42,339 nt of DNA, taken from positions 1 through 42,339 of the forward strand of contig CALVAS010000009.1 of assembly GCA_944325585.1 (NCBI GenBank), given 5' to 3'. The notes under the pieces are model-generated. The model saw nothing but the letters and a program-made list of their open reading frames with translations, was not told where the DNA came from and ran no database searches. The position numbers and the translations under genes were made by a program. Each line of letters starts with the position of its first letter. The stretch's first letter is position 1. This document shows positions 1-42,339 of the stretch, in pieces. The stretch is from Candidatus Gastranaerophilales bacterium. Its GTDB lineage: Bacteria > Cyanobacteriota > Vampirovibrionia > Gastranaerophilales > Gastranaerophilaceae.

Positions 1-339
1 ATAATAACACAGCTTTTCTTTGAAAATGAGCGTTTTTATGAGTTTGTAAACCGTATCAGAGATTTCGGTATCACAAAGCCTGTTGTTGCAGGAATTATGC
101 CGGTTATAAGCCTTAAACAGCTTGAAAAAATGACAAAACTTGCAAAAATAACAATTCCGCAAAATTTTTTGGAAAAAATAATAAACAACCAGAATGATAA
201 AGAGTATATAAAAGAATTGGGAATTGAATTTGCAGCAGAACAGTGCAGAGACCTTTTAAAACATAAAGTCAAGGGGCTTCACTTTTTCACGTTGAACAAG
301 GCATATTCCACATCACAAATTTTGAAAAACATTTTATAA
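1..339 (+). CDS. metF: Methylenetetrahydrofolate reductase, C-terminal part (cut by window edge)
   Basis: The frame is open from base 1, so the gene begins before the window and only the last 112 residues are visible. MetF reduces 5,10-methylene-THF to 5-methyl-THF for methionine synthesis in the cytoplasm. The visible part matches the C-terminal third of the family's TIM barrel: a TQLFF strand, then a 'KPVVAGIMPVIS' segment (family form GIMP(I/V)), the Phe/Pro-rich helix region 'ITIPQNFL', and the final 'GLHFFTLNK' strand that ends most MetF proteins. DeoC follows 23 bases downstream on the same strand with its own ribosome binding site. Identification is by family pattern only, since the flavin-binding N-terminus is outside the window. 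Confidence 0.85.
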   Translation: MITQLFFENERFYEFVNRIRDFGITKPVVAGIMPVISLKQLEKMTKLAKITIPQNFLEKIINNQNDKEYIKELGIEFAAEQCRDLLKHKVKGLHFFTLNKAYSTSQILKNIL

Positions 340-362
340 ACCCAAACGGTAAAGGAGAAATT

Positions 363-1019
363 ATGGAAAACTTAAACAAACATATTGAACACACACTTTT
401 AAAACAGGATGCAACAGACGAAGATTTTATGAAACTCTTTGAAGAGGCTAAAAAATACAACTTTTGCGGCATTTGCGTAAATCCGCTCTATGTAAAACTT
501 GCAAAAGAACACTTAAAAGGAAGCGACGTTAAAGTTGTGACTGTTGCCGGTTTTCCGCTCGGTGCAAACAAACCGGAAGTAAAAGCCTATGAAACAAAAC
601 TTGCGGTTGAAGACGGTGCTGATGAAATTGATATGGTAATTAACGTAACCGCATTAAAAAACAAAGATTATGAATTTGTAAAATATGATATTGAAACAGT
701 AAAAGCATTTTGCAAAGATAAACCGCTGAAAGTTATACTTGAAACAGATCTTTTGACAAAAGATGAAATTAAAAAAGCCTGTGAAATTTGTATCGAAGCA
801 AAAGCTGATTTTGTAAAAACATCAACGGGATTTGTCAAAAACGGTGTCGGAGCAAAAGAGGAAGATGTAAAACTTATGTATGAAACGGTTTCTCCGTACG
901 GATTGAAAGTTAAAGCATCAGGCGGAATAAGAGACAAAGAATCCGCTATAAAAATGCTTGAAGCAGGAGCCGAACGCCTCGGAACAAGCAGCGGGGTTAA
1001 AATTGTTTCAGAAAGCTAG
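363..1019 (+). CDS. deoC: Deoxyribose-phosphate aldolase
   Basis: Cleaves 2-deoxyribose-5-phosphate to glyceraldehyde-3-phosphate and acetaldehyde in deoxynucleoside catabolism. The length of 218 residues is normal for the short bacterial DeoC type. The class I aldolase residues are visible: the Schiff-base lysine K152 in 'FVKTSTGF', the second lysine K184 in 'KVKASGGIR', and an acidic residue at D90 in 'ADEIDMVIN'. The start ATG has AAAGGAG 5 bases upstream. It is probably transcribed with metF. FlhB downstream has its own extended -10 promoter, so the flagellar genes are likely separate. Confidence 0.96.
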   Translation: MENLNKHIEHTLLKQDATDEDFMKLFEEAKKYNFCGICVNPLYVKLAKEHLKGSDVKVVTVAGFPLGANKPEVKAYETKLAVEDGADEIDMVINVTALKNKDYEFVKYDIETVKAFCKDKPLKVILETDLLTKDEIKKACEICIEAKADFVKTSTGFVKNGVGAKEEDVKLMYETVSPYGLKVKASGGIRDKESAIKMLEAGAERLGTSSGVKIVSES

Positions 1020-1029
1020 CAAATAATTA

Positions 1030-1048
1030 TTTTTGACCATGCTATAAT
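1030..1048 (+). promoter_or_regulatory. Extended -10 promoter of flhB
   Basis: A TGC-TATAAT extended -10 element (TATAAT at 1043-1048) lies 21 bases before the flhB ATG, with GAAGGA between them as ribosome binding site. No good -35 is visible at 16-18 bases, which fits an extended -10 promoter. The 19-base segment differs at only two positions from the one in front of the GH13-like gene at 24674-24692. Confidence 0.6.
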
Positions 1049-1069
1049 AATTATTAAGAAGGAAGTAGT

Positions 1070-2167
1070 ATGGGTGATGAAGATAAACAGTTTGATGCGA
1101 CGCCCAGAAAATTGGAACAGGCACGCAAAGAAGGTCAGGTTGTTAAATCAAAAGATTTTTCAACCGCGATTTCTTTGCTGATTTTATTTACTGCAATATA
1201 TGGACTTGCACCTTTTATCTGGGAACAAATTTCCCAGCTGTTTACGCTGATGTATGAACAGATTCCAAATACACACCTTGATAAAATAGGAATGGCTTAT
1301 ATATTCTCTGTAACAGCAAAAGCCGCTGTTTTGATTATAGGGCCGATTTTATTTTTGGCCTGGCTCGTTGCAATCCTTGCCGATTTTATTCAGGTCGGGC
1401 CGCTTGTTGCAACGGCTCCGCTTGCCCCTAAACTTGATAAACTTAATCCGACTAAATATTTTAAAAATATTATGTCAATCAAAACTCTTTTTGAACTGTT
1501 CAAAAACATTGTGAAGGTTGTTTTGCTCGGTTATATCGGCTGGACAGTGTATATGGCGCATATCGAAAATATTTTAATGCTTGCGGCGGTAGATAACAAC
1601 TTCGCAGTCATGATTGAATTCGGCAAACTCATTACAGAATTTATCTTCAAAGCATGTATTGCGTTCCTTGTAATTTCCGCAGCTGATTACGGAGTGACCA
1701 AGTGGAAGTTTCTGAAAGACCAAAAAATGTCTTTTAAAGAGATTAAAGATGAATATAAAAACACTGAAGGCGATCCAAACGTTAAAGCTGCACTCCGCCA
1801 AAGACGTATGCAAATGCTTCAACGCGGAATGATGGATGCTGTTCCTGATGCAGATTTCGTTGTAACAAATCCTATTCACATAGCCTGTGCTCTTAAATAC
1901 AAAGCGGAAGAAATGGATTCCCCGATGCTTATCGCAAAAGGTACAGAGTTGATTGCAAAAAAAATAATAACTATTGCTAAAGAACATAATATTCCGGTTA
2001 TAGAGAATCCGCCCGTTGCAAGGGCACTGTTTAAGATGGTGGATTTGAACCAGCAGATTCCGCCGGAACTATACAAAGCAGTCGCTGAAATTTTACTTTT
2101 TGTTTACAACTTGAAAAATAATCGTAACCAAAGTAGAATAAAGAAAGAGCCTCACAGTAAAAAATAA
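1070..2167 (+). CDS. flhB: Flagellar export switch protein FlhB
   Basis: Inner-membrane component of the flagellar type III export gate that switches substrate specificity from hook to filament. The 365 residues show the conserved amphipathic start 'ATPRKLEQARKEGQV', four hydrophobic segments (about residues 30-55, 85-110, 140-165 and 185-205) and the cytoplasmic domain 'MSFKEIKDEYKNTEGDP'. The autocleavage loop reads N267-P268-I269-H270 instead of the usual NPTH, so Asn, Pro and His are kept but Thr is Ile. The fliA-type sigma gene starts 2 bases after the stop, so the two are almost certainly co-transcribed and probably translationally coupled. A single flhB copy without fliR/flhA next to it means the flagellar genes are dispersed. 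Confidence 0.95.
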   Translation: MGDEDKQFDATPRKLEQARKEGQVVKSKDFSTAISLLILFTAIYGLAPFIWEQISQLFTLMYEQIPNTHLDKIGMAYIFSVTAKAAVLIIGPILFLAWLVAILADFIQVGPLVATAPLAPKLDKLNPTKYFKNIMSIKTLFELFKNIVKVVLLGYIGWTVYMAHIENILMLAAVDNNFAVMIEFGKLITEFIFKACIAFLVISAADYGVTKWKFLKDQKMSFKEIKDEYKNTEGDPNVKAALRQRRMQMLQRGMMDAVPDADFVVTNPIHIACALKYKAEEMDSPMLIAKGTELIAKKIITIAKEHNIPVIENPPVARALFKMVDLNQQIPPELYKAVAEILLFVYNLKNNRNQSRIKKEPHSKK

Positions 2168-2169
2168 TC

Positions 2170-2832
2170 ATGATTATGCAGGAAAATAACAGATTACAAG
2201 AATACCTTGATATAGTTAAGAAAGTTGCGAAGGTTGAGCATAGAAGAATACCTTCTCATATGGTTGAATATGAGGAATTATTGTCAATCGGCATAATTGC
2301 AATTCAGGCAATTATTAAAAACAAAACACCGGAACAACTTGCAAGATACAATTCCGCATACATTGCAACTGCTGTACGCTGGGCTATCAGAAACGAATTA
2401 AGAATAAGATATAAATGGTATTCACTCAAGCACAAAGCAGATGATGAAGTTGAACCGGATGAAGCTGTTGAAGGGATGGATATGCAAAAGGCAAAAGTTC
2501 GTGAAGCAATTTACGAAACCGTTTTGTCAATTGACGGACTTGCCGCAGCAGCCAGCGACAATGATTCACCTTTTGATTTCTTAAAAGACAACCATGCACT
2601 TCCCGATGAACAGGCTGAAATTACGGAATTAGGAAGAATGATACGTGCTGCAATCTCCAAACTTCCGCCAAAAGAAAGAACCGTTGTTGAATATCGTTTT
2701 TACAGAAATATGCAGGTTAAAGATATTGCAACACAAATCGGGCTTTCACCCTCACGGGTCACGCGGATTGTACAATCGTCCTTAAACTTTGTCAAAGAAT
2801 ATTTAAATTCTCATGAGCAGTATGATTATTAA
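2170..2832 (+). CDS. fliA: FliA-type flagellar RNA polymerase sigma factor
   Basis: Sigma-28 family factor that directs RNA polymerase to late flagellar and motility promoters. The 220 residues contain region 2 ('HMVEYEELLSIGIIAIQAI' with 'AVRWAIRNELR') and region 4 at the C-terminus, where 'LPPKERTVVEYRFYRNMQ' is followed by a helix-turn-helix 'VKDIATQIGLSPSRVTRIV'. Region 1.1 is absent and region 3 is short, as in FliA/SigD. Placement directly behind flhB supports the flagellar assignment. Two in-frame ATG codons (2170 and 2176) are possible starts and neither has a separate strong ribosome binding site. The stop overlaps the stop of the convergent phosphoesterase by 4 bases. A matching FliA-like promoter is proposed upstream of the calpain-like gene. 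Confidence 0.85.
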   Translation: MIMQENNRLQEYLDIVKKVAKVEHRRIPSHMVEYEELLSIGIIAIQAIIKNKTPEQLARYNSAYIATAVRWAIRNELRIRYKWYSLKHKADDEVEPDEAVEGMDMQKAKVREAIYETVLSIDGLAAAASDNDSPFDFLKDNHALPDEQAEITELGRMIRAAISKLPPKERTVVEYRFYRNMQVKDIATQIGLSPSRVTRIVQSSLNFVKEYLNSHEQYDY

Positions 2833-4394
2833 GATTTAACCACTTTAACCCGCTTATCATCTCTGATTTCCAATGGTTTATCCATTTTCTTTATATAATC
2901 ACAGGCGAGTTTATTTTTATCAACATTATATTTTTTAATTATAAAATCAGGATTTTCGTTGCTTGGCAGGTAATTATCTCCTCCCATAGCGAAGAAGTCA
3001 TCCATTGCACAGGTAAACTTGCGGTTAGGATCAGGATTTTTCACATCAATCGGATGTTCAACTCCGTTTTTATCAATATAATTGAGCGACAGAAGCTCGC
3101 CTTTATCGTTCATTGTATAATTCATGCCGGCAATCAGCAGAATTCCCGGTTTTGAATTGTGAGCAACTAATGATTTTGCACCGACCTTAATCGCGTCAAC
3201 AATATCTTTTTCTGAAAGACTTCCCACAATCATTTTGTCCTCAAACGGTGTAATATCATTTATCAGACGGCTGTCAACTGTTCCGACATCAAAGTGTCCG
3301 CGTATATTACCTGCATTAAGAATTGCGATTTCCGTTCCCAATTCATGTCTCATTGCATCGGCAATTAAATTTCCGTGGGGATTGTTTGCAACCAACCTGT
3401 TTTCAGGTTCAGGATCAGCATATTTAACAGTGCCCAGAATCTCAGGTTTACCTATAACTTCCTCAACAGCGGTTCTTGAAGGAAGCGTTCTGTTAAATTT
3501 GCGGGTATTAATCAGGTTGTTTTGAATTTTTGTTAAAACGCCGTCTTCTGTCCATTCTACATTCAGAACGCCAACATTTTCCCCGTCCTTGCCTGCTTGC
3601 GTAATCACAACAGGTTCGCCGGATTTGGATTTTAAAAGATTTTCGCCGTCTTTAATATCTTTCACCATATCATGAGAATGTCCGCCGAGAATTATATCAA
3701 TACCTTCGGTTTCTCTGGCTATGCGTCTGTCATTTTTAAAACCGCTGTGTGAAAGAAGAATAATTTTATTTATTCCTTGCGCGCGAAGTCTGTTAACTTC
3801 ATCCTGAACTTTTTTCACTGTCGTATCAAAATCGTCAATTTTAATGTCTTTCACAGAATCGTTCAATTTAACACGTTCTGCCATATCAGAGGGCGCAATT
3901 CCGATAATTCCGAATTTTTGTCCGTCATGTTCTTCTACAATTGATTTTCCTATTCTGCCGGACATCGGACTTGCAGGATCAACAGTTGCATTTATTGCAA
4001 GAAGTTTGTAATCGGCATTTTTCATTAACTCTGCCAACCGCGGCGGAATCACATCCATTTCATGGTTTCCGAGAGCGTTTGCCGAAACGCCTATCCAGTT
4101 CAAAAATTTATTTGCGACCATGTTTGATATAAAATTTGCACCCAGAATAATATCTCCTGAAGCAAGTTTTAGCTTTGCGGTATTTTCATCTTTCGGAGAT
4201 TTATCAAAAATATCGGATACGGTTTTTATACGTTCCATATTTGTCATTTTTCCGTGAACGTCATTTACATAAAAAATACTCGTCTTTAGAGGCGAGTTAT
4301 GCTTTTTAAGAGCAGGCTGATAGTTTTCATCCCCCCGCTTTTGTGTAAACGGCTTCAATAAATTTGTATTCGGGTATAAATTGTTATTTATCAT
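2829..4394 (-). CDS. 5'-nucleotidase / 2',3'-cyclic phosphodiesterase-like metallophosphoesterase
   Basis: Predicted to hydrolyse nucleotides or related phosphoesters with a dinuclear metal centre. The N-terminal calcineurin-like domain shows the metal motifs in order: 'YVNDVHGK', 'SGDIILG', 'GNHEMD' (family GNHEFD), 'LSHSG' and 'GGHSHD'. The C-terminal 5'-nucleotidase domain shows 'NPHGNLIADAMRHE', 'NAGNIRG' and 'AMGGDNY'. At 521 residues it has both usual domains. Oddly for a family that is normally periplasmic or secreted, no hydrophobic signal peptide is visible. Instead it begins with about 35 Asn/Lys-rich residues including 'NLLKPFTQK' and 'NYQPALKKHN'. It lies 79 bases downstream of the papain-like gene on the same strand. 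The precise substrate cannot be told. Confidence 0.85.
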   Translation of the reverse strand: MINNNLYPNTNLLKPFTQKRGDENYQPALKKHNSPLKTSIFYVNDVHGKMTNMERIKTVSDIFDKSPKDENTAKLKLASGDIILGANFISNMVANKFLNWIGVSANALGNHEMDVIPPRLAELMKNADYKLLAINATVDPASPMSGRIGKSIVEEHDGQKFGIIGIAPSDMAERVKLNDSVKDIKIDDFDTTVKKVQDEVNRLRAQGINKIILLSHSGFKNDRRIARETEGIDIILGGHSHDMVKDIKDGENLLKSKSGEPVVITQAGKDGENVGVLNVEWTEDGVLTKIQNNLINTRKFNRTLPSRTAVEEVIGKPEILGTVKYADPEPENRLVANNPHGNLIADAMRHELGTEIAILNAGNIRGHFDVGTVDSRLINDITPFEDKMIVGSLSEKDIVDAIKVGAKSLVAHNSKPGILLIAGMNYTMNDKGELLSLNYIDKNGVEHPIDVKNPDPNRKFTCAMDDFFAMGGDNYLPSNENPDFIIKKYNVDKNKLACDYIKKMDKPLEIRDDKRVKVVKS

Positions 4395-4473
4395 ATCTGT
4401 AAACCTTATTTCTGCTATTGATAACGTCTGTCAAAATAAAAATTGCTTTTTAAATTTTGTTTGTTAAGAAGCA

Positions 4474-5913
4474 TTAAGCAGCCTGAACATTGTTCGAGGT
4501 ATTTTCTTCATTCTGCTTATTGTTCTTCATTTCATTATAAGATTTCAAACCTTCCACCCAGTTTTCAACGAGTTTTACATCTTCTTTTACAACTTCCTGC
4601 GGAAGCCCTGCGTGGTGGATTTTGGGCAGCAAATATTCCGCACTGTATTCTATTGCATTCGGAACATCATCGTCAGTGTCATTGCATATAAATATCAATT
4701 TGCCGTCTTTATCATATCTATATCCGGTTATTGTTATTTCATGTCCGTTAATAATATAGTTATTATTATCGACCTGAATATATCCAATGATTACATTTTC
4801 GCCAATATTCAATGCTTCAAGAATCTGTCGTTTCATTGTTTCAAAATCAGTTTCATATCCAACCAGACGCTCATTATCATCTACAGTTTGATAAGTAACC
4901 GAAATTTTGTTTTTATCTTCAACAATTGACTCGGTGAATGTTTTTTCAAATTCAATCAGACCTTTATCTTTCTGATTGAATTTTCCTTTACGAATATCGC
5001 TTAACGAATCGTAAGTCTGCTGAGAACCAATCTGCATTAATGTTGACTGCATTAAAACATCAACCGCAGATCTTTCATTCGGGTCTTTATTTGTAACTTG
5101 CATTCTTGCACGCAAAATAGCATTTTTATCAGGAGAAAGTGTTAGATGAGCGTTATTAAAATTGTCCATTTTGAACGGAACTTCAAATGCGTTCAAAAGC
5201 CATATGGAATCCAGAGTATTATCGGTAAGATTTTTTAATTGTATTGTCTTATCAACCGCTATTTTGGGAGAACTTATGCCTTCTACAAATCTTGCAAACT
5301 CAGCGGGCATTTTGGTTGCCAGATTAAATTCAATACTGGAAGCAACACAAGTGCCTGAATGCTCAACATTTATCTCAAGTTCCGCAAGTTTTCTGGGAAT
5401 AAGTTTGTCCTTATTCATTTTGTTATCATCCATATATTTGTCAACGAAAACAGGATTTAAGTATTTGGGAATATCTCCGAATTGCTGTGTAATTACATGC
5501 GGATCATGCAATATTGCAATTGTTTCTTTTAAAATAACATCATTAGGCAGGCCGTTTGCGCGCTCATTAACCGCAATTTTATAAAGATTGTCAAGAACCG
5601 TTGATCTGTCATTAGAATTGGCATTTAAAAGCACACCGGATTTAAGCATCTCTTTTAACTGCTTCTTAGAATTTTTATCGAGTTTTTCGGTTATTGTTGC
5701 ATATTTATTCTTTTCTTCTCTGCCGCTTAGCCTTGTACGCAATGAAGATGCCGCAAATGAAGGATTAAACGGAATTGTATTATTTATAGGATTTGTAGCA
5801 TATGAAACCGGCTGAACATTAACATTTTGTTCATCAATTTTTACTGCAGACGTTCTCATACCGCCTGTTGTGTTATAATTATATTGACGAGAATTTAAGC
5901 CTACCGAATACAC
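4474..5913 (-). CDS. Unknown protein with papain-like cysteine peptidase residues
   Basis: I do not recognise a named family, but the arrangement of residues resembles papain-fold (clan CA) peptidases. C189 is in 'HSGTCVASSIEF' (compare GSCWAFS in papain), H391 is in 'NGHEITITGYRY' (compare NHAVxxVGY), and N411 is in 'FICNDTDDD' (compare the Asn of NSWG). The order Cys-His-Asn and the hydrophobic strands after His fit. The first 60 residues are Asn/Thr-rich and contain 'IPFNPSFAASS', with no signal peptide. The C-terminal 25 residues are Asn/Glu-rich. The start is GTG with GTGGAG upstream. It probably shares a transcript with the downstream phosphoesterase. Catalytic activity is inferred. Confidence 0.55.
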   Translation of the reverse strand: MYSVGLNSRQYNYNTTGGMRTSAVKIDEQNVNVQPVSYATNPINNTIPFNPSFAASSLRTRLSGREEKNKYATITEKLDKNSKKQLKEMLKSGVLLNANSNDRSTVLDNLYKIAVNERANGLPNDVILKETIAILHDPHVITQQFGDIPKYLNPVFVDKYMDDNKMNKDKLIPRKLAELEINVEHSGTCVASSIEFNLATKMPAEFARFVEGISSPKIAVDKTIQLKNLTDNTLDSIWLLNAFEVPFKMDNFNNAHLTLSPDKNAILRARMQVTNKDPNERSAVDVLMQSTLMQIGSQQTYDSLSDIRKGKFNQKDKGLIEFEKTFTESIVEDKNKISVTYQTVDDNERLVGYETDFETMKRQILEALNIGENVIIGYIQVDNNNYIINGHEITITGYRYDKDGKLIFICNDTDDDVPNAIEYSAEYLLPKIHHAGLPQEVVKEDVKLVENWVEGLKSYNEMKNNKQNEENTSNNVQAA

Positions 5914-6006
5914 TACTATTCACTCCACTTATTTATATAAACAACACAATTATAAAAAAATTGCTATTAAAGAGAAAAAACAGTTAACAAATGTAACGAG
6001 GAAATA

Positions 6007-7008
6007 TTGGAAAAGATAAAAATTAAACCGCTTACAAAAGAACAATTAATAATTTCTATTGACCGTCTGACAAGATTTAAAAATCCGGAAGTCAAATATC
6101 TGCGGGTATTCAAAGAGATAATTCTTTCCAATTTAATATTACCTAAATTAAAAAAACAGGAACTTGAAGGCTTTGATTATAAAATTTTGAAGGACTTGGC
6201 AGAAAAAATAATAAACTTTTCGCTTGAAGCCTTAAATATCAAATCCGACGGTGATTTAATGATAAATCAAAGACTTTTTGATTATGAAAATTCTATATTT
6301 AATCTTTCAGGGCAGACAGAAGAGCTTTTGAAAAACAGAATAAATTATAAAGTTTTTTTAAATCTGTTATCTGAAAATGAAGTAAAAAATCTTCAATGGC
6401 TTAAAGAACTTGCTGTTTCGGATGACTTGCGAGCTTCAAGAAGAGATAAGTTTCTTCATTTTCCGGTTGAAAAAGTAATTATCTGTGAAGGGATAACCGA
6501 AGAAACCCTGCTGCCTGCATTTGCTGATATATACGGTTTTAATTTTGACCAAAACGGCATCCACATAATTTCCGCAGGCGGGAAAAATCAGGTTGTAAAA
6601 ACATATTATGAACTTTCTCAAAATTTAAAAATTCCGATATTCGTGCTTCTTGATAAAGACGCTGAGGAAAATGTCAAATTAATAAATCAAAGACTTCGAC
6701 AGGGCGACAATGTTTATATTTTAAACTGCGGTGAATTTGAAGATCTTTTGCCTCATCAGTTGATTGAAAGAACGCTTACATACGCGTTTAAAAACATTTC
6801 CGTTATTGATTTGAAACTTCTTGATGAAAATGGGCCTAAAGTTAAAATTCTGGAGGAAATCTTTAAACACCGCGGACTTCACGAATTTAAGAAATCTGAA
6901 TTTGCAAATCTTGTAAAAATAAATATTAACGGCAAAAATGACCTTTCGGAAGAAATTCTTAAAATTCTTGCTGAAATTCAGGATAATAAAAGCAACGCCT
7001 TTATATAA
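6007..7008 (+). CDS. Stand-alone OLD-type TOPRIM domain protein
   Basis: About 150 residues of mostly helical sequence are followed by a TOPRIM domain like the one in OLD-family nucleases. The signs are E161 in 'VIICEGITEE', the DxD pair D216/D218 in 'IFVLLDKDAE', and an acidic cluster 'CGEFEDLLP' at 241-249, with 'ISAGGKNQV' between. OLD proteins normally carry an N-terminal ABC-type ATPase. No Walker A motif is visible here, so this is the nuclease-type domain alone with a different N-terminus. The start is TTG with ACGAGGA upstream. It is divergent from the papain-like gene and convergent with the flagellar operon, ending in a shared hairpin. It could be a DNA repair or defence nuclease; the substrate is unknown. 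Confidence 0.6.
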   Translation: MEKIKIKPLTKEQLIISIDRLTRFKNPEVKYLRVFKEIILSNLILPKLKKQELEGFDYKILKDLAEKIINFSLEALNIKSDGDLMINQRLFDYENSIFNLSGQTEELLKNRINYKVFLNLLSENEVKNLQWLKELAVSDDLRASRRDKFLHFPVEKVIICEGITEETLLPAFADIYGFNFDQNGIHIISAGGKNQVVKTYYELSQNLKIPIFVLLDKDAEENVKLINQRLRQGDNVYILNCGEFEDLLPHQLIERTLTYAFKNISVIDLKLLDENGPKVKILEEIFKHRGLHEFKKSEFANLVKININGKNDLSEEILKILAEIQDNKSNAFI

Positions 7009-7010
7009 GC

Positions 7011-7036
7011 AAAAAGGAACTTTTTCAAGTTCCTTT
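7011..7036 (-). terminator. Intrinsic terminator of the fliJ-fliK-hook operon
   Basis: A 10-bp perfect stem (7013-7022 with 7027-7036) and TTTC/GAAA loop lies between two convergent genes. The A-run at 7011-7015 gives a U-tail on the minus strand, 44 bases after the hook gene stop. It may also act weakly on the plus strand for the TOPRIM gene. Confidence 0.8.
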
Positions 7037-7079
7037 GTAAAATGGAGTTTAAAACCATTAAAAATACAGAATTACAAGT

Positions 7080-7916
7080 CTAGCTTCCAACTAACCGGAG
7101 AGCTTCTTCCAAAAGCTCTTTGTTTGTTGAAATAAGTTTGTTTGAAATTTCCATCTGTAGTTTTGCCATCTGGAAATAAGAAATATTACCTTTAAAATCA
7201 GCGTTTGACATTTCTAAGAGACCTGAACGTATTTGACCTGAACCCAAAACAGGTTTGCCTGAGGCTTCCGTTTCAATAAAGTAGCCTTCTTTAACTTCAT
7301 AAAGAGCCGCTGCATTATGGAAATTTCGCGTTGTTATTCTATACAAAGGAATAGTACGTTTTCCGCCATCAGCTTTTCCGTAAATAGTTCCGTCTTCTTT
7401 TATTTCATAATCGTCATATTTTCCGAGATATTTGCCGTTGCTCGGGTCAATCCACATCTTGATATTTGTTGTCGGAATGTCAAGCGAACCGCCTTTCAAC
7501 GCAGTCTGCTCGTACAAATCCTGCGAAACAGACTTGGTACCCTGCATAATTTCACCCTTATCATTCAGGATATAGCCTTGCACAGTATTACCGTTCTTTG
7601 CTCGATAAACTCCTTCACCGTCAAAAGTAAATTCACCCAATCTTGTATAAACACTTTTGCCTTCAGGAGTTTTGGTCAGGAAAAAGCCCTTGCCTTCTAA
7701 AAATAAATTATCTTGAGAAGTACCGGGGGTTGATTTGCCCTGTCCCGTTTTTTTATCATAGTCGTCAGCAATTGCGCCGCCCAAAAAGGTTTTAAAATTC
7801 ACCTGTTGTTCCCTGAAACCGGGTGTATAAATATTTGTCATGTTATGCGCAATGACATCCATCCAGTTCTGGGTCGATTTTTGGGTATTTAAGGCTGTAA
7901 CGTATGAATCATTCAT
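7080..7916 (-). CDS. Flagellar hook/basal-body protein (FlgE/FlgG family)
   Basis: Axial flagellar protein exported through the type III gate. The N-terminus has the family pattern 'ALNTQKSTQNWMDVIAHNMTNIYTPGF' (usual form: ...NNLANxxTxGFK). The middle has 'FLEGKGFF', 'YTRLGEFTFDGEG' and 'NGNTVQGY'. The C-terminus has 'GSGQIRSGLLEMSNAD', close to the usual leading part of the C-terminal D0 helix. At 278 residues it is the size of FlgG or of the short FlgE of Gram-positives, far shorter than E. coli FlgE. Following fliJ and fliK suggests it is the hook protein, because in Bacillus fliK is followed by flgD and flgE. No FlgD is seen here. The start overlaps the end of fliK by 8 bases and has AAGGAG upstream. 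Confidence 0.85.
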   Translation of the reverse strand: MNDSYVTALNTQKSTQNWMDVIAHNMTNIYTPGFREQQVNFKTFLGGAIADDYDKKTGQGKSTPGTSQDNLFLEGKGFFLTKTPEGKSVYTRLGEFTFDGEGVYRAKNGNTVQGYILNDKGEIMQGTKSVSQDLYEQTALKGGSLDIPTTNIKMWIDPSNGKYLGKYDDYEIKEDGTIYGKADGGKRTIPLYRITTRNFHNAAALYEVKEGYFIETEASGKPVLGSGQIRSGLLEMSNADFKGNISYFQMAKLQMEISNKLISTNKELLEEALRLVGS

Positions 7917-8850
7917 TATTATTCTCCTTGTTATTACGTTTTTCCTCTTCTTGATTTTGACGGCGGTGTCTGCTGTATGTCAATTCGTTATAAGGCAGAT
8001 TTTGTTCGTCAAAACGCTGTCTTAAATATGAAATATTATTTTTTAAATATGCTTCAACTGCCTTGTCTCCCGGGATAAAGTTTGCATTTAAATTTCCGTC
8101 TCTATCAACCCTCATAACAACGGAAACATCTTTATCAAAATCAATTCTGAAGGCCTTGCCTGTTTTCATAGATTCTGAAAGTGCATCCATAAGAACAGAG
8201 GATACTTTAGCTGTTTTTTGAACATTTTGAACATTTCCGGCTGAAAGTTCTTTTTGAAATTCACCTGCAATACTTTGCATTGACATATCCGTTTTTGTCA
8301 CAAGATTTGCAAAAAACAATGCATCATCCTGAGACATTGAAATTTTACTGTAATCAAGAGCAGGTGCTGATGTAAACACTTCTTCACTGATTCCGGATAT
8401 AAATGTTTGATTCTGAAAAGCATTAACATCACTTATTTTTCCGTTAAGTTTTAAAATTGAACTAATTTCATCCGAAAGTTCGGCTGAGGCTTGATTTTGA
8501 GGATTTTGTTGTCCGCCGTTTTGAGAATTGTTTTGCTGACCTTGCTGCTTATCCTCATTTTTAACAGTATTATCCTGTTTATTCTCTGAATTTTGAGTTT
8601 TTTCATCACCTTTAGCTTCAGCTTTTTTGTCATCATCAGCCGCTGAATCTTCTTGTACATCAGATGTTTTTTCTTCCGCATTTACAGTATTGGAAGACAC
8701 TGATTCAGATTCATCAGACTTTGTATTTGATGAAAGACTGCTTAATTGAGATTTAAAGGCATTACTGCCTGACAACTTTGTCGTCTGCGCCGTAAGCACC
8801 TTGTTTGTTAAATCATTACCTGCTGAAACTGTTGATGTATCTATATTCAT
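7909..8850 (-). CDS. fliK: FliK-like flagellar hook-length control protein
   Basis: FliK is exported during hook growth and triggers the FlhB specificity switch. The 313 residues fit its two-part build. The N-terminal 150 residues are low complexity, rich in Ser, Asp, Lys, Gln and Asn ('QGQQNNSQNGGQQNPQNQ'). A C-terminal hook-control domain follows at about residues 195-290: 'VSSVLMDALSESMKTGKAF', then 'VSVVMRVDRDGNLNANF' and 'VEAYLKNNISYLRQRFDEQNL'. The tail is very basic and polar. Its ATG overlaps the fliJ stop (TAATG), with GGAGG upstream. The identity rests on domain pattern and on the position between fliJ and the hook gene, since FliK sequences are poorly conserved. Confidence 0.8.
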   Translation of the reverse strand: MNIDTSTVSAGNDLTNKVLTAQTTKLSGSNAFKSQLSSLSSNTKSDESESVSSNTVNAEEKTSDVQEDSAADDDKKAEAKGDEKTQNSENKQDNTVKNEDKQQGQQNNSQNGGQQNPQNQASAELSDEISSILKLNGKISDVNAFQNQTFISGISEEVFTSAPALDYSKISMSQDDALFFANLVTKTDMSMQSIAGEFQKELSAGNVQNVQKTAKVSSVLMDALSESMKTGKAFRIDFDKDVSVVMRVDRDGNLNANFIPGDKAVEAYLKNNISYLRQRFDEQNLPYNELTYSRHRRQNQEEEKRNNKENNNE

Positions 8851-9335
8851 TAGTCCTCCAGCTCCTGAAGCTGTTTTAACAGTTCTAACTCTTCCTCTTC
8901 AAGCCGCTCCTGCGACTGATGAAAAAACCTTTGCACACCGAGTTCGGAATATCCTTTTAATTCTGCTTTCTTCTCTTCCTCAATGTAGGCTTCTTTGTTC
9001 TTTTCTTTGTGCTTTTCCAGAACTTTCACCGCCTGCTCCAACTTTACCAGTTTGGCTTTTTCCATATCAAGAATCCGTTGGGCTTCCGCGCGAATCTGTT
9101 CCAGTTGTTCCGCCTTTTCCCACAAATGTATAAGATATTTATCATATATATCATACATTAGGGGATCCGCTTTTCGCATATTTATCTGCGTTTCACGAAT
9201 TTCTTCGTTGTTTTTGCGGATATTTTCTTCTGCAATAAATACTGCCTGCTGTGCTTTTTGAACAACTAAAAGCTGTTCTTCTTTTTTACGGATTCTAAAG
9301 TCCAGTACTTTCTGCAGTCGATATCTAAAAGGCAT
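8850..9335 (-). CDS. fliJ: FliJ-like flagellar export chaperone
   Basis: A 161-residue protein that is almost entirely charged coiled coil ('FRYRLQKVLDFRIRKKEEQL' at the start, then long Glu/Lys/Gln heptads). This is the FliJ pattern: the stalk-like protein of the flagellar export ATPase, which escorts export chaperones. The typical N-terminal 'FRLQxVLxxR' signature is clear. It heads the small minus-strand operon with fliK and the hook gene. FliI, often just upstream, is not present. The ribosome binding site is weak (GAAAG) and sits in the arm of a 7-bp inverted repeat (9342-9348 with 9372-9378). Confidence 0.8.
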   Translation of the reverse strand: MPFRYRLQKVLDFRIRKKEEQLLVVQKAQQAVFIAEENIRKNNEEIRETQINMRKADPLMYDIYDKYLIHLWEKAEQLEQIRAEAQRILDMEKAKLVKLEQAVKVLEKHKEKNKEAYIEEEKKAELKGYSELGVQRFFHQSQERLEEEELELLKQLQELED

Positions 9336-9424
9336 TTTTTACACTTTCTTAATTAGATTATCACTTATTTTGAAAGTGCAGCATACATCTATTTGTATGA
9401 TATTAATTTAATGATATTTTTGTA

Positions 9425-10423
9425 TTAGTCAAGAATTTGAACACTTGTACCGGTTCCGCGTCTTGTATTATGGTACATATAACCTCGGTTTCCGGTGTAC
9501 ATTGATGAAGTTCCGCCATCGTCAAATCCGAAGTTAAATGAATCATATGGTGCAATTTGCGGAGTGTAACCTGTCGGATATCCGCCTGAAAAAATAGACC
9601 CAAGAGAGCTTAAAGCCCCGCGCCAACCTGATTGATTATACATTTGCGGCATATAACCTCCATAACATGTTCCGTAAGGTGATTCAACAGGAGCTGTGAA
9701 TTTTCTGCCTGCAACAGCTCTGTTAAGTCTCTCCACACGGTTGTTCATATCGCCTTGTTGAATTGCTCCGAGAACGTTTTCTTCTAACCGTGAAATTCTA
9801 TCCGCTTCGGAATCGTTTTCATAAGTTCTTTTAAAAACGCGTTTTTCAAGAGAACTCAATTCTTTTGGAGAGACCTGTTGAATTTCACTGTTATAATTTA
9901 CAAACAGATTATCAATTCTTTCCTTAACACTCATTGAAGGATAAGTTTTGTTAAACATGGATTTTTCAAGACGGTTTAATCTCAGATTCATTTCCTGATG
10001 TTCAAAAGATTTTCCGTAAATATTCTTTTCAACAAGAGAAACCCTCGGATCATTTACATCTGAATTATAGGAAACAGGAACATAAGCGGATGCCATCTCA
10101 CTTCTAAATCTGAAACGGCTGCCAAATCGAGGGCCGAAATAAAAATTACTTCTGTATGCAGGACGATTAAGAATACGTAACCCGTTAGAAATTCCGCTTC
10201 TGCGCGGATAATAATGATATCCAGAATTGTAGTAACGATTATTATAATAAGCTCTGTTATAATTTCTATCGTAGTATCTTCCGTGATATGTGTTGTAAGG
10301 TCTTATAAAAGGATTTGAACTTCTTCGATACGGTATCGGACGATACGTTCTTATTGTCCGTGTCGCAGCATATGCGTTAAGCCCAAAAACCAACAATAAT
10401 AATAACAAAATTATTTTTTTCAT
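9425..10423 (-). CDS. Secreted Tyr/Arg-rich protein with charged leucine repeats
   Basis: Not assigned to a named family. It starts with a clear Sec signal peptide (two Lys, a run of Leu, and a likely cleavage after 'NAYA', residue 19). About 80 residues very rich in Tyr, Arg and Asn follow. Then come two or three imperfect repeats of about 45 residues with the pattern 'LEKxxF-K-Y....ERIxRLE' (around residues 130-225). The C-terminal 90 residues are rich in Gly, Ser, Tyr and Met. It is a single gene with a long leader. The Tyr/Arg-rich part resembles adhesive or envelope-binding low-complexity sequence, but no function can be given. The ribosome binding site lies in a possible hairpin. Confidence 0.7.
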   Translation of the reverse strand: MKKIILLLLLLVFGLNAYAATRTIRTYRPIPYRRSSNPFIRPYNTYHGRYYDRNYNRAYYNNRYYNSGYHYYPRRSGISNGLRILNRPAYRSNFYFGPRFGSRFRFRSEMASAYVPVSYNSDVNDPRVSLVEKNIYGKSFEHQEMNLRLNRLEKSMFNKTYPSMSVKERIDNLFVNYNSEIQQVSPKELSSLEKRVFKRTYENDSEADRISRLEENVLGAIQQGDMNNRVERLNRAVAGRKFTAPVESPYGTCYGGYMPQMYNQSGWRGALSSLGSIFSGGYPTGYTPQIAPYDSFNFGFDDGGTSSMYTGNRGYMYHNTRRGTGTSVQILD

Positions 10424-10429
10424 TCTTTT

Positions 10430-10466
10430 CTCCTGTTGCTCATCAACTTAAAATTTACAACAGGGG
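10430..10466 (-). promoter_or_regulatory. Hairpin covering the ribosome binding site of the secreted-protein gene
   Basis: In the mRNA, CCCCUGUUG (10466-10458) can pair with CAACAGGAG (10438-10430). That gives 8 of 9 base pairs, one C-A mismatch and a 19-base loop. The 3' arm contains the AGGAG ribosome binding site that lies just before the ATG at 10423, so the fold would hide it. Confidence 0.4.
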
Positions 10467-10515
10467 AAATTTTCACACATTAGCCAACGGTATATTATTG
10501 AGGCGGATTTTCGTT

Positions 10516-10938
10516 TTAAGTTTCCTGACGTGGTTCTTCGTTATCCTTCATATCAATTTTATCACCGAAGGTTGTTATAATCGCAAGTAAAATCATAGAA
10601 ACTATACACCCGAAAACCAGAGATGCCGGAAGAGATGCAAGGAATAGAAGTACCGCTGGAACAGATTTCCAGAGTTTTTTCATAGTTAAAAGAGCAATTC
10701 CAAACGCTAAAGTAAATAGTCCGGCACAGAATACTCCGAAAGTTTTTCCAATATGCAACCCGACTTCAGCTCCGTTAGCTGAACACACTGTCTGATTTAA
10801 CGTACAATATACTACTGCAAGTGCACCACAAAACAATCCGCAAAATAGTCCACCGAGCAGAACATATACAATGTAAAAGCCAAAAGCATTTAATCCGCTT
10901 CGTTTTACTGATAAATCAAACAAATTTTTAAACATCAA
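10516..10938 (-). CDS. Small integral membrane protein, unknown
   Basis: A 140-residue protein with three or four hydrophobic segments (about residues 18-48, 65-88 and 95-125) separated by short loops, and a charged C-terminal tail ('DKIDMKDNEEPRQET'). I do not recognise the family. It begins 5 bases after the recO stop with an AGGAGG ribosome binding site, so it is the last gene of a pilT-recO-membrane protein unit. Three cysteines sit within the first 60 residues. No catalytic motif is visible. Confidence 0.7.
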   Translation of the reverse strand: MMFKNLFDLSVKRSGLNAFGFYIVYVLLGGLFCGLFCGALAVVYCTLNQTVCSANGAEVGLHIGKTFGVFCAGLFTLAFGIALLTMKKLWKSVPAVLLFLASLPASLVFGCIVSMILLAIITTFGDKIDMKDNEEPRQET

Positions 10939-10943
10939 ACCTC

Positions 10944-11705
10944 CTATCTTATTTCCTGCAAAATTCCGGTTGAATTAAATTTTCTGGGGGAATGCACGTT
11001 AATATATCCTTTTAACAGTTCAAAACAAACATTACATATCTTTTCGGTTGCTTTACTTTCAAAATCACTTTTTTCAGTAAAATCAGTTTGCTCAAGAGCT
11101 TTTAAAAAATCTCTCAACTTGTAATGCATAACAACCGGAATACCGTAAGACTGGTTACATTCCGGACAAATAACCCCGCCTAACGTAAAAGAAAAATACA
11201 TTTTCCCGTCACCCAAATCACATCCGCATTTTAAACACGTATTCAAGTCAATACCAAAGCCCGACAAAACCATCATTTTCATCTGAAATTTTAAAACAGC
11301 CAGAAGTATTTCAATTTTCTCCTGCGCAGAAGCAATAGCATCAAGTGCTTTGTAAAGCAAATCAAATATTTCGTTTGAGCAAGGATCATCTTCAACGCCA
11401 AAATTTGTAACAACTTCGCTTATATAAAGAGAATAGAAAATTTTATCCATGTTCTGGCGGATTTTGTTGAATGTATTTAAGGCTTCAGCCTGACAAATTG
11501 TATCCAGATTTTTGCCTTTGTAAAGCATTAATTTATTTGCAACAAGCAAATCCATACGGGCGCCAAGTTTGCTTTTGGGCTTTTTAACCCCTTTGGCCAC
11601 ACCTTTGATAAGCCCTCTGTCCCTTGAATACATGACAATAATTTTATCTGATTCGCTTAAATTGTACGATTTCAGATTAATCGCATCAGTTACAAAATTG
11701 TTCAT
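10944..11705 (-). CDS. recO: DNA repair protein RecO
   Basis: RecO anneals complementary strands and, with RecR, loads RecA in gap repair. The 253 residues show the N-terminal OB-fold start 'DAINLKSYNLSESDKIIVMYSRDRGLIKGVAKGVKKPKSK', here given only by its pieces 'SYNLSESDKI' and 'RGLIKGVAKG', followed by a helical domain. A zinc site is formed by 'CLKCG' and 'CPEC' around residues 147-175. The gene begins 2 bases after the pilT stop, so it is probably translationally coupled to it. The length is normal. Confidence 0.93.
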   Translation of the reverse strand: MNNFVTDAINLKSYNLSESDKIIVMYSRDRGLIKGVAKGVKKPKSKLGARMDLLVANKLMLYKGKNLDTICQAEALNTFNKIRQNMDKIFYSLYISEVVTNFGVEDDPCSNEIFDLLYKALDAIASAQEKIEILLAVLKFQMKMMVLSGFGIDLNTCLKCGCDLGDGKMYFSFTLGGVICPECNQSYGIPVVMHYKLRDFLKALEQTDFTEKSDFESKATEKICNVCFELLKGYINVHSPRKFNSTGILQEIR

Positions 11706-11707
11706 AT

Positions 11708-12823
11708 TTATTGATAATCCCTGTCTTTGCCGGAAGAAGTTCCTTGATAAACACCTCTGAACATTTGTTTCAATTCATTTTTATCATCGGAATATTCAAG
11801 AGCAACTTCTTCAGTAACAAATCCTTCTGTATAAAGGTTATACAAAGACATATTCATGGTAATCATATTATTGAAAGAACCTTTACGAACCAAATCATAA
11901 ACATCCTCCAATTTATCTTTTTCTATAAAATCTTTGACAGTTGGTGTTACTACAAGAAGTTCCACTGCAGGACGTCTGCCCATAGAATCTCTCAGCGGAA
12001 CAAGTCTCTGCGATACGGTTCCTCTTAAAATCTGAGCAATCTGTTCTCTTACATGCAATCTGTCAGCCGGATCAAACATGTTTACAATTCTGTTTACAGT
12101 TTGAACTGCATCATTTGTGTGAATTGTTGCAAACACCAAGTGTCCGGTTTCTGCAGCTTTTAAAGCACTTATAACAGTTTCACGGTCTCTAATCTCTCCG
12201 ATAAAAATAACATCAGGATCTTGCCTCAGTGCATATTTTACGCCGTCAGGAAATGACGCTGTATCAATACCGATTTGTCTTTGAGAAATTATTGCCTTTC
12301 TGTTATTGAAGATAAACTCTACAGGGTCTTCAATAGTAATAATATGTTTTGGATAATTAATATTTATATAATCTATTAATGAAGCTATTGTTGTTGATTT
12401 GCCGCTTCCTGTCGGTCCGGTTATTAAAACAAGTCCGTTATTTAAGGTTGAAAACTGTTCGATTGCCTTTGGCAGATTCAATTCCGAAACTGTTTTAATA
12501 TCATAGGGAATTGTTCTTATAACAAGCGAATATCTACCCAATTGCTTGCTCAAATTAACACGAAAACGGGCACAACCTACAATTTCATACGCAAAATCCA
12601 GATCAAAAATAGAATCCAGTTTTGAAGCACTTATACTTGCCGGCAACAAAGCGCCATAGGCTTCGTCTATATCAGTTTCGGTCAGAACCGGCATATTTAT
12701 TTTTATAATCTTACCGTCTTTTCTAATTGCGGGATATTCGTTTACAGACAGGTGAATATCCGATGCACCGATTGCTACGGCTCTTTCAAGAAATGCTACT
12801 ATATCAAAACTGCTATCGCCCAT
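11708..12823 (-). CDS. pilT: Type IV pilus retraction ATPase PilT
   Basis: Hexameric ATPase that drives pilus retraction and twitching. From ATG 12823 it is 371 residues. Walker A is 'GPTGSGKST' (136-144). The Asp box region and Walker B are 'ALRQDPDVIFIGEIRD'. The His box follows in 'GHLVFATIHTNDA', and the PilT-type end contains an AIRNLI-like region replaced by 'FNNMITMNMSLYNLY'. The N-terminal PAS-like part begins 'ASDIHLSV'. A TTG at 12835 is in frame, but AGAGGA lies between it and the ATG at 12823, so the ATG is preferred. A promoter lies just upstream. The two prepilin genes in this window are plausible partners, though their pilins could instead belong to a type II-like apparatus. 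Confidence 0.95.
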   Translation of the reverse strand: MGDSSFDIVAFLERAVAIGASDIHLSVNEYPAIRKDGKIIKINMPVLTETDIDEAYGALLPASISASKLDSIFDLDFAYEIVGCARFRVNLSKQLGRYSLVIRTIPYDIKTVSELNLPKAIEQFSTLNNGLVLITGPTGSGKSTTIASLIDYININYPKHIITIEDPVEFIFNNRKAIISQRQIGIDTASFPDGVKYALRQDPDVIFIGEIRDRETVISALKAAETGHLVFATIHTNDAVQTVNRIVNMFDPADRLHVREQIAQILRGTVSQRLVPLRDSMGRRPAVELLVVTPTVKDFIEKDKLEDVYDLVRKGSFNNMITMNMSLYNLYTEGFVTEEVALEYSDDKNELKQMFRGVYQGTSSGKDRDYQ

Positions 12824-12849
12824 AATTCCTCTCAATTCTTACAGTTAAA

Positions 12850-12878
12850 ATTATACCATTTTTATCAATGTATGACAA
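12850..12878 (-). promoter_or_regulatory. Sigma-70 promoter of pilT-recO
   Basis: On the minus strand TTGTCA (12878-12873), a 17-base spacer and TATAAT (12855-12850) form a near-consensus promoter, 27 bases before the preferred pilT ATG. Confidence 0.8.
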
Positions 12879-12910
12879 GAACTTTACGAAAAATACAACC
12901 ATTTATAGGA

Positions 12911-12932
12911 TTTGTTACAACCTTGTAACAAA
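12911..12932. promoter_or_regulatory. Perfect 22-bp DNA dyad, possible operator
   Basis: Ten bases, TTTGTTACAA, are followed by CC and then the exact inverse TTGTAACAAA. The 2-base centre is too small for an RNA hairpin loop, so a DNA-binding site for a dimeric regulator is more likely than a terminator. It lies 32 bases upstream of the pilT -35. Confidence 0.5.
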
Positions 12933-13103
12933 TTTATTTATTAAGTCAATTTTTCAGAGCAAAAATACTTTATATAAATGTAAGGGAATTAAAAGTTACG
13001 ATTGGTTAACAGAAACAATATATAAAAGATGTTCTAACTAGGACGAATTTAAAGAAAAAGATTTTTTATACTCTCTCTCTTAATATCCTCGTGTTTATTT
13101 AAT
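12933..13103. other. Intergenic DNA, possible small RNA upstream of an orphan terminator
   Basis: No open reading frame with a ribosome binding site is visible. A small hairpin can form from GUUCU and AGGAC at 13031-13044, and a CT repeat (13071-13080) follows. The region ends in a strong plus-strand terminator with no plus-strand gene before it. I find no convincing promoter. Confidence 0.35.
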
Positions 13104-13131
13104 GTTGCCTATTAAAGGCAACTTTTTTTTT
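13104..13131 (+). terminator. Intrinsic terminator without an upstream gene
   Basis: A 7-bp stem (GTTGCCT 13104-13110 with AGGCAAC 13116-13122), an ATTAA loop and nine T make a textbook plus-strand terminator. The nearest upstream gene, pilT, runs away on the minus strand. Confidence 0.85.
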
Positions 13132-13156
13132 GCGTAGAATTGCAGATTCAGGCAAA

Positions 13157-13186
13157 TTGACAATTGAATTTTAATTGAGATATGAT
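13157..13186 (+). promoter_or_regulatory. Sigma-70 promoter of the GT-D glycosyltransferase
   Basis: TTGACA (13157-13162), an 18-base spacer and TATGAT (13181-13186). It overlaps an in-frame TTG at 13175, which shows that the TTG is not the start and supports ATG 13208. Confidence 0.7.
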
Positions 13187-13207
13187 AACTTAAAACGGAC
13201 GATTAAA

Positions 13208-14143
13208 ATGTATAACAAAATAACCAAAAGGCTAAATTTTAAATTTTTTGGCATGAATATAAAATTTCAGTTTCCTTTCAAAGCCAAGAAACTTGATGAG
13301 AGATTTGAAAACCTCATTTATGAACTTGCGGACGAAAGAACTTTAAAAAATGTAAAACTTCCTAAGGTTTTAAGATTGAATGAAAGTTTAAACATGCTTG
13401 CAGATACAAACAAATCGCTTGCAAGATTTGGTGATGGCGAATTCAAACTAATGTTTGGCGAGGGCATAAATTTTCAAAAATATGACAGAGAGCTTGCCGA
13501 TAAATTAAAAGAGGTTCTAAAAAACAAACATCCTAACCTTATTGCAGGCATTCCGGACACATTCGGATATTGTGAGAGTGATTATTTCAGAAAAGTTCTC
13601 GCTCTTTTAAGGCAAGAGCTTTACAAATACATTAGTTTTGATACTGTTTATTGTGATGCATTTATTACACGCCAGTTTAGATTTAAAACCAAAACAGATG
13701 GAGAAATTTACTATAACAAATTCAAACAGCTCTGGCAGGACAAGGAAATAGTCATAATTGAAGGCAAAGGAACTTATCTTGGAATAGGTAATGATTTATT
13801 TGCAAATGCCGCATCCATAAAAAGGATTGTTTGCCCTAACATAAACGCATTTTCAAAATATAAAGACATTTTGTCAGAAGCATTAAAACAGCCGAAAGAT
13901 AAACTGTTTTTGCTGGCATTAGGCCCTACTGCAACAGTTCTTGCGTATGAACTTGCAAACAACGGCTACCGCGCTCTTGACATAGGACATCTGGATGTTA
14001 TGTATGAAATGTTTTTGAGAGGCGCATCAAATTTAGTGCCGCTGGAAAACAAAATTGTTTTTAATGAAGAGAGAAAAAGCAAAAAATTTGCCAAATGCAA
14101 TGAGCCCAAATATTATCAGGAAGTAATCGCTGATTTTTCATAG
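13208..14143 (+). CDS. GT-D fold glycosyltransferase (DUF1792 / SP_1767-like)
   Basis: Resembles the GT-D glycosyltransferases of streptococci that add a sugar to glycoprotein or surface glycan. The hallmark DxE motif is seen as D76-G-E78 in 'LARFGDGEFKLM'. The C-terminal Rossmann-like part has 'EIVIIEGKGTYLGIGNDLF', 'FLLALGPTATVLAYELANNG' and 'ALDIGHLDVMYEMFLRGA', the last being the usual GHLD(V/I)xYEW segment. The N-terminal 50 residues are extra and basic. ATG 13208 is chosen (311 residues) because the promoter -10 overlaps the upstream TTG. The acceptor is unknown. It is a single gene, next to pilT only through an intergenic region. Confidence 0.8.
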   Translation: MYNKITKRLNFKFFGMNIKFQFPFKAKKLDERFENLIYELADERTLKNVKLPKVLRLNESLNMLADTNKSLARFGDGEFKLMFGEGINFQKYDRELADKLKEVLKNKHPNLIAGIPDTFGYCESDYFRKVLALLRQELYKYISFDTVYCDAFITRQFRFKTKTDGEIYYNKFKQLWQDKEIVIIEGKGTYLGIGNDLFANAASIKRIVCPNINAFSKYKDILSEALKQPKDKLFLLALGPTATVLAYELANNGYRALDIGHLDVMYEMFLRGASNLVPLENKIVFNEERKSKKFAKCNEPKYYQEVIADFS

Positions 14144-14160
14144 CCCGTTTGAAAAATTAC

Positions 14161-14232
14161 CGGCGGCAACGGGATTTGAACCCGTGTCAACAGAATGAGA
14201 ATCTGCTATCCTGACCCCTAGACGATACCGCT
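14161..14232 (-). tRNA. tRNA-Glu (anticodon CUC)
   Basis: A full cloverleaf can be folded on the minus strand: D arm from GTCTAGGGGT, anticodon stem CAGA/TCTG with loop TTCTCAT (anticodon CTC), and T arm ACGGG-TTCAAAT-CCCGT. The discriminator is G, as in other tRNA-Glu, and CCA is not encoded. The first acceptor pair would be A1-C72, a mismatch. Confidence 0.9.
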
Positions 14233-14282
14233 CTAAGTTGACAAATATATTTTAAATCAAGAATTTAAAAATGCAACATACT

Positions 14283-14306
14283 AAAAAGAGCCTTTCGGCT
14301 CTTTTT
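14283..14306 (-). terminator. Bidirectional intrinsic terminator after trxB
   Basis: A 10-bp stem (14283-14292 with 14297-14306) of A5GAGCC and GGCTCT5 with a 4-base loop. It lies 39 bases past the trxB stop and separates trxB from tRNA-Glu. Confidence 0.85.
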
Positions 14307-14344
14307 CAGGCATAAAACTTCTGCTGTGCGAACATTTGTAAAAA

Positions 14345-15286
14345 CTATGCACGAACAGTTTCTTTCAGGCTTTCAAGATATTTAACCGCATAAACAGCAC
14401 CGACCGCACCGTCAGAAGCCGCTGTTATTACCTGTCTCAGCGGAGTTTTTCTGACGTCGCCCACTGCGTAAACTCCGTCAATGGATGTTTTCATGGTTTC
14501 ATCAGTTATAATAAAACCGTTTGCATCCTGTTCAACCTGCCCTTTAATATTTTCAATATTCGGAACCATGCCGATATACGGGAATACGCCGTTAACCTGC
14601 AGATTTGAAATTTCATGAGTCTTTACGTTTTCCAGAACTGCCGTGTGAACCAAATCATCACCCTTTATTTCTTTTACGACACTGTCCCAGATAAATTCTA
14701 TTTTTTCATTTTTAAAGGCACGCTCTTGAACAATTTTGTCTGCGCGAAGCTCATTTCGTCTGTGAATTACATATACTTTATCCGCAAACTTTGTTAAATA
14801 CATGGCTTCTTCAACTGCCGCGTTTCCTCCGCCGACAACTGCCACTACTTTATTTTTATAAAATGCTCCGTCGCAAACAGCGCAATAACTTACGCCGCGT
14901 CCGACGAATTCAGCTTCACCAGGCACACCAAGTTTCATCGGCTGTGCTCCGCAGGCAATAATCACGGTTTTAGCCTTAAATTCCGCCTCTTTTGTAAGAA
15001 TTACTTTAGGCTCTGATTTTAAATCCAAACTTTCAATCTCTTGCATTGGAAATTTTTGAACTCCGAATTTGTCTGCATGTTCTTCAAACTTCTCCATTAA
15101 ATCGAATCCGCCAACAATCGGAAATCCCGGATAATTTTCCAGTTCCAGATAGTTGGAAGGCTGGCCGCCAAGCATTGAAACATCTATTATTGCCGTTGAA
15201 ACAGCCCCGCGGCTTGCATATATTCCTGCACTTAATCCGGCCGGTCCGCCGCCTAAAATTACCGTATCAAATTCATAACTTTGCAT
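14345..15286 (-). CDS. trxB: Thioredoxin reductase
   Basis: Flavoenzyme that passes electrons from NADPH to thioredoxin. The 313 residues show the FAD motif 'GGGPAGLSAGIYASRG' near the start, the redox pair C135-A-V-C138 in 'YCAVCDGAF', the NADPH motif 'VVGGGNAAVEEA', and the FAD-binding 'GVYAVGDVR' near the end. Canonical TrxB uses CATC; CAVC is a common variant. The start ATG has GAGGA upstream. The exported protein gene ends 9 bases upstream on the same strand, so they probably share a transcript. Confidence 0.96.
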   Translation of the reverse strand: MQSYEFDTVILGGGPAGLSAGIYASRGAVSTAIIDVSMLGGQPSNYLELENYPGFPIVGGFDLMEKFEEHADKFGVQKFPMQEIESLDLKSEPKVILTKEAEFKAKTVIIACGAQPMKLGVPGEAEFVGRGVSYCAVCDGAFYKNKVVAVVGGGNAAVEEAMYLTKFADKVYVIHRRNELRADKIVQERAFKNEKIEFIWDSVVKEIKGDDLVHTAVLENVKTHEISNLQVNGVFPYIGMVPNIENIKGQVEQDANGFIITDETMKTSIDGVYAVGDVRKTPLRQVITAASDGAVGAVYAVKYLESLKETVRA

Positions 15287-15295
15287 ATCTTATCC

Positions 15296-15829
15296 TCATT
15301 TATCTAATACACTCATACCTGAAATTTTTTCACCGGCAAGCACGTAAACCGCACTCTGAACCTTTATAACACTGTTATCAGTGCTTGAAAGAGTTTTTAA
15401 AGTCAAATAATTTTTGCCTGTGAACCTGTTTCCGTCAAGTTTTATCTCAACAGTATCCGTCAATTTTTTGTTGTCTGATACACCCTCTTTCGTAAATTTA
15501 ATAACGTTGCCTTTTACAAATTCAACTGCCAGATCAGCAGAGGCTCCGGTAAACGGATTGCTTAAATTCATGACGTTATTATTTCTTGAGAGGTTCCACA
15601 AATCAGCGGACTTATTTCGAAAAACTTCGGGGCTGTCTGTATTCTCAAGAACAGCAACAACGCGCCATGTACCGAATAAACCTTTCGGAACATTTTCCAC
15701 CAGTGAAATTCCTGCTTTCAATGTTGTATCAGCTAAAACCATATTATTATTTAATCCTGATTTTAAATTCAAAATCAGAACAAAAGTAATTATAATTGAC
15801 GCTAATATTATTTTTTTTATAATTTTCAT
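15296..15829 (-). CDS. Small exported protein, unknown
   Basis: A 177-residue protein with a basic, hydrophobic N-terminus (KIIKKIILASIIITFVLIL) that is either a signal peptide, with possible cleavage after 'MVLA', or a membrane anchor. The rest is rich in short strands and polar residues ('GLFGTWRVVAVLE', 'VEIKLDGNRFTGKNYLTL', 'VQSAVYVLAGEKISG'). It looks like a small beta-sheet domain outside the cytoplasm. No cysteine or catalytic motif is seen. It sits directly upstream of trxB, but without cysteines a redox link is not supported. Confidence 0.65.
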   Translation of the reverse strand: MKIIKKIILASIIITFVLILNLKSGLNNNMVLADTTLKAGISLVENVPKGLFGTWRVVAVLENTDSPEVFRNKSADLWNLSRNNNVMNLSNPFTGASADLAVEFVKGNVIKFTKEGVSDNKKLTDTVEIKLDGNRFTGKNYLTLKTLSSTDNSVIKVQSAVYVLAGEKISGMSVLDK

Positions 15830-15869
15830 GAAATTTAGTAAACACCCCTGTTATTTAATAATATAATAA

Positions 15870-15891
15870 AGACTTGCAAAATCGCAAGTCT
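15870..15891 (-). terminator. Intrinsic terminator after pgi
   Basis: An 8-bp stem (AGACTTGC 15870-15877 with GCAAGTCT 15884-15891) is followed on the minus strand by TTATTATATT. It lies 36 bases past the pgi stop. Confidence 0.75.
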
Positions 15892-15926
15892 CTATTTGTA
15901 TTTTATATGTTTATTATAAAAAAGAA

Positions 15927-17315
15927 CTATACCATTGCCATTTTTGACTGCAATGTTTGAGCGGATTCTTCGTAACCTTTTCTGCCCATCAAAGCGTATG
16001 TATAATTTTTCGCCTGTTCAACTCCCGGCTGATTAAAGGTATCTATATTATACAGTTCACCAGCTATTGCAGTTTGAACTTCCAGCATATAAAGAAGCTG
16101 TGCAACATTATAGCTGTCAACACGCTCCAGTGTAATTGTGACAGTCGGACGGTTATAATCAGAAAGAGCAACTCTTGTTGAATCAGCTTCTGCATTTATA
16201 AGTTGATTAATCGTTTTTCCGCCCAGATATCCTATTCCCGTATATTCAAAAATATTCGGAATTTCCAGAGTAGAGTCAAAGTTTTCCACTCTTATAAAAT
16301 TTATTACCTTATTATTCGGGCCTTCATTATAAAGCTGAATTTGTGAATGCTGATCTGTTGCCCCCAGAGCTTTAATCGGAGTAGGACCAATATTTACGTC
16401 ATTACCGTCCTTGTCCTTATTTTTGCCGAGAGACTCTGCCCATAGTTGAACGTACCAGTCAGAAACGTATTTTAAACGGCTTGAATAAGGCATCATAACA
16501 GAAAGATTTTTGCCCTTTTTGGTGTCCATAAGATAATGAATCAGAGCATTTTGAGCAGCGATATTGTTATGAATATCAGTATTTTTAAGCGCCAAATCCA
16601 TGTCTTTTATACCGTTAACCATCTCGTCAATATCAAGTCCGACAAGAGCAAAAGGAAGCAGACCCACTGCTGAAAACACAGAAAATCTTCCGCCGACATC
16701 ATCCGGTACAACAAAAGTTTTATAACCTTCCTGCTCTGCAATTTGTCTTAAAATTCCTGTTTTCTTATCGGTTGTTGCAACAACGTTATATCTGTAATTT
16801 TCCCCCAGTTCTTTTTCAAGTTTATCTTTAACAATCATAAACTGTGACATGGTTTCGGCAGTTGAACCCGATTTTGTAATTACATTTACGAGAGTTTTCT
16901 TTAAATCAAGAACTTCAAAAAGTCCGTTAATAGTATCCGGATCAATATTATCCAGAAAGAAAATCCGCGGCATACCGTCTCTTTGCTCATCAGACAATAA
17001 ATTCCAGTAAGGCTTTAAAAGAGCTTCGGTCACTGCGATTCCCCCCAATGCAGAGCCGCCGATACCAAGAACCAGAATATTATCAAAACGGCCTTTAACC
17101 ATAGCGGCATATTCTTTTACATACCAGAGAGTTTCTTCGTTATAACCCAAATTCATCCATTGAAGCCATTGACCGTTTTTATCTTTTCGTTTGTTTAAAT
17201 CTGCAATAATATGTACTATTTTGTCTTTGTAGCATTCAAATTCTTCCGCCAAATTCAAACCGTTTTCCTGTCCGATCACTTGAGCATCAACGTTCTTGTA
17301 ATTCAGTTTAATCAT
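15927..17315 (-). CDS. pgi: Glucose-6-phosphate isomerase
   Basis: Interconverts glucose-6-phosphate and fructose-6-phosphate in glycolysis. The 462 residues match the shorter bacterial PGI type. The sugar-phosphate binding loops are 'VLGIGGSALGG' and 'ITKSGSTAETM'. The family signature near the C-terminal half is 'GATDQHSQIQLYNEGPN', containing the active-site His and Glu region. The ATG has GAGGG 9 bases upstream. It is probably monocistronic, with a terminator on each side. Confidence 0.96.
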   Translation of the reverse strand: MIKLNYKNVDAQVIGQENGLNLAEEFECYKDKIVHIIADLNKRKDKNGQWLQWMNLGYNEETLWYVKEYAAMVKGRFDNILVLGIGGSALGGIAVTEALLKPYWNLLSDEQRDGMPRIFFLDNIDPDTINGLFEVLDLKKTLVNVITKSGSTAETMSQFMIVKDKLEKELGENYRYNVVATTDKKTGILRQIAEQEGYKTFVVPDDVGGRFSVFSAVGLLPFALVGLDIDEMVNGIKDMDLALKNTDIHNNIAAQNALIHYLMDTKKGKNLSVMMPYSSRLKYVSDWYVQLWAESLGKNKDKDGNDVNIGPTPIKALGATDQHSQIQLYNEGPNNKVINFIRVENFDSTLEIPNIFEYTGIGYLGGKTINQLINAEADSTRVALSDYNRPTVTITLERVDSYNVAQLLYMLEVQTAIAGELYNIDTFNQPGVEQAKNYTYALMGRKGYEESAQTLQSKMAMV

Positions 17316-17385
17316 ATTTGTTTAACCCTCTTATATATTTATAAATTTGTACACATTAAAACATGCCACTGGCTGTGTAATAATA

Positions 17386-17411
17386 AAAACGCAGAACGGA
17401 AAATGCGTTTT
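17386..17411 (-). terminator. Intrinsic terminator after prepilin A
   Basis: An 8-bp stem (AAAACGCA 17386-17393 with TGCGTTTT 17404-17411) and a 10-base loop, with a T-rich stretch following on the minus strand. It lies 66 bases past the stop of prepilin A. Confidence 0.6.
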
Positions 17412-17476
17412 CCCTACACTTATTGTACCTGCTGAAGTTTTAATTACAAGAATTCTGTGGATAATTTAATAATTAT

Positions 17477-18268
17477 TTACCAAGGGTAATCCGGTTTAAT
17501 TTGCCAACCGTCACCAATAATTTTTGCAGAACAGTAACGTCCGTTTCCATTTTTACTGCAGCTGGCAGCAATTTCCACGGGCGTTTTATCATACCCATAA
17601 GGCAGAATACCTTTAGCACTCTTTTCCGATGTTTTTGAAAACATAAACACATCACGCCCTATGCGGTTAGGATTTTTACCACCGTTGACATCGACAATAA
17701 TCCAATCGGCTTCATTCGCTATACCTTCCGGATTATATCCCGCTGTAATAATCAATACAAGAACACCATCCGGCAGATAAAAAGCTGTTCTTGCCGGAGC
17801 TGCAACTACTGAAAAATCAAACTTTGTATTATTCAACTGTGTCCAGGGCTGAGAGATATTAAAGCCACAGTCTTTATATGTCTTGCAAACATGAACAACA
17901 TTTAAATATGGTTTCCAGTATTCGTTAAAATAGTTTTCAGCCCCTATATCAAAACCTGACGGCCAATACTTGTAATCTTCATGATCTACTTCCGAACGTT
18001 CAAGAGCCTGATTGAGTGTTGTATAAACCTTTTGAAGTTTTGAAACAGTTACCTGTTTCTGGTATTTGCCGATTAGCGACGGCAGCGTCATCGCCGCAAC
18101 TATTCCGATTATGCCGAGTGTTATAAGAACCTCTGCCATGGTAAAGGCGGCTTTGCGGCTAGATTTGTCATTTTGGACACCTGAGGTGAGGATGTTTTTA
18201 TCAGCATTGATAGATTCTGAGTCAAGCTCAGAATGACATGATAGATGCACATGCGACGGCTTTGTCAT
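17477..18268 (-). CDS. Type IV prepilin-like protein A, probably phase variable (true start 18410, out of frame here)
   Basis: The mature part is a class of pseudopilin: cleavage is expected before Phe in 'KAA|FTMAEVLITLGIIG', with Glu at position +5 and a hydrophobic helix up to 'AMTLPSLIG'. A globular C-terminal domain of about 180 residues with paired cysteines follows. The -1 residue is Ala, not the usual Gly. The in-frame ATG at 18268 lies inside repeat DNA. The frame stays open upstream to a poly-G tract at 18370-18381. The only start with a good ribosome binding site (AAGGAG, ATG 18410) is on the other side of that tract and is out of frame at 12 G; 11 or 14 G would join them and give a leader of about 88 residues. 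I infer an OFF state, not a dead gene. Confidence 0.8.
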   Translation of the reverse strand: MTKPSHVHLSCHSELDSESINADKNILTSGVQNDKSSRKAAFTMAEVLITLGIIGIVAAMTLPSLIGKYQKQVTVSKLQKVYTTLNQALERSEVDHEDYKYWPSGFDIGAENYFNEYWKPYLNVVHVCKTYKDCGFNISQPWTQLNNTKFDFSVVAAPARTAFYLPDGVLVLIITAGYNPEGIANEADWIIVDVNGGKNPNRIGRDVFMFSKTSEKSAKGILPYGYDKTPVEIAASCSKNGNGRYCSAKIIGDGWQIKPDYPW

Positions 18269-18330
18269 TCCGGCCTCCGAGCCGGAATCTATTTCTTTAT
18301 TTAGAGATTCTGAATCAAGTTCAGGATGAC
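18212..18330. repeat. Three palindromic REP-like repeats inside the prepilin A leader
   Basis: Three short inverted repeats of similar design lie in a row. 18212-18237 has ATTCTGAG and CTCAGAAT arms. 18263-18290 has ATTCCGGC and GCCGGAAT arms. 18305-18330 has ATTCTGAA and TTCAGGAT arms. They belong to the widespread intergenic 'GTCATTCTGA' type palindromes. Here they are in the pilin reading frame, encoding 'HPELDSES', 'EIDSGSEAG' and 'CHSELDSES' without a stop. Confidence 0.75.
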
Positions 18331-18359
18331 CAATTGTTAAATTGTAATCAGGAGCCGTT

Positions 18360-18410
18360 TTACAGGTTGCCCCCCCCCCCCTGAAACTCAGTCATATCAA
18401 TAGTTTCCAT
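18360..18410 (-). other. Prepilin A 5' leader frame, stopped after the poly-G tract
   Basis: ATG 18410 has AAGGAG 9 bases upstream and reads METIDMTEFQ, four Gly codons or part codons, then N-L and TAA at 18362-18360. With one G fewer the frame runs on as G-G-G-A-T-C-K-T-A-P-D into the pilin. Confidence 0.75.
18370..18381 (-). repeat. Poly-G tract (12 G on the coding strand) in prepilin A
   Basis: A run of 12 G, beginning with the third base of codon 10, in a genome region that is otherwise AT rich. Long mononucleotide runs change length by slipped-strand mispairing. At 12 the ATG and the pilin are in different frames; at 11 or 14 they are in the same frame. Confidence 0.85.
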
Positions 18411-18443
18411 ACTTTTAAGCTCCTTATAATATCATTATTGTTT

Positions 18444-18472
18444 ATTATATCATATTATTATTTAGACTTCAA
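18444..18472 (-). promoter_or_regulatory. Sigma-70 promoter of prepilin A
   Basis: TTGAAG (18472-18467), a 17-base spacer and TATAAT (18449-18444) on the minus strand. The -35 overlaps the last codons of the APC permease gene. The predicted RNA start is about 25 bases before ATG 18410. Confidence 0.75.
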
Positions 18473-20027
18473 CTTTTGGCTGTTTTAAAGTTCTCTGCGC
18501 CTTTTGTTTTTCTTCCAGACGTTTTTGTTCATAGCCGTAGCCCGCATAAATTGCAACACCCATCAACAGCCAGAGCGGGAAATACAATGATGATGTAGTT
18601 AAAAATTTCATTGAATAAATCATCAATCCGCCGCAGGTAATAATTCCAAGAATCGGGAAAAACGGTGAAAATGGAACCTTAAAAGGTCGCGGTCTGTCAG
18701 GATCAGTTTTTCTTAAGATTAAAACCGCAATACAGATAATTATAAAGGATGTGAAGGTTCCAAAATTGCATAACTCTGCAGAGATATTTAAATCCATAAT
18801 TAAAGAACACACAATGACGACAATTCCGCTTATCCATGTCAAAACATGCGGTGTTCTGAATTTTTTGTGAATCAGACGCAAAGATTTTGGCAAAAATCTG
18901 TCGCGGCTCATTGCATATAAAATACGCGTTGTTCCAAGTTGATAAATCAAAAGCACTGATGTAAGCCCGCAAAGAGCACCAACCGAAATCAGTCCTGCAA
19001 ACCAATCTTTTTGAATATATCTCATTGCGTGTGCAATCGGCGCCTGTGTATCAATTTGTCCGAAAGGAACAGTTCCTGTCAAAACAAGTGCAACACCTAT
19101 ATATAAAACCGTACAAATAAATAATGTACCTAAAATTCCGATAGGCAAATCTCTTTGCGGATTTTCGGTTTCTTCAGCAGTCGTTGATATTGCGTCAAAA
19201 CCGATATATGCAAAAAAGATTAAAAACGCACCCATGAAAATTCCGCTGAATCCGTTCGGCGCAAATGGCGTCCAATTTTCAGGCTTGACGTAAAACGCGC
19301 CGACAACGATAAATGATGTTATTATCAAAAGGTTTACGGCAACCATAACACTTGCAAATCTTGTTGACTCTTTTACCCCTTTGATTAAAAGCAATGTCAA
19401 AATCAAAACGAGCGCAATTGCCGGCAAATTCATTGCAACAGGAATATGTCCGAAAATATAAGGGATTTTATCGTGAATATCCATACCGTATTTATCACAC
19501 ATTGCAGCAATTGAACGGTAATCCATTCTGAGCCAGAGAGGAAAGTTGACAACAAAATCAGGCAAGATATGTTTAAAACCTTTCAAGAGCTGGGTAAAAT
19601 ATCCTGTCCAGGCACTTGCGACCGTAATATTTCCGATTGCATACTCAAGCATTAAAATCCAACCGACCATCCATGCCATAAATTCACCCATGGTTGCGTA
19701 TGTATAAGTATAAGCACTTCCGGCTACAGGAATCATAGCAGCGATTTCACTGTAGCAAAGTGCTGAAAAAATACATGCAACTACTGCTAAAACCATTGAA
19801 ACAATAACTGCAGGGCCTGCACCAACACCTTCCGGACCGCCCTGAATTGCACTTCCGATTATAGTAAAAATACCTGTTCCGACAACTGCACCAATCCCGA
19901 TTACAATCAAATCAAAAACATTCAAGGTTTTCTTCAATTCTGATTTTTTACTTGTTGCAATAAGTTCATCGGGGCTTTTCGTTTTTAATGCATTTGATAA
20001 TATACTTTTAATCATACTTCTTTCCAT
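18462..20027 (-). CDS. APC-family amino acid permease (first of a tandem pair)
   Basis: A 521-residue secondary transporter, about 12 hydrophobic helices. The first helix has the APC substrate-binding pattern 'VIGIGAVVGTGIFTIIG'. 'GPAVIVSMVLA', 'CYSEIAAMIPVAGSAYTYTY' and 'FFAYIGFDAISTTAEE' match cationic or neutral amino acid transporters of the YfnA/CAT type. A cytoplasmic N-terminal 'KSPDELIATSKKSELKKTLN' is shared with its neighbour. It is a clear paralogue of the gene 34 bases upstream, so it arose by tandem duplication. The substrate is not known. ATG 20015 is a possible alternative start. Confidence 0.9.
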   Translation of the reverse strand: MERSMIKSILSNALKTKSPDELIATSKKSELKKTLNVFDLIVIGIGAVVGTGIFTIIGSAIQGGPEGVGAGPAVIVSMVLAVVACIFSALCYSEIAAMIPVAGSAYTYTYATMGEFMAWMVGWILMLEYAIGNITVASAWTGYFTQLLKGFKHILPDFVVNFPLWLRMDYRSIAAMCDKYGMDIHDKIPYIFGHIPVAMNLPAIALVLILTLLLIKGVKESTRFASVMVAVNLLIITSFIVVGAFYVKPENWTPFAPNGFSGIFMGAFLIFFAYIGFDAISTTAEETENPQRDLPIGILGTLFICTVLYIGVALVLTGTVPFGQIDTQAPIAHAMRYIQKDWFAGLISVGALCGLTSVLLIYQLGTTRILYAMSRDRFLPKSLRLIHKKFRTPHVLTWISGIVVIVCSLIMDLNISAELCNFGTFTSFIIICIAVLILRKTDPDRPRPFKVPFSPFFPILGIITCGGLMIYSMKFLTTSSLYFPLWLLMGVAIYAGYGYEQKRLEEKQKAQRTLKQPKVEV

Positions 20028-20061
20028 TTTTATATTTCCGCATAGAGTGTATTTATTTTTG

Positions 20062-21654
20062 TTATTTTTTCAGTTCAATTCTTCGCTGTTCTACTTTTTC
20101 AATATGAACTTTGTTTTCATTTCTTCTGTTTTTGACGAACCCGTACAACAAATAAATCATTGCACCTACGCCGAGCCACACAGGGAATAACAACGCTGAA
20201 CTTGACGGCTGCATTGATTTATAAATCATAAGCCCTCCGCAGCAAATTATGCCAAGAGACGGAACAACCGGCGAAAAAGGAACTTTGAACGGACGCTCGC
20301 GGTTCGGGTCAGTTTTACGCAGGATTAAAACCGCAACACAAACAACAATAAATGAAGTAAATGTTCCGTAATTACACAACTCTGCAGCAACATCAAGATT
20401 GAGTGTTAAAATACCGACTACAGCCAGAAGTCCGACAGTCCATGTCAAGACATGCGGTGTTTTGAATTTAGGATGTAACTTTTGGAATCGCGCAGATATA
20501 AAATGGTCACGGCTCATTGCATACAAAATTCTTGTTGCTGCCATTTCCATAACAAGTAATACCGATGTAAGCCCAGCAAGCGATCCGATTGATACAAGAC
20601 CTGCTGCCCAGTTAAGATTTATAAGTTTTAAACAATATGCCATCGGAGCTTTCAAGAATGCTGACGAAACAGATGCGCTCGTATCCTGCAGACCTGTCAA
20701 AATTAACGCAACAAGAACGTAAACGATTGTTGTCACGATTAATGAACCGATAATACCCACCGGCAAATCTTTTTGAGGATTTTTGCACTCCTCAGCCGCC
20801 GTTGCAATAGCGTCAAATCCGATATATGCAAAAAAGATTATAAATGCGCCGGCAAAAATTCCAGCCGCACCGTTGGGCGCAAACGGAACCCAGTTATCAG
20901 GTTTAACGTAAAATGCACCGGCTACAACAAACAATGCAATTACAGCCATTTTAACAACAACCATAACAGCAGTCATTTTTGTAGAATCCTTTGTACCTTT
21001 AACAAGAATTGCAGTGGATAAAAGCACCATTATAATTGCCGGAAGGTTAATACAAATCGGCAGCCCGAATAATGTCGGAACAAAAGTATCCGGATTTTCC
21101 GCAACTATTTTAGCGGCGGAGAAAGGATCGTTTACAAGCCATACCGGAGGATTGGCAAGCCATGCGGGCAAATATTTGTCAAATCCGCTTAAAAACTGAA
21201 CGAAATGATTCGACCATGCACAGGCAACAGCAATAAATCCTATTGCATATTCAAGCATTAAAACCCAGCCGACCATCCATGCCGCAAACTCGCCCAGAGT
21301 TGCGAAAGTATAAATATATGCACCGCCTGAGACAGGAATCATTGTTGCAAACTCTGAATAACAAAGAGCCGAGAAAACACAGGCAATAGCCGCAACTACC
21401 ATTGAAACGATTAAGGCAGGCCCTGCCCCCAAAGCTGAACCGTCAGCACTTCCGGCTGCAGCAATCCCGACAATTGCAAAGATTCCGGACCCAATAATTG
21501 CGCCGACACCCAGAATAATTAAATCCCAGACTCCAAGAGTTTTTTCCAAACCTTCAGCCTTTGCTTCCGAAAGCATTTCATCAGGCTTTTTGATTCTTGT
21601 TATGGTTTTCAAAAAATTACGGGTTAATGTTGCGCGACTGTATTTTTCTGCCAT
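20062..21654 (-). CDS. APC-family amino acid permease (second of a tandem pair)
   Basis: A 530-residue paralogue of the next gene downstream, with the same motifs: 'ILGVGAIIGSGIFAIVGIA' in helix 1, 'CYSEFATMIPVSGGAYIYTF', 'FFAYIGFDAIATAAEE', and a cytoplasmic 'KKPDEMLSEAKAEGLEKTLG' start. It differs by an insert in the first loop ('AAGSADGSALGAGPA') and a longer loop with 'TGLQDTSASVSSAF'. The ATG has AAGGAA upstream and lies 12 bases after the glyQ stop, so it is probably in the glyQ transcript. Sharing a transcript with glyQ may hint at glycine or related substrates, which is only an inference. Confidence 0.9.
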   Translation of the reverse strand: MAEKYSRATLTRNFLKTITRIKKPDEMLSEAKAEGLEKTLGVWDLIILGVGAIIGSGIFAIVGIAAAGSADGSALGAGPALIVSMVVAAIACVFSALCYSEFATMIPVSGGAYIYTFATLGEFAAWMVGWVLMLEYAIGFIAVACAWSNHFVQFLSGFDKYLPAWLANPPVWLVNDPFSAAKIVAENPDTFVPTLFGLPICINLPAIIMVLLSTAILVKGTKDSTKMTAVMVVVKMAVIALFVVAGAFYVKPDNWVPFAPNGAAGIFAGAFIIFFAYIGFDAIATAAEECKNPQKDLPVGIIGSLIVTTIVYVLVALILTGLQDTSASVSSAFLKAPMAYCLKLINLNWAAGLVSIGSLAGLTSVLLVMEMAATRILYAMSRDHFISARFQKLHPKFKTPHVLTWTVGLLAVVGILTLNLDVAAELCNYGTFTSFIVVCVAVLILRKTDPNRERPFKVPFSPVVPSLGIICCGGLMIYKSMQPSSSALLFPVWLGVGAMIYLLYGFVKNRRNENKVHIEKVEQRRIELKK

Positions 21655-21666
21655 CTATTTTCCTTA

Positions 21667-22539
21667 TTATTTACAAAGAGGGAAACCGAGTTCTTCTCTT
21701 TGTGCTACATATAATTTTGCAACGGCCGATGCCATTGTTCTTACTCTGTTTATAAAGTTAATTCTTTCATCTTTGCTTATAACACCTCTTGCATCCAAAA
21801 GGTTGAATGTATGAGAGCATTTTAAAACATAATCATATGCCGGAAGCACCAATTTTGCATTAATACAATTATCAACTTCTTTCTGATAGAGGTCAAACAT
21901 TGTAAAAAGGCTTTTTGCATCGGAAACTTCAAAATTATATTTTGATTGCTCAATTTCATTTTGCAAAAATATTTCGCCGTATTTGAGTTTATCGTTCCAC
22001 ATAATGTCATAAACAGAAGATTTATTTTGCAAATACATTGCGATACGCTCAAGCCCGTAAGTTAATTCCAGAGCAACAGGCTTAACTTCCAACCCGCCGA
22101 CCTGCTGGAAATATGTAAACTGTGTAATTTCCATTCCGTCAAGCCAGACTTCCCAGCCTACACCGGCTGCACCCAGAGTCGGAGACTCCCAGTTATCTTC
22201 AACGAATCTTACGTCATGCTCTTTTAAATCAATTCCCATAGCTTCAAGACTTTTTAAATAAAGCTCCTGAGCGTTATCCGGAGAAGGTTTTAGAATCACC
22301 TGAAACTGATAATAATGACCGAGTCTGTTGGGGTTTTCACCATATCTTGCGTCGGTCGGTCTGCGGCATGGTTCAATCATTGCAGTATTCCATGGTTCAG
22401 GCCCCAATGAACGCAAAAAAGTTGCGGGATTCATTGTGGAAGCACCTTTTTCTATATCATAAGGCTGCTGAATAATACAGCCGTAATCCGACCAAAATTT
22501 TGATAAATTAAATACAAGTTCTTGAAAATTTAATGCCAT
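21667..22539 (-). CDS. glyQ: Glycyl-tRNA synthetase alpha subunit
   Basis: Catalytic subunit of the bacterial alpha2beta2 GlyRS, which charges tRNA-Gly. From ATG 22539 the protein (290 residues) starts '[20 protein letters not shown]', in line with cyanobacterial GlyQ starts. The class II motifs follow: '[21 protein letters not shown]', '[20 protein letters not shown]', '[13 protein letters not shown]', and '[15 protein letters not shown]' (motif 3). The frame is open further upstream to a GTG at 22602, but those 21 residues match nothing in the family. glyS, the beta subunit, is not adjacent. The ribosome binding site is weak (GGA). Confidence 0.95.
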
Positions 22540-22716
22540 AACATATTCCATAATTGTACTGATTACACTTGTTTCAGCCTGCAAATCACCTTTTTGCGGC
22601 ACTTAACAAATACTACGCTCAACATAGTCAAATTGCAATAATTATGTTTACAAATATTAAGCTGGTAGTAATCAGCTTGGAAATTCATGGTATTTTTAAA
22701 GAAAAAGGAGAAATTA

Positions 22717-23244
22717 ATGGCAGATAAAATTATAATTTTTTCGGGCAAACAGTATTCTGGAAAAGACACGGCCGCAAAAATCATGCTTGAAGCAATGCCG
22801 GATTATAAAAGATGCGCGATGGGAGATATTATAAAAATTACATACGGCAGACAAAAAAATCTTTCATATGAAGAAATTGAAAAGAACAAACCTTTATACA
22901 GACAGGATTTAATCGACCTCGGCAACCGGGGCAGAGCACAGGATCCTGATTACTGGCTCAAAAAAATTCTTGAGCAGCCGGGCAATATTATCGTAACTGA
23001 TGTAAGAGTCCAGCATGAATATGATGTTTTTAAAAACGCAGGAGCAATAGCAATAAGAGTTGAAGCCTCCAGAGAAACTCGAAGCAAACGTGGAACTCTT
23101 ATCGGCGAAACTGATGTTACGGAAACAGGGCTTGACCACATCAAAGACTGGGATTTTATAATCGACAACAATTCTGATTATGAAGCTTTTCAAAACAAAA
23201 TTGTTGAAGTTATAAAAAAGATTAACAATTGGCAATATAAATAG
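22717..23244 (+). CDS. P-loop kinase resembling phosphomevalonate kinase
   Basis: The 175 residues from ATG 22717 (AAGGAG 7 bases upstream) have a Walker A loop 'GKQYSGKD' at residues 10-17. Later segments line up, from memory of the family, with animal-type phosphomevalonate kinase: 'YRQDLIDLGNRGRAQDPDYW', 'IIVTDVRVQHEYDVF', 'RVEASRETRSKRG', and 'GLDHIKDWDFIIDN'. Related proteins include phage deoxynucleoside monophosphate kinases. No mevalonate pathway gene is nearby, and this lineage is expected to use the MEP pathway, so a nucleotide or other small phosphate substrate is at least as likely. It is divergent from glyQ. Confidence 0.6.
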   Translation: MADKIIIFSGKQYSGKDTAAKIMLEAMPDYKRCAMGDIIKITYGRQKNLSYEEIEKNKPLYRQDLIDLGNRGRAQDPDYWLKKILEQPGNIIVTDVRVQHEYDVFKNAGAIAIRVEASRETRSKRGTLIGETDVTETGLDHIKDWDFIIDNNSDYEAFQNKIVEVIKKINNWQYK

Positions 23245-23300
23245 CAAAAAAAATTTCTCTTACCTTTTTACTTTAAAGTATATAAATGAAAGGAGAAAAT

Positions 23301-23768
23301 ATGGATTTAAAAATAAAAGGGAATACATCTTTTAATGCAAGTTTAAGTATAAAGTACTGTTCTTCATCTGAAAAAAAAATATTAAAACCAGCAAAAGAGT
23401 TATTTGAAGAAATGACTAAAGATAAACCCGGAAGAATGAGAATAGTTCCAGGGTATTATGCTCGTAGCATTCTTGATGGTGTCTACATTTTTAGTCTGGG
23501 AGCCGGAGATATTAGCAAAACCACATATCGAGATCAGGTTGCGTTTGCGCCGTACTACTGGTTTGACAATCTTCTTACTAAAAAATCCAAACGAGAACAG
23601 GCTGAAGCTTTCGTGAAAATTTTTGAAACATTACATTTAATTCCACGAAATATCGGCTTACGTTTAAGTTCTAATGAAAATTACATGAATGCTTTAAAAA
23701 TAAAAATACAAGAAAATCTAGGCGATGACCCACATGAAATAGCAGGAATGTTTGATTTCTTATTTTAA
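23301..23768 (+). CDS. Small protein of unknown function
   Basis: A 155-residue protein from ATG 23301, chosen because AAAGGAG lies 5 bases before it; an earlier ATG at 23286 would lack a site. It starts 'MDLKIKGNTSFNASLSIKY', a short polar segment with a Phe. The rest looks like a compact mixed alpha/beta domain ('ELFEEMTKDKPGRMRIVPGY', 'YIFSLGAGDISKTTYRDQVA'). There is no signal peptide or membrane segment and no family I know. It follows the P-loop kinase by 56 bases and ends at a strong bidirectional terminator. Confidence 0.65.
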   Translation: MDLKIKGNTSFNASLSIKYCSSSEKKILKPAKELFEEMTKDKPGRMRIVPGYYARSILDGVYIFSLGAGDISKTTYRDQVAFAPYYWFDNLLTKKSKREQAEAFVKIFETLHLIPRNIGLRLSSNENYMNALKIKIQENLGDDPHEIAGMFDFLF

Positions 23769-23783
23769 TAGCTACAAAATTAA

Positions 23784-23813
23784 AAAAGAGGATTATTATA
23801 ATAATCCTCTTTT
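23784..23813. terminator. Strong bidirectional terminator
   Basis: A 13-bp perfect stem (23784-23796 with 23801-23813, AAAAGAGGATTAT and inverse) with a 4-base loop. It has T-rich ends on both strands and serves the convergent small unknown and the response regulator. Confidence 0.85.
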
Positions 23814-23838
23814 AGCAAATTTATGAAAGTTATAAATT

Positions 23839-24543
23839 TTACACCATTCCCTCTTTAACAGCCTTAACAGCAGCCTGAACTCTGTCATTTACGCACATTT
23901 TTTGCAGAATTGAACAAACATGAGCCTTTGCAGTGTGAACGCTTACTATTAATTCTTTAGCAATTTCAGTATTGCTTTTTCCGGTTACAAGATGTTTCAA
24001 AACTTCAAATTCTCTTTCTGTCAGCGGAATTCTGCCTTCTGATTGTGATTTATTGGGCAAAAATCCAATGTTTTCGACTTTAGGAAATGCGTTTAAGGCA
24101 AGCTGGGCTACTACAGGATCAATCCAGCAAACACCAACAGCAACATCACGTACGACATCCGCTAATTTTTGAGGATCAATGTCTTTAAGACAATATGCGC
24201 TTGCTCCTGAACTTAATGCTGCAACAACTTCTTCTTCTCTGTCATGGGATGTAAGCGCAATTATTTTAATTTCCGGCGCAAATTCTTTTACCTTTACCAT
24301 GGCTTCAATACCGTTCATTCCGGGAAGCCCGAGATCCATTAATACAACATCAGGTTTGCATCTTTCAATAAGTTTGATTCCTTCAACCGCATCTTCGCTT
24401 TCCGCAACAACTTTCATGTCCGGATTTTCATTCAGGGCGCACCGCAAACCCACTCTGGTTAATTTGAAATCTTCTACAATAACAATGTTGATAATTTTCT
24501 TCTCTTCTTGCTCTTGTGCTGCTGTTTGATTGTTTTCTGACAT
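23839..24543 (-). CDS. NarL/FixJ-type response regulator (orphan)
   Basis: A two-domain transcription regulator of 234 residues. The receiver has the acidic pair E24-D25, the phosphoacceptor D70 in 'VVLMDLGLPG', T98 and K120 ('CLKD'). The C-terminal LuxR-type helix-turn-helix has 'LTEREFEVLKHLVTGKSNTE', then 'IAKELIVSVHTAKAHVCSIL'. A 15-residue Gln/Glu-rich N-terminal extension precedes the receiver. No histidine kinase is adjacent, so the partner must be elsewhere. It is divergent from the GH13-like gene, with 179 bases between the two starts, and could regulate that gene. The ATG has GAGGTG upstream. Confidence 0.9.
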   Translation of the reverse strand: MSENNQTAAQEQEEKKIINIVIVEDFKLTRVGLRCALNENPDMKVVAESEDAVEGIKLIERCKPDVVLMDLGLPGMNGIEAMVKVKEFAPEIKIIALTSHDREEEVVAALSSGASAYCLKDIDPQKLADVVRDVAVGVCWIDPVVAQLALNAFPKVENIGFLPNKSQSEGRIPLTEREFEVLKHLVTGKSNTEIAKELIVSVHTAKAHVCSILQKMCVNDRVQAAVKAVKEGMV

Positions 24544-24673
24544 TTTTCACCTCGCTTTTTAGTATATATTTTTGATGTCTACATGACTATTAAAGAATAG
24601 CTTTGAGAATTAATCCATTACCTTAGTAGCTAATATTGTAAAAAGTACAATTATTATAATTTCTGTATAAAAA

Positions 24674-24692
24674 TTTTTGATTATGCTATAAT
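24674..24692 (+). promoter_or_regulatory. Extended -10 promoter of the GH13-like gene
   Basis: TGC-TATAAT (TATAAT 24687-24692) lies 30 bases before the ATG. The 19 bases match the flhB promoter at 1030-1048 except for two positions. GGGAG is the ribosome binding site. Confidence 0.65.
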
Positions 24693-24722
24693 CCAGTTAA
24701 ACAGAAGTATGGGAGCAGATTA

Positions 24723-27050
24723 ATGTTAGAGTTTTTATTTGGAAAGAAGAAAAAAAATCCACCCAAAGATGTACGTATAAATGAAATTTATACCAAACTT
24801 TCGGCTCATTATGAGATTGAAAAAATTACACCCGAAAGAAAAAAATATTTACAAAACATTATGATTAAGCATGGGTATTTGAATTATCCGTACATAAAAG
24901 CAATAGAGGAGCTTACGCCAGCTGAAATCCTTTATTCGCTGCAGTTTAAGTGGATAGACAATCATATTTTCAATGACGGCAAGTTCAGATTTGACGATAA
25001 CCAGATTAGCGCACTTGCTCGCGAAAACATTAAAACTTCCGACTGGATAAAAAAAGAAGGGCATGACATAAAACTTATAAATCTTGCGGGACTGAAAGAC
25101 GGAAATTCTACAAAAGAAACAGGTAAATTTATTGACTGGCTGAGACAGCTTTTAATTTTACCGACCGGAAATATTCACAACGAAATTTTTAATACAACGA
25201 TTTATTTGATACCTTTTCATCCCCGCGAATTCGGGTGCGCATATCTGCCCAAAAGCAGCGAGGTAAGTGAAAAACTTTTTGATGAAGAAATCTTTAACAT
25301 AACAGGCATGGATGCAAAAGAGCAGGTAAAAACATTTATTACATTTGCACAGCTTGCGGGGCATCCGGTAATTTATGACATACTTCCGCAGACAGGCAGA
25401 TTTTCAAAAGCTGTTCTTGCAAATCCTGAAATTGCAAGATGGTATGATATTGAAAGTTTGCTTGAACAGTTGCGGTCTTTTGTCGATGCTCTTGCTGAAA
25501 ACTGTACAAATGATATTCTTGATGAACTGAAAAAAGACGGGATTTCCGGCTGCGATCATGATGATATTGAAGTTGTTAAAAATATTTATAAACAAAGACT
25601 TGACGGCGGAGCAGGCGAGCTTACCGAGTATTATCAAAAGATTTACAATGCTTTTGACAGAATTCTTGAAAGCCGCAAAAAAGAAATCTCCAATGACATG
25701 CTGACAAAAAATACGCAGACAAAAATTCACAAAAGAGTTCGTGAAATTGTCGCGGAAACACTTAATATAAAATGCGGAACAAAGTTAAGCGAAAATGAGA
25801 TTACAAAACAAATCGACATTATCCAAAAACTTATTGCAAAAGGTTTGTGGCCGGCGCCCGGCGGTGCGTGGTGTTCGGCAGGCGTTCCTGTTTTTGACAG
25901 TATGAGCGAGGGTCGAGATTATCCGGTATTCAAACACTACAACTTTAAAGGCGAAGATGTTTCATGTTTTGCAAATCTTGACTGCCAAACGCCTTATTAT
26001 TTTGCATATCTTGAAAACGGCACCTTTAATGAACCTGTAATTGATTATTTCATTGATTACATGGAAAAACTGCAGGAAGAATACAACTTTGACGGATTCA
26101 GAGTTGACCATATTGACCACATTGTTGATGAAGTTTCCGAAAAAGACGGCAAACCGATAAGCTACAGAGCACCCAAATATGTTCTTAACAAATTGAACAC
26201 AACAATGAAAAATAAGATTCCGTATTTCGGAACACTTGCCGAATATATGCTCTGGGATGACTTTTTGAAAGAGTACCATGAAGATATGAATTTTGATCTT
26301 CTCTGGGGTAACGACATTGTTTCTCAATGCTCCAAAAATCCTGAAAATATTGTAAACGACAACACACATTTGTCGAATTACAACACAAATCTGAAGTCTA
26401 AAAATTTGTTATCAATTTTGAAAACATACAACAATCAGGACGGAGAATTCAGAAGTATTGATCAGTATCCCGGACAGCTTGGCGAACAGGGAGCATTATA
26501 CAAATGGTTCAAATACAAATTTTTACCGGGCGGAAAATTTGCCCAGAGACCGGTTTTATATATTGACGGCGACGAAAGTTTTACCAAAAACGGAATTGAA
26601 TCGGTAATCGGCGAAGAAATTTCAATGCCCAGAGAAAAGAATTATGAATTTTTCAAAAAATTTGATGCAATCGACAGGTTTGTAAAACGCCACAATGTAA
26701 TTACGGATGGCGAAGCGCAAATTATAATTCAGGAAGATGACGGCTTTGCGGCCTGGATGGTTTCAAAAGAGCCGATTAAGTCTGCTTTTCTGATAATTTC
26801 AAACTACAAATATCCGACGGAAAAAATCACCAAATGCGACGACAACGGAAATTCATACGCGGAAATTGTTAAAGGTGAAAAAATAGAGAACAAAACTCTT
26901 CAGCTTCCGGGGGAATTTAAAATTAAATCTGAATACGTAATTGAAGACGACGAGTTTGTAAGAAAAAAAATGAAAACAGTTGATAATATTATTAAAATAG
27001 ACAAACTTGAGCCGGGTGAATTCAGACTTTTCGGGATTCAAAAAGGTTAA
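24723..27050 (+). CDS. GH13-like (alpha-amylase superfamily) protein
   Basis: A 775-residue cytoplasmic protein that looks like a divergent alpha-amylase-type TIM barrel. 'FDGFRVDHIDHI' (around residue 460) fits conserved region II with the nucleophile Asp. 'FGTLAEYMLWDD' (around residue 505) may hold the acid/base Glu of region III. 'YLIPFHPREFGCAYLP' and 'HPVIYDILPQTGRF' fit the early barrel strands of region I. The last 100 residues form a small C-terminal domain ending 'LEPGEFRLFGIQ'. Between the early and late barrel strands lies an insert of about 200 helical residues. There is no signal peptide. It could act on glycogen or a small glucoside; I cannot name the substrate. Confidence 0.6.
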   Translation: MLEFLFGKKKKNPPKDVRINEIYTKLSAHYEIEKITPERKKYLQNIMIKHGYLNYPYIKAIEELTPAEILYSLQFKWIDNHIFNDGKFRFDDNQISALARENIKTSDWIKKEGHDIKLINLAGLKDGNSTKETGKFIDWLRQLLILPTGNIHNEIFNTTIYLIPFHPREFGCAYLPKSSEVSEKLFDEEIFNITGMDAKEQVKTFITFAQLAGHPVIYDILPQTGRFSKAVLANPEIARWYDIESLLEQLRSFVDALAENCTNDILDELKKDGISGCDHDDIEVVKNIYKQRLDGGAGELTEYYQKIYNAFDRILESRKKEISNDMLTKNTQTKIHKRVREIVAETLNIKCGTKLSENEITKQIDIIQKLIAKGLWPAPGGAWCSAGVPVFDSMSEGRDYPVFKHYNFKGEDVSCFANLDCQTPYYFAYLENGTFNEPVIDYFIDYMEKLQEEYNFDGFRVDHIDHIVDEVSEKDGKPISYRAPKYVLNKLNTTMKNKIPYFGTLAEYMLWDDFLKEYHEDMNFDLLWGNDIVSQCSKNPENIVNDNTHLSNYNTNLKSKNLLSILKTYNNQDGEFRSIDQYPGQLGEQGALYKWFKYKFLPGGKFAQRPVLYIDGDESFTKNGIESVIGEEISMPREKNYEFFKKFDAIDRFVKRHNVITDGEAQIIIQEDDGFAAWMVSKEPIKSAFLIISNYKYPTEKITKCDDNGNSYAEIVKGEKIENKTLQLPGEFKIKSEYVIEDDEFVRKKMKTVDNIIKIDKLEPGEFRLFGIQKG

Positions 27051-27059
27051 ACATAAACG

Positions 27060-27085
27060 GCGGAGACAGGTTTCTCCGCTTTTTT
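27060..27085 (+). terminator. Intrinsic terminator after the GH13-like gene
   Basis: A 7-bp stem (GCGGAGA 27060-27066 with TCTCCGC 27073-27079) with a 6-base loop and six T. Confidence 0.85.
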
Positions 27086-27107
27086 AATGTAAAAAATATT
27101 AAAATTA

Positions 27108-27136
27108 TTGCTATAACAAAGTCTTTAAGCTATTCT
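27108..27136 (+). promoter_or_regulatory. Sigma-70 promoter of recN
   Basis: TTGCTA (27108-27113), a 17-base spacer and TATTCT (27131-27136). Only six bases separate the -10 from the recN ATG, so the RNA would begin at or beside the start codon. Confidence 0.6.
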
Positions 27137-27142
27137 ATAAGT

Positions 27143-28795
27143 ATGATTAAGCAGCTTAAGATAAAGGATTACATTTTAATAGACGAGTTGACCGCAAACT
27201 TTCATCAGGGATTGAATGTGATAACCGGTGAAACAGGCGCGGGAAAAAGTATTTTAATAAGCGCAATAGATCTGGCTTTTGCCCCCAGAGTTTCAAAAGA
27301 AGTTATCAAAAACGGCTGCGATAAAGCCACAATAGAACTGACAATCGAAAATACAAAACACGATTTAAAAACACTTTTTGAAGAAAACGGGATTGACGAT
27401 TTCGGACAGGAAATTACATTAACAAAAGAAATCACGCAAAATGCTGTCCGCTCACGTGTTAACGGCACTCTTGTCAATCAGGATTTTATCAAAAATCTCC
27501 GCTCTTTGTTTTTGGATATTCATTCACAGCACCAAACGTATTCGTTTTTACAGCCCAAATATCACATAACACTTCTGGATACTTATGCAAAAGACGTTTA
27601 CGGACAAAAGCTGGAAGATTACAGAAAACTATATTCCGAATATACAAGTCTTAAATCACAGCTGGAAAAAGCAAAAAATTCAGCGGATGTGACCGAGTCT
27701 CAGCTTGAATTTTTACAATTTCAGGTAAATGAAATCGAAAGTGCGGAAATTCAATCGGAAAACGAAGATGAAGAATTGAACGCTGAACTTGAAGTATTGG
27801 AAAACGCCGAAAAATTGAAAGAACTGACCGGCTCATCTTATTGGGCAATTAACGGCGACGACGGCTCAATTCTTGAAGGTTTGGGAAAAATAAAACAAAA
27901 CGTTTCCAAAGCCGCGTCATTTGACAGCAAACTTAATGATTTAGAACAGAATTTGATTGAATGTATAGAAAATCTTCATGAAATTTCTTCGGATTTGAGA
28001 AACTACAGCCAGAATTTGGACAATGATACCGAAAGATTGAATGAAATTCAGGAAAGACTGTTTTTGCTTGACAAATTAAAACGAAAATACGGCGGAACAC
28101 TCGAATCGGTTCTTGAAACTCACAAAAAACTTTCAGAAGAACTTTCTTCAATCGAATTTTCAACCAAAAATATCGAAGAACTTGAAGAATTAATTTCAAA
28201 TGCAGAAAAAACACTTTTTGAAAAAGCAAAAGAAATAAGTGAGCACAGAAAAAATTATGCAAATGTTTTGTCCGTTTATATTCAAGAACGGCTTGCAAAA
28301 CTGGAACTTCCAAAAGCACGCTTTGAAATTGCAATCAGAGAAAAAAATTTTTCAAACGACGGAATTGATGATGTTGAATTTTTGATTTCAACAAACGTTT
28401 CAGAAGATTTAAAACCGCTTGCAAAAGTCGCATCCGGCGGTGAAATTTCGCGTGTAATGCTCGCAATAAAATCAATTTTTGCACAAACAGATGATATTGA
28501 TACCGTAATCTTTGACGAAATTGATACGGGAATTTCAGGCAAAGCATCACAGAGTGTTGCAGATGAGATTGTTGAACTTTCAAAATTTCATCAGATTATT
28601 TTGATTACACATCAGGCAATTATTGCATCAAAAGCTGACAAACATTTTTATGTAAGAAAATCACAAAATGATGAAACAAAAGTTGAAGTTTATGTTTTGA
28701 CAGGCGACAACAGAATTAAAGCACTGGCTGAACTTGCGGGCGGCGACATTAATGAACAGTCAATCGAGTTTGCCAAATCTCTGATTGAAGCCTGA
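27143..28795 (+). CDS. recN: DNA repair protein RecN
   Basis: SMC-like ATPase of double-strand break repair. The 550 residues have the usual length and order. An N-terminal 'MIKQLKIKDYILIDEL' leads to Walker A 'GETGAGKSI' (about residue 31). Long coiled-coil arms lie between about 150 and 370. The C-terminal ABC signature is 'VASGGEISRVMLAIKSIF' with Walker B 'VIFDEIDTGISG'. 'DIHSQHQTY' is the RecN Q-rich loop. No ribosome binding site is visible, and the promoter -10 is 6 bases from the ATG, so the mRNA may be leaderless. It is convergent with the sigma factor gene. Confidence 0.96.
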   Translation: MIKQLKIKDYILIDELTANFHQGLNVITGETGAGKSILISAIDLAFAPRVSKEVIKNGCDKATIELTIENTKHDLKTLFEENGIDDFGQEITLTKEITQNAVRSRVNGTLVNQDFIKNLRSLFLDIHSQHQTYSFLQPKYHITLLDTYAKDVYGQKLEDYRKLYSEYTSLKSQLEKAKNSADVTESQLEFLQFQVNEIESAEIQSENEDEELNAELEVLENAEKLKELTGSSYWAINGDDGSILEGLGKIKQNVSKAASFDSKLNDLEQNLIECIENLHEISSDLRNYSQNLDNDTERLNEIQERLFLLDKLKRKYGGTLESVLETHKKLSEELSSIEFSTKNIEELEELISNAEKTLFEKAKEISEHRKNYANVLSVYIQERLAKLELPKARFEIAIREKNFSNDGIDDVEFLISTNVSEDLKPLAKVASGGEISRVMLAIKSIFAQTDDIDTVIFDEIDTGISGKASQSVADEIVELSKFHQIILITHQAIIASKADKHFYVRKSQNDETKVEVYVLTGDNRIKALAELAGGDINEQSIEFAKSLIEA

Positions 28796-28811
28796 AATTT
28801 GCAAAAATAAA

Positions 28812-28827
28812 ACCGGCAAATGCCGGT
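28812..28827 (-). terminator. Intrinsic terminator after the sigma factor gene
   Basis: A 7-bp stem (ACCGGCA with TGCCGGT) with a 2-base centre that will open to a small loop, followed on the minus strand by TTTATTTTT. It lies between the converging recN and sigma factor genes. Confidence 0.65.
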
Positions 28828-28837
28828 CGAACAATAA

Positions 28838-29821
28838 TCAGTCATCAATATAATCTTTAAAATGCTGTAATTCCTTTCTCTCTCTGATTTTTGCAAGAGC
28901 AATATCCTCCAGCTGTCTGATACGCTCTTTTGAATACCCCATTTCCTGCCCGAGCTGTTCAAGAGTCATAGGCGTCTGACCGTTAATTCCGAAACGGCAA
29001 TTAAGAATCTTTCGTTCCCTCTCGTTTAGAGTACTTAAAAGATGTTCAATTGAACCTTTCAAAGTTCTGTTTTTTGCCTGAACTTCCGGCAGATTAGAAC
29101 TTTTGTCCTGAATATAATCACCTACGTTCAAATCATCAGTCACGGGAGTTTCAAGGCTAATCGGCTCTTTAATAATTGATTTTCTGATTGCCGAAAGTTT
29201 TTTATAAGTTAACCCCATTCTTTCAGCGACTTCCGCGTCAGTCGGCTCTCTGCCCAGTTCAAATGAGAGCATTGTATAAACTTTTTTGTATTTACGTATT
29301 TTGTCCGCCATATGCACAGGTATTCTTATTGTTCTTGAACTGTTTGAAATAGCACGGATTATCGTCTGTTTTATCCACCATGTTGCATAGGTTGAAAACT
29401 TAAAATTCTTTGAATAATCAAACTTCTCCGCAGCCTTTATAAGCCCGAGCGAACCTTCCTGAACCAAATCCATGAATAAAACACCCTGTCCGATATATTT
29501 TTTGGCAATGCTCACAACAAGCCGCAAATTTGCCTGAATCAATTTTCTTTTTGCGATATCAGCCTGAGTCGGCCTGCCTTCCTTTATCTGTTTGCCCAAA
29601 ATCTTCTCTTCTTTTGAGGACAAAAGTTTGACTTTTCCAATGTCTTTTAAATACATTTGAAGCAAATCATCTTCATTGGCAATAGAGCTGAAGGTTTTAG
29701 GTTCATTCAGCCCCGTCTCATCCTCGTCATCCGCAGAGATTATATCTTCCTGCAAATAATTACTCTGAAAGTCTTTGAATAAGTTTTCATTTTCTTCTTC
29801 TAATCTGACATTAACACTCAT
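28838..29821 (-). CDS. RNA polymerase sigma-70 factor (RpoD/SigA type, cyanobacterial style)
   Basis: A 327-residue sigma factor with regions 1.2 to 4 and no region 1.1. Region 1.2 reads '[20 protein letters not shown]', very like cyanobacterial group 1/2 factors. Region 2 contains '[19 protein letters not shown]' and '[19 protein letters not shown]'. Region 3 has '[11 protein letters not shown]'. Region 4 has '[20 protein letters not shown]'. The acidic N-terminal 50 residues are variable. It could be the principal sigma factor or a group 2 paralogue; the window does not decide this. The ATG has GAGAGGA upstream. Confidence 0.9.
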
Positions 29822-29908
29822 TAAAATCTTTTCCTCTCATCTTATTCCGTAAAAACCTCTACAATTCACAAGACGGAAACTATATAAAAAGGTTTCCTTT
29901 TTAATCGT

Positions 29909-29936
29909 TAAAGTTTTTGTCAGAATCTGCCGATAG
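29909..29936 (+). promoter_or_regulatory. FliA (sigma-28)-like promoter of the calpain-like gene
   Basis: TAAA (29909-29912, in TAAAGTTT) and GCCGATAG (29929-29936) match the sigma-28 consensus TAAA...GCCGATAA, with a 16-base spacer where 15 is usual. It lies 35 bases before the ATG. Confidence 0.5.
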
Positions 29937-29971
29937 GTAAAATAGAAAACAGTTTTTACGGTGAAGTGTGA

Positions 29972-31522
29972 ATGGACAACTCAATTCAAACGAAATTTAA
30001 CGAATATCAGAAAAAATATCCGCTTTATAACAAAGAAACTATTTTAGACAAAATGATTGAAGACGGTGCAATTGATGCTGAAATTGCAAGGGATATTAAA
30101 TCAGGAACAAGTTTATTTCTTATTGACAACCGCTGCACTATAACCGCTCAGTCTGAATTAGCGGGTATAACTGAAATTATGGGAGGTCATTTTAAAGGTG
30201 AAGAAAAAGAAGTTCCGAACTCTGATACAAACTTCAACCGCAAAATTGAAAACACGTTTCAATCAAAAAAACAAGGGGACTGCTGGCTTTTATCCGATAT
30301 AAACGCATTGAATCAAACCGGATGGGGGCGGGAAGTTATAAAAAATGCAATTGTTCCGGATGAAGGACAAAACGGAGGCGTCACAATAAACTTTTCCGGT
30401 TCGCCTCTGGATAAAAAAGAATTTTATATAACAAAAGAGGAAATACAAAAGGCAAAAGCAAGCGGCAATTATTCAAGCGGAGATGACGATATGATTGCGC
30501 TTGAACTTGCTGCTGAAAAAGTGGCAAAATTACTTGTCGGCAGCGGACAGGCCAAAAGAGTTGAAGATTTTGACGATGAAATCGGCCACAAGTCATATTT
30601 AACAAATGTTCTACTGGATGAAAAAACTAATGAATATTTAAATATTTCAAAACTTTTAACGGGGCGGGATGATGTTATTGCTGAGTTTACAAGCGGACTT
30701 CCAAGCAGTGAAAATCTTTTAAAATATTTAGCGGACAATAAGGATAAAACGTCGGCAGTCTGTACATTTGATCATTTGAAAGATGCTTTTGGCTCAAGAG
30801 ATAAAGACGATCCCGTGCATGGAAACCACGCTTATGCCATAAAAAACATTGATTACGGAAGGTTTGTTACTGTAATTGACCCGTTTAATACAGATAAAGA
30901 AATAAATTTAGGCTGGGACAAATTTATAAATGATGTTGAAACAGTTTTTGCGGCAGGGCAAGACGACAAAACAACAGATGAAATGAAACACTCTCTTCCT
31001 GAAAACTATTTTGAGCTGCGGCAAAAATCTATCACCGACAGGCTTGAAACTATTAAAGAAAACAAATTAAAACATGAAGAACTTAACAACCGGATAAAAC
31101 AAAATGAAATAAATCAGGAAGTAAACGAAATTCTTGACAGGCTGAAATTTTTGGAAAACGACATAGAATTAAATGAGAAACGAAAATTCACGCCAAATCT
31201 CTATATGAATTTTGACAAATATCTTACGGCATTGAACAAATTGGACAAAGATAATATTCTTTCATTTTTAGGAAAAAAGCCGGACATAATTTTGCAACTG
31301 GATAAATACAAATCAGGTATTTTTAACCGCAAAGACAAAAAAGAATTAATTACGCCTATAATAAATGCCCTGAGTGAAAAAGCAAAAAATGATAATATTG
31401 ATACAAAAGAAGTGGAAAAATTTAAGAGCAACTGTGAAAAAGAGCTTAATGCCGTTTTTTATACGGATGAACAAGTAATTCAAAATGAAGTTGAAAAACT
31501 TGTTAGAAAACTTAATTTATAA
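29972..31522 (+). CDS. Calpain-like cysteine protease
   Basis: A 516-residue protein with the catalytic order of the calpain family (peptidase C2). C104 is in 'KQGDCWLLSDINAL' (family GDCWLLAA). H286 is in 'HGNHAYAIKNID' (family GHAYSV). N306 is in 'VIDPFNTDKEINLGWDKF' (family NPWG..EW). The usual Trp after Asn is replaced. The N-terminal 90 residues and a coiled, charged C-terminal 190 residues are extra, and no calcium-binding EF hands or signal peptide are seen. The ATG has GGTGA upstream. A FliA-type promoter is proposed, which would tie it to motility or surface programmes. Targets are unknown. Confidence 0.8.
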   Translation: MDNSIQTKFNEYQKKYPLYNKETILDKMIEDGAIDAEIARDIKSGTSLFLIDNRCTITAQSELAGITEIMGGHFKGEEKEVPNSDTNFNRKIENTFQSKKQGDCWLLSDINALNQTGWGREVIKNAIVPDEGQNGGVTINFSGSPLDKKEFYITKEEIQKAKASGNYSSGDDDMIALELAAEKVAKLLVGSGQAKRVEDFDDEIGHKSYLTNVLLDEKTNEYLNISKLLTGRDDVIAEFTSGLPSSENLLKYLADNKDKTSAVCTFDHLKDAFGSRDKDDPVHGNHAYAIKNIDYGRFVTVIDPFNTDKEINLGWDKFINDVETVFAAGQDDKTTDEMKHSLPENYFELRQKSITDRLETIKENKLKHEELNNRIKQNEINQEVNEILDRLKFLENDIELNEKRKFTPNLYMNFDKYLTALNKLDKDNILSFLGKKPDIILQLDKYKSGIFNRKDKKELITPIINALSEKAKNDNIDTKEVEKFKSNCEKELNAVFYTDEQVIQNEVEKLVRKLNL

Positions 31523-31559
31523 TTTCGACATAATCAAACTACCAGTTCGAGTGAACAAT

Positions 31560-31582
31560 AAAAAAAGACCCCGCAGGGTCTT
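31560..31582 (-). terminator. Intrinsic terminator after tRNA-Leu
   Basis: A 7-bp stem (AAGACCC 31565-31571 with GGGTCTT 31576-31582) with a CGCA/TGCG loop and a T-run on the minus strand, 9 bases past the tRNA. Confidence 0.8.
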
Positions 31583-31591
31583 ATTAAAGTT

Positions 31592-31671
31592 TGGGTATGA
31601 AGAGACTCGAACTCCCACGCGGTTAGCACTAGTTCCTAAGACTAGCGTGTCTACCATTCCACCACATGCCC
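31592..31671 (-). tRNA. tRNA-Leu (anticodon UAG)
   Basis: Minus-strand class II tRNA of 80 bases. The anticodon stem CTAGT/ACTAG encloses the loop CTTAGGA (anticodon TAG). The D-arm has GGTAGACACGC, as in other tRNA-Leu. A short variable arm of about 12 bases and a T arm with TTCGAGT follow. The discriminator is A and CCA is not encoded. The acceptor stem has a C4-A69 mismatch. Confidence 0.85.
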
Positions 31672-31685
31672 ATATTTAATTGTCA

Positions 31686-31765
31686 ATCAATCCTTGTGGA
31701 TTGATGCGTGTCTACCACCTCTCACAAACGATACTCAATCGTTTGTTCGGCAGAGTACCACATGC
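31686..31765 (-). ncRNA. tRNA-Leu-like remnant or structured RNA
   Basis: Directly upstream of tRNA-Leu on the same strand. It repeats two pieces of it: GCATGTGGT (31765-31757) and TGGTAGACACGC (31717-31706). Between and after them, where tRNA arms would be, are two perfect 8-bp hairpins: CAAACGAT/ATCGTTTG (31725-31745) and ATCAATCC/GGATTGAT (31686-31705). There is no anticodon arm, so it is not a working tRNA. Confidence 0.45.
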
Positions 31766-31815
31766 ACAATTCAATTGTCAATGTATTCTTAAGTTAACTT
31801 GAACATAGGCTGTTG

Positions 31816-31968
31816 TCAAGAGTTCTGCCTGTCAATCTTTTCAGGATGCGCAGAGTTTGAAAGTATTATTTCATAATACTCGTTTTTATCAATGTTTACC
31901 CCCATAGTTCTGGTGTCACAGTAAACCTTCTTTTTCTTTTTTAACAATTTTTTATAATCGCCTGCCAT
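31816..31968 (-). CDS. Possible small basic protein (50 residues)
   Basis: ATG 31968 opens a 50-residue frame, 'MAGDYKKLLKKKKKVYCDTR' followed by 'TMGVNIDKNEYYEIILSNSA' and a polar tail. A TATAAT lies exactly 6 bases before the ATG with no ribosome binding site, the same spacing as in front of recN and mnmG, so a leaderless mRNA is possible. Lys-rich N-terminus, one Cys, no membrane segment. I know no matching family. It occupies an otherwise empty 465-base gap, which is the main support besides the -10. Confidence 0.4.
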   Translation of the reverse strand: MAGDYKKLLKKKKKVYCDTRTMGVNIDKNEYYEIILSNSAHPEKIDRQNS

Positions 31969-32049
31969 ATTGCTATTATATTACAAAATCTTAAAATCCC
32001 GCTTGCAAATTTTTATACTTTGGTTTACGATAAAAGTTACGAACGTGCG

Positions 32050-32087
32050 TCGGTGTGTTTTTGTGTGGAAAAAGCGTTTTGCACCGA
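32050..32087 (+). promoter_or_regulatory. Structured leader of rplS
   Basis: UCGGUGU (32050-32056) pairs with GCACCGA (32081-32087), enclosing a second U5/A5 hairpin with a GUGUGG loop. It lies 49 bases before the rplS ATG. It could be a ribosomal-protein leader for autoregulation; I cannot match it to the described L19 leader. Confidence 0.4.
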
Positions 32088-32136
32088 TTAAGGAATTTGA
32101 AAAGTACGAAATATAAAGATATAAAGGAAAAAGAAA

Positions 32137-32490
32137 ATGAACCCTATTATTGATGAATTAGAAAAATCTTACATGGAAAAAGAATTGCCGGATGTAAACC
32201 CCGGTGATACAGTAAAGGTTTTCGTAAGAATTATTGAAGGTAACAAAGAAAGAACTCAGGCTTTTGAAGGCACTATTATCAAAAAACACGGTGAAGGAAT
32301 CAACAAAACAATTACCGTAAGAAAAATATTCCAAGGCGTAGGTGTTGAACGTGTGTTCTTAATGCATTCACCAAGAATTGAAAAAATTACTCTTCTCAGA
32401 CGCGGTGATGTAAGACGTTCTAAATTGTATTATTTAAGAGAACGTTCAGGAAAAGCTACTCGTATCAAGGAAAAAATTGAAAAAAGATAA
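32137..32490 (+). CDS. rplS: 50S ribosomal protein L19 (bL19)
   Basis: Large-subunit protein at the 30S-50S interface. 117 residues, normal length. The family pattern is clear: 'PGDTVKVFVRIIEGNKERTQ', 'FEGTIIKKHGEGINKTITVR', 'GVGVERVFLMHSPRIEKI', and 'RRGDVRRSKLYYLRERSGKA'. It heads the order rplS-rbgA-rnhB, known also from Bacillus. The ribosome binding site is AAAGGA. Its end overlaps the start of rbgA by 14 bases. Confidence 0.98.
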   Translation: MNPIIDELEKSYMEKELPDVNPGDTVKVFVRIIEGNKERTQAFEGTIIKKHGEGINKTITVRKIFQGVGVERVFLMHSPRIEKITLLRRGDVRRSKLYYLRERSGKATRIKEKIEKR

Positions 32491-33331
32491 AACTCATATT
32501 CACTGGTATCCCGGGCACATAGCAAAGGCTGAAAAAAAGCTGAAAGAGCAGTTGTCACTGGTGGATGCGGTGATAGAAGTACTTGATGCAAGAATTCCGC
32601 TCTCAAGCGGGTATGATAATATTGCGGGGCTGTTAAATGACAAGCCCCGTTTAATTTTGTTTAATAAATCCGATCTTGCGGATAAAGCAAAACTTAAAAA
32701 CTTTGCCGACAAAATTCAAAACACCTCAGGATATCCGGTTATTTTATCGGATGCAAAAAATTCAAAAGACCTAAACCAGATTGTCAAAAAAGTTATTGAA
32801 CTGTCAGAGCCGAGGATTCAGGCAATAATGCAAAAAGGACTTTTGCGCCGCCCTGCACGGGTTATGGTTGTCGGCATGCCTAATGTCGGCAAATCTAGCA
32901 TCATAAATAAACTTACGCGCTCCTCTAAGACCAAAACAGGAGCAAAAGCAGGCGTTACACGGCAGCAGCAATGGGTTCGAATCAATCCTCAGCTTGAACT
33001 GCTCGATACTCCCGGGATTATTCCGATGCGTCAGGAAGATCAAGCACGCGCGCAAAAACTCGCGTTTGTTAATTCGGTTTCGGAAAACGCTTACTCAAAT
33101 GAAATTGTTGCAAGAGAATTGTTGATTCTTCTGACGGAAAAATATCCTGATATCGTTAAATCGTATTATAATCTGGCTGATGACGCGGAGATTTCGCTGG
33201 AAAACATTTCACAATCCAGAAATTGGATTAAAACAGGCCAAGAAGCTGATTTGGAACGCACAGCAATCTATGTTTTAAGGGATTTTCGCGAAGGAAAAAT
33301 CGGAAAATTTGTTCTTGATGATTTGGATTAA
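32477..33331 (+). CDS. rbgA: Ribosome biogenesis GTPase RbgA/YlqF
   Basis: Circularly permuted GTPase needed for late assembly of the 50S subunit. 284 residues. 'HIHWYPGHIAKAEKKLKEQL' is the family start. G4 'LFNKSDL' comes first, then G1 'GMPNVGKSSIINKL' and G3 'LLDTPGI', the order typical of the YlqF/YawG group. The start is TTG with CAAGGA 6 bases upstream, inside the end of rplS. A C-terminal helical domain follows. The overlap with rplS implies coupled expression of an L19 and a 50S assembly factor. Confidence 0.95.
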   Translation: MKKDKTHIHWYPGHIAKAEKKLKEQLSLVDAVIEVLDARIPLSSGYDNIAGLLNDKPRLILFNKSDLADKAKLKNFADKIQNTSGYPVILSDAKNSKDLNQIVKKVIELSEPRIQAIMQKGLLRRPARVMVVGMPNVGKSSIINKLTRSSKTKTGAKAGVTRQQQWVRINPQLELLDTPGIIPMRQEDQARAQKLAFVNSVSENAYSNEIVARELLILLTEKYPDIVKSYYNLADDAEISLENISQSRNWIKTGQEADLERTAIYVLRDFREGKIGKFVLDDLD

Positions 33332-33356
33332 TAATATTTAAAAACGGGGATGCAAA

Positions 33357-34070
33357 ATGGATAAAAAACTCAAAACCAATTTGACAACAGATTCTCATAT
33401 CATAAAACTTTTTGCATACGACGTTTTTTATAAAAACCATATGGTTATCGGCACGGATGAAGCCGGCAGGGGGCCTGCGGCCGGCGGAGTTTTTGCAAGT
33501 GCGGTTTGTTTTAACAAGCGCTCTCGTGAACTTGTCGAAAAACTTTCGATTCTGAACGACAGCAAGCAGATTTCAAAGAAAAACCGCGAAATTTTATATG
33601 ATATTATTATAGAAAACTCAATTAATAAAACTGTTTGCATCGGAGTTGAAGAAATCGAAAAAATAAACATTTTGAACGCATCACTAAAAGCAATGAAACT
33701 GGCTGTGGAAGATGTCTTAAAACGCGCAGCACTTGCAGAAGCTCTGGAAGGAAATTATCAAAAGTTTTTTGTTCTTGTGGACGGAAACAAAAAGATAAAA
33801 GATTTTGACCTGTGTTCGCAAAAATGGGTTGTGAAAGGTGATGCAACCTCCGCTTCAATTGCTGCGGCAAGTATATTAGCAAAGGTTTCACGCGACAGAT
33901 ACATGCAAGAACTTGACAAAGAATTTCCGCAATACGGCTGGGCCCAAAATGCCGGCTACCTGACAAAAGAGCATATTGAGGCGATAGACAAATACGGTTT
34001 AACTAAATATCACAGACCATCATTTTTGAAAAAACATTTTGCAAAACAGGAACAGTTGAGTTTGTTTTAA
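33357..34070 (+). CDS. rnhB: Ribonuclease HII
   Basis: Cleaves RNA in RNA-DNA hybrids and at single ribonucleotides. 237 residues. The acidic active-site residues lie in 'IGTDEAGRGPAAGG' (Asp-Glu), 'FVLVDGNKKI' and 'VVKGDATSASIAAASILAKV'. 'QYGWAQNAGYLTKEHIEAID' and 'YHRPSF' complete the family pattern. About 25 N-terminal residues precede the core. The stop touches the stop of prepilin B on the other strand with no gap. Confidence 0.96.
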   Translation: MDKKLKTNLTTDSHIIKLFAYDVFYKNHMVIGTDEAGRGPAAGGVFASAVCFNKRSRELVEKLSILNDSKQISKKNREILYDIIIENSINKTVCIGVEEIEKINILNASLKAMKLAVEDVLKRAALAEALEGNYQKFFVLVDGNKKIKDFDLCSQKWVVKGDATSASIAAASILAKVSRDRYMQELDKEFPQYGWAQNAGYLTKEHIEAIDKYGLTKYHRPSFLKKHFAKQEQLSLF

Positions 34071-34826
34071 TTATTTTGAATGCATTTGTTCAATCATTTG
34101 ATTAGTAGTAAGCCCTCCTTTTTCGGCAAGTGAACAAAATAATCCGTCAAGAGTTAGGAATGTTTCTCCTGAATTAATCGTTGTAGTAAACACGAATACA
34201 TCATATCCCCATTTGTTGGGGCCTTTTTTCCCGTTTATATCCACTGTAAACATGGCAAAGTTGTTACTGCTGTAAGGTATTAGTATAACCCCGTTTTTTA
34301 AAACATAAACAATGCTCCCATTTAATAATTCATTTTTTCGCAAACCTGAACAACCGCCTGACTGATTATATGCATCTTCGTCACTCATATCTGTATCACT
34401 GTTTGCCTGCAAAACTGTATCATAACCTTCATAATCAGGAATACAGCCTTTTTGGAAAGCATTACCTTCACAAATTGTAATAACTTGAAGATTTTGCCTG
34501 ATTTTATCTGTAAATAAGTTACATTCATTGAATCTGCCAAACAAATCGTCAGGTACAGGACTTCCATCAGGCAAAGTATACTTTTTACACTTTCCATTAT
34601 CGTCATATTCTACACAAACTCTGCTATAACGTGCCTTTTTCCAGTAATAACATTCAGGAATATATCCTAAATCAGCCCCGATTTTCCCCCAGGCTTGCTG
34701 AATCAATGAATAAGCAACTTTAAACTGTTCTTTTAAAACTTTTTTTTGATAACGTCCAATTAACGAAGGTAAAGTCATTGCAGCAACTATACCGATTATG
34801 CCTAAAGTAATCAAAACTTCTGCCAT
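34071..34826 (-). CDS. Type IV prepilin-like protein B, probably phase variable (true start 34939, out of frame here)
   Basis: Paralogue of prepilin A. From 34826 the frame begins 'MAEVLITLGIIGIVAAMTLP', which is already the mature pilin helix. The codons before it read 'KEFISA|FTMAEV', so cleavage before Phe needs an upstream start. The pilin frame is open back to the poly-G tract at 34904-34917. On the far side ATG 34939 has AAGGAGG 5 bases upstream and a promoter, but at 14 G it is out of frame. With 15 or 12 G the frames join, giving a leader of about 36 residues. The mature protein is about 250 residues with several Cys, including 'CSGLRKNELL' and 'NLFTDKIRQN'. It probably belongs to the same pilus or pseudopilus as prepilin A. 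Confidence 0.85.
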   Translation of the reverse strand: MAEVLITLGIIGIVAAMTLPSLIGRYQKKVLKEQFKVAYSLIQQAWGKIGADLGYIPECYYWKKARYSRVCVEYDDNGKCKKYTLPDGSPVPDDLFGRFNECNLFTDKIRQNLQVITICEGNAFQKGCIPDYEGYDTVLQANSDTDMSDEDAYNQSGGCSGLRKNELLNGSIVYVLKNGVILIPYSSNNFAMFTVDINGKKGPNKWGYDVFVFTTTINSGETFLTLDGLFCSLAEKGGLTTNQMIEQMHSK

Positions 34827-34900
34827 TGTGAATGCTGAAATAAATTCCTTATAATTTGTGATTAAAGAAGGAAAAACCCTCTCAGGAACTGCTTTACGGG

Positions 34901-34939
34901 TTACCCCCCCCCCCCCCGAATTTCAAGTATAGTCTGCAT
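34901..34939 (-). other. Prepilin B 5' leader frame, stopped after the poly-G tract
   Basis: ATG 34939 reads MQTILEIR, four Gly codons and TAA at 34903-34901. One more G would turn the stop into Val and continue as V-T-R-K-A-V-P-E into the pilin. Confidence 0.75.
34904..34917 (-). repeat. Poly-G tract (14 G on the coding strand) in prepilin B
   Basis: A run of 14 G right after codon 7, in AT-rich DNA. It is the longest mononucleotide run in the window, in the same place relative to the pilin as the tract in prepilin A. Confidence 0.85.
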
Positions 34940-34976
34940 TTCAACCTCCTTAAATTAGTTTATCTCGCATTAATTT

Positions 34977-35005
34977 AATATAATACATCTCTTTTTTTTG
35001 TGCAA
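34977..35005 (-). promoter_or_regulatory. Sigma-70 promoter of prepilin B
   Basis: TTGCAC (35005-35000), a 17-base spacer containing eight A in a row, and TATATT (34982-34977), 37 bases before ATG 34939. Confidence 0.75.
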
Positions 35006-35077
35006 CTTTTATTTTTATATCATAGAAAATTTCAAATTGCAAATTAATTCTTTAACTGGATGATAGCCCTTTGTTAA

Positions 35078-36745
35078 TTAGACTTCAAAAAGCGAACGAA
35101 GACGCATTTCAATATCTTCTTCTTCCAAATCCTGCGTAATTTTATTCAAATCAATTGCCATTTGATAATAATTTGCCGCATCATTAGTAAATCCCATTAC
35201 CTGAGAAGCACGGCCTGCATTAAAATACGCAAGTGTATAGCTCGGATTAAGTTCAATCGCTGTTTCAAAATATTCAAGAGCTTCTTCTGCATCCAAAAGC
35301 CCGTCCAGATACAAAATACCGAGATTATTATGCGCAAATTCGTTTTCTGGATTAAGCTCAATTGCTTTATGGTATGAAACAAGTGCCTCTTCCAGATAAT
35401 CCTTTTCCCAGAGCGCAATTCCGCATTTTGAATAGCCCCTGTAGTCCTCAGGATTTAGTGTAATTGCGTCGCAATATGCTTTGATTGCTTTGTCCAAATC
35501 GTATTCAGCCATGTGAATATCTCCGAGCGCAAGATATAAATCATAATTGTTCGGGTCAAGAATAATTCCTGCCTGATATGTTGCAACCGCAGCCTCGATA
35601 TTCCCTTGAATTTCTCCGTAGATAGAGCCTAAGGCCTGACAAACAATTGAAGTCCATTCTTTATCAGGATTAAGTTCAATTGCTTTTTTATAATGCTCAA
35701 TTGCATCATCATAAAGCTCGGCTTTTGAATAAGCATATGCAAGCGAATTGTTATAAAACGGGTTATCAGGCGATTCATTCACTGCAAGTTTAAATGCACT
35801 GACTGAATTTATTTTATCTTCCTTTCTTAAATATAAATGGCCTAATTCATAATATATTTGACCTTTATCCATGTCAAACTGAAGAAGCTTTTCATAACAA
35901 TCAATAGTTTCATCAGTATTGTCAGGGAAATAAGTTTGTAAAACTGTTGCGAGTTTAATCAAAACTTCACGATTCAGCGGGTTAGACTCCAGAACTTTTC
36001 TGTAGCATTCGACAGTCATATCCAGTTCATTGTTTTTCAGAGCCAAATCACCCATCTTGTCGTAAAAAATATCACTGTGATTTGTATTTGATGCAGCTTT
36101 TTTATAAATATTTTCTGCGGCATGATTGAGTTTAAATCTTTCCAGAAATTTTCCGACCGTATTGTAAGTGAATACAGAAAAATCATCCGACATGTTTTTG
36201 TAAAACATTTTGATAGTCGGTCTGTCCCAGGCAAGCATAAGACTTCCAGAAAGGAAATAGTAAAGAAAACTCATATAATCAACAGCGTTTCCATTTTTTG
36301 AGTTGATTTTTTGCAAAATTGCCTGTGAAAGAATCAATCTGGGACGTGCAGAATTTAACTTGCCCATTTTAATAGCGGATTTAAATTCAGCCTCTGCGGA
36401 TTTAAAATCCTGCGCGAGCTTCATGAAAAATCCGGTGTACATATGAGCATTCATATTTTTAGGGGCAAGAGACACCGCTGTTTTACACTGTTCAATCGCT
36501 GTTTCAATACCGATTTGCCCCTGTTCAAACATCAGACTTGCCAATCTGTAATAAGATTCCGGAAGCGTCGGGTCATATTTGACCGCGTCAATATAATGCT
36601 CTATTGCCTCATTTAAATCCCGATTGTTTTGCCTGATCAGGTATCTTTCATGAGCCAATCTGGCTTTTTCCAGTGATATTTTTGCTTTTTCTACATTATT
36701 TTCGGACGTGTTAATTACAGGTTGTGCTAAAATCTGTTCTGACAT
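35078..36745 (-). CDS. Tetratricopeptide repeat protein
   Basis: About 555 residues made almost wholly of TPR helices, recognisable by the G/A-Y-A-P spacing: 'AIEHYKKAIELNPDKEW', 'AIKAYCDAITLNPEDYRGY', 'ALVSYHKAIELNPENEFAH', 'ALEYFETAIELNPSYTLAY'. At least eight repeats can be counted. There is no signal peptide or membrane segment, so it is a cytoplasmic scaffold. ATG 36745 is chosen over ATG 36757 because GGAG lies 8 bases before it. It is a single gene between prepilin B and mnmG. The partner is unknown; TPR proteins of this kind often serve pilus or secretion systems, but nothing here shows it. Confidence 0.85.
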   Translation of the reverse strand: MSEQILAQPVINTSENNVEKAKISLEKARLAHERYLIRQNNRDLNEAIEHYIDAVKYDPTLPESYYRLASLMFEQGQIGIETAIEQCKTAVSLAPKNMNAHMYTGFFMKLAQDFKSAEAEFKSAIKMGKLNSARPRLILSQAILQKINSKNGNAVDYMSFLYYFLSGSLMLAWDRPTIKMFYKNMSDDFSVFTYNTVGKFLERFKLNHAAENIYKKAASNTNHSDIFYDKMGDLALKNNELDMTVECYRKVLESNPLNREVLIKLATVLQTYFPDNTDETIDCYEKLLQFDMDKGQIYYELGHLYLRKEDKINSVSAFKLAVNESPDNPFYNNSLAYAYSKAELYDDAIEHYKKAIELNPDKEWTSIVCQALGSIYGEIQGNIEAAVATYQAGIILDPNNYDLYLALGDIHMAEYDLDKAIKAYCDAITLNPEDYRGYSKCGIALWEKDYLEEALVSYHKAIELNPENEFAHNNLGILYLDGLLDAEEALEYFETAIELNPSYTLAYFNAGRASQVMGFTNDAANYYQMAIDLNKITQDLEEEDIEMRLRSLFEV

Positions 36746-36921
36746 TATGAGCTCCATATAAGATGTATAACTATTCTTTTCGACATATTTATATTAAACT
36801 TTATCCAATTATTTAAAAATCGTATAAATATACTAGATAAAAGAATAATTTATACTAAAGTTGTAAGTTTTCGGATTGTTAAAATAAAACTGATTATTAC
36901 ATCAGGTTTTTACCTTTGTAA

Positions 36922-36927
36922 TATAAT
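36922..36927 (+). promoter_or_regulatory. -10 element of mnmG, 6 bases from the start codon
   Basis: TATAAT, then ATTTGT, then ATG. With an RNA start 6-7 bases after the -10 the mRNA has no leader. There is no ribosome binding site. No clear -35 at 17 bases. Confidence 0.5.
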
Positions 36928-36933
36928 ATTTGT

Positions 36934-38823
36934 ATGAATTACTTGAAGAATACATATGACTGTATAGTTGTCGGGGCAGGGCACGCCGGATGCGAAGCTG
37001 CAATTTCAGCGGCGCGGCTTGGTGCGAAAGTCCTGCTCTGCACGCTTAATCTTGATAACATTGCGCTAATGCCCTGCAACCCTGCAATCGGAGGGCCTGC
37101 AAAGTCTACGCTTGTTCGGGAAATTGATGCTCTTGGCGGAGTAATGGGCGAAGCGGCTGATGCGACATATATTCAGATGAAAATGCTTAATTCATCAAAA
37201 GGGCCTGCTGTTCGCGCGCTTCGGGCACAATCCGACAAAAAACAGTATATGAATTATATGAGAAATGTTATCGAAAATACGGATAATATTTATCTTAGAC
37301 AGGCTTGTATTACGGATTTGGTTGCGGAAAACAACGTCATAACCGGTGCAATTGATGAGTTCGGAATTGAATATAAAGCACGAACAATTATATTAACAAC
37401 AGGAACTTCTCTTTCCGGTAGGATTTTTGTCGGGCTAAAATCATACAGCGCAGGACGTCTGGGGGAAATGGCGGCAATCGGTTTGTCAGATTCATTAAAA
37501 AAACTCGGAATTAACATCAAAAAACTCAAAACAGGCACCCCGCCGCGCGTTGATAAACGAACAATAGATTATTCAAAAATGACAATTCAACCCGGCGATT
37601 CTGAATTGAATTTCTACTCATTTAAACCTAACCGTCCGATAAGAGAACAATATCCTTGTTATCTTACCAGAACCAATGAAGAAACTCACAGAATAATAAG
37701 GGAAAATTTAGATAAATCCCCTATGTTTCAAGGTTTAATTGAAGGCGTGGGCCCCAGATACTGCCCGTCAATCGAGGATAAAATTGTTCGTTTCAGTTCA
37801 AATCCTTCCCATCATATTTTTATAGAACCGGAAGGACTTGGAACATATGAAGTTTATATTCAAGGTTTTTCAAGCAGTCTGCCGGCTGACGTTCAGGTTA
37901 AAATGCTTCATACGCTTCCTGGATTAGAAAAAGCACATGTCATAAAACCCGCTTATGCTGTTGAATACGATTATGTTCCAGCCGTTCAAACAATGCATTC
38001 ACTTATGTCAAAAGATATAAAAGGGCTTTTCTTTGCCGGACAGATTAACGGTACGAGCGGATACGAAGAAGCGGCAGCACAGGGATTGATTGCAGGGATT
38101 AATGCAATCAATTACATGAACAATTCAGAGATGCTTGAACTTTCAAGAAGTTCATCATATATCGGCACACTTATTGACGATCTGGTTACAAAAGATATTC
38201 AGGATCCTTACAGAATGCTCACCTCGCGTTCCGAGTACAGACTTTTGCTCCGTCAGGATAACGCTGATACAAGATTAACACCGACAGGTCATAAAATCGG
38301 ACTTATTGACGACGCGCAGTTTAAAATCTTTACGGAAAAGCAGAAAAGTATTGAAAATGAAATGACACGGCTTGCAGAGCATAAAATTTCGGCAACGGAA
38401 TCTGTGAACGAAATTCTTGCAAAATACGGCGAACATATGGAGCGGGGCATGAGAGCTTCTGAACTTTTAAAACGCCCAAATATTTCATATAAAATTTTGA
38501 AAGAAATCGACGAAACAACAGCTTTATTAAACCTGCCCAAAGATGTTTACGAACAGGCTGAAGTGTTGATTAAATACGACGGATATCTAAAGCGTCAGGA
38601 ATTTCAGGTTGAACAGGCAGGTAAACTGGATAAATACAGAATTCCTGATGACATAGACTACGATAAAATTGATCATATTTCATCCGAAACAAAGGACAAA
38701 CTGAATAAAATCCGCCCCAAAACTCTTGCTCAGGCTTCACGTATAGGCGGGGTTAAACCTGCGGACATTTCAGTTCTTATGGTTTTGCTGGAACGTCATG
38801 CGGTTGCGCGGAAAGTATTATAA
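36934..38823 (+). CDS. mnmG: tRNA uridine-5-carboxymethylaminomethyl modification enzyme MnmG
   Basis: FAD enzyme that, with MnmE, modifies U34 of certain tRNAs. 629 residues is normal. The dinucleotide-binding start is 'CIVVGAGHAGCEAAISAARL'. The signature 'NPAIGGPAKSTLVREIDALG' follows, then 'RALRAQSDKKQY', 'GTPPRVDKRTIDY', 'FAGQINGTSGYEEAAAQGL' and 'LTSRSEYRLLLRQDNADTRL'. The C-terminal helical domain ends 'ISVLMVLLERH'. It appears to be expressed from its own promoter as a leaderless mRNA. Confidence 0.97.
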   Translation: MNYLKNTYDCIVVGAGHAGCEAAISAARLGAKVLLCTLNLDNIALMPCNPAIGGPAKSTLVREIDALGGVMGEAADATYIQMKMLNSSKGPAVRALRAQSDKKQYMNYMRNVIENTDNIYLRQACITDLVAENNVITGAIDEFGIEYKARTIILTTGTSLSGRIFVGLKSYSAGRLGEMAAIGLSDSLKKLGINIKKLKTGTPPRVDKRTIDYSKMTIQPGDSELNFYSFKPNRPIREQYPCYLTRTNEETHRIIRENLDKSPMFQGLIEGVGPRYCPSIEDKIVRFSSNPSHHIFIEPEGLGTYEVYIQGFSSSLPADVQVKMLHTLPGLEKAHVIKPAYAVEYDYVPAVQTMHSLMSKDIKGLFFAGQINGTSGYEEAAAQGLIAGINAINYMNNSEMLELSRSSSYIGTLIDDLVTKDIQDPYRMLTSRSEYRLLLRQDNADTRLTPTGHKIGLIDDAQFKIFTEKQKSIENEMTRLAEHKISATESVNEILAKYGEHMERGMRASELLKRPNISYKILKEIDETTALLNLPKDVYEQAEVLIKYDGYLKRQEFQVEQAGKLDKYRIPDDIDYDKIDHISSETKDKLNKIRPKTLAQASRIGGVKPADISVLMVLLERHAVARKVL

Positions 38824-38938
38824 ATTAGTTGCTTAATATATTTCCTTAATATTTTAAGTAATAAGTATTTATTTTGTTTTAATCTCATATTTTACCGCTC
38901 TAAAATCATAAATTTCATATCATTACAATATTGCATAC

Positions 38939-38980
38939 CCTTTTTTATAAAATTTATGAACTCTATAATTATAAAAAAGG
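38939..38980 (+). promoter_or_regulatory. Perfect 12-bp inverted repeat over the ribosome binding site of the Xre regulator
   Basis: CCTTTTTTATAA (38939-38950) is the exact inverse of TTATAAAAAAGG (38969-38980), with an 18-base loop. The 3' arm contains the first part of the AAAAGGAG site of the gene, so in RNA it would hide the site; in DNA it could be an operator. Confidence 0.6.
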
Positions 38981-38987
38981 AGTTTTC

Positions 38988-39320
38988 GTGAAGGAAAATA
39001 CAGTAAAGCAGCTTGTCGGATGTAAAATAAAAAAATATCGTCATTATAATAACCTCACACAATTTAAGCTGGGGGAATTAATCGACATTAATCAGCGTCA
39101 GGTTGCTCAAATCGAATTGGGCAAATCATTTCCTTCTTTGACTACTCTTACCAAACTTGCAGAACTTTTTGAATGTAATATTTCTGATTTTTTTGAAAAT
39201 GATGACGAAATTGGAGAAAAAGAATTAAAAACAATACTTGCAAATCTTATTGAAAAATTAAGCTACTCTGATTGTAAAAAAGTTTATAATGTTATTAAAA
39301 ATTTTATAGATGTTGTCTAA
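38988..39320 (+). CDS. Xre-family helix-turn-helix regulator
   Basis: A 110-residue protein from GTG 38988 (AAAAGGAG 6 bases before it). The N-terminal HTH_3 domain reads 'LVGCKIKKYRHYNNLTQFKL', then 'GELIDINQRQVAQIELGKSF' and 'PSLTTLTKLAELFECNISDF'. A short C-terminal helical part (about 35 residues) may dimerise. The perfect inverted repeat over its own ribosome binding site suggests autoregulation. It overlaps the convergent small gene by 4 bases, so the two could not be strongly expressed at once. Targets are unknown. Confidence 0.8.
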   Translation: MKENTVKQLVGCKIKKYRHYNNLTQFKLGELIDINQRQVAQIELGKSFPSLTTLTKLAELFECNISDFFENDDEIGEKELKTILANLIEKLSYSDCKKVYNVIKNFIDVV

Positions 39321-39634
39321 TAATAATAGCTGCTGCTATTTAGCTTTTTAAATTTAATCTGATTATTTTTCATTATGTTTTCAAACGCTTGATCCTTCAA
39401 GTCATTAACCTTTACATTGAATTTTCCGCTTACGTTTTTGAGCTTTATATCATAAAAAGTGTTTCTGGCATCCTGTATCCAGAAGTTATTCATCAACGTT
39501 CCAAGTGTAAAAATTTGATTTCTTGATGAAATTGTTGTTCCGTCAATCTCATATTTACTCGTAAATGCAGGTTTACTGCACCGTTTTGTAAGCTGCTGCG
39601 CTTGATAACCGTTATTAATTGAATGAATTTGCAT
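39317..39634 (-). CDS. Small protein of unknown function
   Basis: A 105-residue protein with AAGGA 7 bases before the ATG. The first 30 residues are polar, Asn/Gln-rich, with 'RCSKPAFTSKYE', a segment like the starts of the papain-like protein and others in this window. The rest contains 'RNQIFTLGTLMNNFW' and 'YDIKLKNVSGKFNVKVNDL' and ends in four Ser/Tyr residues. There is no signal peptide or membrane segment. Gene density and the ribosome binding site support it as real. Confidence 0.55.
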   Translation of the reverse strand: MQIHSINNGYQAQQLTKRCSKPAFTSKYEIDGTTISSRNQIFTLGTLMNNFWIQDARNTFYDIKLKNVSGKFNVKVNDLKDQAFENIMKNNQIKFKKLNSSSYYY

Positions 39635-39770
39635 ATTTTTTTCCTTCTCGACTAATATTTTAAATATGAATATTACAATAATTGCCTAAACTTCGCCATC
39701 TGCTTTATAAAAATTTACAATATTAATGCAGAAATTTTGTTTTCATTTATTTACAATTGACAACAACAGC

Positions 39771-39799
39771 TTACAAAAAACGTATTTTTCTAGTATGCT
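39771..39799 (+). promoter_or_regulatory. Possible promoter of the phosphate transport pair
   Basis: TTACAA (39771-39776), 17 bases, TATGCT (39794-39799), followed by AAGGAG before the ATG. A TTGACA at 39758-39763 is nearby but has no -10 at the right distance. Confidence 0.4.
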
Positions 39800-39828
39800 T
39801 GTCTTGAATATACATAAGGAGAAATCAG

Positions 39829-40470
39829 ATGCCAAAATTTAACTTAATGTCATATATCATGCCTCCGGAAGATAAAATGTTTTTTACATATTTTCAGGAG
39901 AGCGCAGAAATTTGTCAAAAAACAGCACATTTATATGACGAAATTATGCATAACAAACTGACAGATGAATATAAAGAAAAAGTTCTGAAATATAAAAAGA
40001 AAGGTAAACTTTCATATAAAGCGGTTTTAAAACAATTAAACAAAAGTTTCATAACACCTATTGAACGCGAAGATATTCAAATCATAGCGGTTCAATTAAA
40101 TAAAATTAATAAAAAAATAGCAAAAGCCTGTTTAAATTTGGAAGTGTACAGATTAACCGAATACACCGATGAAATGAAAGAACAGGCTTTAACTTTGGTT
40201 TCCGCAACTGAAAAACTCGGTAAAATGATAAAAAAATTCAAAAAAGTTTCAGACTCCACTGAAATAACAAAGCTGAATATTGAAATGAAAGAAATCGAAT
40301 CTCAAGGTGACGAAATTCACAGACGTGCTATGAGAAATTTATTTTCCGGAAAATACGAAGCTCTTGAAGTCATTAAACTGAGAGACATCTATAAAGAAAT
40401 AGAAAACGCATTTGATGCTTGTTTTTATGTAACAGATACCATACTTAACGTTGTATTAAAGCAGTCATAG
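39829..40470 (+). CDS. DUF47 family (PhoU-like) phosphate transport regulator
   Basis: A 213-residue all-helical protein of the Pit accessory type (DUF47, related to PhoU). It binds metal clusters and controls low-affinity phosphate uptake. Segments 'MFFTYFQESAEICQKTAHLY', 'LTEYTDEMKEQALTLVSATE' and 'EIESQGDEIHRRAMRNLFSG' match the family pattern with its conserved Glu/Asp-His motif. The pit transporter starts 8 bases downstream, the standard gene pair. The ATG has AAGGAG upstream. Confidence 0.9.
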   Translation: MPKFNLMSYIMPPEDKMFFTYFQESAEICQKTAHLYDEIMHNKLTDEYKEKVLKYKKKGKLSYKAVLKQLNKSFITPIEREDIQIIAVQLNKINKKIAKACLNLEVYRLTEYTDEMKEQALTLVSATEKLGKMIKKFKKVSDSTEITKLNIEMKEIESQGDEIHRRAMRNLFSGKYEALEVIKLRDIYKEIENAFDACFYVTDTILNVVLKQS

Positions 40471-40478
40471 GAATTATT

Positions 40479-41495
40479 ATGTCAATAACGATTTTACTTT
40501 TAATAGCTGTTGTAGCAATTGCTCTTGTATTTGAATTTATTAACGGATTCCATGATTGCGCAAACGCAATTGCAACCGTTGTTTCCACAAAAGTTCTCTC
40601 TCCAAAGCAGGCAGTACTGTTCGGAGCCGGATTGGAATTTATCGGTGCATTAACAGGTACACACGTCGCAAAAACAATCGGTTCTGGCATTGTTAACGGC
40701 GAGATGATTACGCTGACAGTAATCTTTTGTGCTCTGCTTTCAGCCGTTATCTGGAATTTATTTACGTGGTGGCTCGGCTTGCCCTCAAGTTCATCTCACG
40801 CATTGATTGGTGGACTTCTGGGTGCAACAATCGTAAAAGCAGGTGTAAGTGCGGTTCATGTAAAGACTCTAATTGATAAAGTAATTATTCCAATGTTCAC
40901 ATCACCTGTTTTAGGTTTCTGTGCCGGCTTTACATTAATGCTTATTCTGGCATGGATAATCTTAATAACAAGGGCACATCCGGACAAAGTAAATAAAAAA
41001 TTCAGGAAATTACAACTTTTATCTTCAGGTCTGATGGCTTTAAGCCACGGTTCAAACGATGCGCAAAAGACAATGGGTATTATTACGCTTGCACTTCTTG
41101 CAGGCGGAGTTCTTCATCAAGCACCAAACGGCGACTTTGAGATTCCTGTTTACGTAATCATTGCCTGCGCAATTACAATGGCTGCAGGTACAATGAACGG
41201 CGGCTGGAAAATTATTAAAACAATGGGGCATAAAATAATTAAATTGAAACCGATTCACGGCTTTGCAGCAGAAACCTCCGCTGCCGGATTAATATTAACA
41301 GCTTCGCATTTCGGGATTCCGCTGAGCACTACTCACGTAATATCTACAGCAATAATGGGTGTCGGCTCAACCTTACATGCACATGCAGTCAAATGGAAAA
41401 TCGTAGGCAACATTGTAACGGCCTGGGTTTTAACAATACCTGCCTGCATGATTATTTCATCCGGAATTTATTATTTGATTTATAAAATAGTTTAA
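40479..41495 (+). CDS. pit: Inorganic phosphate transporter, Pit family
   Basis: Low-affinity proton-coupled phosphate (metal-phosphate) transporter of the inner membrane. 338 residues, about ten hydrophobic helices. The two internal Pit repeats are seen as 'NGFHDCANAIATVVSTKVLS' near the N-terminus and 'SHGSNDAQKTMGIITLALLA' in the second half. The other pair is 'LGLPSSSSHALIGGLLGA' and 'FGIPLSTTHVISTAIMGVGS'. It is co-transcribed with the DUF47 regulator. The length is typical of the short bacterial type without the central cytoplasmic loop. Confidence 0.95.
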   Translation: MSITILLLIAVVAIALVFEFINGFHDCANAIATVVSTKVLSPKQAVLFGAGLEFIGALTGTHVAKTIGSGIVNGEMITLTVIFCALLSAVIWNLFTWWLGLPSSSSHALIGGLLGATIVKAGVSAVHVKTLIDKVIIPMFTSPVLGFCAGFTLMLILAWIILITRAHPDKVNKKFRKLQLLSSGLMALSHGSNDAQKTMGIITLALLAGGVLHQAPNGDFEIPVYVIIACAITMAAGTMNGGWKIIKTMGHKIIKLKPIHGFAAETSAAGLILTASHFGIPLSTTHVISTAIMGVGSTLHAHAVKWKIVGNIVTAWVLTIPACMIISSGIYYLIYKIV

Positions 41496-41565
41496 ATATT
41501 GTCTATATGTAGTCATTCAAATTGAAAAATTTTTATTTAAAACAAATTAAAGATAGGAAGACTTT

Positions 41566-42123
41566 ATGTTTGAATATTTTACGGAAAATGCGCTAAATGC
41601 GATTATAGCGGCACAAAAAGAAGCTCGAAGACTTGGACGCAATCATGTTGGAACTGAACATATTTTACTTGGAATTATGTCAGATAATTCGGATATAGCC
41701 AGAAAGATTCTTTTAAACAAAGGACTTACTTTAGATAAGATAAAATTGGAAGTAGAAAACATAACAGGACAAGGGACGGAAGATGTTGAACCTGAAATTC
41801 CGTTTACGGAGCATGCAAAGAAAGTTTTACAGTCTGCAGAGAATATATCCACAAAGCTAGGACATAATTATATAGGACAGATACATCTATTATATGGTTT
41901 GGTTGATACAGACAGCATTGCTTTGAAAGTATTTAATAATCTCGGTATTGATGTAAAAGAACTTAAAAATCATATAAAAGAAACCTTATCAGGAATACAG
42001 CCAATGCCTCTTTCTATCAAAACTCCTACTTCTTATTTAATATTCAAAAAAAGCCATTTTATAATTAGCATTTTTGTCATAATTTTATTATTGCTACTGG
42101 TTTTCTACTTATTTCATGCTTAA
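41566..42123 (+). CDS. Tail-anchored Clp N-domain protein
   Basis: A 185-residue protein made of two Clp N-domain repeats (about residues 5-70 and 75-140): 'FTENALNAIIAAQKEARRLG', 'VGTEHILLGIMSDNSDIARK' and 'EHAKKVLQSAENISTKLGHN', 'IGQIHLLYGLVDTDSIALKV'. This is the substrate- and adaptor-binding module of ClpC. No AAA+ ATPase domain follows. The last 22 residues form one hydrophobic helix ('FIISIFVIILLLLLVFYLF') and a short tail, which would place the domain on the cytoplasmic face of the membrane. It may recruit ClpC adaptors or substrates to the membrane, which is an inference. The ATG has ATAGGAAG upstream. Confidence 0.85.
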   Translation: MFEYFTENALNAIIAAQKEARRLGRNHVGTEHILLGIMSDNSDIARKILLNKGLTLDKIKLEVENITGQGTEDVEPEIPFTEHAKKVLQSAENISTKLGHNYIGQIHLLYGLVDTDSIALKVFNNLGIDVKELKNHIKETLSGIQPMPLSIKTPTSYLIFKKSHFIISIFVIILLLLLVFYLFHA

Positions 42124-42339
42124 AAATTTATAGGCTTCTCTGCCAGTCAAACACACTTGAAGTATACCCAACCAGCACTTGCTTCGCAATAAAAAACTCC
42201 GCTGACTGTACGACATTGGAACTTTTTATTCAAAAGCTGTATCATAAAATTGTTGAAAACCAAATTAGTAATTTAAATATTTTTCATTTTTTGTAGTTTT
42301 TCCAATCCCGAAATAAAATAAATAACCTGTGTAATATTA
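42124..42339. other. Intergenic DNA at the window edge
   Basis: No gene, RNA or clear terminator is visible in these 216 bases. The sequence turns AT-rich towards the end and may be the start of a promoter region. Confidence 0.4.

Follow-up and report, generated by a model that had tools for sequence, protein, structure and literature searches.

The DNA analysed here, a contig of 42,339 nucleotides from a Candidatus Gastranaerophilales bacterium (hereafter the window), carries on its reverse strand a gene, prepilin A, with the N-terminal cleavage and methylation motif of type IV prepilins, recognised by both Pfam and TIGR profiles (PF07963, N_methyl, E 1.3e-4, and TIGR02532, each above its cut-off). 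The start signals of the gene are set apart from its prepilin frame by a homopolymer: behind the ATG at 18410 lie 29 nt (nine codons and two bases), then a tract of 12 G, and the frame opened by the start codon closes soon after the tract (Table 1), leaving a mini-ORF within the range of 12-21 codons that is typical across the G-tract leader family. Direct reading of the sequence bears out the coordinates given in an initial annotation of this DNA (ATG 18410, 12 G, TAA 18362-18360, a pilin frame reaching 17477), as well as its statement that 11 or 14 G would fuse the start frame with the pilin frame. The promoter proposed there, TTGAAG-N17-TATAAT, is present at 18472-18444 and is the best candidate of the region, but promoter-like sites around prepilin A are no more numerous than in shuffled sequence (4 against 3.3 by chance). 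A chance G run can be rejected, as the window holds 12 overlapping matches to 8-G runs where 0.15 are expected.

Table 1. Coordinates of the features of prepilins A and B in the window
Feature	Position	Strand	Basis
Prepilin A putative promoter, sigma-70-like TTGAAG-N17-TATAAT with TG before the second hexamer	18444..18472	-	consensus match only
Prepilin A Shine-Dalgarno AAGGAG	18420..18425	-	direct reading
Prepilin A default frame, 16-codon mini-ORF METIDMTEFQGGGGNL, stop TAA 18362-18360	18360..18410	-	direct reading
Prepilin A G12 tract, ON lengths 11 or 14	18370..18381	-	direct reading
Post-tract GGCTCCT, complementary to the prepilin A Shine-Dalgarno	18350..18356	-	centroid structure
Two in-frame copies of the dispersed GTCATYCTGARCTTGAYTCAGAATCT repeat, between tract and prepilin signal	18212..18330	-	
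Prepilin A reading frame, tract to stop 17479-17477, prepilin signal FTMAEVLITLGIIG from 18145	17477..18370	-	PF07963 above cut-off
Prepilin A variable pilin body, unrelated body at the syntenic G041 locus	17477..18071	-	
Prepilin B leader: ATG 34939, G14 tract 34917-34904, start-frame stop TAA 34903-34901, ON lengths 12 or 15	34901..34939	-	
Prepilin B reading frame, tract to stop (FTMAEVLITLGIIGIVAAMTLPSLI)	34071..34904	-	

The window contains a second gene of this kind, prepilin B, which gave no Pfam match at E 0.01 and whose FTMAEVLITLGIIG signal was recognised by eye. Genes for FlhB (1070-2167), a flagellar protein of the FlgE/F/G family (7080-7916) and a PilT-family ATPase, a component of the type IV pilus machinery (12835-11708), also lie within the window, and the organism thus possesses both flagellar and type IV pilus genes.

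Prepilin A is no isolated oddity; G-tract prepilins are a genus-wide arrangement. The source genome (1.76 Mb in 105 contigs) has some 50 prepilins in all and about 39 runs of at least 8 G, nearly all of which fall 20-40 nt after prepilin starts. Most of these runs share one leader order, namely AAGGAGCT, ATG, 20-40 nt, 10-14 G, a start-frame stop, CTCCT and the prepilin frame, while the dozen or more prepilins that lack a tract have leaders of the usual kind, short and in frame (e.g. MKKSA before FTMAEV). A pattern search of 117 genomes of the order recovered the leader in eight of the ten sampled genomes of the same genus and, outside the genus, in five genomes with one or two matches each; the reversed pattern, used as a control, had zero matches. 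The named contigs that bear the leader belong to uncultured Candidatus Gastranaerophilales or Melainabacteria. Within the genus tracts occur in 13 of 14 genomes, with up to 63 runs of at least 10 G per genome, and G078 alone has no run of that length. Tract length is confined tightly to 10-14 G: a search for exactly 7 G, serving as a short-tract control, returned two matches only, of which one proved to be a 12-base tract with an interruption.

Many contigs of the source genome terminate about 100 nt or less from a G tract (C7, C17, C45, C59, C68, C71, C73 and C89 among them), which indicates that the tracts break assemblies and that the pilin genes are probably undercounted. At five loci of G110 (L384, L395, L420, L422 and L428) the G-tract leader is not followed by a long pilin frame; these are perhaps decayed or truncated members of the family. 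The tracts are also found beyond the pilins. Four acyltransferase-3 (OafA-like) genes of the genus (L445, L446, L447 and L456) have 5' tracts of 13, 9, 10 and 14 G, those of 13 and 10 G being in frame (ON) and those of 9 and 14 G OFF, and these are likely to be further phase-variable surface-modification genes.

The frame state of the family was scored at tracts with a Shine-Dalgarno and a start codon by comparing the start frame with the pilin frame, and the scored loci include samples picked without any condition on their flanks. With tract lengths taken as consensus calls from genomes that appear to be metagenome assemblies, and start codons assigned by a simple Shine-Dalgarno rule, 122 of 159 distinct loci (77%) need a +1 shift, equivalent to one G fewer, to join the two frames; 20 are in frame and 17 need the other shift. 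This bias is present in every well-sampled genome and over unrelated leaders, and in G110 the +1 class accounts for 27 of 31 scored prepilins with a single one in frame. Since loci within one genome are related, the fair test is the one over leaders clustered by sequence, in which the +1 class holds the majority in 16 of 23 clusters (p = 5e-4 against 1/3). The number of Gs compensates for the length of the leader: leaders of 2 mod 3 mostly have 12 G, those of 1 mod 3 mostly 13 and those of 0 mod 3 mostly 11. In the MALLLNF leader family both the leader frame and the pilin frame differ from those of the main family, yet the loci rest one G above ON in five cases out of five. A random frame at mutational equilibrium is rejected by the compensation for leader length and by a class common to 16 of the 23 clusters. 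The stop codons give a signal that is independent of the counted Gs. In the +1 class the default frame meets a stop within six codons past the tract at 94% of loci (87% at cluster level), compared with 10% (39%) for the other closed frame and a chance expectation of roughly one third, the underlying stop probability being approximate.

A further element lies downstream of the tract. In the predicted centroid structure of prepilin A, the AGGAGCT at 18424-18418 can pair with the GGCTCCT at 18356-18350. Across the family CTCCT is found within 45 nt past the tract at 76% of loci versus 5% in a control stretch, and its spread over all three pilin phases (42, 37 and 32) means that it is conserved as nucleotides and not as protein. 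The predicted pairing energy with the Shine-Dalgarno peaks 10-30 nt past the tract, and native pairs outperform swapped ones (p < 5e-5 for 136 loci, p = 0.0016 in a diverse subset). The swap test is not significant in the subset without CTCCT (p = 0.18), and the overall fold of prepilin A is no better than shuffles, though its centroid is the Shine-Dalgarno helix; on both counts the helix was rejected as the sole explanation of the arrangement. Our guess is that it may serve to hide the Shine-Dalgarno until the leader has been translated.

The out-of-frame pilins are under strong purifying selection. The median dN/dS of the pilin bodies is 0.21 over 125 pairs and 0.19 where both members belong to the +1 class, and from these low values it follows that the out-of-frame genes are alive. 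Tract lengths differ between relatives: related pilins of different genomes occur in different frame states (L001 in frame and L194 in the +1 class, L067 in the +1 class and L167 in frame), and G117 has near-identical leaders with 11 and 12 G. The prepilin A locus is syntenic in G041, a related species, where the flanking genes are 87-88% identical and the 5' portion of the pilin gene agrees at 97% over 399 nt; the G041 tract has 13 G compared with 12 G in the source genome, and an unrelated pilin body takes the place of the one at about 18071-17477 (L259, L261). Tract and body thus both vary at one fixed locus. The breakpoint of this body swap lies in the conserved N-terminal helix. Among copies with identical 38-nt flanks, 47 of 49 pairs have equal tract lengths, which shows that the lengths are not drifting freely.

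Exchange and insertion also mark the neighbourhood of the tract in other genomes. In G049 there are 53 pairs with near-identical leaders, many of them joined to unrelated pilin bodies, and these leaders (L207-L219) are nearly identical between unrelated bodies and differ between species; about 70 nt around the tract are subject to concerted evolution in some genomes, G049 being an example. Most tract-bearing pilins of G041 have long GTCATYCTGARCTTGAYTCAGAATCT-type inserts between the tract and the prepilin signal (L158-L183). Palindromic elements have inserted into reading frames in Rickettsia, and the in-frame GTCATYCTGARCTTGAYTCAGAATCT repeats can be likened to these.

Poly-G and poly-C genes of Neisseria and Campylobacter resemble the tracts described here, being surface-related genes with long homopolymers and frame-dependent ON and OFF states. 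The mycoplasma vlhA genes are likewise a large paralog family in which most members are OFF at a time and repeat length sets the state, but their repeat is a different one, control is exerted at the level of the promoter, and their OFF lengths are scattered, whereas those of the G-tract prepilins cluster one G above ON. To our knowledge there is no other genus with dozens of pilin paralogs that share both the position of the tract and its out-of-frame class, and a literature search for Gastranaerophilales together with phase variation gave no paper. A published precedent comes from the pili of Bifidobacterium breve, in which the reference tracts of bbr_0113 and bbr_1889 are G11 and G10 and the ON states are G10 and G9 (PMC9187656). 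Mixed tract lengths occur within one B. breve culture, the wild type is devoid of pili and in-frame mutants are piliated, and the ON fraction reaches up to 30% in mice (PMC9187656). The similarities extend to the details: B. breve too is a gut commensal with a G10-G12 tract early in the pilin gene, a short upstream ORF that supplies the start codon and Shine-Dalgarno, a pilin ORF without start signals of its own, and a reference length one G above ON from which the loss of one G turns the gene ON (PMC9187656). Unlike the system analysed here, B. breve is Gram-positive and has sortase-dependent pili at one or two loci per genome (PMC9187656). The Gastranaerophilales tracts, which are known from assembled sequence, concern type IV-type prepilins with up to dozens of loci per genome and a shared leader with an anti-Shine-Dalgarno element.

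We consider it probable that prepilin A is phase-variable, with the tract as its switch and a resting state that is OFF, exactly one G above ON. The gene has a homopolymer in its coding sequence whose length decides the frame, the mark of a phase-variable gene, and the tracts of the acyltransferase-3 genes, a class of surface-modification enzymes, fit a surface-gene switch as well. Ribosomes would start at ATG 18410 and, with 12 G, stop 16 codons on without making pilin, the default frame being closed by the stop codon just behind the tract. A replication slip from 12 to 11 G would join the start to the pilin frame, and selection would keep the loci one G above ON so that a single-G loss switches the gene on. 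Such slips would be expected at a high rate in cells, with the loss of one G as the commonest event, and ON cells would display the pilin. Prepilin A would then be one member of a genus-wide bank of switchable prepilin genes.

The ON/OFF switching by slipped-strand mispairing that the initial annotation put forward has the best support, from the length differences between orthologs and leaders, the reading through the tract and the B. breve precedent; simple random switching does not match the genomes, in which one OFF state makes up 77% of loci. The same annotation had named one fixed out-of-frame length in related genomes as evidence against switching. The data come close to this, with 77% in one class and 47 of 49 pairs equal, but the length is not fixed. 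Two differing pairs in 49 are fewer than an unconstrained hot spot should give, unless the length is reset by selection, and with 1 of 31 prepilins of G110 in frame a consensus cell would make almost no pilin of the family. Phase variation alone leaves the preference for one OFF frame and the Shine-Dalgarno pairing element unexplained. That one out-of-frame class is held leads to two possibilities: either selection keeps the loci OFF and next to ON, or recoding allows pilin to be made from the out-of-frame state itself.

Programmed recoding, in which the out-of-frame state is the working state, a slip of RNA polymerase (one G fewer) or a +1 ribosomal shift on GGG codons yields a fixed small share of pilin and the in-frame copies are mutants, strikes us as the less likely of the two, although it is the most direct account of one out-of-frame state nearly everywhere. 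It accommodates a +1 class held over 13 genomes and unrelated leaders (122 of 159 loci), with the in-frame and other classes as the rarer states on either side, a stop that follows the tract closely in the default frame alone, pilins constrained like others while out of frame, and a tract length of 10-14 from which 7-G tracts are practically absent. GGG codons may moreover be read slowly, since no tRNA-Gly with a CCC anticodon was found in the source genome, but this assembly is 96% complete and the gene may simply be missing data. An expanded-anticodon tRNA reading GGGG has no support, as the glycine tRNAs of the incomplete assembly (TCC and GCC) are ordinary calls. In common with prfB, dnaX, IS elements and Shigella mxiE, the prepilins have a short zero frame, a conserved candidate shift window, a stop behind it and a downstream frame under selection; prfB, however, has a fixed spacing of internal Shine-Dalgarno, shift codon and stop, and the Gastranaerophilales family has no fixed stop spacing and includes in-frame copies. 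A prfB-like shift at the stop is rejected, the distance from tract to stop ranging from 3 to about 19 nt. Recoding is also at odds with interrupted tracts that lie out of frame (L129 with G4AG7, L149 with G3AAG5) and with tracts of the same kind that are in frame in some acyltransferase genes. Wagner (1990) reportedly saw slippage in E. coli on A and T runs and not on G runs. Most slippage sites described in bacteria consist of A or T (PMC3711429, PMC1088944), and B. breve at G11, out of frame by the same step, has no visible pili, in contrast to its piliated in-frame mutants (PMC9187656), which speaks, for B. breve at least, against efficient recoding at a run of this length. It is in our view similarly doubtful that recoding operates throughout the genus, with dozens of prepilins per genome kept one base off, slippage on 11-13 G metering the pilin and an RNA helix that hides the Shine-Dalgarno forming part of the control.

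An artefact of assembly, whereby the true tracts are in frame and consensus calling has added one G, is improbable. Sequencing through G runs is difficult; in B. breve the reference itself differs by one from the majority, and the authors of that study warn that consensus tract lengths can be off by one (PMC9187656). Of the two closed frames, however, it is the one read at one G above ON that carries the immediate stop, and the counted length has no bearing on this signal; the bias recurs in assemblies of different origin, and 10, 11, 12 and 13 G have all been called in frame at other loci. Least probable of all is an independent start of the pilin, either behind the tract or at a TTG or CTG just before it, that would make the mini-ORF a mere regulatory leader peptide. 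Prepilin A does have an ATG 3' of the tract, at 18268, and the main leader family has an NTG in the pilin frame just before it. The idea is refuted for several members: in L053/L062 and L044 the stretch from the tract to the signal peptide is free of ATG, GTG and TTG, so that these pilins must be read through the tract, L062 has a pilin-frame stop directly ahead of the tract, and an NTG at that place is absent from the MALLLNF family. Nor is a Shine-Dalgarno placed for such a start.

The best reading of the analysis is that the G-tract prepilin switch follows the kind published for B. breve, on an unusually large scale. Were recoding the correct account, the tracts would represent a natural role for slippage on G runs that is new for bacteria. 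If the loci are indeed poised OFF beside ON, dozens of surface proteins would have had their starts annotated wrongly or lost by gene callers, and an uncultured gut lineage of non-photosynthetic cyanobacterial relatives would hold a very large bank of pilin switches. The one-G offset, which recurs in the pili of B. breve, suggests that homopolymer switches may in general be designed to rest one unit above ON.

Follow-up and report, generated by a model that had tools for sequence, protein, structure and literature searches.

A leader cassette built around a poly-G tract stands in front of type IV pilin-like genes in a Candidatus Gastranaerophilales genome and its relatives, and in most copies the assembled tract leaves the pilin out of frame with the start codon of the cassette. 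On balance, it is judged probable that this cassette is a default-OFF phase switch on approximately 38 type IV pilin-like genes, in which the OFF state would re-sequester the Shine-Dalgarno (SD) sequence and the loss of one G would turn a gene ON. More tentative is the fuller form of the proposal, in which the phase switch would be linked to an RNA gate that depends on translation: the G-tract register would set whether ribosomes stop before an anti-SD arm or cross it, so that OFF genes would shut their own ribosome-binding site, with one portable cassette serving dozens of pilins per genome.

Under this proposal, a ribosome would start at the SD-linked ATG, read a short peptide and enter the poly-G tract. 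In the usual register the tract would be one G too long, such that the ribosome would exit out of frame, meet a stop 4-14 nt further on and fall off just before a CTCCT arm; base pairing with the freed arm would then shut the SD, giving a tight OFF state. Slipped-strand replication, through the loss of one G or the gain of two, would bring the pilin in frame, and ribosomes would then cross the arm, hold the SD open and make a prepilin with a long leader. Slippage at the tract is probably frequent, the hairpin is predicted both to form and to repress, and the pilins are presumably surface-exposed and selected for expression few at a time.

The leader cassette and its pilins

The source genome is a Candidatus Gastranaerophilales MAG of 1.76 Mb in 105 contigs, and the window, i.e. 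the whole stretch of 42,339 nucleotides that was analysed, is one of those contigs. Both poly-G tracts of the sequence-only reading, an earlier examination of the bare letters, lie where it had placed them, on the minus strand, in the two genes here called A and B. Gene A has an SD, AAGGAGCT, read from the sequence at 18418-18425, a start codon ATG at 18408-18410 and a G12 tract at 18370-18381, with the pilin in frame +1 and ON at G11 or G14; a TAA in the OFF frame (18360-18362) lies just 5' of the 3' arm, GCTCCT (18350-18355), which is complementary to AGGAGC of the SD. A long leader in the pilin frame (18146-18369) precedes the mature pilin-like protein of 222 aa (17477-18145), and the gene scores above the cut-offs of both PF07963 and TIGR02532. 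Two palindromic-repeat-like segments of this leader (18212-18237 and 18305-18330) sit in frame, giving the peptides HPELDSES / CHSELDSES, and the leaders of other copies hold similar repeat-like peptides, e.g. CHPEGETRRI, HPEPKAKDL and ILRFAQND.

In gene B, the SD, AGGAGG (34945-34950), was read directly and would form the 5' arm of the proposed hairpin; the ATG (34937-34939) was placed by its spacing from the SD, and its position matches that in homologous copies. With the assembled G14 tract (34904-34917), the pilin lies in frame +2; it would be ON at G12 or G15. In the register that is the default of the family, the ATG frame of gene B would end at a TAA at 34894-34896; at the assembled G14 it stops earlier, at 34901-34903. 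The 3' arm, TTCCT (34884-34888), is a weak complement of the SD with one G-U pair, and the mature pilin-like protein (FTMAEVLITLGIIG...; 253 aa, 34071-34832) is modelled by AF2 at a pLDDT of 91 with a 53-residue N-terminal helix. Genes A and B are both out of frame, i.e. OFF, as assembled, all tract lengths given here being those of the MAG assembly consensus.

A cassette model, built from sequence only, was used to search the genome as well as genus, family and phylum samples, and copies were collected via sequence searches and retrieved stretches. The window contains 12 G8 matches, against 0.15 expected, and the source genome yields 38 matches to the model, alongside 39 tracts that are 8 G or longer. 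Within the genus, the cassette is present in 13 of 14 genomes, the source genome included, at up to 45 copies per genome; it also occurs in 55 of the 146 genomes of the family sample, other genera of the family included. Among the matches listed for the phylum sample (292 genomes), none falls outside the family, and in a named genome collection the cassette pattern matches contigs named Candidatus Gastranaerophilales or Melainabacteria. The leader cassette is a real multi-copy family, more than a two-gene coincidence; the pattern exceeds chance, and the 5' module that had been seen in two paralogues recurs through the source genome, the genus and the family.

The cassette consensus consists of AAGGAGCT, about 6 nt, ATG AAA AAG CAG ACT ATG ATT GAA TTT CA, G10-14 and CAACCCGCAATAAAGCTCCTGAG, followed by a variable leader and then FT[ML]AEVLITLGIIG, the leaders after the tract varying between about 11 and 260 residues. 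On contigs that extend far enough, the ORF downstream is type IV pilin-like, the exceptions being a few degenerate copies. The source genome has 52 pilin-like N-termini; among those examined that have no long tract, most start with a short leader directly behind the SD, and in three the cassette is present in an interrupted-tract form. In other genera, some weak matches to the model do not adjoin a pilin; four weak matches there (L183, L185, L187 and L188) are poly-G tracts behind AAACCCTTG-type sequence, mostly not beside a pilin, and are possibly another poly-G element. The pilins of the window have the class III prepilin signal FT[ML]AE and an N-terminal helix, and AF2 models of the proteins of genes A and B show helices at residues 3-55 and 3-54 plus a mixed beta domain. 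A profile search matches geopilin and PilA chains through the helix, and a Foldseek comparison of the AF2-modelled bodies with solved folds gave no significant match (best E 0.22, to a type IVb pilus subunit).

Several irregularities accompany the family. Many contigs of genome G000 have an end that lies some 100 bases or less from a poly-G tract (C7, C17, C38, C43, C45, C59, C65, C68, C71, C73 and C89), as if the repeated cassette broke the assembly there. Two copies at poly-G contig ends (L057 and L130) have G/C-rich, possibly corrupted sequence. The copies L053 (C43 end, G10) and L062 (C71 end, G13) are nearly identical in the 3' flank and pilin start and unrelated in their upstream DNA, a pattern that recombination or a chimeric assembly may have produced. 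On contig C8 of G000, a cassette pilin (L040 / L336) directly follows an intact mutS, whose stop codon lies a few bases before the SD; mutS being intact at 874 codons, slippage was judged not to stem from a loss of MutS.

A conserved OFF register with a frame-specific stop

The register, d, is the offset obtained by subtracting the ATG frame from the pilin frame; it was computed for 175 copies, of which 140 have d=1, 17 have d=0 and 18 have d=2; in other words, 17 copies are in frame and 158 are out. Random pairing of tract lengths and flanks would give only 72 +/- 5.6 copies at d=1. Where substitutions in the flanks shift the in-frame lengths, the preferred length moves to 11, 12 or 13 and keeps d=1, as do tracts of G7 and G8. 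Related copies are not independent, so similar ones were removed at 70%, 65% or 60% identity: the bias remains after removal at 70% (62/80), is weaker at 60% (25/45, p=0.002) and is not significant within the source genome at 60% (4/13). A stop codon within 14 nt past the tract occurs in 94% of cases in the d=1 frame and in 15% in the d=2 frame, an asymmetry that persists after redundancy removal at 60% (46/52 vs 14/52) and is weaker in other genera (81% vs 53%). Since the stop of the d=1 register lies 5' of the arm in 142 of 148 copies, d=1 appears to be the one state in which ribosomes usually would not cross the arm. An alternative start in the pilin frame, a TTG, CTG or GTG just 5' of the tract (TGA-NTG), was considered as well; CTG is common there (45/144), ATG never occurs and no SD precedes the site, making such a start unlikely.

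Tract length differs by one G between otherwise near-identical modules, namely L031 (G11) and L064 (G12), L042 (G12) and L214 (G13), and L164 (G12) and L165 (G11). Five copies (L100, L103, L150, L166 and L254) have interrupted G tracts (e.g. GGGGAGGGGGGG), mostly still out of frame and with open pilin ORFs, and are candidates for locked-OFF copies. The modules are also mosaic: L031 and L064 are alike from the cassette through the pilin helix but not beyond it, an identical body follows different leaders in L222 and L223, and the module of gene A (upstream region, cassette, leader and pilin helix) is ~92-100% identical to one that precedes another pilin body in genome G003. These patterns support the exchange or recombination of 5' modules between paralogues, and the recurrence of the gene A module on a different body bears out the earlier suggestion that the module had been kept or copied.

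The main rival to a switch in the DNA is recoding at the RNA level, which is held to be unlikely. Here, the +1 register would itself be the working state, polymerase slippage on the G tract or a +1 ribosomal shift would yield a small, constant fraction of pilin, and the register would be kept for the dose that it sets, with no switching in the DNA. Such recoding would fit a register that is strongly conserved over copies, genomes and tract lengths, G7 and G8 included, an ATG frame that ends promptly, as at recoding sites, and downstream ORFs that remain intact despite an out-of-frame consensus. However, slippage by the polymerase should favour d=1 no more than d=2, and yet d=2 is rare, while for a +1 shift of the ribosome a slow codon or a stop codon is normally required at the shift site, whereas the stop here comes 2-4 codons past the tract. 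Moreover, ~10% of copies have d=0 and ~10% have d=2, and this, along with the one-G differences between near-identical copies, argues that change at the DNA level does happen.

The arm after the tract and its proposed pairing with the Shine-Dalgarno sequence

The CTCCT arm is the complement of the SD, and arms pair better with their own SD than swapped arms do (z -4.3, p<=5e-5), an advantage that remains after removing similar copies at 65% identity (p=7.5e-4) and that holds within the genus and also within other genera. In a number of copies, SD and arm have changed together: AAGATGA/TCATCTT in L123, AATAAGG/CCTTATT in L193, AGAGG/CCTCT in L126, GAAGG/CCTTC in L040, GGAGGTTAA/TTAACCTCC in L189 and GGAGGT/ACCTCT in L186. 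The covariation is statistically clear but modest in size; it is not significant in the source genome alone (p=0.39) or among atypical copies alone (p=0.39). No comparable SD complementarity was found in 27 ordinary genes of the window, and at the cassette no known RNA family matched near its gathering score. Thermodynamic prediction leaves the SD unpaired at 0.26 with the tail and 0.61 without it, and for roughly one copy in four the predicted partner of the arm is the G tract, not the SD. Some copies (L167, L175 and L258) have a tract and no obvious arm. In the proposed switch, the hairpin would be the reason that d=1 is preferred over d=2, that the stop sits just 5' of the arm and that the arm is frozen at synonymous sites.

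It is at the arm that the switch with a hairpin parts from a simpler account, in which these are plain poly-G contingency loci spread by duplication, their flanks are alike only through recent shared ancestry and the complementarity of SD and CTCCT is functionless. Paralogues clearly do share and exchange modules, poly-G phase variation of Bifidobacterium pili has been described without a hairpin (PMC9187656) and covariation is not detectable in the source genome by itself. Nevertheless, common descent by itself would not lead one to expect arms that follow the SD of their own copy, synonymous positions that stay invariant amid an otherwise variable tail, or a stop that is present in just one of the two OFF frames, and the simpler account is accordingly held to be quite improbable.

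What is conserved after the tract can be read at the level of nucleotides or of peptide, and the sequence-only reading had chosen the peptide. For the A/B pair, its motif x-T-x-K-x-x-P-[DE] is correct (ATCKTAPD in A, VTRKAVPE in B, both in the pilin frame), whereas a recount of the bases after the tract gives 15 of 20 matching and not about 16. The ATG-xxx-ACT-AT that it saw before both tracts is mostly a coincidence of register: the two ACT codons do not occupy homologous positions because the starts lie 22 nt (B) and 29 nt (A) before the tract, and in the cassette alignment CAG-ACT-ATA-CTT-GAA of B stands opposite ATT-GAT-ATG-ACT-GAG of A. Of the further copies that it had looked ahead to, there are many, with differing tract lengths, but T-x-K-x-x-P-[DE] is confined to one subclass, other copies reading APENKLL, ASKNSLLK, GNFLGS etc. 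The peptides of different copies diverge because CTCCT, unchanged as a string of nucleotides, falls in each of the three possible frames with respect to the pilin (59/43/29, among 184 distinct copies). Furthermore, in the Ala-Pro class, 58 of 58 Ala codons are GCT and 57 of 58 Pro codons are CCT; the background shares of these two codons within those pilin ORFs are 31% and 41%. The earlier argument for translation through the tract, which was based on conservation in the ON frame, falls in that respect, as CTCCT spans three frames and has near-invariant synonymous positions; its other half, an open frame through the tract, stands. Indeed, one copy with an interrupted tract (L108) has a single continuous in-frame ORF from the SD-ATG to the pilin, which speaks most directly for a tract frame that is meant to be translated through, and several copies have a pilin frame without any other start codon. 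That the peptide was preserved as a functional leader is highly improbable, for although A, B and the ATRNKAPE/ATRKTAPE subclass do have the motif and the pilin frame is open through the tract, the use of the same nucleotides in other frames gives unrelated peptides in other copies, and together with the frozen synonymous sites this rules out peptide conservation as the driver. The conserved elements after the tract are instead the SD-complementary arm and the OFF-frame stop codon.

Relation to known systems and biological meaning

The contingency loci of Neisseria, Campylobacter and Helicobacter comprise many unrelated genes with unrelated flanks. Here, unlike in those loci, one portable cassette is attached to a single pilin-like superfamily and brings with it a frame-specific stop and an SD-complementary arm. 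Common to both these simple-sequence-repeat (SSR) loci (e.g. PMC5953494, PMC6321876) and the cassette genes are poly-G tracts in or near genes for surface structures and ON/OFF control by frame. Closer in setting are the sortase-dependent pilus clusters of Bifidobacterium breve, likewise a gut commensal with an intragenic G tract in a pilus gene, where a G11/G12 tract splits the first pilus gene into two frames and a change in tract length joins them and turns the pili on (PMC9187656). That system, however, involves sortase pili at two loci, with no hairpin described (PMC9187656), whereas the Gastranaerophilales genes are type IV pilin-like, number dozens per genome and have a common cassette with a conserved OFF register. 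In Helicobacter pylori, RepG and tlpB also present a variable G repeat in an mRNA leader under RNA-pairing control, but RepG is an sRNA that acts in trans on the repeat (PMC8295292), while the partner predicted here lies in cis and mainly targets the SD. As for the products, FT[ML]AEVLITLGIIG is the class III signal, followed by a long N-terminal helix, that is likewise found in type IV pilins and pseudopilins (N_methyl PF07963, TIGR02532); they differ from these in a leader of roughly 11 to 260 residues rather than a short one and in a predicted body without a significant match among solved folds.

The open literature searched held no description of such pilin phase variation in Gastranaerophilales or Melainabacteria, and none of a repeat switch whose OFF state silences its own initiation site. 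An out-of-frame register that is conserved across genera poses a testable question, namely whether contingency genes are kept OFF by selection on register or are expressed by recoding. If the proposed switch is real, a repeat switch that in its OFF state silences its own initiation site would be an added design feature, and pilus phase variation would occur on a large scale in an uncultured gut lineage related to cyanobacteria, in which default-OFF control of dozens of pilins would favour the expression of few at a time.

Follow-up and report, generated by a model that had tools for sequence, protein, structure and literature searches.

A tract of 14 G residues in the leader of a type IV-like prepilin gene, here called prepilin B, leaves its start codon out of frame with an otherwise intact pilin, and the same module recurs across the genome. 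We think it probable that these modules bring about slipped-strand phase variation of a large repertoire of type IV-like prepilins. The window analyzed is the whole 42,339-nt stretch of contig CALVAS010000009.1 (C9) from a Candidatus Gastranaerophilales bacterium, whose genome (hereafter G000; 1.76 Mb in 105 contigs) is probably a metagenome assembly.

In the mechanism we propose, the conserved module would supply the only usable start of the prepilin, and a slip during replication that gains or loses G would move the frame of this start codon into or out of the pilin frame. In the ON state, the prepilin would be made, and prepilin peptidase would remove the leader including the glycines encoded by the tract; in the OFF state, translation would mostly stop a few codons past the tract. 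We infer both that replication is the slipping step and that the change is reversible within a population. As this genome has about 34 modules, and the relatives examined have similar counts, cells would display shifting subsets of a large pilin repertoire. Surface display is likewise inferred, as is any benefit, whether escape from phage or immunity or a change in adhesion.

Prepilin B and the G-tract module

The elements of the two tract-bearing leaders in the window are listed below.

34977..35005, minus strand: promoter-like TTGCAC-N17-TATATT, called from sequence; the promoter-like sites of this region are not clearly above chance
34945..34951, minus strand: Shine-Dalgarno AAGGAGG, called from sequence, with the ATG 5 bases downstream
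34901..34939, minus strand: short open reading frame of the present OFF state, comprising ATG and six codons, Arg and the tract glycines, and TAA
34904..34917, minus strand: 14-G tract, the frame switch; the ATG frame and the pilin frame join at 15 or 12 G
34833..34903, minus strand: post-tract part of the prepilin B leader, open in the pilin frame and without a start codon
34071..34832, minus strand: mature prepilin B, beginning at the Phe of FTMAEVL and running to the stop codon; intact despite the OFF state
18370..18381, minus strand: 12-G tract of prepilin A, in the same module, with the start ATG at 18410; the ortholog in G012 has G13
17477..18145, minus strand: mature prepilin A, likewise beginning at the Phe of FTMAEVL and running to the stop codon

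Read on the minus strand, the leader of prepilin B begins with ATG at 34939 and encodes M Q T I L E I, followed by one C, the 14 G (34917-34904) and TAA at 34903-34901. The initial annotation had described AAGGAGG, this ATG, seven codons and then 14 G, all of which we confirmed, but it omitted the single C before the tract; the stop that it placed directly after the tract in the ATG frame is there. The post-tract leader reads VTRKAVPERVFPSLITNYKEFISA^FTMAEVL and remains open in the pilin frame down to the stop at 34071, confirming the claim of an open pilin frame that reaches back to the tract, and frame arithmetic agrees that 12 or 15 G would fuse the two frames. As there is no ATG, GTG or TTG between the tract and the Met inside FTMAEVL, prepilin B does need a start beyond the tract, as had been argued. 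The two hexamers of the reported promoter are present at the stated spacing, but the promoter claim itself is weak, with 9 such sites in the region compared to 5.0 +/- 2.7 in shuffles.

Runs of at least 9 G or C occur at only two places in the window, both of them in prepilin leaders, whereas shuffles predict 0.01 nine-mer matches. Genome-wide, we counted 39 G runs of at least 8 nt compared to approximately 3.5 expected. A chance homopolymer was rejected because the runs are far above shuffles and both window tracts lie in prepilin leaders.

All 37 tracts of at least 9 G in G000 were read, and about 34 of them sit in one module: 30 lie ahead of a prepilin within reach and 4 follow the same leader right at a contig end, while 3 are unrelated. 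The prepilin N-terminal motif itself is found at 55 places in the genome. The module consists of a Shine-Dalgarno sequence, an ATG, a short leader of up to ~11 codons, a tract of G10-14 and the prepilin, its commonest form being AAGGAGCT...ATG-AAA-xxx-CAG-ACT-ATG-ATT-GAA-TTT-C(A)-G10..14-CAACCCGTAAAACAGCTCCTGAG. Prepilin B had been presented as a second phase-variable pilin. The tract as the element that decides the frame is well supported; B is, however, one of about 34 modules in the genome and not a second case.

Prepilin B carries the N-terminal motif A^FTMAEVLITLGIIG, with Glu5 present. It falls just under the curated N-methylation motif cut-offs (17.2 against 21.2 bits; 14.5 against 16.3), and prepilin A falls just above them. 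The mature part of B shares 52-72% identity with nine relatives in the alignment, some of which have the tract module. Its structure model predicts a helix at residues 4-56 and a strand-rich body (mean pLDDT 70.9). A Foldseek search with this model returned no match below E 0.001, and the best structural matches on a second look, gonococcal pilin 5vxx (Z 3.8, 131 aligned) and FimA 3sok (Z 3.7), have low Z scores. We regard membership of B in the type IV prepilins as likely, although the predicted fold, with such Z scores, does not prove it. A prepilin peptidase (PF01478) is encoded at G000:C3:24994-25383.

The same pilin family also has members that lack the module and carry a short leader of the ordinary kind. 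One relative of B in the same genome, L042, has the plain leader MKIINYKKS^FTLAEVL and no tract, indicating that the module has been added to an otherwise ordinary prepilin.

Prepilin leaders contain inserted repeat elements of the type GTCATTCTGAGCTTGACTCAGAATC, both in the window (18146-18369) and at many loci of G012; these elements are read in open frame and give cleavable leaders of up to ~200 codons. Between G000 and G012 (L251/L252), the leader and N-terminus of prepilin A are 97% identical and the flanks align well; between these flanks the body is highly divergent, as if it had been exchanged or were evolving very fast.

Frames and tract lengths across loci and relatives

Five genomes were read closely: G000, G012, G007 and G011 of the same genus, and G034 of another genus in the same family. 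The four relatives, spanning two genera, have the same module design. In G012, G007 and G011 the module is recognizably that of G000, and in G034 the leader is different and the tract is mostly G10, with the layout unchanged. Most tracts in these five genomes lie ahead of prepilins.

Over 59 genomes, tracts of G10 or longer reach up to 111 per genome within the family (G022, with 111 tracts of at least 10 G in a 1.8 Mb genome), and genomes from the order's other families have almost none. A few family members have none, e.g., G005, in which there are only 14 prepilin matches and no tract in any of those read. Named relatives with the pilin are mostly labeled Candidatus Gastranaerophilales, and the module was not found in viral contigs.

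Tracts of the genus G026 occur in other contexts, e.g., GGACAAGC-G10-TAAACCGCTC, and the pilin test is mostly inapplicable there. At L264 (G026:C18) they are located within or close to genes of a cluster for surface polysaccharides (aminotransferase, glycosyltransferase 9, Wzz and methyltransferase). Surface-polysaccharide clusters are a usual home of phase variation, and these tracts indicate that those of the family extend beyond pilins.

We examined the reading frames at 117 testable loci, i.e., those with a readable start and a readable pilin. At 114 of the 117, the pilin frame can be read back to the tract without a stop, and the joined frame is free of stops at 108, compared to 12 of 216 for the other two frames over the same stretch (Fisher p ~1e-61, indicative only since the loci are partly related). 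A wider search found joined leaders of up to ~200 codons that are still open. The silent copies are undecayed, with a pilin body of at least 150 aa at 98 of 102 OFF loci, and all three registers are found among the loci. One copy whose tract is broken by an A (GGGGGAGGGGG) is exactly in frame, as expected of a switch locked ON.

Two further module tracts in G000 (L100 in C7 and L102 in C16) are also interrupted by A; because these are out of frame, they may be locked OFF. At a few loci an ATG lies five codons ahead of the Phe, and there the tract may not be decisive. A non-canonical TTG start in ATTGAA, which would turn many OFF loci ON, was rejected as a general answer, as the TTG is missing at many loci; even with it, prepilin B is still out of frame.

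The initial annotation had proposed comparing tract length across strains. We ran this comparison on relatives and observed changes confined to the tract in two ortholog pairs, neither of them prepilin B. Prepilin A of G000 and G012 differs by 18 substitutions in 462 nt, with G12/G13 as the sole indel, and L071/L187 differ by 11 substitutions in ~462 nt, with the sole indel, G13/G12, separating an OFF from an ON copy. Tract length is unchanged across 41 substitutions in L081/L170, and it differs by three G in the more distant pair L085/L162. No close ortholog of B with the same leader was found among the relatives compared. These loci meet three criteria of a contingency locus, namely a 5′ homopolymer, a unit change that joins an intact frame and, in orthologs, a tract length that varies beyond its surroundings. 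Calling prepilin B itself phase-variable rests on comparison between species and between paralogs, and the bias toward one OFF register is not something that free slippage alone predicts.

Register bias and the mechanism of frame joining

The 80 clean loci from the four genomes of this genus divide into 60 that are one G too long, 10 that are one G short and 10 that are ON, whereas of the 28 loci in G034, 23 are one G short, 4 are ON and 1 is one G too long. Prepilin B, which needs one more G, belongs to the less common OFF register in its genus. Tract length tracks the flanking bases such that the main register is kept, being mostly 13, 12 or 11 G depending on the flank (permutation p below 5e-5). 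In the main register, a stop in the frame of the start codon follows the tract by no more than 13 nt at 77 of 80 loci in the genus and at 27 of 28 in G034; in the other OFF register, reading continues for a median of 30 nt. Since free slippage would be expected to spread the loci over three registers, it is insufficient on its own to account for so uneven a distribution. The bias suggests selection for a default-OFF state that is one slip from ON, and the dominance of one register together with the early stop, while pointing to such selection, leaves room for programmed slippage. Of the loci at which 12 G would be the in-frame length, 7 of 27 are ON, compared to 2 of 45 for others (p = 0.012), as expected if tracts drift toward a preferred length.

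If the assembled lengths were wrong and the true tract were in frame in every cell, the gene would simply be ON. Homopolymers are error-prone, and of the 39 tracts of at least 8 G in G000, 12 are no more than 150 nt from a contig end (0.7 expected). Either a mixture of tract lengths or ordinary assembly problems could produce this enrichment, which is only suggestive of switching. However, the same OFF register recurs across several assemblies and follows the flanking bases, neither of which random error would produce, and the early stop in the OFF frame is conserved. We find it scarcely credible that assembly error explains the tracts.

Published C. jejuni rates are dominated by deletions at G10 and above (Table 2, PMC8224891). 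By these rates, the main register of this genus would turn ON most easily; the register of G034 would be the harder one, so deletion bias is not the full answer. Loss of mismatch repair was rejected as a cause of slippage, as MutS1 and MutL are both encoded in G000. Their presence does not favor high slippage, nor does it exclude it.

Modules of G000, G012, G007 and G011 carry AGCTCCT after the tract, complementary to the Shine-Dalgarno AGGAGCT and at a near-fixed distance, and some G034 modules have TCTCCTT there, complementary to AAGGAGA. The frame in which this motif is read varies from locus to locus, so the motif looks like a nucleic-acid signal rather than a protein one. Pairing between it and the Shine-Dalgarno in G000 is stronger than in shuffles (-10.9 vs -7.0 kcal/mol) and close to that of swapped partners (-10.5 kcal/mol). 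A hairpin hiding the Shine-Dalgarno is accordingly without support from locus-specific covariation, as it hardly beats swapped partners.

The main rival to slipped-strand phase variation is programmed recoding, in which the DNA would be fixed one off, RNA polymerase (or the ribosome) would slip on the tract to give a set in-frame fraction, and the early stop would end the unshifted product. Programmed RNA slippage would also select a fixed register, and the single dominant register kept through flank changes, the early stop conserved within it and the above-shuffle pairing of the post-tract motif with the Shine-Dalgarno all suit it. The tracts, at 10 nt or more, are also near the length of the RNA-DNA hybrid. 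Against this, intact genes and orthologs are also found in the ON register and in the other OFF register, the slip required is opposite in direction in the two genera, the hairpin lacks locus-specific covariation, and a relative has tracts in other types of surface gene. We consider programmed recoding unlikely.

The OFF copies could instead form a repertoire of silent cassettes that donate by gene conversion to an expressed pilin, in the manner of Neisseria pilS and pilE, the shared leader and N-terminal DNA serving as homology. That DNA is indeed conserved, prepilin A of G000 and that of G012 have sharply different bodies within conserved flanks, and B-like bodies bear different leaders in different species. 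Yet the OFF copies are full-length with their own Shine-Dalgarno and start, so the criterion for a pilE/pilS-type system is not met, and the tract would be left unexplained. We judge silent cassettes very improbable as the explanation, although gene conversion could act in addition.

We put forward only tentatively, and with low confidence, a view of the module as a portable default-OFF cassette. Selection would hold nearly all of the repertoire in one exact OFF register with an early stop, each gene being one biased (or programmed transcriptional) slip from expression, and all would be tunable together via slippage efficiency.

Comparison with known systems

Most known cases of phase variation by simple repeats come from pathogens. 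In Mycoplasma vlhA-type families, as here, there are many paralogs, most of them OFF at once and each set by repeat length; there, however, trinucleotide repeats upstream control the transcription of lipoprotein genes.

The nearest precedent, by analogy, is the sortase-pilus G tracts of Bifidobacterium breve, in which a tract of ~11-12 G in a pilus gene of a gut commensal slips to fuse two ORFs and turn pili ON; slippage during replication was demonstrated by deep sequencing, with the ON length becoming enriched in mice (PMC9187656). That system differs in comprising two sortase pilus clusters of a Gram-positive organism, not dozens of prepilins, and in having its tract outside a cleaved type IV leader (PMC9187656). 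The poly-G phasome of C. jejuni, with 18-39 phase-variable genes per genome (PMC6321876), similarly switches surface genes by frame through tens of intragenic tracts, a number comparable to that found here, but these are mostly 9-10 G and lie in many kinds of surface gene (PMC6321876, PMC8224891), whereas here one prepilin superfamily dominates, the tracts are 10-14 G, and MutS and MutL are kept. Neisseria varies its type IV pili both by homopolymer slippage (pilC) and through a pilin repertoire (pilE/pilS recombination), the tract being in the pilus-tip protein PilC and most pilS copies lacking repeats (PMC5953494). Here, by contrast, each full-length prepilin gene of the repertoire has its own leader tract.

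In the open-licence literature searched, we found no link between Gastranaerophilales or Melainabacteria and pilin phase variation, an absence that is not proof; one paper on these bacteria mentions type IV pilus genes only, without phase variation. Nor was a prior report found there of a multigene prepilin set with its own switch in each cleavable leader in gut relatives of cyanobacteria. If our interpretation is correct, these modules are among the densest sets of contingency loci known, in uncultured, non-photosynthetic cyanobacterial relatives from the gut, and would bear on the phage and host encounters of these bacteria. It also raises the puzzle of why one OFF register is kept, and automatic annotation would be prone to call wrong start codons or pseudogenes for such pilins.

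A G tract adjoins mutS in three genomes of the genus, at G000:C8:27479 (L070; mutS at G000:C8:27527-30058), G012:C4:139260 and G011:C1:335219. In G000, this tract is part of a tract-bearing prepilin locus.
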